This document shows positions 1 through 47,443 of a stretch of DNA of 47,443 nt, in pieces; position 1 is the first letter of the stretch; every line of letters begins with the position of its first letter. The position numbers were made by a program, and so were the translations under genes. The notes below the pieces were generated by a model, which saw only the letters and a list, made by a program, of their open reading frames with translations, searched no databases and was not told the origin of the DNA. This DNA comes from an uncultured Bacillota bacterium (GTDB lineage Bacteria; Bacillota_I; Bacilli_A; RF39; UBA660): NCBI GenBank assembly GCA_947165005.1, contig CAMUYN010000005.1, positions 1 through 47,443 of the forward strand, given 5' to 3'.

Positions 1-373
1 TATGATAATCATATTCTTTTTTATCTAATATTTTATATGTATTATCTGGATAAACCCTTAAATCTAAATCATAATCAATAAATTTTATTACATTTCCTTC
101 AATTATTACTGGAGAGGCAATATTACAATAATAGAATATTCCTTTTTTCTTTATTTGGGCAATTATATTATACCAATTATTTTTAAAATAAAATAAAATG
201 GCTGTTTCTTTTGTATTCCAACTTTTACCAAATAATTTAGTTACTCTTGTATTTTTATTTCCAAAAACATAATAATCATCTGTTTCATCTAGTAAGATGG
301 CTTCATCCCATACTTTATATAGTTTTCCGTTATGTTTATACCCATGGATATTAAATAACTCTCCTTTTTCCAT
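1..373 (-). CDS. DUF402 family protein, nucleoside di/triphosphatase-like (3' end outside window)
   Basis: I translated this from the raw sequence because the reading frame runs off the left edge; 124 codons are visible from an ATG at 371-373. The start is preceded by a GAGGAT-type ribosome site. The protein opens MEKGELFNIHGYKHNGK and contains FYYCNIASP and FIDYDLDLRVYP, which are hallmarks of the DUF402 family of Bacilli (the YgaC / S. aureus Ntdp type, metal-dependent nucleoside tri- and diphosphatases). The family is about 175 residues, so roughly 50 residues are missing. It sits downstream of the S41 protease gene and is separated from it by a hairpin terminator, so it is probably transcribed on its own. 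Family assignment is good; the exact substrate is not shown by the sequence. Confidence 0.82.
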   Translation of the reverse strand, partial: MEKGELFNIHGYKHNGKLYKVWDEAILLDETDDYYVFGNKNTRVTKLFGKSWNTKETAILFYFKNNWYNIIAQIKKKGIFYYCNIASPVIIEGNVIKFIDYDLDLRVYPDNTYKILDKKEYDYH

Positions 374-424
374 AATATATCCTCATCTCTTTCATATATT
401 ATACACTTTTTTTAGAAGAAGAAA

Positions 425-446
425 AGAACTTTATTTTAAAAGTTCT
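425..446 (-). terminator. Intrinsic terminator after the S41 protease gene
   Basis: A perfect 8-bp inverted repeat (425-432 with 439-446, AGAACTTT arms, 6-nt loop) overlaps the stop codon of the protease gene. On the minus strand it is followed by a T-rich run (TTTTCTTCTTCT). Confidence 0.7.
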
Positions 447-1618
447 ATTGCTTTTTGTAATTGTGTATCATTTTCTCTAATTGGGTTAGAATAGTATTCC
501 TCAGATAGATCTACATCATAATCTGGAGCAACTCCTACTTCATTAATACTATTACCCTTACTTGTTAACCATTCTTCACTAGTAAATTTAAACATAGTAT
601 TATTATTTAAATCTTTCATTTCTTGAACAGTTCCTTTACCATATGTAGTTTTACCTACTAATTTTGCGCCATATTGTTCTTGTAATGCAGATGCCATTAT
701 TTCTGAAGCTGATGCTGAACCATCATCTACTAGCACAACAACTTTATAATTTAATGTACTATCATTTAAAGAATAGTATTTTTTTGTTTTATCTTTTTGC
801 TTAATTTGATATATTACAGTTTTTTTATCAACAAATCTACTAATAATATTAGTTACTGTAGATAAATATCCACCACTATTACCTCTTAAATCAATTATTA
901 AAGATTTTATTCCTTCTTTTTCTAATTCATCTAGTGCATCTGAAAATTGATCATCTGTTAGAGAACTAAATAGATTTATAGATATATATCCAATATTACC
1001 ATCTAACACCTCTTTGTTAACAGATGGGATTTCTACTACTGATTTTTCAATTTCAATAGTTTCTTCAGAATTGCCTCTTTTTACAACTACTGTGTTCTTT
1101 TTAGTATCACTACTTCTTAATATACTAGATACATCTGTTGGTGTTTTTCCAAGCATAGATTCCCCATCAACGCTAACAAATACGTCTCCTTCTTTTAAGC
1201 CATATTTCTCTGCTGGTGATCCTCCAAATATTCTAGTTATAACAACATTATTATCTTCATTTTGTGCTATTTGTGCTCCAATTCCATAATATGTTCCATT
1301 TATTTCTGTTTCAAAATCTTTTGTTGCTTGTTCATCAAAGAAAGATGTATGAGGATCTTCAGTCGCTTGCATAAGACCATTAATCATACCATCTATTAAT
1401 TTTCCATCATCTATATCTTTATAATATTCATTCTTAATAGTATTATATGCTTCCATTACTGGTTTGAATTTATCATCATTTATACTAATTACACTGCTAT
1501 TTATAGATGTTAAAACTGTCATATTATTCATTAATAAAAATGTTGTTACTGATCCTATTAAAACACCTATAAGCGAAAATAAAACATATCTTGCGATGTT
1601 CATACTTTTTTCTTCCAT
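431..1618 (-). CDS. S41 family C-terminal processing protease with PDZ domain
   Basis: A 395-residue membrane-anchored serine protease of the CtpA/CtpB family, which cleaves C-terminal tails of extracytoplasmic substrates. One N-terminal membrane helix (about residues 9-31) anchors it with the body outside the cell. A helical linker follows, then a PDZ domain (about 105-195, with GIGAQI and GGSPAEKYGLKEGD), then the S41 catalytic domain (about 205-375). The catalytic pair is visible: Ser303 in the GSASASE motif and Lys328 in TTYGKGTVQ, 25 residues apart as in other family members. LRGNSGG (245-251) is the conserved oxyanion and strand motif. It is shorter than CtpB proteins that carry an extra peptidoglycan-binding C-terminus. 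It has its own terminator. Target proteins are unknown. Confidence 0.93.
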   Translation of the reverse strand: MEEKSMNIARYVLFSLIGVLIGSVTTFLLMNNMTVLTSINSSVISINDDKFKPVMEAYNTIKNEYYKDIDDGKLIDGMINGLMQATEDPHTSFFDEQATKDFETEINGTYYGIGAQIAQNEDNNVVITRIFGGSPAEKYGLKEGDVFVSVDGESMLGKTPTDVSSILRSSDTKKNTVVVKRGNSEETIEIEKSVVEIPSVNKEVLDGNIGYISINLFSSLTDDQFSDALDELEKEGIKSLIIDLRGNSGGYLSTVTNIISRFVDKKTVIYQIKQKDKTKKYYSLNDSTLNYKVVVLVDDGSASASEIMASALQEQYGAKLVGKTTYGKGTVQEMKDLNNNTMFKFTSEEWLTSKGNSINEVGVAPDYDVDLSEEYYSNPIRENDTQLQKAIELLK

Positions 1619-1650
1619 TTAAATCACCTACCTTAAATTGTACCACAAAA

Positions 1651-1672
1651 AAAACTATTATTAAATAGTTTT
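1651..1672 (-). terminator. Intrinsic terminator after the thioredoxin-fold gene
   Basis: A perfect 9-bp stem (1651-1659 with 1664-1672, AAAACTATT arms, 4-nt loop) is followed on the minus strand by a run of T. It overlaps the stop codon region of the gene to its right. Confidence 0.8.
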
Positions 1673-2208
1673 TATTTTTTAAACACATTCTTTACTTCTT
1701 CAAAACCTTCTACATATTCAGTTACTGTTTTTGAAGTAATTTTGATTAATGTTGGAGATATAATCTTTAAATCATTAATACTAGTTGGATTTTTATTACT
1801 ATCCTTTGTAACTATATAATTAGAATTAAATTTTTTAGAACTATCAACTTTATATACTGTTATAGCATTTTCTTTTCCACTATATATTGTTAAGAAGCTA
1901 GATAAATCTTTAACTTTATCATTTGGATTATATATTAAAACATAATACTCATCTTCTCTTTGATCAAATATTTGACTAGCTAATATAGTAGAAGTATCAA
2001 TTGAGATAGTTTCTTCCTCTTCAGTTTCATTGTTTCCAAAAGTAATTGTCTTTGTAATAAAAATTCCTATAAATAAATATAAAATAACTAATGATAATAA
2101 TACTATCCCAATAGTCATAACAAATCTATTTATAAAACTCTTTTCTTCTTCACTATTATAATCCCTTTTTTGCTTTCTCATTTCTTTTAATGCTTTTTTT
2201 CTATCCAT
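1672..2208 (-). CDS. Membrane-anchored protein with a degenerate thioredoxin-like fold
   Basis: A 178-residue protein with a basic cytoplasmic N-terminus, one membrane helix (about residues 28-52) and an external domain. The outer part has the order of a thioredoxin fold: a strand YYVLIYNP where the active-site loop would follow, then VYKVDSSKKFNSNYI, then SPTLIKI with a cis-proline position, and a final strand and helix TEYVEGFEEVKNVF. There is no CXXC motif or any cysteine in the domain, so it cannot be a normal thiol oxidoreductase. A binding or chaperone role is possible. The fold assignment is from pattern and not certain. The ATG follows a GGTGAT site and an extended -10 promoter, and the gene looks monocistronic. 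Confidence 0.6.
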   Translation of the reverse strand: MDRKKALKEMRKQKRDYNSEEEKSFINRFVMTIGIVLLSLVILYLFIGIFITKTITFGNNETEEEETISIDTSTILASQIFDQREDEYYVLIYNPNDKVKDLSSFLTIYSGKENAITVYKVDSSKKFNSNYIVTKDSNKNPTSINDLKIISPTLIKITSKTVTEYVEGFEEVKNVFKK

Positions 2209-2223
2209 AATATCACCAAATTA

Positions 2224-2232
2224 ATTATACCA
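2224..2232 (-). promoter_or_regulatory. Extended -10 promoter for the thioredoxin-fold gene
   Basis: On the minus strand the sequence reads TGGTATAAT, a consensus -10 with the upstream TG element, 16-21 nt before the ATG at 2208. No good -35 is seen. The same TGGTATAAT block occurs before the genes starting at 36475 and 41369. Confidence 0.55.
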
Positions 2233-2244
2233 TAAATAGTAAAA

Positions 2245-2266
2245 AAATAGATATAAAAATCTATTT
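2245..2266 (-). terminator. Intrinsic terminator after the LolA-fold lipoprotein gene
   Basis: A perfect 8-bp stem (2245-2252 with 2259-2266, AAATAGAT arms, 6-nt loop) is followed on the minus strand by seven T. It overlaps the TAG stop. Confidence 0.82.
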
Positions 2267-3244
2267 CATTACTGCAATTGGAGATAAACTCTCTGCAACT
2301 TGCATCATTTCATGTGAATTCATATTTTCAGATGATATATAATACTCTACACCATTAGATATAAACTCTATTGAATTATCAGAGATAGCACCTACTGTAT
2401 CTGTTATAAATTCTGGATCACCACTAACACTCATTACTTCTTTATCTCTATTAACAGTTTCTTGTACCATAATAAATGGTGTCTCTCCTGAAAAAGTAAG
2501 TATTATCCTTTCACCATCTGATTTACTAACTTCTTCTTCACTAGATAAATATGTACCACTAGGCAAATACATCGGATAAATGGTATCATCTATTGTACTA
2601 ATTGTCTCTTTAGTTTCTTCTTCGCCTGTATTCATATTTTCATCTACATCAAAATAATTATTATTAAATACTGCGCGTTTATCTAATTCTTTAATTATTA
2701 ATTTCATTTGTAAATTATTATTTTCATCATATACTTCTATTTTTTCAAAATCTAAATTTTTATTTAAATATATCTTTTCTTTAACTAAATCCTTGTTATT
2801 TGAATAAGCAAGTTTTGTTTCAATTATATAACTATCCTTTTTCTTAATTAAGTTCATATCTTTATCATTATTAATATCTCCAAGTAATGATTGCAATATA
2901 TATATTTGTGAACTATTCTCTGGCCATCTACTTTGAAACTTATAGCTCTTATTAAGATTAGGATTTAAAACATATACTGCATCATCATTTTTTAATAGTA
3001 TTTGTTCATGATTATTCTTTTTATTAATTAAAGATACTCTATATTTATCTTTATAATAAGAAGATTCTACTTTATATCTATATGTATTATCTCCATTATA
3101 AACATCTAATTTACCTACCAAATGATATCCCTTTATATTATTAATATTCTTATTTAAATCATTCTTAATAGAAGATTCATTATACTTAGAACAACCAGTA
3201 AAAACAAATAAACCTAATAATAAAATTAAAAATATTTTTTTCAT
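2261..3244 (-). CDS. LolA-fold lipoprotein (GerS/YdcC-like)
   Basis: A 327-residue exported lipoprotein. The signal peptide MKKIFLILLLGLFVFTGCS has a clear lipobox (FTGC), so the mature protein is lipid-anchored at Cys18. The body alternates short polar strands (GYHLVGKLDVYN, YRYKVESSYYKDKYRV, LEKIEVYDENNNLQMK-type segments), as in the LolA/RseB half-barrel fold found in Gram-positive lipoproteins such as YdcC and clostridial GerS. The C-terminal part (about 225-327) is a second small domain with SGTYLSSEEEV and VEYYISSENMN, similar to the DUF4367-type segment often joined to this fold. The family binds hydrophobic or envelope ligands; the ligand here is unknown. It ends at its own terminator. 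Confidence 0.7.
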   Translation of the reverse strand: MKKIFLILLLGLFVFTGCSKYNESSIKNDLNKNINNIKGYHLVGKLDVYNGDNTYRYKVESSYYKDKYRVSLINKKNNHEQILLKNDDAVYVLNPNLNKSYKFQSRWPENSSQIYILQSLLGDINNDKDMNLIKKKDSYIIETKLAYSNNKDLVKEKIYLNKNLDFEKIEVYDENNNLQMKLIIKELDKRAVFNNNYFDVDENMNTGEEETKETISTIDDTIYPMYLPSGTYLSSEEEVSKSDGERIILTFSGETPFIMVQETVNRDKEVMSVSGDPEFITDTVGAISDNSIEFISNGVEYYISSENMNSHEMMQVAESLSPIAVMK

Positions 3245-3305
3245 AACTCACCTCTTTAAATATTTCTAATAAATTATATTTTTAATTTTATTATTTATGA
3301 ATAAA

Positions 3306-3329
3306 AAAAAGAGTTATAAAACTCTTTTT
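3306..3329 (-). terminator. Intrinsic terminator after the orphan lectin-domain fragment
   Basis: A 10-bp perfect stem (3306-3315 with 3320-3329, AAAAAGAGTT arms, loop ATAA) has T and A runs on both sides, so it could work in both directions. On the minus strand it directly follows the TAA of the orphan C-terminal fragment. It is the first convincing terminator downstream of the surface-protein gene at 4955. Confidence 0.82.
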
Positions 3330-3546
3330 ATTGTGATACTGTTATTACATATGGATCTAACTCAGTTCCACTACCTGTGATGGTTGCACTTGATGAAATG
3401 GAAACTGCAGGGCGAACGCCGCGCGAATTAGTGACATTGGAGCGGTCGATGGAGCCAAAGCGGTCCATGACGCTACCGCGGTTCACGATCCAAGCGTTGC
3501 TAGTGCTGTAAGCATCAGCAAGCCACCAATTAGTAGAAGAACTAGC
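3328..3546 (-). pseudogene. Orphan 3' end of a lectin-like surface protein carrying a second variable repeat
   Basis: This minus-strand stretch encodes 72 residues plus TAA and is clearly homologous to the last 70 or so residues of the intact gene to its right. Shared blocks are STNWWLADAY/STGWWLADAY, GVRPAVSI/GVRPVVSI, ATITG and PYVITVS. There is no ATG or usual alternative start in frame; the frame closes upstream at a TAA at 3598-3600. Between two conserved anchors (3508-3529 and 3409-3420) lies an 87-nt core (3421-3507) of about 57% GC. It is made almost wholly of NNC/NNT codons (25 of 29), unlike the AT-rich, A/T-ending codons around it. It is either the remnant of a tandem paralogue or a silent store of a variant end. 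Confidence 0.75.
3421..3507 (-). repeat. Variable repeat core in the orphan fragment
   Basis: These 87 nt (29 codons) lie between the same anchors as the core at 3858-3926. It is six codons longer. 25 of 29 codons end in C or T; the exceptions (TGG, GTG, ATG, TCG) mostly coincide with the fixed framework of the other copy. The 3' stretch GTC ACT xxT TCG xxC GGC GTT CGC CCT differs only at positions where a template adenine would be expected. Confidence 0.65.
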
Positions 3547-3764
3547 GCCTAATAAAAATAAATTTTTATTTTTTTCTGAGTAGTATGTCCCTCTAATTTA
3601 TTACATATAATAAATTAGTATAAGTATCTTATTTTTTTATCTTCTTTCTTAAGATTTTTATATTTTTATTTTCTGCCTAACGGCAGATTATTGTTTGTTT
3701 GCTTGCGCAACCAAACACTTCATTAGGTGCTTACGCTTAGGTGTGCAACATATATTTTTTTCTT
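3547..3764. other. Spacer with nested inverted repeats between the two variable ends
   Basis: This gene-free part of the 3245-3764 interval separates the intact gene from the orphan fragment. It holds two compact hairpins: 3672-3687 (TCTGCC arms, 4-nt loop, 6 bp) and 3697-3716 (GTTTG-TTGC with GCAA-CAAAC, one internal mismatch). It also holds a direct repeat of TTAGGTG at about 3724-3730 and 3739-3745. Neither hairpin is followed by a T-run on the minus strand, so they do not look like terminators. They lie 48-93 nt beyond the stop codon of the intact gene. In known diversity-generating retroelements a hairpin or cruciform just after the variable repeat aids target recognition; that role here is inference. 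Confidence 0.5.
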
Positions 3765-4955
3765 CTATTCTGATACTGTTATTACGTATGGATTTCCACT
3801 TGTTCCTTGTCCAGTAATTGTTGCACCGGCTTGAATGGAAACGACAGGGCGAACGCCGTACGAAGTAGTGACGCCGCGGCTGACCACGCTGCCATTACCA
3901 AGCACGACCCATGCGCCGGTAGCATAGTAAGCATCAGCAAGCCACCAACCAGTAGAAGAACCTTGATAGTTTGCTTTAACTTTGTTTTTGAATGTTTCAT
4001 CACTGCTTGTTGAATCACATGTTGATGTTTTTCCTCCCCATGTACATACTTCTGCTCTTGTCATTAATCTACAGCCAATGCAGTATGCTGCTGCTGCATC
4101 TGCTGCAGGACTATCTGCAAATGTATATGTTCCATCTCCATTATCTGTTCCATTTGCACTTGCATATTGTGCCTTACTTATTATCTCTGGTGTTATTATT
4201 ACATTATCTACACCTGTTCCTATAAATGATTTACTATCATATGTATAATATGCTCCATCTGTGTTTACAAATGGGTCTCCTGATGGAGTATTTCCTCCAC
4301 CATTTCCTCCTGAATTACCACTATTGCTATTTGATACTGCAGATGATGATTGTTGGAATGTTACAGTAGCTGATATGGCATCTGTTGTTAGATCTGATTG
4401 TACTAATCCTGATCCATCATTTCCTCCATATGAAGAATCTAATGTTGCTATTAAATAGAATACTTCTGTTTCTCCTGCATCTACTGTAAATGATGTTGTT
4501 AATGGTGTATTTCCTGCATTATCAGTATATAAGTTATAACTTAAGTGTGAACATGCACTTTTTGTATCATTTGTACATGTTATTGCTGGTTTAGTTATGT
4601 TAGATACTTGTGCATTATAACTTCCACCATTTTTTACATAGATAGTATATACTATTCTATCTCCTGGTGTTTTAAAACTTGCATTCCATGTATATGTTGT
4701 TGCTACATATGATGCTGATATATTTTCTGCTGTTGTTCCTCCTGTAGATATATTCGCTGCTGGTACTGTTGTTGATTGTGTTGGTTTTGGCCCATCATCT
4801 TGTGATGTAAAGAATATATCCCAAGTTGTTGATTCTACTGCTGCAGTACCATTTATATTTAGCGTTGTACTAAATGCTGCAAATGCTACTCCTAAACTTA
4901 CTACAGCAATAATTAAAACTATCACTATTGGTATTGTGATTTTTTTGTTTTCCAT
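3765..4955 (-). CDS. Surface protein with C-terminal lectin-like variable domain (likely retroelement-diversified)
   Basis: A 396-residue exported protein. The N-terminus has a hydrophobic helix (about residues 8-30) followed by AAFSTTLNINGTAAVE, the pattern of SipW-dependent signal peptides seen in TasA-like matrix proteins. A beta-rich, Thr/Ser-rich domain (about 35-205) leads to a Gly/Ser/Asn-rich hinge (about 206-230). The C-terminal domain (about 235-396) has four cysteines in YCIGC and VCTWGGKTSTC and the WWLADAY...GVRPVVSI motif of C-type-lectin/FGE-like folds that form the variable domain of diversity-generating retroelement targets. Residues 344-366 (3858-3926) are the variable core: about 61% GC, 18 of 23 codons ending in C or T. 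The gene has a strong promoter (TTGACA, 18-bp spacer, TATACT) and an AAGGAG site. The ligand is unknown. Confidence 0.85.
   Translation of the reverse strand: MENKKITIPIVIVLIIAVVSLGVAFAAFSTTLNINGTAAVESTTWDIFFTSQDDGPKPTQSTTVPAANISTGGTTAENISASYVATTYTWNASFKTPGDRIVYTIYVKNGGSYNAQVSNITKPAITCTNDTKSACSHLSYNLYTDNAGNTPLTTSFTVDAGETEVFYLIATLDSSYGGNDGSGLVQSDLTTDAISATVTFQQSSSAVSNSNSGNSGGNGGGNTPSGDPFVNTDGAYYTYDSKSFIGTGVDNVIITPEIISKAQYASANGTDNGDGTYTFADSPAADAAAAYCIGCRLMTRAEVCTWGGKTSTCDSTSSDETFKNKVKANYQGSSTGWWLADAYYATGAWVVLGNGSVVSRGVTTSYGVRPVVSIQAGATITGQGTSGNPYVITVSE
3858..3926 (-). repeat. Variable repeat core in the surface-protein gene
   Basis: These 69 nt (23 codons) lie between two stretches that are identical in the orphan copy: a 22-nt 5' anchor at 3927-3948 (TTGGTGGCTTGCTGATGC...) and a 12-nt 3' anchor at 3846-3857 (GGCGTTCGCCCT). 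Codons are of the NNY form except for a fixed framework (GCA TGG, GTG, GTG, TCG). GC content is about twice that of the surrounding gene. NNY codons are what adenine mutagenesis of AAC/AAT template codons would leave. Confidence 0.7.
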
Positions 4956-4975
4956 ATTTTTTTCTCCTTATAATA

Positions 4976-5005
4976 AGTATACCCCTCCCCATGAATTATT
5001 GTCAA
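4976..5005 (-). promoter_or_regulatory. Sigma-A promoter of the variable surface-protein gene
   Basis: On the minus strand a perfect -35 TTGACA (5000-5005) is followed by an 18-bp spacer and -10 TATACT (4976-4981). The spacer ends in GGGGAGGGG, a G-rich block that stands out in this AT-rich DNA and recurs before the gene at 6301. Transcription would start only a few bases before the AAGGAG ribosome site. Confidence 0.8.
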
Positions 5006-5109
5006 GCATTAGCCATTTATATTTACAATATAGTGATAGATAATTTTATGCAATTTTTATGAATAATTTTTAAATAATTGTCTACCATAATAATATAGAA
5101 GGAGGAAGT

Positions 5110-5313
5110 ATGAGAACACTTGAAATAATAGCAATAGTTTTAACTATTATTGGAGCAATTAACTGGGGATTAATAGGATTATTTGACTTCAATTTAGTTG
5201 CTTTAATATTTGGAGGAGCAGAAAGTTTATTTACTAAAATAATATATATTTTAGTAGGAATTGCTGGACTATTAGATTTTAAAGTTTTAGTAGAATTATT
5301 TGATGAAAATTAA
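5110..5313 (+). CDS. DUF378 family small membrane protein
   Basis: This 67-residue protein is the only gene on the plus strand. It has two membrane helices with the family pattern IVLTIIGAINWGLIGLFDFNLV in the first and IIYILVGIAGLL in the second, as in B. subtilis YuzA (DUF378). The function of the family is not known. The start is supported by a near-perfect Shine-Dalgarno sequence (AGAAGGAGGAAGT) directly upstream. It converges on the gene at 5342-6301 and shares a bidirectional terminator with it. Confidence 0.9.
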   Translation: MRTLEIIAIVLTIIGAINWGLIGLFDFNLVALIFGGAESLFTKIIYILVGIAGLLDFKVLVELFDEN

Positions 5314-5339
5314 AAAAAGACTAGTCACTAGTCTTTTTT
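5313..5339. terminator. Bidirectional terminator between convergent genes
   Basis: An 11-bp perfect stem (5313-5323 with 5329-5339, AAAAAAGACTA arms, loop GTCAC) ends in T-runs on both strands. It lies between the plus-strand DUF378 gene and the minus-strand gene ending at 5342. Confidence 0.88.
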
Positions 5340-5341
5340 AT

Positions 5342-6301
5342 TTATCTTGAACAACTATCATTATAATAATCTTTTATTGTTTTAGTTACTTCAATAGTTG
5401 GATTGTTAGCTATATTTACATTTGTACTCTTATAAGTATATGTTTTTTCCATAGGGAATGCTTCAATATTATTATCGCTTAATAACTTATCTATATCTGT
5501 TACTTGGCAGTTTCTTACTTCACTAAATACTTTTACTCTTGGATCATTTGCTAATGAATCTAAACCAGCTGAATCGTTATTTCCAACAGTAATTTTTAAA
5601 ATACTCTCGCCATCTGTTTCTATCTCACTTATTTTTGGGGATAACATATCGTCTTTTGCAATTGAAGAATCAATTACAAATCCAGTACTATCTTTTGTAT
5701 TATAAACATATACATATCCATAGCAACTAGGTTCACAAACATTAGAATATAATATAACAGAATTATTTATTTTTAAGAATGATTTAGCAAAGTCTTCAAG
5801 TTCTTTACCACTATTAGTTACTATTTTTCCATTGTTTATTTTGAATAACACTTTATTATTATCATCTAATACTTTAACTGCTTCACATGTCTCATCGTAA
5901 CTAAAATTATATGAATATTCTTTACTACCTTTTGTTGCTTTTACATTACATGGATCTGATAGATCCACTTCTGGTTCTACTACTGTTTCTTCTTCATCTT
6001 CTTCATCATCAATTATTTTGATATTATTGGTATTGCCCTTATTATCTATTACTGGTCCACCAATAAAACTAAATATACTAATAACTCCCATAAATGATAA
6101 TACAACTAAAATTATTTGTAATATAAATCCAATTAATGCTCCTATACCTGATGCTGTTGATGCTTTCTTTTTATCTTTCATCCATACTAAGAATAATACT
6201 AGTCCTACTATTGGAAAAAAGAAACCTAAAACACCCCATCCAAATTTACTACCTTCTTTTTCTGTAGTGGTAGTATAAACTACATTATTATTTTCTTCCA
6301 T
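5342..6301 (-). CDS. Membrane protein of unknown function with external domain
   Basis: A 319-residue protein I do not recognise. The N-terminus is polar and Thr-rich, then two membrane helices (about residues 23-41 and 53-82, with FGWGVLGFFFPIVGLVLFLVW) of the type found in small Bacilli membrane proteins. A short acidic linker (EDEEETVVEPEVD) leads to an external region of about 200 residues. That region has cysteines in DPCNV, DETCEAV, NVCEPSCYG, RNCQV and DSCSR, which could form disulfides. It is monocistronic: its own promoter upstream (TTGTCA, 18 bp, TACAAT) and a shared terminator downstream. The promoter spacer carries the same GGGAGGG block as the variable surface-protein gene, so the two may be co-regulated. 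Confidence 0.7.
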   Translation of the reverse strand: MEENNNVVYTTTTEKEGSKFGWGVLGFFFPIVGLVLFLVWMKDKKKASTASGIGALIGFILQIILVVLSFMGVISIFSFIGGPVIDNKGNTNNIKIIDDEEDEEETVVEPEVDLSDPCNVKATKGSKEYSYNFSYDETCEAVKVLDDNNKVLFKINNGKIVTNSGKELEDFAKSFLKINNSVILYSNVCEPSCYGYVYVYNTKDSTGFVIDSSIAKDDMLSPKISEIETDGESILKITVGNNDSAGLDSLANDPRVKVFSEVRNCQVTDIDKLLSDNNIEAFPMEKTYTYKSTNVNIANNPTIEVTKTIKDYYNDSCSR

Positions 6302-6324
6302 AATAATCTCCTATCCTTAATAAT

Positions 6325-6354
6325 ATTGTACCCTCCCACACAAAAAAATGACAA
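6325..6354 (-). promoter_or_regulatory. Sigma-A promoter with GGGAGGG spacer block
   Basis: On the minus strand TTGTCA (6349-6354), an 18-bp spacer and TACAAT (6325-6330). The spacer ends in GTGGGAGGG immediately before the -10, matching the arrangement in front of the gene at 4955. Confidence 0.7.
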
Positions 6355-6391
6355 GTAATTATACATTTTTATCATTACTTTACGTAAACAA

Positions 6392-6415
6392 AAAATACTA
6401 ATTACTTAGTATTTT
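6392..6415 (-). terminator. Intrinsic terminator after truA
   Basis: A 10-bp perfect stem (6392-6401 with 6406-6415, AAAATACTAA arms, loop TTAC) is followed by TTTTTTG on the minus strand and overlaps the truA stop codon. Confidence 0.8.
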
Positions 6416-7140
6416 ACTTCTTTTAAATACAATCCTGCACTTACTGCTGTTTTAGTAGTAACTTTTTTATCTGGATGAGTTAAATAATATTTTATTTTTC
6501 CCAGTTCAGTTTTACCTAGAGATACACTTATTAAATATCCACACATAATTCTAACTTGGTATTTAAGAAAACCATTACTAGTAAAACTAATAGTAACATA
6601 ATTACCTTGTTTTATTACTGATGCTTTTTTAATAGTTCTAACATTAGTATCTTTTTTATCTTCATTCGATATAAAAGCACTAAAATCATGTGTGCCTATA
6701 AAATCTTTTATTTCTTCTTTTAATAGATTTATATCTAATTCTTTATTTAATTGACATATATAATCTTTTTCAATAGGATTATATTCTCCGGTATTTATTT
6801 TATAAACATATGTCTTTTCTTTAACCATATATCTAGCATGAAAATCATCCTTTACTTCTTCAGCACTAATTACATGAATAGTATCAGGAAGTAAGCTATT
6901 TAGGGCTCTTTTTAGCTTATATTCTGTTATTTTAACATCAATATCAGCATGTCCTACTTGTCCCCAAGCAGATACTCCCTTATCCGTTCTTCCACTAGAT
7001 GTAAATTTAGTATTTTTACCATCATTAATATATTTAAGAGCATTTTCTATATTTTCTTGAATAGTATTTTTAATACCTTTTTGTTTTTGATAACCATTAA
7101 ATTTAGACCCATCATAACTAAATGTAATTTTATATCTCAA
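6406..7140 (-). CDS. truA: tRNA pseudouridine synthase A
   Basis: A 244-residue enzyme that makes pseudouridine at positions 38-40 of the tRNA anticodon arm. The N-terminus MRYKITFSYDGSKFNGYQ is the family signature, and SSGRTDKGVSAWGQ holds the catalytic Asp53. DFSAF and FLKYQVRIMCGYLI are the other conserved blocks. The start codon is TTG at 7138-7140, forced by the conserved N-terminus; the upstream ATPase gene ends 4 nt earlier, so the two are probably translationally coupled. truA commonly sits behind the ECF ATPase genes at the end of the ribosomal cluster in Firmicutes, and does so here, although ecfT is missing. It is the last gene of the unit. Confidence 0.96.
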   Translation of the reverse strand: MRYKITFSYDGSKFNGYQKQKGIKNTIQENIENALKYINDGKNTKFTSSGRTDKGVSAWGQVGHADIDVKITEYKLKRALNSLLPDTIHVISAEEVKDDFHARYMVKEKTYVYKINTGEYNPIEKDYICQLNKELDINLLKEEIKDFIGTHDFSAFISNEDKKDTNVRTIKKASVIKQGNYVTISFTSNGFLKYQVRIMCGYLISVSLGKTELGKIKYYLTHPDKKVTTKTAVSAGLYLKEVKY

Positions 7141-7144
7141 AATA

Positions 7145-7834
7145 TCATCTCATTTCTCTATATACAGTTTTAATTAATTCATTGATATTATCTACATTAT
7201 CTAATTTAATTCCTTCTTCTTTCATTTTATTTATAAACTCTACGATAGTAGGAATTCTTATATTCTTTTCTTTTATTAAATCATAATTATCACTATATAT
7301 TTCATATTTATTACCTGAAAGTAATATCTTACCTTCATCTATTATCATTATATCATCAATAAACTCATATATATCATCAATATTAGGACATATAATAATT
7401 ATTGTTTTATTGAAGAATTTTTTTAATTTCATTAATAATTTTAATATCTTAGTTTTTGATTTATAATCTAATGAAAATAATACTTCATCAAATATTAAAT
7501 TATCTGGATTATATAGCATAATTGATGCAATCATTACTTTATATAATTCACTTTCCGATATTGAGTATACACTCTTATCTAATAATTCATTATTTATTTC
7601 AAGCATAGTAATTATTTCATTTTCTCTATCTTGTAATTCTTTTAATCTATAATTATACTCTCTTACATAGTATTCTATTTGATCTTTAACATTATCACAT
7701 TTAACTACATCAGAGTTAATTATACCTATCTTTTTACTTGGTTTAATCTTATTAATAAGTGATGATTTACCTGATCCACTATTACCTATAACCCCTATTA
7801 TTTTATTAGTGTTTAGTACATCTTCTATTTGCAT
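7145..7834 (-). CDS. ECF-type ABC ATPase, divergent (EcfA2 position)
   Basis: A 229-residue ATP-binding protein in the place of EcfA2, the second ATPase of energy-coupling-factor vitamin transporters. The Walker A GNSGSGKSS (about 17-25) is intact and Walker B NLIFDEVLFSLD keeps the catalytic Glu. The signature loop, normally LSGGQ, is SISESEL, and the Q-loop region is short. At 229 residues it is shorter than typical EcfA (about 275-290). It overlaps the upstream ATPase gene by 10 nt and is followed 4 nt later by truA. The stop codon is TGA, the only TGA stop I found in the window. Whether it still drives ECF transport is uncertain because no EcfT gene is present. Confidence 0.75.
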   Translation of the reverse strand: MQIEDVLNTNKIIGVIGNSGSGKSSLINKIKPSKKIGIINSDVVKCDNVKDQIEYYVREYNYRLKELQDRENEIITMLEINNELLDKSVYSISESELYKVMIASIMLYNPDNLIFDEVLFSLDYKSKTKILKLLMKLKKFFNKTIIIICPNIDDIYEFIDDIMIIDEGKILLSGNKYEIYSDNYDLIKEKNIRIPTIVEFINKMKEEGIKLDNVDNINELIKTVYREMR

Positions 7835-8607
7835 AATTCACCTACTATATCATCTAAATTATCATGTATATTATGTAATAAATCATACATTATTAATTTA
7901 TTAGATATTTCTACTTCCCAAGGCTTTTTAAATCCTATTTGACTTAGATTCACATCATTTATTAATTCAGAATATTCGCCATCAAATGAAATGGAATTAT
8001 CTTCTAATACTAATATTCTATCTGAATATTTTAAATCATATATATTAGTAGTACTCATTAATATAGTTACTTCATTTTTTTTAGAATAATCTTTTATGTA
8101 TTTATATAATTCTTCTCTCTTATCTATATCTAATCTTACAAAAGCATTATCTAATATAATTATTTTAGATTCTTTAACTATTGCTTTAATTAATGCTACT
8201 ATTTGATTTTCTGCATAAGATAAATCAAGTGGTGACAGCTTTTCTAGGTATAATAAATTAAATTTATCTAATAGTTTTCTTGCTTTATTTAGTTCAAAAG
8301 GATTTTCTCTTTTTGATTCAAGTATTTCATCTAATATAGTTTTATTAAAAAATTCATTATAAGAACTTATAAATGATACTCTCTTATTCACTTCTTCAAT
8401 ATTATATTTATTTACTTGCATATTATCTACTTTAATATTGTTATTAGTTATTAATAGACCTCCAAGTAGTTTTAATAATGTAGTTTTACCAGAGCCATTT
8501 TCACCAATTATAGAGACAAAGGTGCCTGAATTGATATTTAAGCTAATATTATCAAATAAAACTCTATCTTCTATTTCATAATTTATATGTGCTTCTATTA
8601 TATTCAT
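7825..8607 (-). CDS. ECF-type ABC ATPase, divergent (EcfA1 position)
   Basis: A 260-residue ABC ATPase in the EcfA1 position downstream of the ribosomal cluster. Walker A is normal (GENGSGKTT, about 36-44). The signature region reads LSYAENQ in place of LSGGQ. Walker B reads KIIILDNAFVRLD, so the catalytic Glu that should follow the Asp is Asn. This suggests weak or absent hydrolysis at its site, with activity resting on the partner protein. I chose the ATG at 8605-8607, which has AGAGG eight bases upstream; the in-frame GTG at 8616 overlaps that ribosome site. A possible -10 TATAAT lies just after the upstream terminator. Confidence 0.77.
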   Translation of the reverse strand: MNIIEAHINYEIEDRVLFDNISLNINSGTFVSIIGENGSGKTTLLKLLGGLLITNNNIKVDNMQVNKYNIEEVNKRVSFISSYNEFFNKTILDEILESKRENPFELNKARKLLDKFNLLYLEKLSPLDLSYAENQIVALIKAIVKESKIIILDNAFVRLDIDKREELYKYIKDYSKKNEVTILMSTTNIYDLKYSDRILVLEDNSISFDGEYSELINDVNLSQIGFKKPWEVEISNKLIMYDLLHNIHDNLDDIVGELCK

Positions 8608-8654
8608 ATCAAACACCTCTAAACAAGTTTTTATTATACTAAAAAAGAATAAAA

Positions 8655-8682
8655 AAAGAAATTACTTTTTTGTAATTTCTTT
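8655..8682 (-). terminator. Intrinsic terminator after the DUF1292-like gene
   Basis: An 11-bp perfect stem (8655-8665 with 8672-8682, AAAGAAATTAC arms) is followed by a T-run on the minus strand. It separates the gene at 8681-8935 from the ATPase operon. Confidence 0.85.
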
Positions 8683-8935
8683 AATTTATATTATTTTGTT
8701 TTGACTCTATTTTTTCTTTAAACATAGTGCCTAAAGTTTTTAATAAATATTTATCGGTAACTTCGCTTAAAACAGTCTTTCCATTTTTAATTTCTTGAAT
8801 AACAATCTTTGTATCATTTTCTTCTTCTACGTTTAATATTAAATCATAAATATCATATTCATACATTAATGATTCTAAAACAAAATATTGTTTTCCATTA
8901 TATAGAGTAACTAATTCATATTCTAATTTATCCAT
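8681..8935 (-). CDS. Small DUF1292-like protein
   Basis: An 84-residue cytoplasmic protein with the pattern LVTLYNGKQYFVLESLMYEYDIYDLILNV, which resembles the DUF1292 (YrzB) family: a small beta-rich domain of unknown function that is widespread in Bacillota. The C-terminus is a helical basic segment. It lies 2 nt behind the coiled-coil gene and shares its promoter at 9696-9724, so the two products may act together. A second DUF1292 protein is encoded at 45883-46143. The family match is moderate. Confidence 0.55.
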   Translation of the reverse strand: MDKLEYELVTLYNGKQYFVLESLMYEYDIYDLILNVEEENDTKIVIQEIKNGKTVLSEVTDKYLLKTLGTMFKEKIESKQNNIN

Positions 8936-8937
8936 AA

Positions 8938-9669
8938 TTATTCTCCTATCAATCCATTAAGATATGGGAAGACATGTCCTTCCATAACTTCTTTAGAACC
9001 ATATATTTCATTTATAACATCTTCTCTTGATTCATGAGAAACAACTTCATTATCATCATGAGTTTCTATTATTTCTGAAGTAGGTATTACTGTTGGTTCT
9101 TCTACAGGAACTTCAGTTACCTTTGGTTCTTCTATAACTGGTTCTTCCTTCTTTTCACCGATTGATTCAAGAACAGTAGATAATTCAGTTTTTCTATTTT
9201 CATATTCTTTAGATAAATCATCATTTAGTTTTTCTTGTTCCTCTTCTAAAGCTCTCTTTAAACTTTCATTATCAGATGCAATATCAATTGCATTTTTAAT
9301 TAATCCCATTTTAGAAGCATATGCATCATTTATGTTCATTAAAGAAGATATATAAGATTGTTTTTTAGATTCTTGTTCAGATTTAATGGATTCAAGATTT
9401 TCTTTTTCTTTAGATAATTCAGATTCTCTATCACTAAATATTTTAGCTTGATCTTCTTTTTCTTTTTCTAAAGATGCTTTGAATTCTTCTAGTCTTCTTT
9501 CAAACTCTTTTTCTTTTTCTTCTATTTCATTTTTTAATTCAGCTTCTCTAGAAACAACATCTTCAATTTTAGTATTGAATATTTCTAAAGCTTTTTCATC
9601 TTCTTCTAAATATTCTGATAATTCCTTTGGAACAACTATTTCATTAGTTTCTAATACTTCTGTATCCAT
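8938..9669 (-). CDS. Acidic coiled-coil protein of unknown function
   Basis: A 243-residue soluble protein dominated by a long coiled coil (about residues 35-165, rich in Glu, Lys and Leu, with segments such as KNEIEEKEKEFERRLEEF). A Pro/Glu/Val-rich stretch follows (EEPVIEEPKVTEVPVEEP), then a short C-terminal tail that may fold (VINEIYGSKEVMEGHVFPYL). No catalytic motif is visible. I placed the start at the ATG 9667-9669, with AGAGG eight bases upstream; a GTG nine bases earlier overlaps that site. A perfect consensus promoter precedes it. The role is unknown; a structural or scaffold function is possible but not shown. Confidence 0.7.
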   Translation of the reverse strand: MDTEVLETNEIVVPKELSEYLEEDEKALEIFNTKIEDVVSREAELKNEIEEKEKEFERRLEEFKASLEKEKEDQAKIFSDRESELSKEKENLESIKSEQESKKQSYISSLMNINDAYASKMGLIKNAIDIASDNESLKRALEEEQEKLNDDLSKEYENRKTELSTVLESIGEKKEEPVIEEPKVTEVPVEEPTVIPTSEIIETHDDNEVVSHESREDVINEIYGSKEVMEGHVFPYLNGLIGE

Positions 9670-9695
9670 AACCAACACCTCTTATTCTATATAGC

Positions 9696-9724
9696 ATTAT
9701 ATCAATTTCTAAAATCTATGTCAA
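9696..9724 (-). promoter_or_regulatory. Perfect consensus sigma-A promoter
   Basis: On the minus strand TTGACA (9719-9724), a 17-bp spacer and TATAAT (9696-9701). Both hexamers are exact consensus, so the coiled-coil/DUF1292-like pair is probably highly expressed. Confidence 0.9.
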
Positions 9725-9749
9725 TTGATTTAACCTAATTTAGAATAAA

Positions 9750-9778
9750 AAAACTAAAGACTTTTTGTCTTTAGTTTT
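9750..9778 (-). terminator. Intrinsic terminator after the 234-residue membrane protein gene
   Basis: A 12-bp perfect stem (9750-9761 with 9767-9778, AAAACTAAAGAC arms, 5-nt loop) is followed by T on the minus strand and overlaps the stop codon. Confidence 0.87.
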
Positions 9779-10481
9779 AATTGCTATTTTGAGCACTACA
9801 ATATTCAAGTGTTTCTGATAACTTAGTTTCAGTGAATTCACCATTTTCTACTTTTATTAAATATTCTACTAATATTTGATTTGATCCATCTGAATTAGCC
9901 TTAGATGTATCACAATCATATCTTGTGAATGAGTTTTCTCCTACTTTAAAGTATTCACTAAAGTTTTCAGGTATTGAGTCAGTCGAAACAAGAATACTTG
10001 AATATGTTTTTACTAATTCTAAATCACTATTATATACATCTATCTTATAAGCATTTGGACTAATTGCAGATGCTGTACCCATAGCTAAATAATCTCCAAT
10101 TACTGCAATTTTATCCAATTTTCTAGCTCCACCTATAAGTATTTTTTTTGAATCTATAGTTATATAATTTTCGTTTGATTCATCTTGATCATTATATACA
10201 TCATCCATATCAATATATGTTTTTATTGTTTGTTTTTTACCACCTAGTTCAAATACTATTTCTTTTTCACATATACCTGTTGTATTTGTACAAATATCTG
10301 CAAGTGATAATTCCTTTTCTAATGTAAGTTTATCATCTTCTGTTTTAACATCACATTTATTACATACTGGACATGATGATTCCTTTATGAATTTATCATA
10401 AAGAATAAATCCTACTAATCCTAATATTACTATTATTAATAGAATTAAAGTTAATATTAACCCTTTTTTATTATTTTCCAT
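9777..10481 (-). CDS. Membrane-anchored protein of unknown function with Cys cluster
   Basis: A 234-residue protein I do not recognise. It has a short cytoplasmic N-terminus, one membrane helix (about residues 8-30), then CPVCNKC, a compact Cys cluster that could bind metal or form disulfides just outside the membrane. The rest is an external beta-rich domain with two further cysteines in DICTNTTGICEKE and ones at RYDCDT and EYCSAQ. It sits 14 nt behind the gene at 10496-11074. That gene has the same architecture (membrane helix, CDC cluster, acidic linker, beta domain), so the pair may be distant paralogues in one operon. Confidence 0.65.
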   Translation of the reverse strand: MENNKKGLILTLILLIIVILGLVGFILYDKFIKESSCPVCNKCDVKTEDDKLTLEKELSLADICTNTTGICEKEIVFELGGKKQTIKTYIDMDDVYNDQDESNENYITIDSKKILIGGARKLDKIAVIGDYLAMGTASAISPNAYKIDVYNSDLELVKTYSSILVSTDSIPENFSEYFKVGENSFTRYDCDTSKANSDGSNQILVEYLIKVENGEFTETKLSETLEYCSAQNSN

Positions 10482-10495
10482 ATTAACTCCACCCC

Positions 10496-11074
10496 TTATC
10501 TATCTACTCCATCTCCTGCTAATAAATTATAGTCATTTAAATTATAAGCAGTTCCATCTGATTTATATGCTAAAACTTTATTGATAGTTGCATTACCTTC
10601 TTCATCATATGGGTCTACTTGTTCTAACTTAACTACATCAGTTACACCAGCAATAGTATTATGTGTATAATTGTTTCTTAAATATATATCAGAATATCTC
10701 ATATATTCAACTGTACCATCTTCCATTAAGAAGAAATATACTGTACCCATATTATTACTTAAAACACCTTCAAAAATAGATTTTACATTTTTATCAAATG
10801 TTAATGTGGCTTCTTTAGACATCCCTAAGTCTGGTCTTTCTTCTGCCAATTTATTTACTATTTTTACTGTATTTTGATCAATAGTCATATCCAAATGCCA
10901 ACGATCTTGTTCTTCTTCAGAAGTTGAATCATCAATTGTTTCAGATTCTTCAGTAGTTTTATAATGACAATCACATTCCGTTGTAGGTTTATTTGAAACC
11001 TTATCAATCACAACAAATATTCCAAGCCCCAATGCAATTACTGCTAAAATTATAATTAAAATATTCTTTTTCAT
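10496..11074 (-). CDS. Membrane-anchored protein of unknown function
   Basis: A 192-residue protein with an N-terminal membrane helix (about residues 4-24), the cysteine-containing stretch TECDCHYK, an acidic Ser/Glu linker, and an external domain with VYFFLMEDGTVEYMRYSDIYLRN and a later KSDGTAYNLNDYNLL. The two DGT turns resemble short beta-propeller or hairpin repeats. A TATAAT at about 11100 may be its -10. It is the first gene of a two-gene unit ending at the terminator at 9750-9778. No function can be assigned. Confidence 0.65.
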   Translation of the reverse strand: MKKNILIIILAVIALGLGIFVVIDKVSNKPTTECDCHYKTTEESETIDDSTSEEEQDRWHLDMTIDQNTVKIVNKLAEERPDLGMSKEATLTFDKNVKSIFEGVLSNNMGTVYFFLMEDGTVEYMRYSDIYLRNNYTHNTIAGVTDVVKLEQVDPYDEEGNATINKVLAYKSDGTAYNLNDYNLLAGDGVDR

Positions 11075-11166
11075 TGTTTTACCTCTTTCTGTTTTGATTA
11101 TATCATTGATTAAGATAAATAAATGATGGTTATTTATAAATTAGTAAAATTGATGTAAAAAAAAGA

Positions 11167-11210
11167 GATGCTAGTAATTATACTAATTCTAGTATAACTA
11201 CTAATGCATC
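11167..11210 (-). terminator. Terminator of the ribosomal super-operon
   Basis: A long, nearly perfect hairpin (arms GATGC + TAGTAATTATACTA from 11167 to 11185, paired with 11190-11210, loop of 4 nt) is followed on the minus strand by CTCTTTTTTTT. It overlaps the 3' end of rplQ. It is the strongest terminator in the window, which suits the end of a highly expressed operon. Confidence 0.9.
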
Positions 11211-11519
11211 GTCTCCTCTTCTATTTTCTTTCTTAAGAATTCTAGTGTATCCACCATTTCTTTCTGCATATCTTGGGGCTAATTCATTGAATAGTTTTTC
11301 AATACACTTTTTATCGTTATGTAAGAATGCATATGCTTTTCTTCTTGAAACTAAATCACCGTTTTTACCATATGTAATCATCTTTTCTACAAATTTTCTT
11401 GTTTCTTTTGCTCTATCAACTGTAGTTTCGATTCTTTCATTCATAATAACAGCTTTAGTTAAATTAGCAAGCATACTTCTTCTATGTTTAGAATCTCTTC
11501 CTAATTTTCTATATGCCAT
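11178..11519 (-). CDS. rplQ: 50S ribosomal protein L17
   Basis: A 113-residue large-subunit protein that lies near the exit tunnel. The N-terminus [20 protein letters not shown] and the block [19 protein letters not shown] are diagnostic. Length is close to the usual 116-120. It is the last gene of the alpha part of the operon, 8 nt behind rpoA, and its stop region is built into the terminator. Confidence 0.98.
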
Positions 11520-11527
11520 AAATCCTC

Positions 11528-12478
11528 CTAATCATCGTTCTTGAAAGAAAGTCCCATAGCTTTAACTTTATCTAACACTTCTTTTAATGATTTCTTTCCT
11601 AAGTTTCTGATTTTCATCATATCGCTTTCTTTTCTGTTAACTAGATCTTGCATAGTATTAATACCTGATCTCTTTAAGCAGTTATAAGCTCTTACTGAGA
11701 ATTCCATATCATCAATTGAAGTTTCTAAAGCTTTTACTTTTGGATCTTCTTCTTTTTCAGCCATAATTCCTGTAACATCAGCAATTTCATTTAATTTAGT
11801 TAATATATCTAAATGTTCAATTAAAATTCTACTTGCTAAAGCAATTGCTTCTTCAGCACGCATTGAACCATTTGTCCATATTTCCATTATTAACTTATCA
11901 TAGTTAGTTGATTGACCAACTCTGGCTTCTTCAACTTCATAATTAACTCTTTCAATTGGAGAATAATTAGAATCCATAGATATAGTTCCAACTTTAGCTT
12001 TCTTTAATAATTTCTTATTAGCTTCTGCACGAACATATCCTCTTCCATTTCCAACAGTAATTTCCATGTTAAGTTTACCACCTTTAACGATAGTACAAAT
12101 AACTTGGTCTTTATTGATTATTTCAACATCAGTTGGACATTCAATATCTCCTGCTGTTACAACTCCCTCTTTATTAGTGTTAATAGTTAATACTTGTTCT
12201 TCTTCAGATAAGTTGTTAACAATAACATTCTTTAAATTTAAAACTATTGTAGTAACATCTTCATAGATTCCATCAATTGTTTCAAATTCATGATTAACTC
12301 CTTCAATATTAATTGAAGTAATTGCACTTCCTGGTAAGCTAGAAAGCATTACTCTTCTTAAAGCATTACCTAAAGTTAAACCAAACCCTTTTTCTAGTGG
12401 TTCAAGTTCAAATTTACCATAGTTACTAGTTTCATCATATTCAGTAACTTTATATTGTGGTTTTTCGAATTTTATCAT
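11528..12478 (-). CDS. rpoA: RNA polymerase alpha subunit
   Basis: A 316-residue subunit that nucleates assembly of RNA polymerase (N-terminal domain) and contacts promoters and activators (C-terminal domain). The N-terminal domain carries [21 protein letters not shown]; the C-terminal domain (about 240-316) has [13 protein letters not shown] and [11 protein letters not shown], the helix-hairpin-helix DNA-binding part. I placed the start at the ATG 12476-12478 ([10 protein letters not shown]), which has AAGGAG upstream. A longer frame to 12532 overlaps rpsK and lacks conservation. Confidence 0.98.
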
Positions 12479-12501
12479 TTTAACACACTCCTTTTTATTT
12501 A

Positions 12502-12885
12502 TTATCCTCTTGGACGTTTTGGTGGACGACAACCATTATGTGGAATTGGTGTATCGTCTGTAATTGACATTATTTCAAGTCCTGCAACTTGAAGAGCTCT
12601 TATTGCAGTTTCTCTACCTGGACCAAGTCCTCTTACATAAACGTCAATTTTTCTCATACCTGCATCATATGCTCCTTTAGCAGCAGCTTCAGCAGCTACT
12701 TGTGCAGCATATGGAGTAGATTTCTTTGCACTCTTAAATCCAACTGCTCCTGGAGCTGACCAACTAATAGCATTTCCTTCTGGGTCAGTAATTGTAACAA
12801 TTGTATTGTTAAAAGATGCTTTTATATGAGCTGCTCCAACAGGAACATTCTTTTTAACTTTTCTTTTTCTTGCTTTATAAGCCAT
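12502..12885 (-). CDS. rpsK: 30S ribosomal protein S11
   Basis: A 127-residue protein of the small-subunit platform. [19 protein letters not shown] and the C-terminal [18 protein letters not shown] are signature blocks. A strong TTAGGAGGAAAT site precedes the ATG. It follows rpsM by 21 nt in the usual order. Confidence 0.98.
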
Positions 12886-12906
12886 ACAAAATTTCCTCCT
12901 AACCTA

Positions 12907-13272
12907 TTATTTCTTTTTATTTGCAATTGTCTTTGGTTTACCCTTACGAGTTCTAGCATTAGTTCTAGTTCTTTGACCTCTAACAGGTAATCCTTTTTTA
13001 TGACGAAGACCTTGATAAGAACCAATTTCCATCTTATTCTTGATGTTCATTGCAACTTCTCTTCTTAAATCTCCTTCAACTGCGTGTTTATCAATTTCTT
13101 TTCTTAATGCTGCAACTTCATCATCTGTTAAATCTTTTGCTTTCTTAGCTTTATCAACTTTAGCAGCTGTACAGATTTCATCAGATAATTTTTGTCCAAT
13201 ACCATAAATTGAAGTTAATGCTATCCAAATATTCTTTTCATTTGGTAGATCTACACCTTTAATACGTGCCAT
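12907..13272 (-). CDS. rpsM: 30S ribosomal protein S13
   Basis: A 121-residue protein of the small-subunit head that contacts P-site tRNA through its basic tail. [19 protein letters not shown] and the tail [19 protein letters not shown] are diagnostic. The ATG is preceded by AATAGGAGG. It lies between rpmJ and rpsK as in other Bacillota. Confidence 0.98.
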
Positions 13273-13288
13273 AAACTAATACCTCCTA

Positions 13289-13402
13289 TTAACCTTGTCT
13301 TTGTTTGTGTTTAGGGTTACTACAAATAACTCTAACTACACCTTTTCTTTTAATAATTCTGCATTTGTCGCAGATTTTTTTAACTGAAGATCTAACTTTC
13401 AT
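13289..13402 (-). CDS. rpmJ: 50S ribosomal protein L36
   Basis: A 37-residue protein found by direct translation, too short for most gene callers. It opens [15 protein letters not shown] and ends NPKHKQRQG. Cys11, Cys14, Cys27 and His32 form the zinc site, so this is the zinc-binding (C+) form. It sits between infA and rpsM, its standard place. Confidence 0.98.
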
Positions 13403-13413
13403 ATTTTTCTCTC

Positions 13414-13632
13414 CTATCTTTTATTCCATATTATGCGCCCATGTGTTATATCTACTGGTGATAATTCTAAGATAACTGTATCGCCTGGTAAGATACGAAT
13501 GTTATTCATTCGTATTTTACCAGAAACATGAGCTTCTACAGTATAACCATTTTCAAGTTCTACTTTAAATTTTCCTCCTGGTAAAACATCAATAACTTTA
13601 CCTTCTACTTCTATTACATCGTTTTTTGCCAT
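13414..13632 (-). CDS. infA: Translation initiation factor IF-1
   Basis: A 72-residue OB-fold protein that blocks the A site during initiation. [37 protein letters not shown] and the C-terminal GRIIWNKR are diagnostic and the length is exactly typical. Its ATG overlaps the map stop codon (TAATG), so it is translationally coupled to map. Confidence 0.98.
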
Positions 13633-14384
13633 TATTTATCAACTCCTGTCAATAATATTGGACCGTCTTTTGTTATAGCAATAGTATGTTCATAATGTGC
13701 TGCATTTGATCCATCATAGGTAACTGCAGTTAAATCATTATCTAATATATCTATTTCTTCAGAACCAAATGTTAACATTGGTTCAATAGCTATTACCATA
13801 CCTTCTTTAAGAAGTGGTCCTGTTCCTTCTTTACCATAATTTGGTACACTTGGATCTTCATGTACTGAAGTTCCAACACCATGACCTACGAACTCTCTAA
13901 CAACACCAAGGTGATGTTTTGTCGCATATTCATAAACGGCATGTCCAATATCACCAACTCTATTGCCAACCCTAGCTTTCTTTATACCCTCATAAAGAGC
14001 TTTTTCTGTATGCTCCATTAAATATTTATCATTATCAGATATATTACCGACAGCATACGTCCATCCTGAATCACCATGATATCCTTTATAACAAGCACCT
14101 ATATCAACAGTAATTATGTCTCCATTTTTTAATTTATAGTTACTTGGATATCCATGCACTACGCAATCATTAACTGATGTACATACTGAATATGGAAATC
14201 CTTCACATCCTTTAAAAGATGGAGTACATCCCTTACTTCTTATAAATTCTTCACAAAGTCTATCAATTTCTTTTGTTGTGATTCCCTCTTTTATAAAAGG
14301 TTTAATATATTGATGAGTTTGGTAAACGACATTACCAGCTTGTTTTAATAATTCAATTTCTCTTGGAGATTTAATTGTAATCAT
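13632..14384 (-). CDS. map: Methionine aminopeptidase type I
   Basis: A 250-residue metalloenzyme that removes the initiator methionine from new proteins. The five metal ligands are visible in their usual blocks: Asp in TVDIGA, Asp in HGDSGW, His in FVGHGVG, Glu in AIEPML and the last Glu in HYEHTIAI. It overlaps both neighbours by one base (TAATG junctions with adk upstream and infA downstream). The order adk-map-infA is the Bacillota norm. Confidence 0.97.
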
Positions 14385-14989
14385 TATCTCATCTCCTTAT
14401 CTAAATTATTATATAAACTTTCTAGAGTATCATCATTATAAATTCTAATTAATTTATCTTTATAATAATCTACTAAAGGTTTTGTTTCTTTAAGATATGT
14501 ATCATATCTCTTTTCAAATACTTCTTTAGTATCATCTTCTCTAGTTATTAAATTACCACCACATATCATGCATACTTTACTATCAATTAAATCTTTATTA
14601 TAGACTTTCTTGCAATCTTCACAAGTTAATCTATTAATTACTCTCTTAGCTGCTATTTCTCTATCTATATCTATAAATATAACTTTTTCTAAATTAATAT
14701 TATTTTCTTCAAATAAAGAATCTAATAATTTAGCTTGTTTTATATTTCTAGGTATACCATCTAAAATTATATTATCCTTTTTAATATTCTTATTTAATAC
14801 ATCCATAACTAATTCATCAGAAACAAATTTACCATTATCAATTAAAGATTTGATTTCTTTATTTTTTAATGCTTCATTTCTTAATAAACTACCTGATGAT
14901 ATATGTTTATAATTATATTTATTTTCTATATAATCAGATGCTGTACCTTTTCCAGCTCCTGGAGAAGCTAGTAAAATAATGCACTTCAT
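14384..14989 (-). CDS. adk: Adenylate kinase
   Basis: A 201-residue enzyme that interconverts AMP + ATP and 2 ADP. The P-loop is SPGAGKGT (about residues 9-16), with Ser in place of the more common Ala or Pro context. The NMP-binding helix HISSGSLLRNE and DGIPRN (usually DGFPRT) follow. The LID carries four cysteines (TCEDC and VCMIC), so it binds zinc as in many Gram-positive enzymes. It is slightly shorter than the usual 212-217. It lies between secY and map. Confidence 0.95.
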   Translation of the reverse strand: MKCIILLASPGAGKGTASDYIENKYNYKHISSGSLLRNEALKNKEIKSLIDNGKFVSDELVMDVLNKNIKKDNIILDGIPRNIKQAKLLDSLFEENNINLEKVIFIDIDREIAAKRVINRLTCEDCKKVYNKDLIDSKVCMICGGNLITREDDTKEVFEKRYDTYLKETKPLVDYYKDKLIRIYNDDTLESLYNNLDKEMR

Positions 14990-14990
14990 A

Positions 14991-16244
14991 TTAAAATCTT
15001 CCTTTATATTCTTTTTGTTCTAATACACTTTCAATTTGTTTGAATGTTTCAAGTGCAACTCCTACAACGATTATTAATCCAGTTCCTCCAATTGAAATAT
15101 TTGTATTTTGTACATTAGAGTAATTTTGGAATAATATTGGTAAAGCTGCAATTACAACTAAGAATAATGTACCAAATGTAGTAATTCTAATTAATACTTT
15201 AGTAATATATTTTTTAGTTTCAACGCCAGGTCTAATTCCTGGAATATATCCACCATTTTGTTGTAAATTCTTGCTTATTTCTTCAGGTCTAAATTGAAGT
15301 AATGTATATACATAACTAAATATAACTATTAATAATAAATAAATTATTAATCCAATAGTTGTATTATAGTTTAAATATGTAGAAACAAACTTAACAAATC
15401 CTTCATTAGTTATGAATCTTGCAAGTACTTGTGGAATACTTATACATGCAGATGCAAATATTACTGGAATAACATTTGCTGCATTAACCTTGAAAGGTAT
15501 ATATGTTTGTTTAGCTCCATATGAACTAGTAGTTTTGTTTGAATATTGAATAGGAATTCTTCTTTCAGATTCTGAAATAAATACAACTCCTACTACTATT
15601 GCAAAATATATAGCTATATAAACTATGAATGAAATAATTCCTAAGAATAAATTACTATTTCCTAAAACAAATGTCTTAAATGCTTCACTCATCATATATG
15701 GGAATGAAACAACTATACCAGATAAGATAATAAGTGATAAACCATTACCTATACCTTTTTGAGTTATTTGATCACCAATCCATAATAAGAATGCAGTACC
15801 TGCAGTTAGGATTAATGCAACCTTTACATATTCAAATGCAGTAGCACTTGTTCCTAATATACTAAGAGATAATGCAAATCCTTGGATTAATGCAACTCCT
15901 ATACCTAAGTATCTAGTAATTCTATTTAACTTTCTTCTTCCAGCATAGCCTTCTTTAGCTAAATCTGAGAAGTATGGAATAATATCCATTTGAAGTAATT
16001 GAACTACGATTGATGCACTAATATAAGGCATAACACCTAGTGCAAATATTGATGAATTCTTTAAAGCTCCTCCACCAATAACATTCAATAATTCTAGGAA
16101 TCCTAAATTACTATTTTCTGTTGTTCCAGGTATTCTAACATTTGTTCCAATTATAAATATTGCTAAACACATTAATGTGAATAGTATTCTTTTTCTTAGT
16201 TCTTTATTTCTTTTTGCAAAGATATCTTTTATTTTAGCAAACAT
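14991..16244 (-). CDS. secY: Protein translocase subunit SecY
   Basis: A 417-residue membrane channel with ten hydrophobic helices, the core of the Sec export path. FALGVMPYISASIVVQLLQ (plug and lateral-gate region), GIGNGLSLIILSGIV and the long cytoplasmic loop before the last helices (SKNLQQNGGYIPGIRPG) are signature blocks. It starts 1 nt after the rplO stop, with the ribosome site GAAGGTGAT inside rplO, and is followed 1 nt later by adk. Confidence 0.97.
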   Translation of the reverse strand: MFAKIKDIFAKRNKELRKRILFTLMCLAIFIIGTNVRIPGTTENSNLGFLELLNVIGGGALKNSSIFALGVMPYISASIVVQLLQMDIIPYFSDLAKEGYAGRRKLNRITRYLGIGVALIQGFALSLSILGTSATAFEYVKVALILTAGTAFLLWIGDQITQKGIGNGLSLIILSGIVVSFPYMMSEAFKTFVLGNSNLFLGIISFIVYIAIYFAIVVGVVFISESERRIPIQYSNKTTSSYGAKQTYIPFKVNAANVIPVIFASACISIPQVLARFITNEGFVKFVSTYLNYNTTIGLIIYLLLIVIFSYVYTLLQFRPEEISKNLQQNGGYIPGIRPGVETKKYITKVLIRITTFGTLFLVVIAALPILFQNYSNVQNTNISIGGTGLIIVVGVALETFKQIESVLEQKEYKGRF

Positions 16245-16245
16245 A

Positions 16246-16689
16246 CTAGATCACCTTCGCTTTTCCACCAGCTTGTTCTATCTTTTCTTTTGCTTCTTTT
16301 GAAAATTTATTTGCGCTTACTGTTAATTTCTTAGTAATTTCTCCATTACCAAGTACTTTAAGACCATCTTTCATGTCTTTAACTAATCCCATTTCTTTTA
16401 ATAATTCTGGAGTTATTTCTGTACCTTCTTTAAAATTATTTAAATCACCAACATTGATAATTGCATATTTAGTTTCAAAGTTATAGTTATTAAAACCTCT
16501 CTTTGGAATTCTAAATACTAATGGATTTTGTCCTCCTTCAAAACCAGGTCTAACTCCACCACCACTACGTGAGTTTTGTCCTTTTTGACCTCTTCCTGAA
16601 GTTTTACCATTTCCACTACCGATTCCTCTACCAACTCTATTAGCAGTAGCTTTAGAACCTTTAGTAAATTTTAAACTATTTAATTCCAT
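16246..16689 (-). CDS. rplO: 50S ribosomal protein L15
   Basis: A 147-residue large-subunit protein. The Gly-rich N-terminus [20 protein letters not shown] and the block [18 protein letters not shown] are diagnostic. It follows rpsE by a single base, which leaves no room for rpmD (L30), normally found between them. Confidence 0.97.
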
Positions 16690-16690
16690 A

Positions 16691-17203
16691 CTATCTAATC
16701 TCCTCTACAGATTTACCTCTAAGACTAGCTATGTGTTCAGCACTCTTTTGAGCAACTAAAGCTCTCATAGTTGCTTTAGAAGTATTAATTTTTGTATTAG
16801 ATCCTAGTGATTTAGATACAACGTCCTTTAGTCCTGCTAATTCTAGAACAGTTCTAACTGGACCTCCAGCGATAATACCAGTACCGGCTTTAGCAGGCTT
16901 AAGTAATACTTTAGCTGCTCCAGCTTCACCAATAATATCATGAGAAATAGTTCTTCCATCAACGATATCTATTTTCTTTATATTTTTAACAGCTTGCATT
17001 CTAGCTTTTTTAATAGCATCTACTACTTCGCTAGATTTTCCAGAACCAATACCTACTTTTCCTTTTTTGTCTCCTACTGCAACAGTAGCTGAGAAATGTA
17101 GAGTACGTCCTCCTTTTGTTACTTTTGTAACACGACGAAGTGATAATACTTCATCTTTATAATTATCTTCTTGCTTACGCATATTTCTTTCTTTCTTTTC
17201 CAT
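16691..17203 (-). CDS. rpsE: 30S ribosomal protein S5
   Basis: A 170-residue small-subunit protein important for decoding accuracy. [20 protein letters not shown] and the block [18 protein letters not shown] are diagnostic. The start at 17203 has AAGGAG eight bases upstream and adds a charged [10 protein letters not shown] leader. The gene is in its normal position after rplR. Confidence 0.97.
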
Positions 17204-17217
17204 ATACTCGCTCCTTA

Positions 17218-17580
17218 TTAAAATTCTAATCCATTTTCTCTAGCTGCATCTGCTAATGCTTCAACTCTTCCGTGATATAAATATCCACCTCTATCAAAAA
17301 CTACTTTAGTAATTTTTGCTTTTTTAGCTCTTTTAGCTATTTCAGCACCAACAGCTTTAGCTGCTTCTATATTTCCACCATTAGTGATTTTTAAATCTTT
17401 ATCCATTGATGAACAAGAAACTAATGTCTTTCCTTCAACATCATCGATAATTTGTACACTAATGTGTTTAGCAGATCTAAATACATTTAATCTTGGAATA
17501 TCTTTTGTACCAGATACTTTAGCTCTTACTCTTTTATGTCTTTCTAAGCGAGTTTCGTTACGTGATACTTTCTTAATCAT
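17218..17580 (-). CDS. rplR: 50S ribosomal protein L18
   Basis: A 120-residue protein that binds 5S r[26 protein letters not shown]-type N-terminal sequence and [20 protein letters not shown] at the C-terminus are diagnostic. It lies 14 nt before rpsE and behind rplF. Confidence 0.97.
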
Positions 17581-17601
17581 ATATAAGACTCTCCTTTTCT
17601 A

Positions 17602-18141
17602 CTATTTAGATGCTTTCTTTCCTTCTTTACGACGAATGAATTCATCTTTATAACGAACACCTTTACCTTTATATGGTTCAGGTTTTCTTACTTTTCTAAC
17701 TTTAGCAGCGAATTCGCCAACTAATTCTTTATCAATACCATTTACTGTTATTTCAGTATTTGAAACTGTTTCAATTGTTAATCCTTGTGGGATAGCAACT
17801 TCAACTGGATGAGAATATCCTGCATTAACTACAAGAACATTTCCTCTAACTTGGAATCTATATCCAACACCAATTATTTCTAACCCTTTAGAATAACCTT
17901 TACTAACTCCTGTAATCATATTTTTTATAAGAGAGTTAGTAGTTCCGTGCATAGCATTATCAAATTTAGTTTTTCCAGTTGATTCAATAGTTAAACCGTT
18001 TTCTTCAACATTAACTTTGATACCATCTTTTAAAGTTAAATTTAATTCACCTTTTGCACCTTTAACATTTACAACATTGTCGTTAACAGTTACTGTAACT
18101 CCAGCAGGTATTTCTAGTTTTCTATTTCCTATACGACTCAT
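17602..18141 (-). CDS. rplF: 50S ribosomal protein L6
   Basis: A 179-residue protein near the factor-binding site of the large subunit. MSRIGNRKLEIPAGVTV, GVGYRFQV and the C-terminal VRKPEPYKGKGVRYKDE are diagnostic, and the length is exactly that of other Bacillota. It sits between rpsH and rplR. Confidence 0.98.
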   Translation of the reverse strand: MSRIGNRKLEIPAGVTVTVNDNVVNVKGAKGELNLTLKDGIKVNVEENGLTIESTGKTKFDNAMHGTTNSLIKNMITGVSKGYSKGLEIIGVGYRFQVRGNVLVVNAGYSHPVEVAIPQGLTIETVSNTEITVNGIDKELVGEFAAKVRKVRKPEPYKGKGVRYKDEFIRRKEGKKASK

Positions 18142-18163
18142 ATTCTTATTCTCCTTACTTTCG

Positions 18164-18550
18164 TTACCAAATATATGCTAAAACTTCTCCACCAACACCA
18201 TTTTTACGAGCTTCCTTATCAGTCATAACTCCTTTAGATGTTGATAGTATAGCTATTCCTAATCCGTTTAATACGTATGGAACTTCTTCGGCTTGAGCAT
18301 ATACACGTAATCCTGGTTTTGATATACATTTTAATCCAGTGATTACTCTTTCTTTATTTGCACCATATTTTAGTGTTAAAGTTAAAGTTTTATCATCTTT
18401 ACTATAATCACTAATATATCCTTCATTCTTTAATATACTTGCTATTTCTTCTTTCATTTTTGAAAGAGGCATAGAAACTTCTGCATATCTTAATTGATTA
18501 GCATTTCTAATTCTAGTAAGCATATCTGCGATTGGACTTGATACTACCAT
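18164..18550 (-). CDS. rpsH: 30S ribosomal protein S8
   Basis: A 128-residue 16S rRNA-binding protein. [15 protein letters not shown] opens the protein and [27 protein letters not shown] closes it, the latter quoted here only in part as its key motif STSKGVMT. I placed the start at the ATG 18548-18550, which has AAGGAGG upstream; a longer frame to 18601 would run into rpsN. Confidence 0.96.
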
Positions 18551-18566
18551 ATATATATCCTCCTTC

Positions 18567-18752
18567 TTACCAACTTGATTTTTTAACACCTGGTATTTCA
18601 CCTTTATATGCTAATTCTCTAAAACATATTCTGCAAATACCATATTTTCTTAATACTGCATGTGGTCTTCCACATCTAGCACAACGTGTATATTCACGTA
18701 CAGCATATTTTTGTTTTCTTTGTTGTTTAACAACCATACTTTTCTTTGCCAT
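18567..18752 (-). CDS. rpsN: 30S ribosomal protein S14, type Z (zinc form)
   Basis: A 61-residue small-subunit protein. [20 protein letters not shown] supplies the four zinc ligands (two CXXC pairs), so this is the short zinc-binding type. The ATG is preceded by AGGAGGAAAT. It lies between rplE and rpsH as usual. Confidence 0.98.
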
Positions 18753-18764
18753 TATTTCCTCCTA

Positions 18765-19304
18765 TTACTTTCTAAAAGGAATTCCGATTTCATTTAATAA
18801 ATCAAACGCTTCATCATTAGATTTTGCTGTTGTAACAAAAACTATATCCATTCCACGAGTTTTAACAATGTTATCGTATTCTATTTCTGCAAATATCATT
18901 TGTTCTTTTATACCTAAAGTATAATTTCCTCTACCATCAAATGCTTTTGTAGATACTCCTCTAAAGTCTCTAACACTTGGTAATGCTATTCTTATTAATT
19001 TATCTAAGAATGTCCACATTTTTTCACCACGTAATGTAACTTTACATCCGATTGCTTGTCCTTGTCTTAAATGGAAACCTGCAATAGACTTTTTAGCTTT
19101 AGTTATAACTGGTTTAGATCCAGTAATAGCTTGTAGTTCATTAACTGCAGCATCTAGATATTTTTCATTTTCAGTTGCATCACCAACACCAATATTAATA
19201 ACTATTTTTTCTAATTTTGGTGCTTGCATAACTGATGTATATCCATATTTTTCTACTAATTTAGGAATTACTTCCTTTTTATATTTTTCACTTAGGCTGT
19301 TCAT
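18765..19304 (-). CDS. rplE: 50S ribosomal protein L5
   Basis: A 179-residue protein that binds 5S rRNA and contacts P-site t[39 protein letters not shown] and the ending [15 protein letters not shown] are diagnostic. I placed the start at the ATG 19302-19304, with GGAAGGAGG seven bases upstream. An in-frame GTG at 19322 is part of that ribosome site. Confidence 0.96.
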
Positions 19305-19321
19305 AGGTTTTCCTCCTTCCA

Positions 19322-19633
19322 CTACTTAAGTATTTCTTTTGATTTTACTGAAATTCTTGTTTTATTTCCTTTTTCATCGATTTTTTTAGCTATTCTAGTT
19401 CTCTTCTTAGTCTTTGGATCTATAATCATAACATTTGAAGCATGAATTGGAGCTTCAACTTTAATTATTCCTCCATTTTCATTATTAGCATTAGGTTTAA
19501 CATGTTTAGTTACCATATTAGCACCTTCTACTATTACTTTATTTTCTTTTCTTAATGTTTTAATTATTTTTCCTTCAGTACCTTTGGATTTACCAGAAAT
19601 AACTACTACTTTATCTCCAACTTTTAAGTTCAT
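19322..19633 (-). CDS. rplX: 50S ribosomal protein L24
   Basis: A 103-residue protein that starts large-subunit assembly. [23 protein letters not shown] is the KOW motif region, and [24 protein letters not shown] (key part KHVKPN) follows. Length is typical. It is in order between rplN and rplE. Confidence 0.97.
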
Positions 19634-19651
19634 AAATCCTCCTTATTTATC

Positions 19652-20017
19652 CTATAACACTTCTTTAGCTAGTGATACGATCTTCATATAATCATTATCA
19701 CGAAGCTCACGTGCAACAGGACCAAGTACACGTGTACCTACTGGACTCTTATCATCGTTAATTATAACGCATGCATTATCATCGAATCTGATATAACTTC
19801 CGTCAGGTCTTCTAACAGGTTTAACAGTTCGTGCGATAACAGCTTTAACAACTTTACCAGCTTTAATAGTACCGTTTGGTGTAGCCTTCTTAACTGTACA
19901 TACTACTACGTCACCAAGACTACCAACTCTTTTATTTCCACCAAGAACTCTAATAACTAAAACTTCTTTAGCACCAGAGTTATCTGCTACTTTTAAGCGA
20001 CTTTCTTGTTGAATCAT
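19652..20017 (-). CDS. rplN: 50S ribosomal protein L14
   Basis: A 121-residue protein at the subunit interface. [19 protein letters not shown] and the ending [11 protein letters not shown] are diagnostic; the internal [15 protein letters not shown] is the conserved loop. Normal position after rpsQ. Confidence 0.98.
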
Positions 20018-20044
20018 ATTAATCCTCCTTCTTCTTTATAGAGA

Positions 20045-20302
20045 TTATAAGATTATTGCTTCTTCAACAATCTCAACTAAGTTATATCTTTTTGTTTTAG
20101 ATATAGGTTTTGTCTCTACTATACGTACTTTATCTCCAACTTTAGCTTTATTTTCTTCATCATGAGCTCTATATTTCTTTGAAGATTTTATACGTTTTCC
20201 ATATAATGGGCTTTTCTTATAAGTTTCTACAGTAACAGTTATAGTCTTATCATTAGCAGCACTAGTAACTGTACCAATAATTTCTTTATGTTTATGTTCC
20301 AT
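20045..20302 (-). CDS. rpsQ: 30S ribosomal protein S17
   Basis: An 85-residue OB-fold 16S rRNA-binding protein. [17 protein letters not shown] and [18 protein letters not shown] are diagnostic. It follows rpmC by 2 nt. Confidence 0.97.
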
Positions 20303-20304
20303 AA

Positions 20305-20505
20305 TTAAGCCTCCTTATTATTTTCACGCTCAGAAATAATCATTTTAATTCTAGCGATTGTCTTTCTATCTTCTTTAATTTTTGAAGGTTTTTCTAAATT
20401 TCCAACAGCACTTTGGAATCTAAGATTATAAAGTTCTGTTCTTAATTCATCTTCCTTTTTAAGTAACTCTTCAGTGGTTAATTCTCTTAATTCTTTAGCC
20501 TTCAT
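20305..20505 (-). CDS. rpmC: 50S ribosomal protein L29
   Basis: A 66-residue helical protein near the polypeptide exit. [20 protein letters not shown] and [20 protein letters not shown] (key part LRFQ...GNLE) are diagnostic. Its start overlaps the end of rplP by 11 nt, implying translational coupling. Confidence 0.97.
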
Positions 20506-20926
20506 TTACTTCACCACTTTCTTTTTTAACGAATTTACATTTAACAGGTAATTTATGTGAAGCAAGTCTTAATGCTTCTCTTGCAGTAGCTTCATCTATT
20601 TCTGCTACTTCAAACATAATTTTACCTTCTTTAACGCATGCAACCCATAATTCTGGTTCACCTTTACCAGTACCCATACGAGTTTCAGCAGCATGTCTTG
20701 TTAATGAGAAATGAGGGAATATATTAGTATAAACTTTTCCTCCTCTTTTCATGTAACGAGTCATAGCTACTCTTGCAGCTTCTATTTGTTGTTGAGTAAT
20801 CCATGCGCCTTCTTTAGCTTGTAAACCAAAATCACCATAATGTAATACTAAATTTCCTTTAGCTTTACCATCATGATAAACTCTATGGTTTTTTCTATGC
20901 TTCACTCTTTTTGGAATTAGACCCAT
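20495..20926 (-). CDS. rplP: 50S ribosomal protein L16
   Basis: A 143-residue protein near the peptidyl transferase centre and A site. [29 protein letters not shown] and [10 protein letters not shown] are diagnostic. I chose the ATG at 20924-20926, eight bases from GGAGG; another ATG two codons upstream is too close to it. Its first 32 nt overlap the 3' end of rpsC in a different frame, so the rplP ribosome site lies inside rpsC. Confidence 0.95.
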
Positions 20927-21581
20927 GTTCATTACCTCCTTTTTTATTTTTCTTTGGAAGTACTTCACCCTTATAAATCCAAACTTTTACACCAATTTTA
21001 CCAAATGTTGTATCAGCTTCTGCAGTAGCATAATCTATGTCTGCACGAAGAGTATGTAATGGTGTAGTTCCTTCATTATAACCTTCGCTTCTAGCAATAT
21101 CAGCACCATTTAATCTTCCAGATACAGATGTCTTAATACCTTTAGCACCAGCTTTCATAGTATTACGAATAGCTCTCTTTTGTGCCATTTTATAAGATCC
21201 TCTGTTTTCAATTTGTTTTGCAATATTTTCAGCAACTAATTTAGCAACTAAATCAGGATTTTTAACTTCAAATATTGAAACAATTATATTTTCATTTGTT
21301 AATTTACTTAATTCATTTTTTAATTTTTCTATTTCTTCACCGCCATGTCCGATTACTACACCAGGCTTAGCAGTATAAATAACAACTTCAGTCTTTTTAT
21401 TATTTCTATTAATGTTAATTGAACTAACAGCTGCATCATTTAATTTCTTATTTAAATAGTTTCTAATTTCGTTATCAACTTTTAAATATTTAGCAAAATC
21501 TTTATTATTAGCATACCATTTACTAGCCCAATCTTTATTAATACCAATTCTCATTCCGACTGGATTAACTTTTTGTCCCAT
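20895..21581 (-). CDS. rpsC: 30S ribosomal protein S3
   Basis: A 228-residue protein of the mRNA entry channel with helicase activity. [20 protein letters not shown] opens it, the KH domain shows [11 protein letters not shown] (GXXG loop), and the C-terminal domain has [20 protein letters not shown] poorly conserved Lys/Ser-rich tail ([19 protein letters not shown]) overlaps rplP by 32 nt, so the tail sequence is partly fixed by the rplP start region. Confidence 0.97.
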
Positions 21582-21598
21582 AATAAATTAACCTCCTT

Positions 21599-21934
21599 CT
21601 AATTTTTCTCAGCTACCACAATTGTGATATGACTTGTTTTCTTGTCATGTCTATCAATATGTGATCTAGATCCAAATCTATGTCTTTTAAGAATTGGACC
21701 ATCATTTATAACTGCAGATTTAACAAATAAATTATTTTTATCTAACTTTAAGTTATTTTCAGCATTTGCTGTAGCAGATATTAATACTTTATTTATTAAA
21801 CGAGCAGATTTTTTATTCATATTATTTAATATATCACTAGCTTCAGCTATACTCTTACCTTGAATAATTCTAGTAACTAATCTAGCTTTTCTTGGTACAA
21901 GTAAAACTGTTCTAGCAGTTGCTCTTGCTTCCAT
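21599..21934 (-). CDS. rplV: 50S ribosomal protein L22
   Basis: A 111-residue protein lining the exit tunnel. VPRKARLVTRIIQGKSIAEA and the tunnel loop region with KRHRFGSRSHIDRHDKKTSH (key part RSHIDRHDKKTSHI) are diagnostic. Normal position between rpsS and rpsC. Confidence 0.97.
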   Translation of the reverse strand: MEARATARTVLLVPRKARLVTRIIQGKSIAEASDILNNMNKKSARLINKVLISATANAENNLKLDKNNLFVKSAVINDGPILKRHRFGSRSHIDRHDKKTSHITIVVAEKN

Positions 21935-21965
21935 TAATATTCTCCTTCCCTAAAGTCAAATTCAA

Positions 21966-22232
21966 CTATTCGTCCTTTTTACCATGTCCAGTGAATTTTC
22001 TTGTTGGAGCAAATTCACCAAGCTTATGGCCTACCATATCTTCTGTAACATATACTGGTATAAATTCTTTACCATTATGTACAGCAAAAGTATGTCCTAT
22101 AAATTCAGGAAAAATTGTTGAACGACGTGACCATGTCTTAACGACTTCTTTTTTTCCATTTTTATTCATTTCAATAACCTTATTCATTAATCTATCAAAT
22201 ACATAAGGTCCTTTTTTCAAACTTCTTGCCAT
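21966..22232 (-). CDS. rpsS: 30S ribosomal protein S19
   Basis: An 88-residue small-subunit head protein. [39 protein letters not shown] and [13 protein letters not shown] are diagnostic. Length and position are standard. Confidence 0.98.
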
Positions 22233-22250
22233 TTATATTTTTCCTTTCCT

Positions 22251-23078
22251 TTATTTACGACGAGTAACTATTAATTTAGTTGAACTCTTTTTAGTTTTAC
22301 GAGTTTTATAACCAAGTGCTGGTTTACCCCATGGAGTCATTGGTTTCTTATGACCAATTGGAGCTCTACCTTCACCACCACCATGTGGGTGATCGTTAGG
22401 GTTCATAACAGATCCTCTAACAGTAGGTCTAATACCCATATGTCTAGTTCTACCAGCTTTACCTAGTCTTACTAATGAATAATCTTCATTACCAACTTCT
22501 CCGATAACTGCCATACAAGTTCCAAGAACTTTTCTTGTTTCTCCACTAGATAATCTTAATAATACATATCTATCTTCTCTACCAAGAATTTGGGCACTTT
22601 GTCCTGCTGATCTAGCAAGTTGTGCACCTTTTCCTAAAGTTAATTCAATATTATGTACTACAGTTCCTACTGGAATGTTTTTAAGCATCATAGCGTTACC
22701 TACTTTAATATCGCAGGCTTCACCAGAAACTATCTTCATTCCTACTTCTAATCCTTTTGGTGCGATAATATATCTTTTTTCACCATCAGCATAATTAATT
22801 AATGCAATATTTGCACTTCTATTTGGATCGTATTCAATAGTAGCTACTGTACCAACTATATCATATTTGTTTCTTCTAAAATCAATAACTCTGTATTTTC
22901 TTTTAGCTCCACCACCATGATGTCTTACAGTAATCTTTCCCGAATTATTACGTCCAGCTGTTTTTGTTTTAATCTTTAGTAAACTTTTTTCTGGAGCTGT
23001 TTTAGTTAGCTCAGTATTTACTAATGTACTTTTCTTTCTTTGTCCGTTAGTCATTGGACGAAAATGTTTAATAGCCAT
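22251..23078 (-). CDS. rplB: 50S ribosomal protein L2
   Basis: A 275-residue protein needed for peptidyl transfer and subunit joining. [19 protein letters not shown] near the N-terminus and [18 protein letters not shown] (with the essential His in HPHGGGEG) are diagnostic. The Lys-rich C-terminus is normal. It lies between rplW and rpsS. Confidence 0.98.
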
Positions 23079-23091
23079 CCTAAAACCTCCC

Positions 23092-23370
23092 TTATAATTC
23101 TATTTTGCTTCCTTCTGCTAAAGTTATAATTGCTTTCTTATATGCAGAAGTAGCTCCTGTATAACGACCTACTCTTTTCTTTTTAGGTCTTACATTTAAT
23201 GTATTTACTTTTGTTACTTTAACGTTGTAGATTTTTTCTACAGCTTGTTTAATTTGTGTTTTATTAGCATCCTTATTAACTTTGAAAACTATTCTTGTGC
23301 CATCAGCCATAAGATTAGTAGTTTTTTCAGTAGCAATAGGAGCTAAAATAACGTCTCTATAATCTTTCAT
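23092..23370 (-). CDS. rplW: 50S ribosomal protein L23
   Basis: A 92-residue protein at the tunnel exit, the docking site for trigger factor and SRP. The blocks [28 protein letters not shown] and [13 protein letters not shown] are diagnostic. Its ATG overlaps the stop codon of rplD by one base. Confidence 0.97.
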
Positions 23371-23996
23371 TATTTAAGTTCCTCCTCAAGCATTTTAACT
23401 GCTTCTTCAGTCATAACTATAGTTTTATAGTTAAGAACATCGTAAGTGTTGATTTCATGAGATTCTATTACTTTAATATCACTTAAGTTTCTAGAAGATA
23501 AGATTAATTCATCAGTTAATTCACTAACAACTACTAAAGCTTTACCAGTTATTTTTAAAGTATCTAATAATTTAATAAAATCTTTAGTACTTGCTTTCTT
23601 CATTTCTAATTTTTCTAAAACCACAATTGATTTTGTACTTAATTTATAACTTAATGCAGATTTTAAAGCTAATCTACTTTCTTTTCTATTTTGTTTCTTT
23701 TCATAGTTTCTATTAGTGTTTGGACCAAATACTACACCACCATGATACCAATGAGGTGCTCTAATAGAACCTTGTCTAGCTCTACCAGTTCCTTTTTGTC
23801 TCCATGGTTTAATTCCTCCACCACTAACTTCACTTCTGTCTTTAACAGCATGTGTACCTTGTCTTAATGATGCACCTTTTCTTCTAATTGCATCATATAC
23901 AGTTTGTTCATTTGGTTCAATACCAAAAATTTCGTCATTTAGTTTTATTTCATTAACTTTTTCACCTTTTAAATTTAAAAGTGTTACTTTAGCCAT
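23370..23996 (-). CDS. rplD: 50S ribosomal protein L4
   Basis: A 208-residue protein lining the exit tunnel; in many bacteria it also represses its own operon. The tunnel loop GGGIKPWRQKGTGRARQGS and the following HWYHGGVVFGP are diagnostic. It is in the usual place after rplC. Whether it controls the leader upstream of rpsJ is not visible from sequence alone. Confidence 0.97.
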   Translation of the reverse strand: MAKVTLLNLKGEKVNEIKLNDEIFGIEPNEQTVYDAIRRKGASLRQGTHAVKDRSEVSGGGIKPWRQKGTGRARQGSIRAPHWYHGGVVFGPNTNRNYEKKQNRKESRLALKSALSYKLSTKSIVVLEKLEMKKASTKDFIKLLDTLKITGKALVVVSELTDELILSSRNLSDIKVIESHEINTYDVLNYKTIVMTEEAVKMLEEELK

Positions 23997-24044
23997 ATTA
24001 AATTCCTCCTTTCACCTAAAAATCTTGTCAATTATTATTAATAA

Positions 24045-24887
24045 TTATTCAGCAGATTCAGATGATTCTTCAGTAGTTTCTTCTGCAGGTGCAGCTTCAC
24101 TAGCTGGAGCTTCTTCAGCTTTAACTTCTTCAGTAACTTCTGGAGCAGCTTCTTCAACTGGTGCTTCAGCAGCAGTTTCAGTTACTTCTTCAGTAGCTTC
24201 TACTGGAGTTTCTTCTACTTCAACATAAGTAATTAGTTCGTCTTGAGCGTTAACTTTTCCTTCATGTTTAATAGCAGATTTAATAATAACTAATGACTTC
24301 TTTGGACCTGGAACATTACCTTTAACTAAGATAATATTATTTTCTAAATCAATTTCTACTACTTCAAGATTTTGAACAGTAACTAATTTATGTCCCATAT
24401 GTCCAGGTAATTTCTTACCTTTTAATACGTGCATTGGTAATAATGTACCAAGTGATCCAACACCTCTATGGTATTGTGATCCATGACCCATAGGGCCTCT
24501 ACTTTGACCAAAACGTTTAATAACACCTTGGAAACCTTTACCTTTACTTACACCAGAAACATCTACCATTTCTCCAACAGTAAAGATATCAGCTTTAATT
24601 TCTTGTCCTAATGTATAAGCGCTAACATCAACATTTCTGATTTCTTTTAAGAAGCGCTTAGGTGTTACATTAGCTTTCTTTAGATGACTTGTTTCAGGTT
24701 TGTTGCTTAATTTTTCTCTTTTATCAAAAGCAGCAAGTTGAATAGCATTGTATCCGTCAGTTTCTACAGTTTTTATTTGTGAAACATAGTTTGGTTCAAC
24801 AGCAATAACTGTAACTGGAGTTAACTTACCATTTTTAGCAAAAACTTGAGTCATCCCGATCTTACGACCTAAGATTCCTTTTTTCAT
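24045..24887 (-). CDS. rplC: 50S ribosomal protein L3 with acidic C-terminal extension
   Basis: A 280-residue protein; the L3 core (about residues 1-218) is normal, with [10 protein letters not shown] at the start, the methylated-Gln region [18 protein letters not shown] and [13 protein letters not shown]. The core ends near DELITYV. After it comes a 60-residue tail (about 221-280) made of Ala, Glu, Pro, Thr, Val and Ser, with 22 Glu and only one Lys. L3 is usually about 205-215 residues, so this tail is an addition. It is very unlike the basic composition of ribosomal proteins and should be disordered. It is in frame with no sign of a sequencing error. Confidence 0.96.
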
Positions 24888-24898
24888 ATTTCCTCCTA

Positions 24899-25201
24899 CT
24901 ATTTAATATTTATTTCAACACCACTAGGTAAATCCAAACGAGTTAATGCCTCGATTGTGTCTTTACTTGGGTTATTGATAACAATTAATCTTTTGTGTGT
25001 TCTCATTTCAAATTGTTCACGAGAATCTTTATATTTGTGAACTGCTCTTAGAATAGTGATTTTTTCAATCTTAGTTGGTAGTGGAATTGGTCCACTTACT
25101 TCTCCGCCTGTTCTTTTAACAGTTTCAACAATCTTACTTGCAGCTTGATCTATTGTTCTGTGATCATAAGCTTTTAAGTTAATTTGGATTTTGTTTGCCA
25201 T
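24899..25201 (-). CDS. rpsJ: 30S ribosomal protein S10
   Basis: A 100-residue small-subunit protein that also acts in transcription antitermination with Nus[20 protein letters not shown] and [20 protein letters not shown] (key part GPIPLPT) are diagnostic. I chose the ATG at 25199-25201, with GGGAGG seven bases upstream; an adjacent ATG one codon earlier is also possible. It is the first gene of the operon. Confidence 0.97.
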
Positions 25202-25204
25202 CAT

Positions 25205-25345
25205 TAATCCTCCCTTCGCATATATCTTTGTATACACTTGCTCCATGCAAAAACCTGAAATTTGGCCGTTTTGCTTTGATTTTAATTAGCAACTTAACCT
25301 TGTGTATCAGCAACCTTGCATATCTTAGCCAGTCACACATAATCC
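25205..25345 (-). other. Leader of the S10 operon
   Basis: About 140 nt lie between the predicted transcription start and rpsJ. This stretch is less AT-rich than most spacers here and contains repeated blocks (GGTTGCTGAT, AGGTTAAGTTGC, AAACGGCC). A leader this long in front of S10 suits autoregulation by L4, known in other bacteria. I could not assign a defined fold by eye. Confidence 0.4.
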
Positions 25346-25374
25346 ATTTTATCACTATTTATAAGCAAAATCAA
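25346..25374 (-). promoter_or_regulatory. Sigma-A promoter of the S10 ribosomal operon
   Basis: On the minus strand -35 TTGATT (25369-25374), a 17-bp spacer and -10 TAAAAT (25346-25351). It is the only convincing promoter upstream of rpsJ and lies just downstream of the terminator of the polysaccharide operon. Confidence 0.8.
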
Positions 25375-25402
25375 CACTTTTTTTACACTTTTTTTCAATA
25401 AA

Positions 25403-25437
25403 AAAAGACATTTAAAATAACTTTTTAAATATCTTTT
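25403..25437 (-). terminator. Intrinsic terminator of the polysaccharide operon
   Basis: A 15-position stem with one mismatch (25403-25417 with 25423-25437, AAAAGA and ATTTAAAA arms, 5-nt loop) is followed by T on the minus strand. It overlaps the stop of the last glycosyltransferase gene and isolates the S10 promoter. Confidence 0.78.
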
Positions 25438-26512
25438 CGTGTTTCCTTATTACTATATCCCAAGTATAGTCATTATTAATTATTTCTTTTGCTTTATTAC
25501 CATATTCATTAAATTCTTTACTTCTGAATTTTTCTACTTTTTCTAATTGTTCGTTTAAAGAACCTATATCATAAGTAAAGTATAGTGCCGCATCTTGAGC
25601 AACTTCTCTATTATAATCAGATTCTAGTACTATACTAATATCTGTAATACTTAATGATTCAAGTAAAGAATAATTAGTTTCATTTACAGAATTACATTGT
25701 ATATATCCTTTTGAATATTTTCTTATTTTTCTAAGGATATCATTATCATATATATTTCCTACAAACTTAATATGTTTATTAGATTTGAAATCTGTAACTT
25801 TTAATAATTGTTTATAGTATTTCTTTCTTTCACTATAATTAGATACTATTACTAAATCCTTATCTATTTTAGAATTAATAAATTCATTAATTATATATTC
25901 AAAACCATTTTGTTTAACAAAGCTTCCTACCATTAAATAGTATTCTCTTGGTTTAATATCATATCTTTCCATTAGATTAACAGTAGTCTTATCTATTTCT
26001 TTTACATCTTCAGTAGATGCACCATACGAAATATAAGTTACTTTATCTGTTAATTCACTTAAATATTTTTCATTAACTTTAGAAGCACATACTACATGGT
26101 CTGATGTCTTTATAGACATCTTTAATAAGAATGTATTAAATGCATTATATTTAATTCTACCTGGATTTAATATAACTTTTACATTACTAGGTCTTTTCCT
26201 TAATAATAGATTAAATAATAATCCTTTTTTGTATCCTAGTACATATATAATACTATCTTTATTATCTTTTACTTCCTTATATACATAATGTAAACATCTT
26301 AATTTATAAAAGAATCTACCATATATTTTAGGGCATACTACTCCATTACGTATTTCTACATTATTATTTTCTTTAGTAGTACTTTCCTCAAATACATAGA
26401 ATTTAGTGTCATTACTTTCATAATTATTTATAAAATTTGTAACAAACGTCTCAAAATAGCCATATGATTTATCATAACCTTTTGATCCGATAAAAAATAT
26501 ATTTCTCTTCAT
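25412..26512 (-). CDS. Glycosyltransferase, DUF1972/rhamnosyltransferase-like
   Basis: A 366-residue cytoplasmic enzyme with two Rossmann domains of the GT-B fold. It opens MKRNIFFIGSKGYDKSYGYFETFV, the pattern of the DUF1972 N-terminal domain found in WchF/Cps2T-type rhamnosyltransferases that add the second sugar in capsule repeat units. The acceptor half includes HVVCASKVNEKYLSEL. The nucleotide-sugar half (about 180-350) is GT4-like, with YYLMVGSFVKQNGFEYIIN and QCNSVNETNYSLLESLS, where the usual EX7E pair is less clear. The ribosome site is weak (AAGTGA). It is the last gene of the operon. The sugar specificity is inferred from family only. Confidence 0.8.
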   Translation of the reverse strand: MKRNIFFIGSKGYDKSYGYFETFVTNFINNYESNDTKFYVFEESTTKENNNVEIRNGVVCPKIYGRFFYKLRCLHYVYKEVKDNKDSIIYVLGYKKGLLFNLLLRKRPSNVKVILNPGRIKYNAFNTFLLKMSIKTSDHVVCASKVNEKYLSELTDKVTYISYGASTEDVKEIDKTTVNLMERYDIKPREYYLMVGSFVKQNGFEYIINEFINSKIDKDLVIVSNYSERKKYYKQLLKVTDFKSNKHIKFVGNIYDNDILRKIRKYSKGYIQCNSVNETNYSLLESLSITDISIVLESDYNREVAQDAALYFTYDIGSLNEQLEKVEKFRSKEFNEYGNKAKEIINNDYTWDIVIRKHEKIFKKLF

Positions 26513-26534
26513 AAAAATTCACTTACATAATAAT

Positions 26535-27014
26535 CTAGCACATATTTATGAAATCTTCAACGATTTTTATAATCTTGCTGTTATTAGGAATATATTTTTT
26601 TGGTTTAAATTTCTTTGATTCCTTATAAGCTCCCTCTAATTCTTTTACATCATTTATACCTATTATATATCCATTATTAGAAAAACTTTCTACTATATCT
26701 TTTTGATGGTTATTAACATGTTCTTCATATTCTTTTAATCTAGGTACTGCTATTACTACCTTATCCTTTTTTATAGAAGAAATGATTGATCCTACTCCAC
26801 CATGTGTAATAATTAAGTTAGCTTCATCTTGATATTTTTCTAATTCTTCTTTATCTATGAAATCAAATATTTCTAAATTATCTGATTTATACTCTGTATA
26901 ACCTGCTTGAACTATTATCTTTTCTTTAATTATATCTTTACTCTTTAATCTATCTAATTCTTTTAGTAATCTTTTAAAAGAATTATTTTGTGTCCCTAGC
27001 ATTACTAATATCAT
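26535..27014 (-). CDS. Alg13/PssE-like glycosyltransferase catalytic subunit
   Basis: A 159-residue protein of the GT28 C-terminal type (EpsF/Cps14G/Alg13). MILVMLGTQNNSFKRLLKEL is the family start, and ANLIITHGGVGSIISSIKKDKVVIAVPR is the UDP-sugar-binding site, of which the core THGGVGS is diagnostic. Such subunits work only with an Alg14-like membrane partner. That partner is fused to the C-terminus of the protein encoded immediately upstream (27014-28630); the two genes overlap by one base (TAATG), which fits a two-subunit enzyme made in equal amounts. Confidence 0.88.
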   Translation of the reverse strand: MILVMLGTQNNSFKRLLKELDRLKSKDIIKEKIIVQAGYTEYKSDNLEIFDFIDKEELEKYQDEANLIITHGGVGSIISSIKKDKVVIAVPRLKEYEEHVNNHQKDIVESFSNNGYIIGINDVKELEGAYKESKKFKPKKYIPNNSKIIKIVEDFINMC

Positions 27015-28630
27015 TAGAAAATCGACCCCCCATCTACAGCATTAGGATAATACTTTTTCATTTCTTCCCATTGTACTATAAACATATCAGCAATTGGATA
27101 TGTCATTCTTCCGGATAATGAAGGTTTTGTTCTATTAGCAAAGGTTTCTATAAATATTACTTTACTTCCAAATAAATGGCCTAAATAACACATTGGAACT
27201 GCTGTATGAGTACCTGTTGTTATTATTACTTGTGGTCTATATTTAATATAATAAAATATTGTTTTTATAATTATCCATGTAAATATAAATAAATATGGTA
27301 ATAATTTAGCACGAGTTCCATATGGTAAATAACTTAATCTATTTCCATATTTATTTCTTAAATTCTTATTAGTTTTATCCTTTTCTACAATTATATGATA
27401 ATCATACTTTTTAAATAAAGGTTCTAATTGTAACAATTCATTAAAGTGTCCTCCAGTACTGGATATAAACAATACTCTCTTATCTTTATCTTTTATTTGC
27501 TTATCTTCATTACTATTAAGCATAAATAATAATGCTGGATAAATAGATACACACGTAGATATAAATACATGGCCAGAAAATAGTGATATGCAAATAAATA
27601 AAATCATACTAAATAAATATATATTCTTTAATTTATTTTTATATAATAATTTAATAAATAGAACTATATAGAAAATAAATCCAAGTATTCCTACTCTAAA
27701 TAATATATCAAATATATCCATCTCTACTAATTTAACATCAATTAATAATGTAGAACCTAGTCCAAATAATATTGTTAATAAAGGAGATTTTATAAATATA
27801 CTAAATAAATTACCTAAAAACTCTAATCTACTACTAAATATTACTTTATTTATAAAATAATAATCAAATTTATATGCTTTAAAAAAATTAATATTTTTCA
27901 TTATTCTAGTAAAAGCATAGCTATTTACAAAGATATACCCAACTAATGGTACTAATAAAACTAAAACTATTAAACCAATTATTTTCTTTTTCTTAGATAT
28001 TTTCTTATAATTTTTTCTTATATATTTAATAACGAAGTATAATACAACTAAAATAAATCCAAAAAATGATGTTTTAGTACCTAGTATTAATATAGAACTA
28101 GTTAATAATACAATAATTATTAAGCCAAATCCATAATTTTTTTTCTTTATTAGATAATTTAAAACTACAGGTAATAATCCAATTAATATAGAACTAACAT
28201 CATTAATACTATTAAAAATAATATGACCAAATATTATTCTTGGAATAGTTATTAATAATAAATATATGAGATAAATATATGTTATTAATCTATCATTGAT
28301 TAGATTATTTTTATAGTTAGTGAAAAAATAACCTAAAATAATGTAATAGAAAACAATACTTAATCCATATGCTTCTTGAATTAAAGAATTTCCTTTAAAA
28401 ACAATATGCCCTATATTTAATAAAACATAAAGAATAAAGAATATGATGAATTTTCTTTCATTCTTAACCTTAAATAGATATAAGAAAGAAGTAATCATTA
28501 TAATACTTCTAAAAATAATAGAAAGCGTTAAAAAAGAAGAATTATTATTAATTTGAAAATAAGTAATAATGTCAATTATTGGTTGACATATTAATAGTAT
28601 TAAAACTAATTTATCAAATATTTTTTTCAT
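27014..28630 (-). CDS. Polysaccharide polymerase-like membrane protein fused to Alg14/PssD-like domain
   Basis: A 538-residue two-part protein. Residues 1 to about 375 hold roughly ten membrane helices with the look of Wzy/O-antigen ligase polymerases (for example LLFNIGHIVFKGNSL-type external loops and SLFSGHVFISTCVSIYPALL near the end). From about 385 a cytoplasmic domain starts with RVLFISSTGGHFNELLQLEP, followed by GTHTAVPMCYLGHLFGSKVIFIET, the Alg14/PssD/Cps14F family that anchors the Alg13-like subunit. I used the ATG at 28628-28630, which has AGGAGG close by, in place of the longer frame to 28660 that overlaps the upstream gene. A polymerase joined to an Alg14-like domain is unusual; both parts read through without a stop. 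Confidence 0.82.
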   Translation of the reverse strand: MKKIFDKLVLILLICQPIIDIITYFQINNNSSFLTLSIIFRSIIMITSFLYLFKVKNERKFIIFFILYVLLNIGHIVFKGNSLIQEAYGLSIVFYYIILGYFFTNYKNNLINDRLITYIYLIYLLLITIPRIIFGHIIFNSINDVSSILIGLLPVVLNYLIKKKNYGFGLIIIVLLTSSILILGTKTSFFGFILVVLYFVIKYIRKNYKKISKKKKIIGLIVLVLLVPLVGYIFVNSYAFTRIMKNINFFKAYKFDYYFINKVIFSSRLEFLGNLFSIFIKSPLLTILFGLGSTLLIDVKLVEMDIFDILFRVGILGFIFYIVLFIKLLYKNKLKNIYLFSMILFICISLFSGHVFISTCVSIYPALLFMLNSNEDKQIKDKDKRVLFISSTGGHFNELLQLEPLFKKYDYHIIVEKDKTNKNLRNKYGNRLSYLPYGTRAKLLPYLFIFTWIIIKTIFYYIKYRPQVIITTGTHTAVPMCYLGHLFGSKVIFIETFANRTKPSLSGRMTYPIADMFIVQWEEMKKYYPNAVDGGSIF

Positions 28631-28638
28631 AATTCCTC

Positions 28639-29763
28639 CTATTTTAATATATCTATCCATTTTTCAAACACAATATTTGGATCATATTCATTTGAATCTA
28701 TTTTTGCTTCTTGTCCTAATTTAACTCTTAAATCATAGTTATCTATTAACTCATTTACTCTTTCTATATATTCATCCTTATTTCTATCATCAACTAAATA
28801 ACCATTCTTATTATTTCTTATTATTTCTCTTGCTCCTTCAGCTTGAGAAAATGCAATCATTGGTAAACCAAAATTCATTGCTTCTATTAAAACAATACCA
28901 AAACTTTCAGTATAAGATGTCATTAAATATATAGATGAGTTTAATAATAGATTATTAATATAATCTTTATCTCTAAAACCATGTAATGTTATATTTTTAG
29001 ATAAATCATTTTCTTTAATGTATTTTTCTAAATTTTCTCTCTCAACACCATCACCTACTATATCTAAAGACCAATCACTATGATTCTTAAAAATCTCTTT
29101 AGACATTTCTAATAAATCCATGTAACCTTTTTCTTTAGATAATCTACCTACTGATATTAATTTCTTTTCTTTTAACTTAGAAACCTTATCAGAGATAAAA
29201 TCTAAAGTATTTGGAATATAAATACACTTACAATTAGTTTTCTCTAATTCTAAATAATAGAACTCTTTTAAATTATTAGATACTAATACAAAATAGTCTA
29301 AATTCTTAACACTATTAACTATTTTTCTTGCATATTTCATATTACCATGATAATGATTATGTTCCCAACCAATAGTTAGCTGATTGTTTTTATATTTAGA
29401 TAATAGCTTATTAAACAATAACCTAGTTGATATTATCACATCACTATCAGTATTAGATATATAATCTATCATTGTTTTCTTTCTTAAATTTAATATCTTT
29501 ATACTTTTGAATCCTTCTTTGATAATTTTAATTATATTAAAAGATTTTAAAGCACTTTTAAACTCTTTTTTATTTGGAACTACATTAGTTAAATATTTAA
29601 CTTTAACTTTTTTATTTAACTCAAATGAAGACTCTTCATTTATTTTATATGTACATGCAATTTCAACATCATAATAATTGCATAGATAATTTGCAAGAGA
29701 TACAATCGCTCTTTCTATTCCACCAAAATTCAAATGAAGTGATAGTATTGATATTTTCTTCAT
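28639..29763 (-). CDS. Glycosyltransferase family 4
   Basis: A 374-residue GT-B enzyme. The N-terminal acceptor domain opens MKKISILSLHLNFGGIERAIVSLANYL, with the GGIERA loop typical of GT4. The donor domain has ISVGRLSKEKGYMDLLEM and TSYTESFGIVLIEAMNFGLP, which contains the EX7E catalytic motif. It resembles EpsF/CpsJ-type galactosyl or N-acetylhexosaminyl transferases, but the sugar cannot be told. It sits 8 nt behind the GT2 gene in the same operon. Confidence 0.9.
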   Translation of the reverse strand: MKKISILSLHLNFGGIERAIVSLANYLCNYYDVEIACTYKINEESSFELNKKVKVKYLTNVVPNKKEFKSALKSFNIIKIIKEGFKSIKILNLRKKTMIDYISNTDSDVIISTRLLFNKLLSKYKNNQLTIGWEHNHYHGNMKYARKIVNSVKNLDYFVLVSNNLKEFYYLELEKTNCKCIYIPNTLDFISDKVSKLKEKKLISVGRLSKEKGYMDLLEMSKEIFKNHSDWSLDIVGDGVERENLEKYIKENDLSKNITLHGFRDKDYINNLLLNSSIYLMTSYTESFGIVLIEAMNFGLPMIAFSQAEGAREIIRNNKNGYLVDDRNKDEYIERVNELIDNYDLRVKLGQEAKIDSNEYDPNIVFEKWIDILK

Positions 29764-29771
29764 ATTAACTC

Positions 29772-30638
29772 CTATTTTTTCTTTTTAAATAAATTACTAA
29801 AGAAATATATAATATATGCAATTTCTAAACTAATATAATATACAATTCTTAGTAATAGCATTTCAAATATATTCGCATGTAAATAATACTTTACGAAATA
29901 TTTTTGACTATTTTTTAGTATTTTATATTTATTTATAGAAGCCAAAGTTTTATTAATTGTTTTTGATTCATTATGTTTAACTTCAACCTCGTTATCAATA
30001 TAAGTCTTTTTATTAATATTTTTTAATTTGCATGCCAATATATTTTCTTCATAGAAAAGAAAAGTTGTATCATCAAAATTACCGACCATATTAAGTACAT
30101 CTCTTCTTATCATGAAAAAGCATCCTGAAACAACATCCACTCTTGTTAATTTATCATTATATTTTTTGTCATCATATCTAAGATTCTGTTCTATTATTCT
30201 ATGAAAATAATTAATATTTAAACCAATTTCATCTTTTATTTTAGGTAATTTCCAACCTCTTAGTTTTACTCCATTTTGATTAATAACTGGTGCTATTAAT
30301 GATATATCTGGATCATCATCCATATCTTCTTTTAATTTTCTAATAACAGGTTCTTCTAATACTATATCTGGATTTGAAATAATTATATAGTCCACTCTAT
30401 CTTTTAAGTATTTAATACCTACATTATTACCAGAAGCATAACCATTATTCTCATTATTTTTTAAAACAACAACATTCTTTTTTTCTAACTTTTTTAATTC
30501 TTCATAAGATGAATCAGTGCTATTATTATCTACTATAATTACTTCATTTAAAGATCTATATCTTTTGATACTATTTACATATTTTCTAGTTTCTTCATAA
30601 TCATTATAATTTAATATAACTATACCTATCTTACTCAT
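29772..30638 (-). CDS. Glycosyltransferase family 2 (rhamnosyltransferase-like)
   Basis: A 288-residue GT-A enzyme. IGIVILNYNDYEETRKYVNSI and VIIVDNNSTDSSYEEL are the nucleotide-binding start, and YIISNPDIVL carries the metal-binding position, here NPD in place of a classic DXD, as in WbbL-like rhamnosyltransferases. VSGCFFMIRRDVLNMVGNFDDTTFLFYEENILACKL holds the catalytic acid region (FDDTTFLFYEE). A hydrophobic C-terminal helix (about 255-280) suggests membrane attachment. Part of the polysaccharide operon. Confidence 0.9.
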   Translation of the reverse strand: MSKIGIVILNYNDYEETRKYVNSIKRYRSLNEVIIVDNNSTDSSYEELKKLEKKNVVVLKNNENNGYASGNNVGIKYLKDRVDYIIISNPDIVLEEPVIRKLKEDMDDDPDISLIAPVINQNGVKLRGWKLPKIKDEIGLNINYFHRIIEQNLRYDDKKYNDKLTRVDVVSGCFFMIRRDVLNMVGNFDDTTFLFYEENILACKLKNINKKTYIDNEVEVKHNESKTINKTLASINKYKILKNSQKYFVKYYLHANIFEMLLLRIVYYISLEIAYIIYFFSNLFKKKK

Positions 30639-30646
30639 ATTAACAC

Positions 30647-32860
30647 CTACTTAAATACTTCCAATATTTGATTTTTTGTTTTAAAAGAATCATATTTAAT
30701 TGCTGTTTCTCTTGCTTTAGCTTTCATTTTCTTTTCTTCTTCTTGATTTAAACTTAATAATTTCAAAACTTTATCTGCTAAATCCTTGCTATCTTTTTGC
30801 TTAAATAATAAACCATTTTTATTATCAACTAAATATGATGTAGGACCATATTTATTACTAGTAATAACTAATACTTCGCATGCCATTGCCTCTAATCCTA
30901 CTAGGCCTAATGATTCACTTTTCGTATATGTTGGAAAAACAAATACATCTAAAGAATTATATATATTTATTAATTCTTCCTGTGAAACAAGATTCCTTAT
31001 TTCTAGATAATCCTCTAAATTTAAATCTTTTACCATCTTTCTAAACTTATCTTCTTCTTGACCAGAACCCACAATTAAATATTTATAATTCTTTAATTCC
31101 TTCTTATCTTTCAATATAGAAATAGCTTCCAAAAAAATATCATAGCCTTTATTTTTTTCTAATTTAGATACATAACCAATGTAATTATATTTATCTGATA
31201 AATTAGCATTCTTTTTTGCTTCCTTTTTATCAATCTTTTTAAAAAAATTAGTATCTACACCCCCAGAAGGATAAATAAATATTTTATTCTCTGGAATATT
31301 ATAATCATTAATCATTACATCCTTGTAATACTTAGATGGAACTACAACTTTATAAGCATATTCTAAATATTTCTTACTTCTTTTGATGTTCTTATTATTA
31401 TCATCATCAGATACTACATCATTTCCATGTGCATTAAAAATTATTTTTATATTTGAACTTGTCTTTTTTATAAATACAGGTGCAAATCCAGTATGAGATA
31501 TATAATGAGCATAAATATAATCGTAATTATTAAAAATTCCTTTAAATATAACTAATAAATTCATTCTAATATATGCAATTATTTTAAAAATTATATTGTC
31601 TTGTTTAGTTATTACGACTCTATCAACTATGTAACCATGATCCATTAATAATTCTTCAGTATTTTTAATAAATGACCCATATTGCTTATATTTTTTTGAT
31701 GGATAATTATTAGATACTAGTAGTATCTTTTGTTTGTCTAGTATTAATGAATTCTTGCTTAATAAATATAATAATGATATATAAATGGATATACTTGGAT
31801 TAATAATTACACTTCCTACAAAAGATAATAATAGTGCCAATATGAATGAGAAGTTATATTTATCTCTTAAGCCATTATATCTAGTATTATATAAAACTAT
31901 TAATATATAAACTATTACTCCAAATAATCCTACTCCATAAAAAATATCAAAAATATCAATATTAATATTTCCTATTTTATTAATATTATATCTGCCAATA
32001 CCATAAATATAATTTTCTATCTTCCCCTTAGTAAATTTATTATTTACTTTTCCTAAAGAATCAATACTGTCATCAAAGTTTGCATACTCAACTATTTTCT
32101 TAAAATTATTAATTTTATTATCCTTTAGTGTATTTGTAATCTTCATAAATGGGAATAAAGATATCATTAAAACAATTATAAATACAGAAATAATAATATT
32201 TCTTTTTTGCCACTTATCAATTTTAAATATTCTACTATATTTAATATATCTAAATAATATAAATAATAAGATAACAATAGTTCCTAAGTACATGATTATA
32301 GTATTGGAATAATAAACACTTAAAAATAGTAATATATAAGATATTATTTTTAGTATGAAGCTTTTTGAATTATTAATATAATTAAGTGAAATACATCCAA
32401 GTGTAATTAATATTACACTAATAAATATATTATTATAAAGATTTAAATCAAATATACCTGATATTACAAAAATTATTTCATATAATAAAAATATTTTTGT
32501 AATTAGTTTATCATTTATCTTTTCATTATTATATGTTCCGAATAAAAGCATACTAATTGGAAAGTAAAATATATTAATCACATTAATAAACTCACAAGGT
32601 AAACTCGCTTTGCTTCTTCCAAAAAAATACATTAAAGAAAAACTAAAGAATGCAACAAATAAGAATAATACTTTATTATATTTATAGTTTTTTAATAGCC
32701 ATATAAACATTATTATGAAATTAATAAAAAATAATATAAAACTAATTGATAATGGGTAATTATCATTTTTTATTAAGCTATTAGTAAAAATGTTTATAAC
32801 TGGACTAATCAATAAAAATATGTAAATAAATTTATCAAAAAATTTATTAAATTTGCTCAT
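30647..32860 (-). CDS. Polymerase-like membrane protein fused to a family 4 glycosyltransferase
   Basis: A 737-residue two-part protein and first gene of the polysaccharide operon. Residues 1 to about 370 form about ten membrane helices with a Wzy/O-antigen ligase-like layout, including a long external loop (about 230-290). From about 375 a GT4 enzyme begins with KILLVSNNYPSKKYKQYGSF; it has IIFNAHGNDVVSDDD in the acceptor half and GYVSKLEKNKGYDIFLEA and FPTYTKSESLGLVGLEAMA (EX7E) in the donor half. Nothing suggests a sequencing join: the frame is continuous and codon use is uniform. The fusion puts a transferase on the inner face of the presumed polymerase. Downstream, a second polymerase-like protein is fused to a different transferase type. 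Confidence 0.83.
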   Translation of the reverse strand: MSKFNKFFDKFIYIFLLISPVINIFTNSLIKNDNYPLSISFILFFINFIIMFIWLLKNYKYNKVLFLFVAFFSFSLMYFFGRSKASLPCEFINVINIFYFPISMLLFGTYNNEKINDKLITKIFLLYEIIFVISGIFDLNLYNNIFISVILITLGCISLNYINNSKSFILKIISYILLFLSVYYSNTIIMYLGTIVILLFILFRYIKYSRIFKIDKWQKRNIIISVFIIVLMISLFPFMKITNTLKDNKINNFKKIVEYANFDDSIDSLGKVNNKFTKGKIENYIYGIGRYNINKIGNINIDIFDIFYGVGLFGVIVYILIVLYNTRYNGLRDKYNFSFILALLLSFVGSVIINPSISIYISLLYLLSKNSLILDKQKILLVSNNYPSKKYKQYGSFIKNTEELLMDHGYIVDRVVITKQDNIIFKIIAYIRMNLLVIFKGIFNNYDYIYAHYISHTGFAPVFIKKTSSNIKIIFNAHGNDVVSDDDNNKNIKRSKKYLEYAYKVVVPSKYYKDVMINDYNIPENKIFIYPSGGVDTNFFKKIDKKEAKKNANLSDKYNYIGYVSKLEKNKGYDIFLEAISILKDKKELKNYKYLIVGSGQEEDKFRKMVKDLNLEDYLEIRNLVSQEELINIYNSLDVFVFPTYTKSESLGLVGLEAMACEVLVITSNKYGPTSYLVDNKNGLLFKQKDSKDLADKVLKLLSLNQEEEKKMKAKARETAIKYDSFKTKNQILEVFK

Positions 32861-32883
32861 AAAAGATACCTCTTTACATAATC

Positions 32884-32892
32884 ATTATAACA
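32884..32892 (-). promoter_or_regulatory. Extended -10 promoter of the polysaccharide operon
   Basis: On the minus strand TGTTATAAT, an exact -10 with TG element, lies about 25 nt before the ATG at 32860 and directly after the terminator hairpin. A perfect TTGACA also occurs further upstream at 32954-32959, before the hairpin. Confidence 0.6.
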
Positions 32893-32904
32893 AAAATACA
32901 CAAA

Positions 32905-32934
32905 AAAAGATATAGCATCCCGCATATATCTTTT
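32905..32934 (-). terminator. Terminator or attenuator before the polysaccharide operon
   Basis: A 10-bp perfect stem (32905-32914 with 32925-32934, AAAAGATATA arms, 10-nt GC-containing loop) is followed by TTTTTTTG on the minus strand. It most simply ends the gene at 32994-34487. Because a TTGACA lies between that gene and the hairpin, it could also act as a leader attenuator. Confidence 0.72.
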
Positions 32935-32993
32935 AATAACATATAAACTATCATGTCAATACTATTATGAATATGTTTTAAATTATTATTCAT

Positions 32994-34487
32994 TTATTCT
33001 AAAAATTTTTTTTGCTCTTCTTTTAATCTCTTTTTTTCTTCTTTTTCAAGTTTCTTCATTTCTTTTTTTGATAGTTTTTTTTCTTCTTTTGGAAGATCCT
33101 TTTTTTCTTCAGTTACTGGTTCTTTTTTCTCTTCTTTAGGAGGTTCTTTCTTTTCCTCTTTTTTTGTGATTTTTGCAATTGCCTCATTTTCTTTTCTATT
33201 TTTTAGAACCTTTTTCATTTTTCTTTTAGAAGAACTCATAGAAATAAGAATTATTATTAAGATTAATACTAGTGCAGATGCTGCTACTAATCCTACTTCT
33301 AATTTTTTACTAAATTCTTCTACACTACTAGTTAGTTTAGCATTATATCTTTGGAAAGTCTTTTCTTTTACATCATATTGATAAAATGATTCCTTACCAT
33401 TTTCCATATTAATAGCATAAACTAGTCTATAATCACTTATTCCTTTTAGGTAATAAGCATCTACTTCTTCTTTGCCTATTTTAATTGTAGTTTTCTTATA
33501 ATTTGCTGGAATAATAATGCTGCTTGGTTTTAATAATACTAATCTTAATCCATTTGAATCTATTTCATTATATTTTGTATATGTTGAATTTTTAGAATTA
33601 TAGATATAGAAACTTGAATTACCATCTTCATCAACAAGTAAAACCAATATATAGTCTATATACTTGTTAGAGTAAGCAACAACATCCTGTTTTTCTATTA
33701 CAACATTTGTTTTTACAAATCCTTTTGGTGGTTCTACATTACTTTCTTTTTTAAATACAGTATATTTTTTCTTATTTATAACAACTTCAATCGGATTCTT
33801 TTCTTTTCTAGTTATTTCTACCACATATACTTTTTCATCATCATTTTCAGCGCGTACTTTCAATTCGAATCTATTTACGCCCTCAATTAATTCCTTCTCT
33901 CCAAGTCCTTCAATTGATGCTTTACCATCTTCTAATTCGGCTTGTATATTTACTTTTTCTACATTACCCTCAACTACCGCTTTATATTCAAGATTATCTT
34001 TATTAAATTCTGGTGTTAATTGAACATTTTCAATAGTAATAGAACTTAAATTATTATTAGAAGATCTTTCAACATAAGTGTAATTGCTAGAGCCACCACC
34101 ACTATTAGATGAATTTGATGAATTAGCTGCAACTATATTAACTGTACAAACATCTGATCCTGAATATTCTGTGTTTTCATCAGAAACATCAATGTCTGCA
34201 ACATAGAATTTTGCACTTCCTGGGTTACCAGCAACGAAGTTTACTGTTGTACTAAAATTTGCTCCGTCACCCCAAATACTTAAATCTCCACTAGAAAATC
34301 TTGCGTTTCCTTCGCCAACTATAGTTCCCTTCCAAGTTGAATCTGGTGAAGTTAAATTCCCATATATTGTTACAGATATATTCTCCCCAGATACTACTTG
34401 TCCTGGTGCAGAGCAGTGAAATACTGCTGCTTTAGCGGATATCGGAGCAATTAATAGTAATAATAAAATATATTTAATCTTTTTCAT
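32994..34487 (-). CDS. Anchored surface protein with cohesin/cadherin-like domains and charged cytoplasmic tail
   Basis: A 497-residue protein. A signal peptide (about 1-20, ending SAKA) leads to a beta-rich domain (about 22-125) with PGQVVSGENISVTIYGNL and a Cys pair, of the general cohesin/Ig-like kind. A Ser/Asn/Gly hinge is followed by a cadherin-like beta-sandwich domain (about 150-235: LSSITIENVQLTPEFNKDN and VYVVEITRK). Two related segments with a KKYTVFK / KKTTIKIGKEEV pattern occupy about 240-390, then a membrane helix (about 400-422) and a C-terminal cytoplasmic tail of repeated K/E motifs (EEKKEP, EEKKDL). It is 11 nt behind the dockerin-bearing hydrolase gene, so one operon makes both. 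Fold calls are by pattern. Confidence 0.7.
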   Translation of the reverse strand: MKKIKYILLLLLIAPISAKAAVFHCSAPGQVVSGENISVTIYGNLTSPDSTWKGTIVGEGNARFSSGDLSIWGDGANFSTTVNFVAGNPGSAKFYVADIDVSDENTEYSGSDVCTVNIVAANSSNSSNSGGGSSNYTYVERSSNNNLSSITIENVQLTPEFNKDNLEYKAVVEGNVEKVNIQAELEDGKASIEGLGEKELIEGVNRFELKVRAENDDEKVYVVEITRKEKNPIEVVINKKKYTVFKKESNVEPPKGFVKTNVVIEKQDVVAYSNKYIDYILVLLVDEDGNSSFYIYNSKNSTYTKYNEIDSNGLRLVLLKPSSIIIPANYKKTTIKIGKEEVDAYYLKGISDYRLVYAINMENGKESFYQYDVKEKTFQRYNAKLTSSVEEFSKKLEVGLVAASALVLILIIILISMSSSKRKMKKVLKNRKENEAIAKITKKEEKKEPPKEEKKEPVTEEKKDLPKEEKKLSKKEMKKLEKEEKKRLKEEQKKFLE

Positions 34488-34498
34488 TATAAACCTCC

Positions 34499-36475
34499 CT
34501 ATTGTACTAATTTTTGTGTATTTCTAATATGTGCTTTAACTTTTGAGTAATCTATTGTACTGATTTTTCCATCTTTACTAGTATCAGCTGCTGCTGCATA
34601 AGCACCATCTAATTTTAATGTGTTTCTAATATGTGCTTTGATTTTTGAATAATCTATTGTACTAATCTTTCCATCACCGTTTGTATCACCATAAAGAACT
34701 ATTTCATATTTCTTTTCTACACCATTTACTTTTACAGATATTTTTTGACCAGTAGAAATAGTTCCACTAGTAATTTCTTTATTAGATGAATCAAATACTT
34801 TTACTTCAGTTTGAGAATTATTACTCTTAATTTTATTTATTGTATCACCAATAGAACTACCAATATTAAAGCCTGATATATAGTTATCTTTTGTGTTATA
34901 TCCTGAATACTTAATTACGTCTTCAGAAGTTTCAGAAGAAGCATCTTTCTTAACAATTTTTATTGTGTATGTTCTCTTTGATCCATCTTCTGCTTGGCAA
35001 ATAATTTCTTTAATTGTTTCATTACCACTTAAGGCTACATCTCCATTACCTGTTACTTTTGCTTTTGCATGTGCTGGAGTACCGCTTATATTAACACTTG
35101 TTGTATTACTAGATACCTCTAATGTATAAGATGTTATAGATGAATCAAATGCTGGATATAAATAACCAGTTGAATAAGATATACCACTTAAGTTAGAATT
35201 ATCACTTAATGTATTTATTGAAGTTCCACCACCCATATCAGAATAAACAGGAATCTTAAATGTAAATGATAAATTAGTTATTTTTGCATTCCAATAAGAT
35301 CTATATGTTGTATAACCTTCACTATATGGTGCTTGGACATTAGCCATATATTGATGCCAATATCTTGATGATCCAACTATATTAAATTTTTCATAATAAA
35401 GTGTATCTTGATTGCTTGTTATATATCCATTAGCTATTTCAGATGTAGCACCCATTATGGATGCATAAGGGCTATCCCATCCACTTGATTTAGCATAGTT
35501 AAGTGCTCCATTATAGATAGCTTCATTACTACTTCCAGATGCACCAAAATTGAAATAATTATAGTATGTTTTTCCATCTCCACCATCCATAGAAGCAGTA
35601 AAACTACCACTATATCCTTGTTCTTGAAGAACCCTAGCTGCTAAATGAACTGGACTAACTCCATATTTTTTACCTGCTTCAACAAAAGTAGATGCAAATG
35701 TCTTTGATTGCCCATTATATGAATAACTACCTGCTAAAAATGACCCATTTAATATATTTTGTACTACACTTTCATTTTGTGATTCATTATATGATAATTG
35801 TTCAAACATAAATATACTATTGTCATCTAAGAAATTTCTTGGGTCTAAATAGTATTTTAATGCATTTCTACTTGGTGCATACCAATTAGGTTCAAATTGT
35901 ACATAAGTACCATTTGAATATGCAGCTGGATCAGTAGATAATTGATTTAAATCTCTAGTGCTTATTAAATTTTTATATATTGGATTTGATTCACCATTTA
36001 CTGCATCATCTAATGATACACCAGTATTAGATACTTCAAAATTCCAATTTGGATGTACTGCATGCATTTTAGTTAGTTTTTCAACATAACTTTCTGGGAA
36101 TCCTTTGTTTTTTAATGAATTTGCATAATTTTGATCTAAATTATATGTTTGAATACCACCTAAATAGTGAGTATAAACATATCCTTCATAAGTATAACCC
36201 CAATAATTAAATCTTATTTTAGACCAATCTCCTTCAGTTCCTATTACTTCAACTACTCTTGGTCTCCAAAGCCAAATAGTATCTCCATCACAGTCTTTTA
36301 ATCTAGGACAAACACTTTGATCTGTACTTGGGCAACTTCTAACAGATAATTCTGTTTCATCTATATATGCATAAGTATAACTACTTTGTAAAGCATAAAC
36401 ATTATACGGAATAAAAGGTATGACTAAGGAGATAAGCATAAGAAAACTTAGAAAAATATTTGCTAATTTTTTCAT
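34499..36475 (-). CDS. Secreted glucosaminidase-type peptidoglycan hydrolase with SH3 and dockerin domains
   Basis: A 658-residue exported protein. After a signal peptide (about 1-28) comes a bacterial SH3-like domain (about 35-105, TELSVRSCPSTDQSVCPRL and WSKIRFNYWGYTYEGYV). A LytD/GH73-like N-acetylglucosaminidase domain (about 180-400) contains NFLDDNSIFMFEQLSY, AARVLQEQGYSG with the likely catalytic Glu, and YNYFNFGA. A cadherin-like sandwich (about 425-515) follows. The last 60 residues are a type I dockerin: two repeats, GDTNGDGKISTIDYSKIKAH and DTSKDGKISTIDYSKVKAH, each a calcium-binding loop plus helix. I used the ATG at 36473-36475, with AGGAGAGGTGAT upstream. Dockerins bind cohesin domains. 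Confidence 0.88.
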   Translation of the reverse strand: MKKLANIFLSFLMLISLVIPFIPYNVYALQSSYTYAYIDETELSVRSCPSTDQSVCPRLKDCDGDTIWLWRPRVVEVIGTEGDWSKIRFNYWGYTYEGYVYTHYLGGIQTYNLDQNYANSLKNKGFPESYVEKLTKMHAVHPNWNFEVSNTGVSLDDAVNGESNPIYKNLISTRDLNQLSTDPAAYSNGTYVQFEPNWYAPSRNALKYYLDPRNFLDDNSIFMFEQLSYNESQNESVVQNILNGSFLAGSYSYNGQSKTFASTFVEAGKKYGVSPVHLAARVLQEQGYSGSFTASMDGGDGKTYYNYFNFGASGSSNEAIYNGALNYAKSSGWDSPYASIMGATSEIANGYITSNQDTLYYEKFNIVGSSRYWHQYMANVQAPYSEGYTTYRSYWNAKITNLSFTFKIPVYSDMGGGTSINTLSDNSNLSGISYSTGYLYPAFDSSITSYTLEVSSNTTSVNISGTPAHAKAKVTGNGDVALSGNETIKEIICQAEDGSKRTYTIKIVKKDASSETSEDVIKYSGYNTKDNYISGFNIGSSIGDTINKIKSNNSQTEVKVFDSSNKEITSGTISTGQKISVKVNGVEKKYEIVLYGDTNGDGKISTIDYSKIKAHIRNTLKLDGAYAAAADTSKDGKISTIDYSKVKAHIRNTQKLVQ

Positions 36476-36510
36476 ACTATCACCTCTCCTTTTAGTCTTA
36501 TACACATTTT

Positions 36511-36519
36511 ATTATACCA
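36511..36519 (-). promoter_or_regulatory. Extended -10 promoter of the hydrolase/surface-protein operon
   Basis: On the minus strand TGGTATAAT, about 36 nt before the ATG at 36475. The -35 region has no clear match. Confidence 0.55.
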
Positions 36520-36588
36520 AATAAATAATGTCTTTATATATATGTTAATATATATAAGAGTATAAATATGTAAAAATTTGTAAAAAAA

Positions 36589-36608
36589 AAGGAACTTTTT
36601 TGTTCCTT
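36589..36608 (-). terminator. Intrinsic terminator after the LCP gene
   Basis: A 7-bp stem (AAGGAAC at 36589-36595 with 36602-36608, loop of six T) is followed by nine T on the minus strand and overlaps the stop codon. Confidence 0.82.
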
Positions 36609-38658
36609 ATTCTTCAGTAGATTCTCCACCACCAGATTCTTCTCCACCTGTTTCATTAACGGTAGATTCTTCTCCACTAGATTCTTCTCCACCAGATGGT
36701 TCTTCGTTAGATTTACTTGAACCATCATCTGTACATGTATATTCTATATATTTTGTAGGATTCTTATCTCCATTACTATCATACCAATAGTAACCTCCAC
36801 CTTCAGAAACACATTCGCTAATATGCTTCTTTGTTGTTGTATTTTCAGTTGTTTCTTCTTCTTTAACACATTTACCATTGCTATCTTCTTTATAGCCTTT
36901 ACTCTTTGGACAAATACATGTTTTTCCATCTGCACCTAATTCTAATGGCGCATCACATGTTTTCTTTTCTTCTTGTTTTTCAGGTTGTGGATAAGTCTTT
37001 ATTCCACCCCATTTATCTTTACCGATAATTGGTTGTTCATATGGTTCATCTATACTAAATGTAAATGAGGTTGCATAGTTTTCTTCCTCTTGTCCTAAAT
37101 TAATTTTCATGGCCTTAACAATAGCATTTAAACTGTTCATTGAAGGTAAGAATTCATATACTTCTGACCCTACTAAATAGTCATGTAAGTGACCATCTGA
37201 ACCATTTAAATATGTTCTTTGCATGCTTATAACATCATTTGTATCTGTTAATGAATCAGTAGATAATAATACATCTTTAAATACATTGTAGAACTCAAGA
37301 ATTTGTTCTCTTGATAAGTCTGTTTCCATTGTTTTACCAACAGCATCTAATACTTGATAGAATTGATCTACTGTTCTAATATTTTTGGCAGAATTTATAA
37401 TTCCTTTAATAACTAATTGTTGGTTTTGACCTCTTACAAAGTCATTTCTTTCTCCTTCAGAATATTGTGGCCCACACCAATCAATTACTTTTCTGTTTCT
37501 TGCTAGTGCTAATGCTTGTTCTCCATTTAAATGTTGCCATCCTTTTTCTACAGTAATTACAGTTGTAAAGTTCCTATATTGATTTGATTCACATAATGCA
37601 TATGGAACATCAACATCTATACCTCCAAGTGCATCAACTAATGTTATGGCACCCTTAAAGTTAACTTTAACATAATAATCTATGTCAATTCCTGTAAAGT
37701 TTTCCACTGTTTCTATAACACAGTCACTACCATAAGGATTAGCATGTGTAATTTTACTATATCTATTTCCAGCACATGCAATTTGTACATATGTGTCTCT
37801 TGGAATACTGAATATTGTAGCATTTAATGTTTTTGGATTAAATGTTACAAGAATTAATGTATCTCCAAGTCCCCAATCATCACCGATTTCATCATCATTT
37901 GAGTCTACACCCATTAATAAAATAGAGAATGGTTCTGTTACACTTGTTTTTCTTTTTTCTTTCTTCTTTGATGCTTTTGTTTTCATTGATTCGCTATATT
38001 TATATAAAACTTTAGTTTCATCTGCTATATGCTCAAAATCTGTTCTTGTTTTGTACATAGAAACATAATTTCCTGGCATAAAACATGCATCAATTTCACC
38101 TGAATATAAAGCTTTTAACATAACTATATATTCATCATAATCATATATATTATCTGCACTTATATTCTTTTCTTTTATTAGTTTTTGTGCTAATACATAG
38201 CCTTCAGTATCTTCTTCATCACTTATAATACCTATCTTCTTTTTCTTGATATTTTTCTTTGTAGTATCACCATCAGAAAGTACTATTAAATTAGTTGTAT
38301 AAGTTACTTCACCTTTATTCAAATTATCAAGATATGACATAGTCTTTGATATAAAGGAACTAGCAAAATATTCTCCAGTACCAAATGCTAAAAGTACTAA
38401 TATTAATATGATAAATTTATATTTCTTAGGTTGTGATCTTAGAGAAAAATTTAGTTTAAGTACTAATAAACACACTATTACTAATATAGCAATAGCAATA
38501 TATCTAAGAACATTTTCTATTCCGTTTAGTTTTAATAAATTCCATATAAAATATGCTGTTATACATATAAACATTCCTACAAAAACACTAGATATTATTC
38601 CAATGATTTTGTTCTTTTTTCTATTTTCATTTTTTTCTTCTCTTGTATATTTTCTCAT
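36607..38658 (-). CDS. LytR-CpsA-Psr family ligase with extra sensor-like domain
   Basis: A 683-residue membrane enzyme of the LCP family, which transfers polysaccharides or teichoic acids from lipid carrier to peptidoglycan. Three membrane helices (about 18-42, 52-70, 80-103) precede an external domain (about 120-215: KIGIISDEEDTEGYVLAQ, EIDACFMPGNYV), which looks like one lobe of a solute-binding protein. The LCP domain follows (about 245-450): ILLMGVDSND, SIPRDTYVQIACAG with the catalytic Arg, LVDALGGIDVDVPYAL, ALALARNRK and DFVRGQNQQ. The C-terminus (about 560-683) is Cys- and Glu/Ser/Gly-rich and probably disordered. It starts 1 nt after the stop of the gene at 38660. Confidence 0.92.
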   Translation of the reverse strand: MRKYTREEKNENRKKNKIIGIISSVFVGMFICITAYFIWNLLKLNGIENVLRYIAIAILVIVCLLVLKLNFSLRSQPKKYKFIILILVLLAFGTGEYFASSFISKTMSYLDNLNKGEVTYTTNLIVLSDGDTTKKNIKKKKIGIISDEEDTEGYVLAQKLIKEKNISADNIYDYDEYIVMLKALYSGEIDACFMPGNYVSMYKTRTDFEHIADETKVLYKYSESMKTKASKKKEKRKTSVTEPFSILLMGVDSNDDEIGDDWGLGDTLILVTFNPKTLNATIFSIPRDTYVQIACAGNRYSKITHANPYGSDCVIETVENFTGIDIDYYVKVNFKGAITLVDALGGIDVDVPYALCESNQYRNFTTVITVEKGWQHLNGEQALALARNRKVIDWCGPQYSEGERNDFVRGQNQQLVIKGIINSAKNIRTVDQFYQVLDAVGKTMETDLSREQILEFYNVFKDVLLSTDSLTDTNDVISMQRTYLNGSDGHLHDYLVGSEVYEFLPSMNSLNAIVKAMKINLGQEEENYATSFTFSIDEPYEQPIIGKDKWGGIKTYPQPEKQEEKKTCDAPLELGADGKTCICPKSKGYKEDSNGKCVKEEETTENTTTKKHISECVSEGGGYYWYDSNGDKNPTKYIEYTCTDDGSSKSNEEPSGGEESSGEESTVNETGGEESGGGESTEE

Positions 38659-38659
38659 A

Positions 38660-39331
38660 TTACATAGCCTCCTGCATTCTTGCTACTGATAATTTTTTAC
38701 CATCAGGAACTACTATAATAGTTGCATTACTTTGAAAATCATCTTTATTTTTATATTCCCAGCTAATATTAATCATATAACCCACTTGATCTTCAGTAAA
38801 ACCTAAATTTTCAAACATACTAGATGGAGATATTTCATCTATATCGTCTATAGTCACTTTACTAACAGTTGGTAAAGAACTATTTGATTTATCGTCAGTG
38901 ACATTTGAATGTACTTGTTTATAAATACTATTACGTGCACCCTCTACAAAATCTGTCTTATAGTTTTCATATACAAATTGAACACCACCAACATCATTTT
39001 TACTAGTTTTATTACTTAATGTAAAGAAATCAATTACAAATAGTTTTGTAATTACTTCTGCGTATTTTTCATTATCAACATCTTTAGCATTTAGTACTTT
39101 TTTCAATTCATTAAAATTCTGTTTAAATATCTTTGTATCACTATCATTAACTACATAATCAACATCTTTATTTTTAATAGAATCTACTACTTTTGCCTTA
39201 TTACTTTTTGGTTTAATGAAATTATTCCATACAATATATCCACCTAATAGAATAGCAACGATGATTAAACATAATAAAATTTTTGTAATTGGTTTTACCC
39301 TAACTTTTGCCCTTTTTTCTTTTTCAACCAT
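38660..39331 (-). CDS. Membrane-anchored protein of unknown function in the LCP/LtaS operon
   Basis: A 223-residue protein with a basic cytoplasmic N-terminus, one membrane helix (about residues 17-36) and an external alpha/beta domain (about 60-223, with FKQNFNELKKVLNAK, YAEVITKLFVIDFFTL and YMINISWEYKNK). The last block, with a VVPDGKKLSVARMQ ending, looks like an NTF2- or cystatin-type beta sheet but I cannot name the family. It is tightly packed between the LtaS-like and LCP genes (1-nt gaps), so it probably helps the same envelope process. Confidence 0.65.
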   Translation of the reverse strand: MVEKEKRAKVRVKPITKILLCLIIVAILLGGYIVWNNFIKPKSNKAKVVDSIKNKDVDYVVNDSDTKIFKQNFNELKKVLNAKDVDNEKYAEVITKLFVIDFFTLSNKTSKNDVGGVQFVYENYKTDFVEGARNSIYKQVHSNVTDDKSNSSLPTVSKVTIDDIDEISPSSMFENLGFTEDQVGYMINISWEYKNKDDFQSNATIIVVPDGKKLSVARMQEAM

Positions 39332-39332
39332 A

Positions 39333-41369
39333 CTATTGATCTCCTTCTGCTCTTTCTAATTTGTTTTTCTCATTTTTTATTAAATCGTATAGAATAATAT
39401 CATTAGATATTTGTAACTTTTTAGATGTTATTTCATTATTCTTTGTAATAGTATCACTATCAATAATAGCATTCATATTTATAACTTTATATTCATCTTT
39501 TTGACTATTATAATAAATATCATTTGTTAACCAATTACCATTAGGGAATGAGACTACATTATTGTCTAAGTCCATGATATCATTACCTAAAGCATATTTT
39601 GGTGTTAAACCAAACATATTACTTAATGTAGGCATAACATCTACCATTCCCATAGCAGTTGTAACAGTTTTATTAAATGTTTTATCTTTAGTCCATATTA
39701 TTAACGGAACTGATCTATTTAATTCATATTGATAATAATCAACAAGTACATAATTTTCATCTTCTTTATCTAAAATTCCGTCAGTTTCTTTATCATAATT
39801 GTATAATCTTGTATAATCTCCCTTAGGTAATTTAGCATCATGATCTCCATATATTACAACAACTGTATTATCAAGTAATCCAGCTTCATCAAGTTCATCA
39901 AATAATTCTCCAATTGCAGAATCTGCATAATGAGCTGATTTGAAATAATTACCTAACTTTGTTCCTTCCATATAAGGATAAGATACTATCTTCTTTTCAC
40001 CATTTTCTTCTACTTCTTCTTTTATGTCAGTATCAAATTCACCATATTTATCTAGATCATCAAAAGGTGTATGATTACTTAGCATAATTAAAGTAGCCAT
40101 AAATTTTCCATTATCTTCATATTCTTTTTTTAAAATAGGTACTGTTTGCTTAAAGAATTCTTTATCAGATAAACCAAGACCTATACTATTTTCTTCTGTA
40201 ACTGAATAAGAAGATTTACTATAGAAAGTATTGTATCCTAAACTCTTATGTAAATTATTTCTATTCCAGAAATCACCATTATTAGCATGGAATGATAAAG
40301 TATTATAACCTTTTTCTTTTAACATTTTTTGAAGTGTTTCATATTCTCTGTTCCAATAACTTACAGCTACTGATCCATTAGTAACTGGTAAAAGTGATGA
40401 AGCAAATGTAAACTCAGAATCAGAACTTGTTCCTGAAGATGCTTGTGAATAGAAATTACTAAAATATATTCCTTCATCTTTTATTCTATTTAAATTTGGA
40501 GTTACATCTTCACCATTAAACTTTTGATAAATTGCAGCATTTTGAATACTTTCAGCATGAATAACTAATATATTTTTTCCTTCAAAAATGTTAGTATATT
40601 CGTTTTCATTTATTTGAATAGTATTTTCATTATAATAATCCCTAAAATCCTTAGCAGCATTGTCATAACCAAATAATGTATTGAATTTGGCATCTAAACT
40701 CTTAAATAAATCATTAAATTGATATGTATATATACCAAATTTAGTAACTAAAAATTCCCTATTCCATTGTTTACTTAATCTAGAAAACTCAACAGATGTA
40801 ACAGTCATAAAGAATAATGCATATATAATAACTCCACAGATTAGAGTTCCTGTAAATCTCTTTTTTCTATTTTCTTTTGGCCCAGCAAATTCAATATATT
40901 TTTTTCTTTTTAAATGATAATGATAAATTACCATAAAGAATAATTGCCATAAGAAAATAAAATCTTTAATTTGTAATACATTTTTTACAACTGCATCACC
41001 AACATCTACAACAGTTAAAGATACAGCGATTAATGAAAACGAAGCAAATGACATATAATAAGTATAATATAATGAATTAACAATACATATTATATTAAAT
41101 ATTATTGATACTATCATTAAATATGTAAATTGTTTCTTCGCCTTAAATAAATAAACAAAAGATCCCAATATTAAAACAATAGCTAAATCTGCAAGAAATG
41201 GTTTAATAGCAAAATAATTATGAACAGTAAAAAATCTAAGTAAACAAGCATTAACAACATTACTTATTACAAATGCTATGAACTGCCTATTAGTACTAAT
41301 ATATTCCTTATAATTAAAATTTTTTATATCGTTTTTAATTTTTATTAACTTATTCTTTATCTTCTTCAT
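39333..41369 (-). CDS. LtaS-like sulfatase-fold phosphoglycerol transferase
   Basis: A 678-residue membrane enzyme: five membrane helices (about 30-215) followed by an external sulfatase-fold domain (about 250-600). This is the layout of lipoteichoic acid synthase and related glycerol-phosphate transferases. LVIHAESIQN gives a metal-binding Glu, VVIYGDHDAKLPKGDY the metal-binding Asp/His, and LSNHTPF another His. The nucleophile block reads SGTSSDSEF; LtaS has KTSDSEF, so the residue before SDSE is Ser where Thr is usual. I used the ATG at 41367-41369 behind GAGAGG; a TTG five codons earlier overlaps it. It is the first gene of a three-gene envelope operon with the unknown protein and LCP. 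Confidence 0.87.
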   Translation of the reverse strand: MKKIKNKLIKIKNDIKNFNYKEYISTNRQFIAFVISNVVNACLLRFFTVHNYFAIKPFLADLAIVLILGSFVYLFKAKKQFTYLMIVSIIFNIICIVNSLYYTYYMSFASFSLIAVSLTVVDVGDAVVKNVLQIKDFIFLWQLFFMVIYHYHLKRKKYIEFAGPKENRKKRFTGTLICGVIIYALFFMTVTSVEFSRLSKQWNREFLVTKFGIYTYQFNDLFKSLDAKFNTLFGYDNAAKDFRDYYNENTIQINENEYTNIFEGKNILVIHAESIQNAAIYQKFNGEDVTPNLNRIKDEGIYFSNFYSQASSGTSSDSEFTFASSLLPVTNGSVAVSYWNREYETLQKMLKEKGYNTLSFHANNGDFWNRNNLHKSLGYNTFYSKSSYSVTEENSIGLGLSDKEFFKQTVPILKKEYEDNGKFMATLIMLSNHTPFDDLDKYGEFDTDIKEEVEENGEKKIVSYPYMEGTKLGNYFKSAHYADSAIGELFDELDEAGLLDNTVVVIYGDHDAKLPKGDYTRLYNYDKETDGILDKEDENYVLVDYYQYELNRSVPLIIWTKDKTFNKTVTTAMGMVDVMPTLSNMFGLTPKYALGNDIMDLDNNVVSFPNGNWLTNDIYYNSQKDEYKVINMNAIIDSDTITKNNEITSKKLQISNDIILYDLIKNEKNKLERAEGDQ

Positions 41370-41389
41370 TTTTTTACCTCTCAAAGAAA

Positions 41390-41398
41390 ATTATACCA
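41390..41398 (-). promoter_or_regulatory. Extended -10 promoter of the LtaS-like operon
   Basis: On the minus strand TGGTATAAT, about 21 nt before the ATG at 41369, just beyond the terminator of the YihY-family gene. Confidence 0.55.
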
Positions 41399-41418
41399 TT
41401 TTTTTATACATTTTTAAA

Positions 41419-41442
41419 GAGTAAAACAATACTGTTTTACTC
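41419..41442 (-). terminator. Hairpin terminator after the YihY-family gene
   Basis: A 10-bp perfect stem (41419-41428 with 41433-41442, GAGTAAAACA arms, loop ATAC) overlaps the stop codon. The following tract on the minus strand is TTTAAAAATG, so the T-run is short. Confidence 0.65.
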
Positions 41443-42252
41443 GCCATTTATCCTTTTATCCTCAATAGAATTAATAATCATACCAATAACAAAAACCTCT
41501 GAAATAATGAAAATCCATAACATTAAAACTAGTATATTGGATGCGCTTCCATAATAATCATTATATGAAGCATAATTAGTCACATAAAATGAATATATGA
41601 ATGTAATAACAATCCATAATACTGTTGTAAACAAAGACCCTTTATTTACACTTTTACTACTAATTCTTTTATTAGGTGTTAATGTGTAAATCATTTTTAT
41701 AAACAAGAATATTATAAAGAATGATATTGGCCATCTAAGTAAATTAATGAATGATATGATTTTACTTCCAATGAATCCAACTTGAGGGATAGTACTAACT
41801 ATTCCCAATATCTTATTACCAAATACTAATATAAATATAATAAAAACTAATAATACAATTAATAACAAAGTTATTATTAAAGATTTTATTATTTCTCTTA
41901 TCGGATTCTTTTTAACTCCATATATATTATTAGCAGCAGCAATTATTGCTTTAGTTCCACGTGATGCTAAATATATGGCAGATATAGCTAATAATATAAC
42001 ACTAAAATCAATTGTTTTACCTGTAAACAATGGTAATATTAACTTACTTGTACTAGCAGGTAAGCTTAAACTGATAAATTTTAATATTTCATCATAAGAT
42101 AATGAAAAAGCGGATGCTACCATTCCAAATATCAAAATAATAGGAATAGATGAAAGCAGTAAAAAGAAAGACAGATGTCCTGGTAAAACGGACATTACTG
42201 GCTTTCCTAAAACTTCAATTATTTCATTTATTAAAAGCTTTATTTGCTTCAT
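41437..42252 (-). CDS. YihY/BrkB family membrane protein
   Basis: A 271-residue membrane protein with six helices of the YihY/virulence-factor BrkB family. The blocks LPGHLSFFLLLSSIPIILI, LASRGTKAIIAAANNIYGVK and the ending IFIISEVFVIGMIINSIED are typical. The family is a probable transporter or scramblase of unsettled function. I chose the ATG at 42250-42252; a GTG three codons upstream is also possible and neither has a strong ribosome site. It follows the GGDEF gene by 12 nt and is the last gene of that unit. Confidence 0.88.
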   Translation of the reverse strand: MKQIKLLINEIIEVLGKPVMSVLPGHLSFFLLLSSIPIILIFGMVASAFSLSYDEILKFISLSLPASTSKLILPLFTGKTIDFSVILLAISAIYLASRGTKAIIAAANNIYGVKKNPIREIIKSLIITLLLIVLLVFIIFILVFGNKILGIVSTIPQVGFIGSKIISFINLLRWPISFFIIFLFIKMIYTLTPNKRISSKSVNKGSLFTTVLWIVITFIYSFYVTNYASYNDYYGSASNILVLMLWIFIISEVFVIGMIINSIEDKRINGE

Positions 42253-42264
42253 ATAACACACCCA

Positions 42265-44325
42265 CTATTTATCTTCTGTATTTAATTCTTTATTTGTTTT
42301 TACCTCTAAAACTGCTTCATTAATTGCATCATCAATTGTTTTAACATCATCTGTTATCATGCTATAACCAAGTGTTGCTCCAAAATTATATGGAATATTT
42401 TTAAATTCTTTATTAAGCTTTCTCATATAAGCTATAACCTTATTTTCTTCATAACCTATAAGATAAATTAAGAATTCATCACCATTTGTTCTAACAATAT
42501 CACTTTGTTCTAATTGATTATTCATTAAGATGTTAGCAGCTTTTTTAAGAACCATATCCCCTTCTGCATGTCCATAAACATCATTAATATGTCCTACTTT
42601 ATTAACATTAACAATTATAATTGCTTGTGGATATATATTATTATTTTGCCACTTATCATAGTTTTTATTTAAATAATGTCTATTCTTTAATGATGTTAAG
42701 CTATCAACATATTTTAATCTATCATTTTTACTTATTTTATTATTCTTATATTTTATTTTTATGTATATTAAACTAATTCCAAGTAATACAAATAAACCTA
42801 CTAATATATATACAAATGTTAAATCTATTTTCTTACTATCTTTTGATAACTTTACTTTAGCACGTGCCATATATAAATCTGGTTCAATATTAGATATATA
42901 GAATTTAAATAAACCTACAAATCCTTTATTATTACTCTTATTTAAAACAATAAAATTATAATTTAAATCATCAAGTTCATCTTCGTAAACTACTTTAAAA
43001 TTATCTAGTTCAGTATTTCTATAATGATCATATACATTATAATCTAGAACTACTATGCTATTTTCATTTAATGAATTAAATAATGAACCTGGTTTCTTAT
43101 ATTCATTTACTTTTGCATTATATTCTTTAGAAATATAGTCAGATAACTTATTATCTATCATTGACACTTCTTTGTTTTTAAGACTCTTTAATGATGGGAC
43201 TATTGTCTTAGTATTATTAATATGTGTCAAAACTATTACTTTTTCCTTATATGGAGAAACAGTCTCATCAAAATTATTTGCTAAATTCTCAAAATTATAA
43301 TAATTAAATGCTAAATCAATTTTTTCATTATTTAAATTTGTAGTAAGATCTCTTATAGAATTATACTCTTTTATTTTAAAAGTAATATTCATACTCTTTG
43401 CAAAACCATCTAATATTTCACTATTATATCCGATGAATTCATCATTTATTTTCGATTCATAAGGAAGGTTCTTAACATAACCATAAGTATATTCTTTTCC
43501 TTCAAAATTTGCAATTGTTACATCATCTATCTCCTTAGATTCAAAATATAAAGTTAGTAATCTCTTATTATATGATTTTTCTAATTCATTCTTACTCCAT
43601 CTAGTATAATATTTTTTTAATATGCTATTTAATGTTTTATCAGAACCATTAACATTTAATACACATTCATTAGTTAATTCTGATATATTATGTACTATAT
43701 AAAAATTATTTGAAAATATTTCATTTATGTAAATTGTCTTTGGAATAACAGCATAAACTATATCATTATTTTGAAGTGCTTGGATTATAGCATCTATATT
43801 ATTATATGAATTATATATTATGCTGTCATTATCTTCAAATGACGAACGAATACTATCAATATCAGTTTCTAAAGCACCTATAGTTACATTCCTTAAATCT
43901 GTTATTCTTTTTACTCGTTTATTATCTTTACTAATAAGTGCATATTCATCACTATAGAATAAAAGATCTGTAGATTTAAGATTTGAATTACTCTTCATTT
44001 CAAAAGAATAATTACTGCTAGGAGTGGCACCTAATTTGTAAGGTACCATATTGAATTTTATACCTGTTTCTTTTGAAAAATCATTAAGGTAATCAAAAAA
44101 TACGCCTTCTCCTTCTTCACCAAATATAGGAATATTATTTAGAACAGACACATCCACAGACATATTCTTATTCTTTTCAATCCATTTTTTCTCAAGTAAA
44201 GAGAATACTCCTTTTTCGTTATTACTCTTATTAACGAAAATAGCAACGACTATAATAATGGCTAATAAAACTATTGGTAAAGTAATAAATAATATTTTCT
44301 TTTTATCAACATGTTTTCTTTTCAT
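42265..44325 (-). CDS. Two-sensor membrane protein with GGDEF-type domain
   Basis: A 686-residue signalling protein. An N-terminal membrane helix (about 10-28) is followed by two solute-binding-protein-like domains outside the cell (about 50-265 and 275-495; SNYSFEMKSNSNLKSTDLLF and FANFEGKEYTYGYVKNLPY mark their starts in part). A second membrane helix (about 513-533) leads to a cytoplasmic GGDEF domain (about 545-680). SLTSLKNRHYLN, INDVYGHAEGD and RTNGDEFLIYLIG are visible. The active-site motif is NGDEF where GGDEF is normal, so diguanylate cyclase activity is uncertain. There is no EAL or PilZ protein in the window. It is co-transcribed with the 166-residue membrane protein upstream. Confidence 0.85.
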   Translation of the reverse strand: MKRKHVDKKKILFITLPIVLLAIIIVVAIFVNKSNNEKGVFSLLEKKWIEKNKNMSVDVSVLNNIPIFGEEGEGVFFDYLNDFSKETGIKFNMVPYKLGATPSSNYSFEMKSNSNLKSTDLLFYSDEYALISKDNKRVKRITDLRNVTIGALETDIDSIRSSFEDNDSIIYNSYNNIDAIIQALQNNDIVYAVIPKTIYINEIFSNNFYIVHNISELTNECVLNVNGSDKTLNSILKKYYTRWSKNELEKSYNKRLLTLYFESKEIDDVTIANFEGKEYTYGYVKNLPYESKINDEFIGYNSEILDGFAKSMNITFKIKEYNSIRDLTTNLNNEKIDLAFNYYNFENLANNFDETVSPYKEKVIVLTHINNTKTIVPSLKSLKNKEVSMIDNKLSDYISKEYNAKVNEYKKPGSLFNSLNENSIVVLDYNVYDHYRNTELDNFKVVYEDELDDLNYNFIVLNKSNNKGFVGLFKFYISNIEPDLYMARAKVKLSKDSKKIDLTFVYILVGLFVLLGISLIYIKIKYKNNKISKNDRLKYVDSLTSLKNRHYLNKNYDKWQNNNIYPQAIIIVNVNKVGHINDVYGHAEGDMVLKKAANILMNNQLEQSDIVRTNGDEFLIYLIGYEENKVIAYMRKLNKEFKNIPYNFGATLGYSMITDDVKTIDDAINEAVLEVKTNKELNTEDK

Positions 44326-44337
44326 ATACTTCTCCTA

Positions 44338-44838
44338 TTACCAAACTATTCCATCTTTTTTCTTATTCTTATATCCCATTATAGGAAATTCATAAATAGT
44401 AACTTCCTTTGTAGTTTCATCATCTACTTGTTTAGTCTCTTTTCTTCCTTCTTCATCCTTTTTCTTTATCATATATTGTAAATCATAATAGCCTTTTACT
44501 TTATCAGAAAAAGCACCCAATGATTCATTAGCAATATTTTTTGAATCATCTATTGAAGTATCTTTTTTAACTGTAAAAATAACGTTTATTATTTTTCCAT
44601 GAACATTTATTTCACAAGATAATACTTGTTCTTTATCTTTAATACTCTTAATAACTTTATTCTTTTCTTTGCTAGTAAATTTATTATCTTGAATACCATC
44701 TAATCTATCACCATATTTACTAATACCTGAAGATGGCAAGATTAATTTTATAATTAATCCAAAGAACGCAATTATTATTATAATAGCGAATATATAACCT
44801 ATTTTAAGTTTTCTTTTTGGTTTTTTATTTTTTTCCAT
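44338..44838 (-). CDS. Small membrane-anchored protein of unknown function
   Basis: A 166-residue protein with a basic N-terminus (KKPKRKLK), one membrane helix (about 13-32) and an external domain of about 120 residues with CEINVHGKIINVIFTVKKD and YDLQYMIKKKDEEGRKE. I do not recognise the family. It is first in a unit with the GGDEF gene (12 nt apart), so it might be an accessory of that sensor. It has its own likely promoter. Confidence 0.6.
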   Translation of the reverse strand: MEKNKKPKRKLKIGYIFAIIIIIAFFGLIIKLILPSSGISKYGDRLDGIQDNKFTSKEKNKVIKSIKDKEQVLSCEINVHGKIINVIFTVKKDTSIDDSKNIANESLGAFSDKVKGYYDLQYMIKKKDEEGRKETKQVDDETTKEVTIYEFPIMGYKNKKKDGIVW

Positions 44839-44861
44839 TTTCTAACACCTCTAACTATTTA

Positions 44862-44890
44862 ATTATACTATACGTGATATAAAAAAACAA
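44862..44890 (-). promoter_or_regulatory. Probable promoter of the GGDEF unit
   Basis: On the minus strand TTGTTT (44885-44890), a 17-bp spacer and an exact TATAAT (44862-44867). The -35 lies in the T-run of the preceding terminator. Confidence 0.55.
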
Positions 44891-44913
44891 TAATCAATAA
44901 GAATTGATTATTG
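44888..44913 (-). terminator. Intrinsic terminator after the acidic repeat protein gene
   Basis: An 11-bp perfect stem (44888-44898 with 44903-44913, CAATAATCAAT arms, 4-nt loop) is followed by TTTTTTT on the minus strand. Confidence 0.82.
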
Positions 44914-44921
44914 ATTATTAT

Positions 44922-45881
44922 CTATGCTGCTATCGAATTAACTAAAGTTTTAGATAGTTCTTCTTTTACAAATATTCTTTGTTTTCCATCTGATTTTACA
45001 ATCAAATCTTTTGGATAAAGATCTGTTACTTTAGTTATTTTATTGTTTTGTGTGGTATTTTCTGCAGCTGCCAAATTATCTACAGTATTATTTTCTGTTT
45101 CTCCTAAAACCGGATTAACTGGTTGTGGTTGAACCGGTGTTTCTATAGAAACCTTAGAAGCTTCATTTTCTGCTGTTGTCAAATTATCCACAGTATTATT
45201 TATCATTCCTTCTGAAACTGTATTAACTGGTTGTACTTGAACAGATGCTACTGGTTCAGATACAGTTTGTTCTGCAAGAAGATCTTCTATTGATGTTATA
45301 TTACCTGCTGTTGGGATAACTGGTGCTTTCACTGGAGCAACCGGTGTTTCTACAGAAACCTTAGAAGCTTCATCTTCAAATATAGGTTGATTAACAGGAA
45401 TTTCTGGTTGAATTTCTTTTACTGTTTCAGGTTCTAATTCATCAACACGTATTGGATTAAAGCCTGCTGTTTCTTCTAACTTTTCCTCAGCAGAAACATC
45501 AATTACTGGTGCTTCTTCTACTATAGTTTCTTCTTTTTTTGGTTCTTCTGATGGATCAGGAACTAATTCCGCAGAATTAAATACTTCTGTTGTTTGTTCA
45601 TCTATTGGATTAACAACAGTATTTTCTGCTCCAATAAAATCTACTTTTTCTTCCTCTGCAGGTTTAACTTCATTTTGAATTGATTCTTGGATATCATCAG
45701 TAATTACTGGTGCTTCTACTACTGGAGTAATATTTTTATTATCTTCTTTTGCTAGTATTTGACCAACTATATCTTTTATTTCTCTTAGTAATTCATTTGT
45801 TTCATTAGAAGAAGATTCATTAGTGCTTACAACACCAACTGCCGAAAAGTTTTCATTAGTATTATTAATATTCTCTGGCAT
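44922..45881 (-). CDS. Acidic low-complexity protein with internal repeats, unknown function
   Basis: A 319-residue protein with no membrane helix or signal peptide. It is rich in Glu, Pro, Val, Asn and Thr and probably disordered along most of its length. An N-terminal helical patch (NETNELLREIKDIVGQILA, about 25-45) and a C-terminal patch (KITKVTDLYPKDLIVKSDG, about 280-300) may fold. Between them a unit recurs: EASKVSVETPV (about 171), EASKVSIETPV (about 241) and NTVDNL (two copies). It starts 1 nt after the DUF1292 gene stop and shares its promoter. Composition resembles the P/E/V-rich tail of the coiled-coil protein at 8938-9669. A linker or scaffold role is possible. Confidence 0.6.
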   Translation of the reverse strand: MPENINNTNENFSAVGVVSTNESSSNETNELLREIKDIVGQILAKEDNKNITPVVEAPVITDDIQESIQNEVKPAEEEKVDFIGAENTVVNPIDEQTTEVFNSAELVPDPSEEPKKEETIVEEAPVIDVSAEEKLEETAGFNPIRVDELEPETVKEIQPEIPVNQPIFEDEASKVSVETPVAPVKAPVIPTAGNITSIEDLLAEQTVSEPVASVQVQPVNTVSEGMINNTVDNLTTAENEASKVSIETPVQPQPVNPVLGETENNTVDNLAAAENTTQNNKITKVTDLYPKDLIVKSDGKQRIFVKEELSKTLVNSIAA

Positions 45882-45882
45882 A

Positions 45883-46143
45883 TTACATTCCTCCTTCCAT
45901 TAATTCTGAAACATAGCCTTTAACTATATCCCATTCATTATCATCTGATATAGTATCAAAATAATATTCACCATTTTCTATTCTTACTCTTGATACATAA
46001 TTTTTTATTTTATTGTTTTCATCTTTTTGATTAAAAGTATAAACAGCATAATCTTGATTCGTTTCATTTACTTTAAATATATCAATTAGATCTGCTACTA
46101 CTTTTTGTCCTTTTGAATTAACAATAGTTACTTTCTTTTCCAT
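45883..46143 (-). CDS. DUF1292 family protein
   Basis: An 86-residue cytoplasmic protein. The pattern YAVYTFNQKDENNKIKNYVSRV followed by YYFDTISDDNEWDIVKGYVSEL matches the DUF1292 (YrzB-like) family, small proteins of unknown function common in Bacillota. Start is clear: AAGGAGGT seven bases before the ATG. It is first in a two-gene unit with the acidic repeat protein. A second DUF1292-like gene at 8681 is likewise paired with a long acidic protein. Confidence 0.72.
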   Translation of the reverse strand: MEKKVTIVNSKGQKVVADLIDIFKVNETNQDYAVYTFNQKDENNKIKNYVSRVRIENGEYYFDTISDDNEWDIVKGYVSELMEGGM

Positions 46144-46170
46144 AAGAGATACCTCCTTATTCTAAACAAA

Positions 46171-46199
46171 ATTATATCATTTATTTGATTTTTATACAA
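46171..46199 (-). promoter_or_regulatory. Promoter of the DUF1292/acidic protein unit
   Basis: On the minus strand TTGTAT (46194-46199), a 17-bp spacer and an exact TATAAT (46171-46176), about 28 nt before the ATG. Confidence 0.65.
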
Positions 46200-46212
46200 T
46201 ATTTTTAATAAA

Positions 46213-46238
46213 AAAAAGTGGATTTATATCCACTTTTT
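46213..46238 (-). terminator. Intrinsic terminator after the right-edge gene
   Basis: An 11-bp perfect stem (46213-46223 with 46228-46238, AAAAAGTGGAT arms, 4-nt loop) has a T-run following on the minus strand. Confidence 0.87.
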
Positions 46239-46244
46239 ATAATT

Positions 46245-47443
46245 TTATTTTAATACATATGCACCATTATATATTTTATTAAATTTATTCTTTTCTACTA
46301 TAATTATTATTGCTTGTCTCTTTTTGTTATAATTTATTTCATTTATCTTAACATTTTTAATTCTTTTTATTGTATTACCTTTTCTTCCGATAACTATTAT
46401 ATCTTTGTTATTAGATAATATTATTTCATTTTTATTTACTTTATTGTTTTTAATCTTATAATCTTTTAAATCATACGTATATGTTTTATTCTTAGCCTTA
46501 TTATAAAAATATAATTTATTATTTTTTTCTAACGCAATTGTATCTTTCATACTAGATAAAAAAGTTTTTGATTCGTATTTTTCTTTCAAATCACTAGATA
46601 TTATATATTTATAATCACTTTTTTCATATTTATAATATATTTTGCCATTAATTATAAAACTTTCTCCATTATATAATCCATTATCAAATACATTTATATT
46701 ACTATCTACTGTTCCTACTTTAACTTTGCTATTAGAGAGAATTATCTGTTTATCAGAACTAGCAATCCTTCTATCATCATTATCTAGCAGATAATAATAA
46801 TCATTATTTTTTAAAGTTTTATAATTATTTTCAAATATTACTATATCATCAAAATTATTGTTATATATTAACTTAAAACTATCTAGATTATAAACATAAT
46901 TTTTTCCATTGCAATTGATATTTATATTACTATTATCAATATATTTATATGTAAAATTCTTTGTTTTTATTATTCTATGAAATTTATTAGTATCTGTCTC
47001 CAAAATTCCTAAATAATAATCTCTAATAGTCAATATCATGTTTTTTCTAACAGCATTTTTATAATCAATATTATATATATTTTTATTAACGCTAAAAGTA
47101 ATTTCTTTTCTAAGTCCATTTGTAGAAATTATATAAATCTTATTATTAGAAACTATATATATATCATCTTTATATTCAAAATACTTATCAAATTCATCCC
47201 CAATTATATTATTCATTATAGGGAAAAAACTATAATACTTATTGTCTTTTCGAACAATAAAATAATCTAATTCATTATCATTGATTTTTTCTCTAACTAT
47301 TTTATAATCATATAATAATACTTTACCTTTTTCATTTATAAAATAGTTATCCAAAGAAATATATTTATCTTTATAATATAAATTAATATTTTTAATGTCT
47401 TTAAATAATACTTTCCCTTTATAATCTATAATATTGTTATCAG
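46245..47443 (-). CDS. Repeat protein of unknown function, 5' end outside window
   Basis: At least 398 residues are visible. The frame stays open to the right edge, so the TTG at 47354 is only an internal codon; the upstream residues (IDYKGKVLFKDIKNIN and KYISLDNYFINEKGKVLLYD) continue the same pattern. Short units such as NEKGKVLLYDYK and DYKGKVLFKDI recur, each about 30-40 residues of Tyr/Asn/Lys-rich beta strands, like WG-repeat or propeller-type proteins. No signal peptide can be judged because the N-terminus is missing. I cannot give a function. It ends at its own terminator. Confidence 0.6.
   Translation of the reverse strand, partial: DNNIIDYKGKVLFKDIKNINLYYKDKYISLDNYFINEKGKVLLYDYKIVREKINDNELDYFIVRKDNKYYSFFPIMNNIIGDEFDKYFEYKDDIYIVSNNKIYIISTNGLRKEITFSVNKNIYNIDYKNAVRKNMILTIRDYYLGILETDTNKFHRIIKTKNFTYKYIDNSNININCNGKNYVYNLDSFKLIYNNNFDDIVIFENNYKTLKNNDYYYLLDNDDRRIASSDKQIILSNSKVKVGTVDSNINVFDNGLYNGESFIINGKIYYKYEKSDYKYIISSDLKEKYESKTFLSSMKDTIALEKNNKLYFYNKAKNKTYTYDLKDYKIKNNKVNKNEIILSNNKDIIVIGRKGNTIKRIKNVKINEINYNKKRQAIIIIVEKNKFNKIYNGAYVLK

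Follow-up and report, generated by a model that had tools for sequence, protein, structure and literature searches.

Core-less targets of diversity-generating retroelements (DGRs), targets remote from the retroelement, targets built on the DUF6273 domain and diversified tip pilins are all already known. In Treponema denticola, 8 of 17 isolates have target genes, some of them truncated, with neither a reverse transcriptase (RT) nor a template (PMC4891356). Published DGR targets include DUF6273 proteins, in which the domain has a C-type-lectin-like fold and the variable repeat (VR) lies at its C-terminus (PMC11792537, PMC10743442), and diversified tip pilins have been described in Bacteroides (PMC12632263). 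A large metagenome survey itself states that RT-anchored surveys miss remote targets (PMC8144416).

The locus described here lies in a stretch of 47,443 nt from an uncultured Bacillota bacterium (the window; mean GC 0.267), and comprises an intact gene and an orphan gene fragment that each end in a GC-rich core between the same two anchors.

Two candidate variable repeats and their genes

The features of the locus were as follows, in the order in which the minus strand is read:

3765 to 4955, minus strand: intact target gene by open reading frame call, 396 aa, whose C-terminal DUF6273 domain carries the first VR (VR1)
3927 to 3948, minus strand: 5' anchor of VR1, 22 nt, TTGGTGGCTTGCTGATGCTTAC, identical to that of VR2
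3858 to 3926, minus strand: candidate VR1 core, 23 codons, 18 of them ending in C or T (0.78), GC 0.61
3846 to 3857, minus strand: 3' anchor of VR1, 12 nt, GGCGTTCGCCCT, encoding GVRP
3692 to 3717 and 3672 to 3687 (span 3672 to 3717), minus strand: two strong hairpins, about 45–95 nt past the target gene stop, z -5.3
3328 to 3546, minus strand: orphan fragment, the 3' end of a second target gene (its last 72 codons and the stop), N-terminus and start missing
3508 to 3529, minus strand: 5' anchor of VR2, 22 nt, TTGGTGGCTTGCTGATGCTTAC
3421 to 3507, minus strand: candidate VR2 core, 29 codons, 25 of them ending in C or T (0.86), GC 0.57, six codons longer than VR1
3409 to 3420, minus strand: 3' anchor of VR2, 12 nt, GGCGTTCGCCCT
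3306 to 3329, minus strand: terminator-like hairpin with a T run, directly past the orphan

A sequence-only reading of this DNA had taken the two cores for DGR variable repeats, and the anchors, lengths, codon counts and GC values that it gave were all recovered. The anchors were identical in both copies, and 43 of the 52 core codons were NNC/NNT, free of stops and set around a fixed scaffold, as in DGR targets; what had been called last exons are 3' ends, the genes being bacterial. Against a background of 0.480 C/T-ending codons, the chance probabilities of the cores were 3e-3 and 2e-5. A six-frame search of the 47-kb window for stop-free stretches of 23 codons with at least 18 C/T-ending codons and a GC of at least 0.58 returned the two cores and no other place, and the GC profile showed that the raised GC spans about 30–40 nt past the cores. 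The VR1 region reads A-W-V-V-L-G-N-G-S-V-V-S-R-G-V-T-T-S-Y-G-V-R-P, and its scaffold A-W-x-V-xxx-G...GVRP is the same as that of DGR targets in the same bacterial family. Two further characters of DGR targets were found, a VR at the 3' end of the open reading frame in a C-type-lectin-type domain, by way of the DUF6273 match, and a hairpin downstream of the VR, here present twice. Because this composition is unique in the window, and given the DUF6273 domain and the anatomy of complete DGRs in the family, both cores are very probably DGR variable repeats. The 3' anchor of VR1 is the probable initiation-of-homing side, by analogy with the family DGRs, which have the same motif in the same place.

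Adenine mutagenesis of AAC/AAT codons produces change led by codon positions 1 and 2; in ordinary divergence the third position leads. With the gap placed by best match, the two cores had 13, 10, and 5 mismatches at positions 1, 2, and 3, respectively, over 23 codons, whereas the tails past the 3' anchor had 8, 5, and 11 over 27 codons, or 24 mismatches in 81 nt (core vs. tail, p = 0.04). One copy carried an A at 17 of the 23 core mismatches in positions 1 and 2. VR1 and VR2 differ by six codons in length and at five of 23 third positions, which rules out that both were freshly copied from one template; their present sequences are not accounted for by one template shared between them.

DUF6273 (PF19789) was matched at residues 312–375 of the 396-aa protein (E = 3e-5), with a score only just above the gathering cut-off (24.4 vs. 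23.5 bits). The N-terminus (MENKKITIPIVIVLIIAVVSLGVAFAAFSTTLNINGTA...) is hydrophobic and of a kind that we take to resemble SipW-processed fibre proteins (SipW/TasA-like); it had no NCBIfam or Pfam match, including to the curated TasA/SipW-substrate models. Paralogues of the protein adjoin a SipW-type signal peptidase on another contig of the same genome (C3), the cluster of SipW/TasA-like paralogues lying at G000:C3:62410-65228. A paralogue at G000:C3:74722-75390 (L050) was 88% identical to the N-terminus of the target over residues 1–226, and was ruled out as a third target by its different C-terminus and lack of a VR. The intact gene probably encodes a chromosomal surface protein, a SipW-processed fibre subunit, for which we infer a surface-binding role. 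Its neighbourhood is core chromosome, with genes for pseudouridine synthase, RNA polymerase alpha, SecY and ribosomal proteins L2 and L3. An Rfam scan of 3200–5100 returned nothing, and the spacer at 3547–3764 was rejected as a repeat or mobile element, its other matches being only short and mostly to its AT-rich part. Elsewhere in the window, 34499–36505 encodes a protein of 668 aa in which dockerin type I and cadherin-like domains occur; genes of exopolysaccharide type (O-antigen ligase, glycosyltransferases) lie nearby.

The orphan sits about 220 nt downstream of the intact gene and, judging by its features, is clearly the 3' end of a second such target gene. It was rejected as the template itself, since its variable sites are not adenine-rich, it has the full target tail and stop, and it differs from VR1 at non-A positions. 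The orphan VR starts about 320 nt beyond VR1, and in several family loci the template starts 140–450 nt beyond the VR; the orphan is thus located roughly where relatives keep template and RT.

AlphaFold modeled the domain of the window protein itself too poorly for use (mean pLDDT 46), and the homologous target domain of G219, another genome of the family, was modeled with a pLDDT of 79 and a pTM of 0.82. Foldseek found no match to the G219 model below E 0.001. The fold statement rests on a second look with VIA-align, which matched that model to the C-terminal domain of Legionella Lcl (8q4e, Z 7.4), to Treponema TvpA (2y3c, Z 6.5) and to many C-type lectins, Z values of 5–7 being middling. The model of this relative's domain supports a C-type-lectin-like fold, as was also reached for DUF6273 DGR targets in PMC10743442.

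Complete, dispersed and decayed elements in the family

RT loci were fetched from the same family, and repeats were sought with mismatches on the adenines of one copy. Template/VR pairs with adenine mismatches were obtained in most sampled loci, including those of the same-genus genomes G007 and G010. In the templates, AAC/AAT codons follow one another in a fixed frame (in G219, for example, GCTTGGAACGTGAACAACGACGGTAACGTTAACAACAACAACGTC...TACGGTGTGCGCCCAGAT), and the paired VRs have a GC of 0.44–0.70 in loci of 0.23–0.32. The window has in common with these AAY-templated elements the layout of VR, tail, stop and hairpin, and a tail of similar length with a strong hairpin past the target stop was seen in most family DGRs with a template nearby. 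Across 14 family targets, W, W-x-V, G and GVRPV were invariant columns. An accessory protein like MutS domain I also occurs in the family DGRs, separately in G007 (L013 2862-3281) and as a part fused to the RT C-terminus in G085 (L134 2196-3728). DUF6273/GVRP ends are common in the family, occurring in 252 of 291 genomes, and many are low in GC and resemble ordinary genes. RT was present in 48 of the 57 genomes with at least 10 such ends and in 117 of the 234 others (p = 2e-6); the nine high-copy genomes without RT are possible additional examples of core-less genomes.

Trans action is real in the family, as seen in G219 (five contigs, 95% complete). The VR end of its DGR target had 39 matches distributed over all five contigs, and a prepilin-type leader was found at the start of 23 of the 24 matches examined. 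The core is at L126 and the targets at L179-L202; one template was found, and its VR end is borne by about 36 dispersed prepilin-like genes. This template matched prepilin-like genes on four contigs at non-adenine positions, with 19–26 adenine changes each. When the VRs were compared to the single template with codon gaps allowed, non-adenine mismatches numbered zero in L179, L187, L188, and L189, one in L180, two in L126 (the VR next to the core), three in L192 and five in L183. About eight VRs were thus fresh (0–5 non-adenine mismatches), and the rest formed a decay series of up to 32, along which GC fell (Spearman -0.82). Fresh VRs had a C/T-ending fraction of 0.85–0.90 and a GC of mostly 0.53–0.67, compared to 0.57–0.81 and 0.28–0.39 in the most decayed ones, and the low-GC ends of G219 fit decayed VRs. 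L187 required a two-codon gap against the template, so whole-codon differences between a VR and its template do occur. In composition, the cores of the window lie near the fresh end of this series, which suggests recent writing.

The loss of a core is real in the family as well. In G191 (L055), the target, two VRs and the template are present, and in place of the RT gene there is a 171-aa ORF, which by our reading is a MutS-domain-like start joined to an RT-like end through an internal deletion; L055 1483-3186 and 611-1126 contain a prepilin-like target with two VR-bearing domains, the template and the internally deleted RT gene. In G242, several dispersed VR-like ends have a common non-adenine skeleton (L153, L156, L160, L162, and L164), the RT at locus L167 loses its reading frame shortly before the C-terminus, and no template matching the dispersed VRs was found near either RT. 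Further ends in G242 are low in GC, as if decayed.

Presence or loss of the core

The sequence-only reading had also proposed that a template and RT elsewhere in the genome diversify the gene in trans, and neither was found in the assembly (33 contigs, 88.6% complete). No RT was detected in it by an RVT_1 search, which matched 165 of 291 sampled family genomes (57%), or by a profile of five family DGR RTs, which matched G007 and G010, two of its own sources; most same-genus genomes were without a DGR RT in the profile search. The MutS-domain-like accessory protein of the G007 DGR had no counterpart in the genome. No third copy was found in the assembly of the 5' anchor with up to three mismatches or of the 3' anchor with one mismatch allowed, and a template-like consensus protein matched only the two known places. 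As the assembly is 88.6% complete, the core is absent from the assembly, which is not proof of its absence from the genome. In viral contigs, five anchor-pattern matches all proved unrelated on reading, and TTCGNNCGGCGTTCGCCCT had four matches. A stricter anchor pattern gave a sole match in genome contigs, which was haloarchaeal and taken as chance. The C-terminal protein searched against phages, and the orphan DNA against plasmids, had no homologue at the sensitivity used.

The reading preferred here, with some confidence, is that the two genes are leftover targets. A template RNA rich in AAC/AAT codons would have been copied by an error-prone RT misreading adenines, and at the GGCGTTCGCCCT side its cDNA would have taken the place of the 3' end in C-type-lectin-like DUF6273 genes, resulting in C/T-ending codons without stops around the fixed scaffold. 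The orphan would be the 3' remnant of the second target, and the core was most likely lost, perhaps by the deletion that truncated this target. With both outcomes given the same weight beforehand and about one chance in five that a present core would escape the assembly, loss is favoured, and the fresh composition pulls towards presence. The larger weight given to leftover targets, the smaller one to an unassembled and active core and the rest to other readings are judgements and not computed posteriors.

A possible alternative to leftover targets is that the genome retains a core, either in sequence missing from the assembly or on a mobile element, which goes on diversifying the gene in trans. 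The incompleteness and fragmentation of the assembly leave room for it, the VRs are compositionally fresh, and the action of one core on dispersed targets is visible in G219 and has been published for T. denticola, cyanobacteria and Thiohalocapsa (PMC4891356, PMC7517822, PMC10907252). RT is also found in 57% of the sampled family genomes and in 48 of the 57 rich in the domain, and G007 and G010, of the same genus, carry complete DGRs. However, RT, template, MutS-like accessory and third anchor are all missing from the assembled part, most genomes of the genus lack a DGR RT, the two VRs do not fit one current template, and the place beside the target holds a truncated target and not a core.

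Another reading, that a DGR target from a phage or another mobile element delivered the C-terminal cassette to a genome that never had a DGR core, is improbable. DGRs of the same genus do adjoin mobile-element genes (recombinase and relaxase-like, by ORF reading), and the surroundings of the VR depart in base composition from the remainder of the gene, but the gene lies in a core chromosomal region with a ribosomal-protein operon and its N-terminus has the 88% identical paralogue on another contig. Moreover, the phage, plasmid and viral-contig searches returned no homologue at the sensitivity used and no anchor match that was relevant on reading, and G219 and G191 show DGRs with cellular pilin-like targets. 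It is very improbable that no DGR was involved and that the two ends are ordinary paralogues of the DUF6273 domain, shaped by diversifying selection or gene conversion: DUF6273/GVRP ends are widespread in the family and often ordinary in appearance, but C/T-ending codons with a GC of about 0.6 in 27% GC DNA, exact anchors beside so divergent a tail, mismatches concentrated at codon positions 1 and 2, and low-GC ends in G219 that fit decayed VRs all argue against it.

Comparison with known systems

The reading of the window locus as leftover targets may belong to a wider picture, which is put forward tentatively. In it, large numbers of scattered surface-fibre genes (type IV prepilin-like in G219, SipW/TasA-like in the window) would be written in trans by chromosomal DGRs of the family. 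Older, unrewritten copies would form a graded archive, and the variable pili or fibres of a small genome would thereby be a repertoire that renews itself; the window would be a small or leftover branch of this system. The G219 array exceeds the multi-target DGRs of Treponema (7) and Trichodesmium (18 loci), and a limited literature search found no counterpart of such an array of prepilin-like targets. It is a more interesting result than the window locus: with one template, several fresh dispersed VRs and a graded decay series, trans retrohoming and the ageing of VRs are directly testable in one small genome. The window locus indicates that codon composition and scaffold are enough to recognise DGR targets where a bin lacks RT and template.

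Among described systems, the T. denticola isolates (PMC4891356) resemble the window in their VR-bearing targets, some truncated, without RT or template, which were read there as leftovers of lost cores. They differ in that the VRs could be compared to the template of a sister strain, and in a target domain of the FGE-sulfatase type rather than DUF6273. The family DGRs of G219 (L126), G191 (L055), G085 (L134), and G007 (L013) share the DUF6273-type or related end with W...W-x-V...G...GVRPV, the GC-rich VR in AT-rich DNA, GVRP at the 3' anchor and, in most, the hairpin past the stop, whereas their template and RT are present (the RT internally deleted in G191) and their N-termini are type IV prepilin-like or other, compared to SipW/TasA-like in the window. 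The remote variable proteins of cyanobacteria, including the 18 TR/VR loci of Trichodesmium (PMC7517822, PMC8867640), are likewise dispersed targets away from the core with a VR at the 3' end of a C-type-lectin domain, but there the core is present and matched, and the proteins are linked to signalling. DUF6273 targets of Faecalibacterium prophage and gut phages (PMC11792537, PMC10743442) carry the VR in the same domain with a C-type-lectin-like fold; they are phage proteins with a complete DGR in the phage, whereas the window gene is chromosomal. Compared to these systems, what is new is this member and its combination with a SipW/TasA-like N-terminus.
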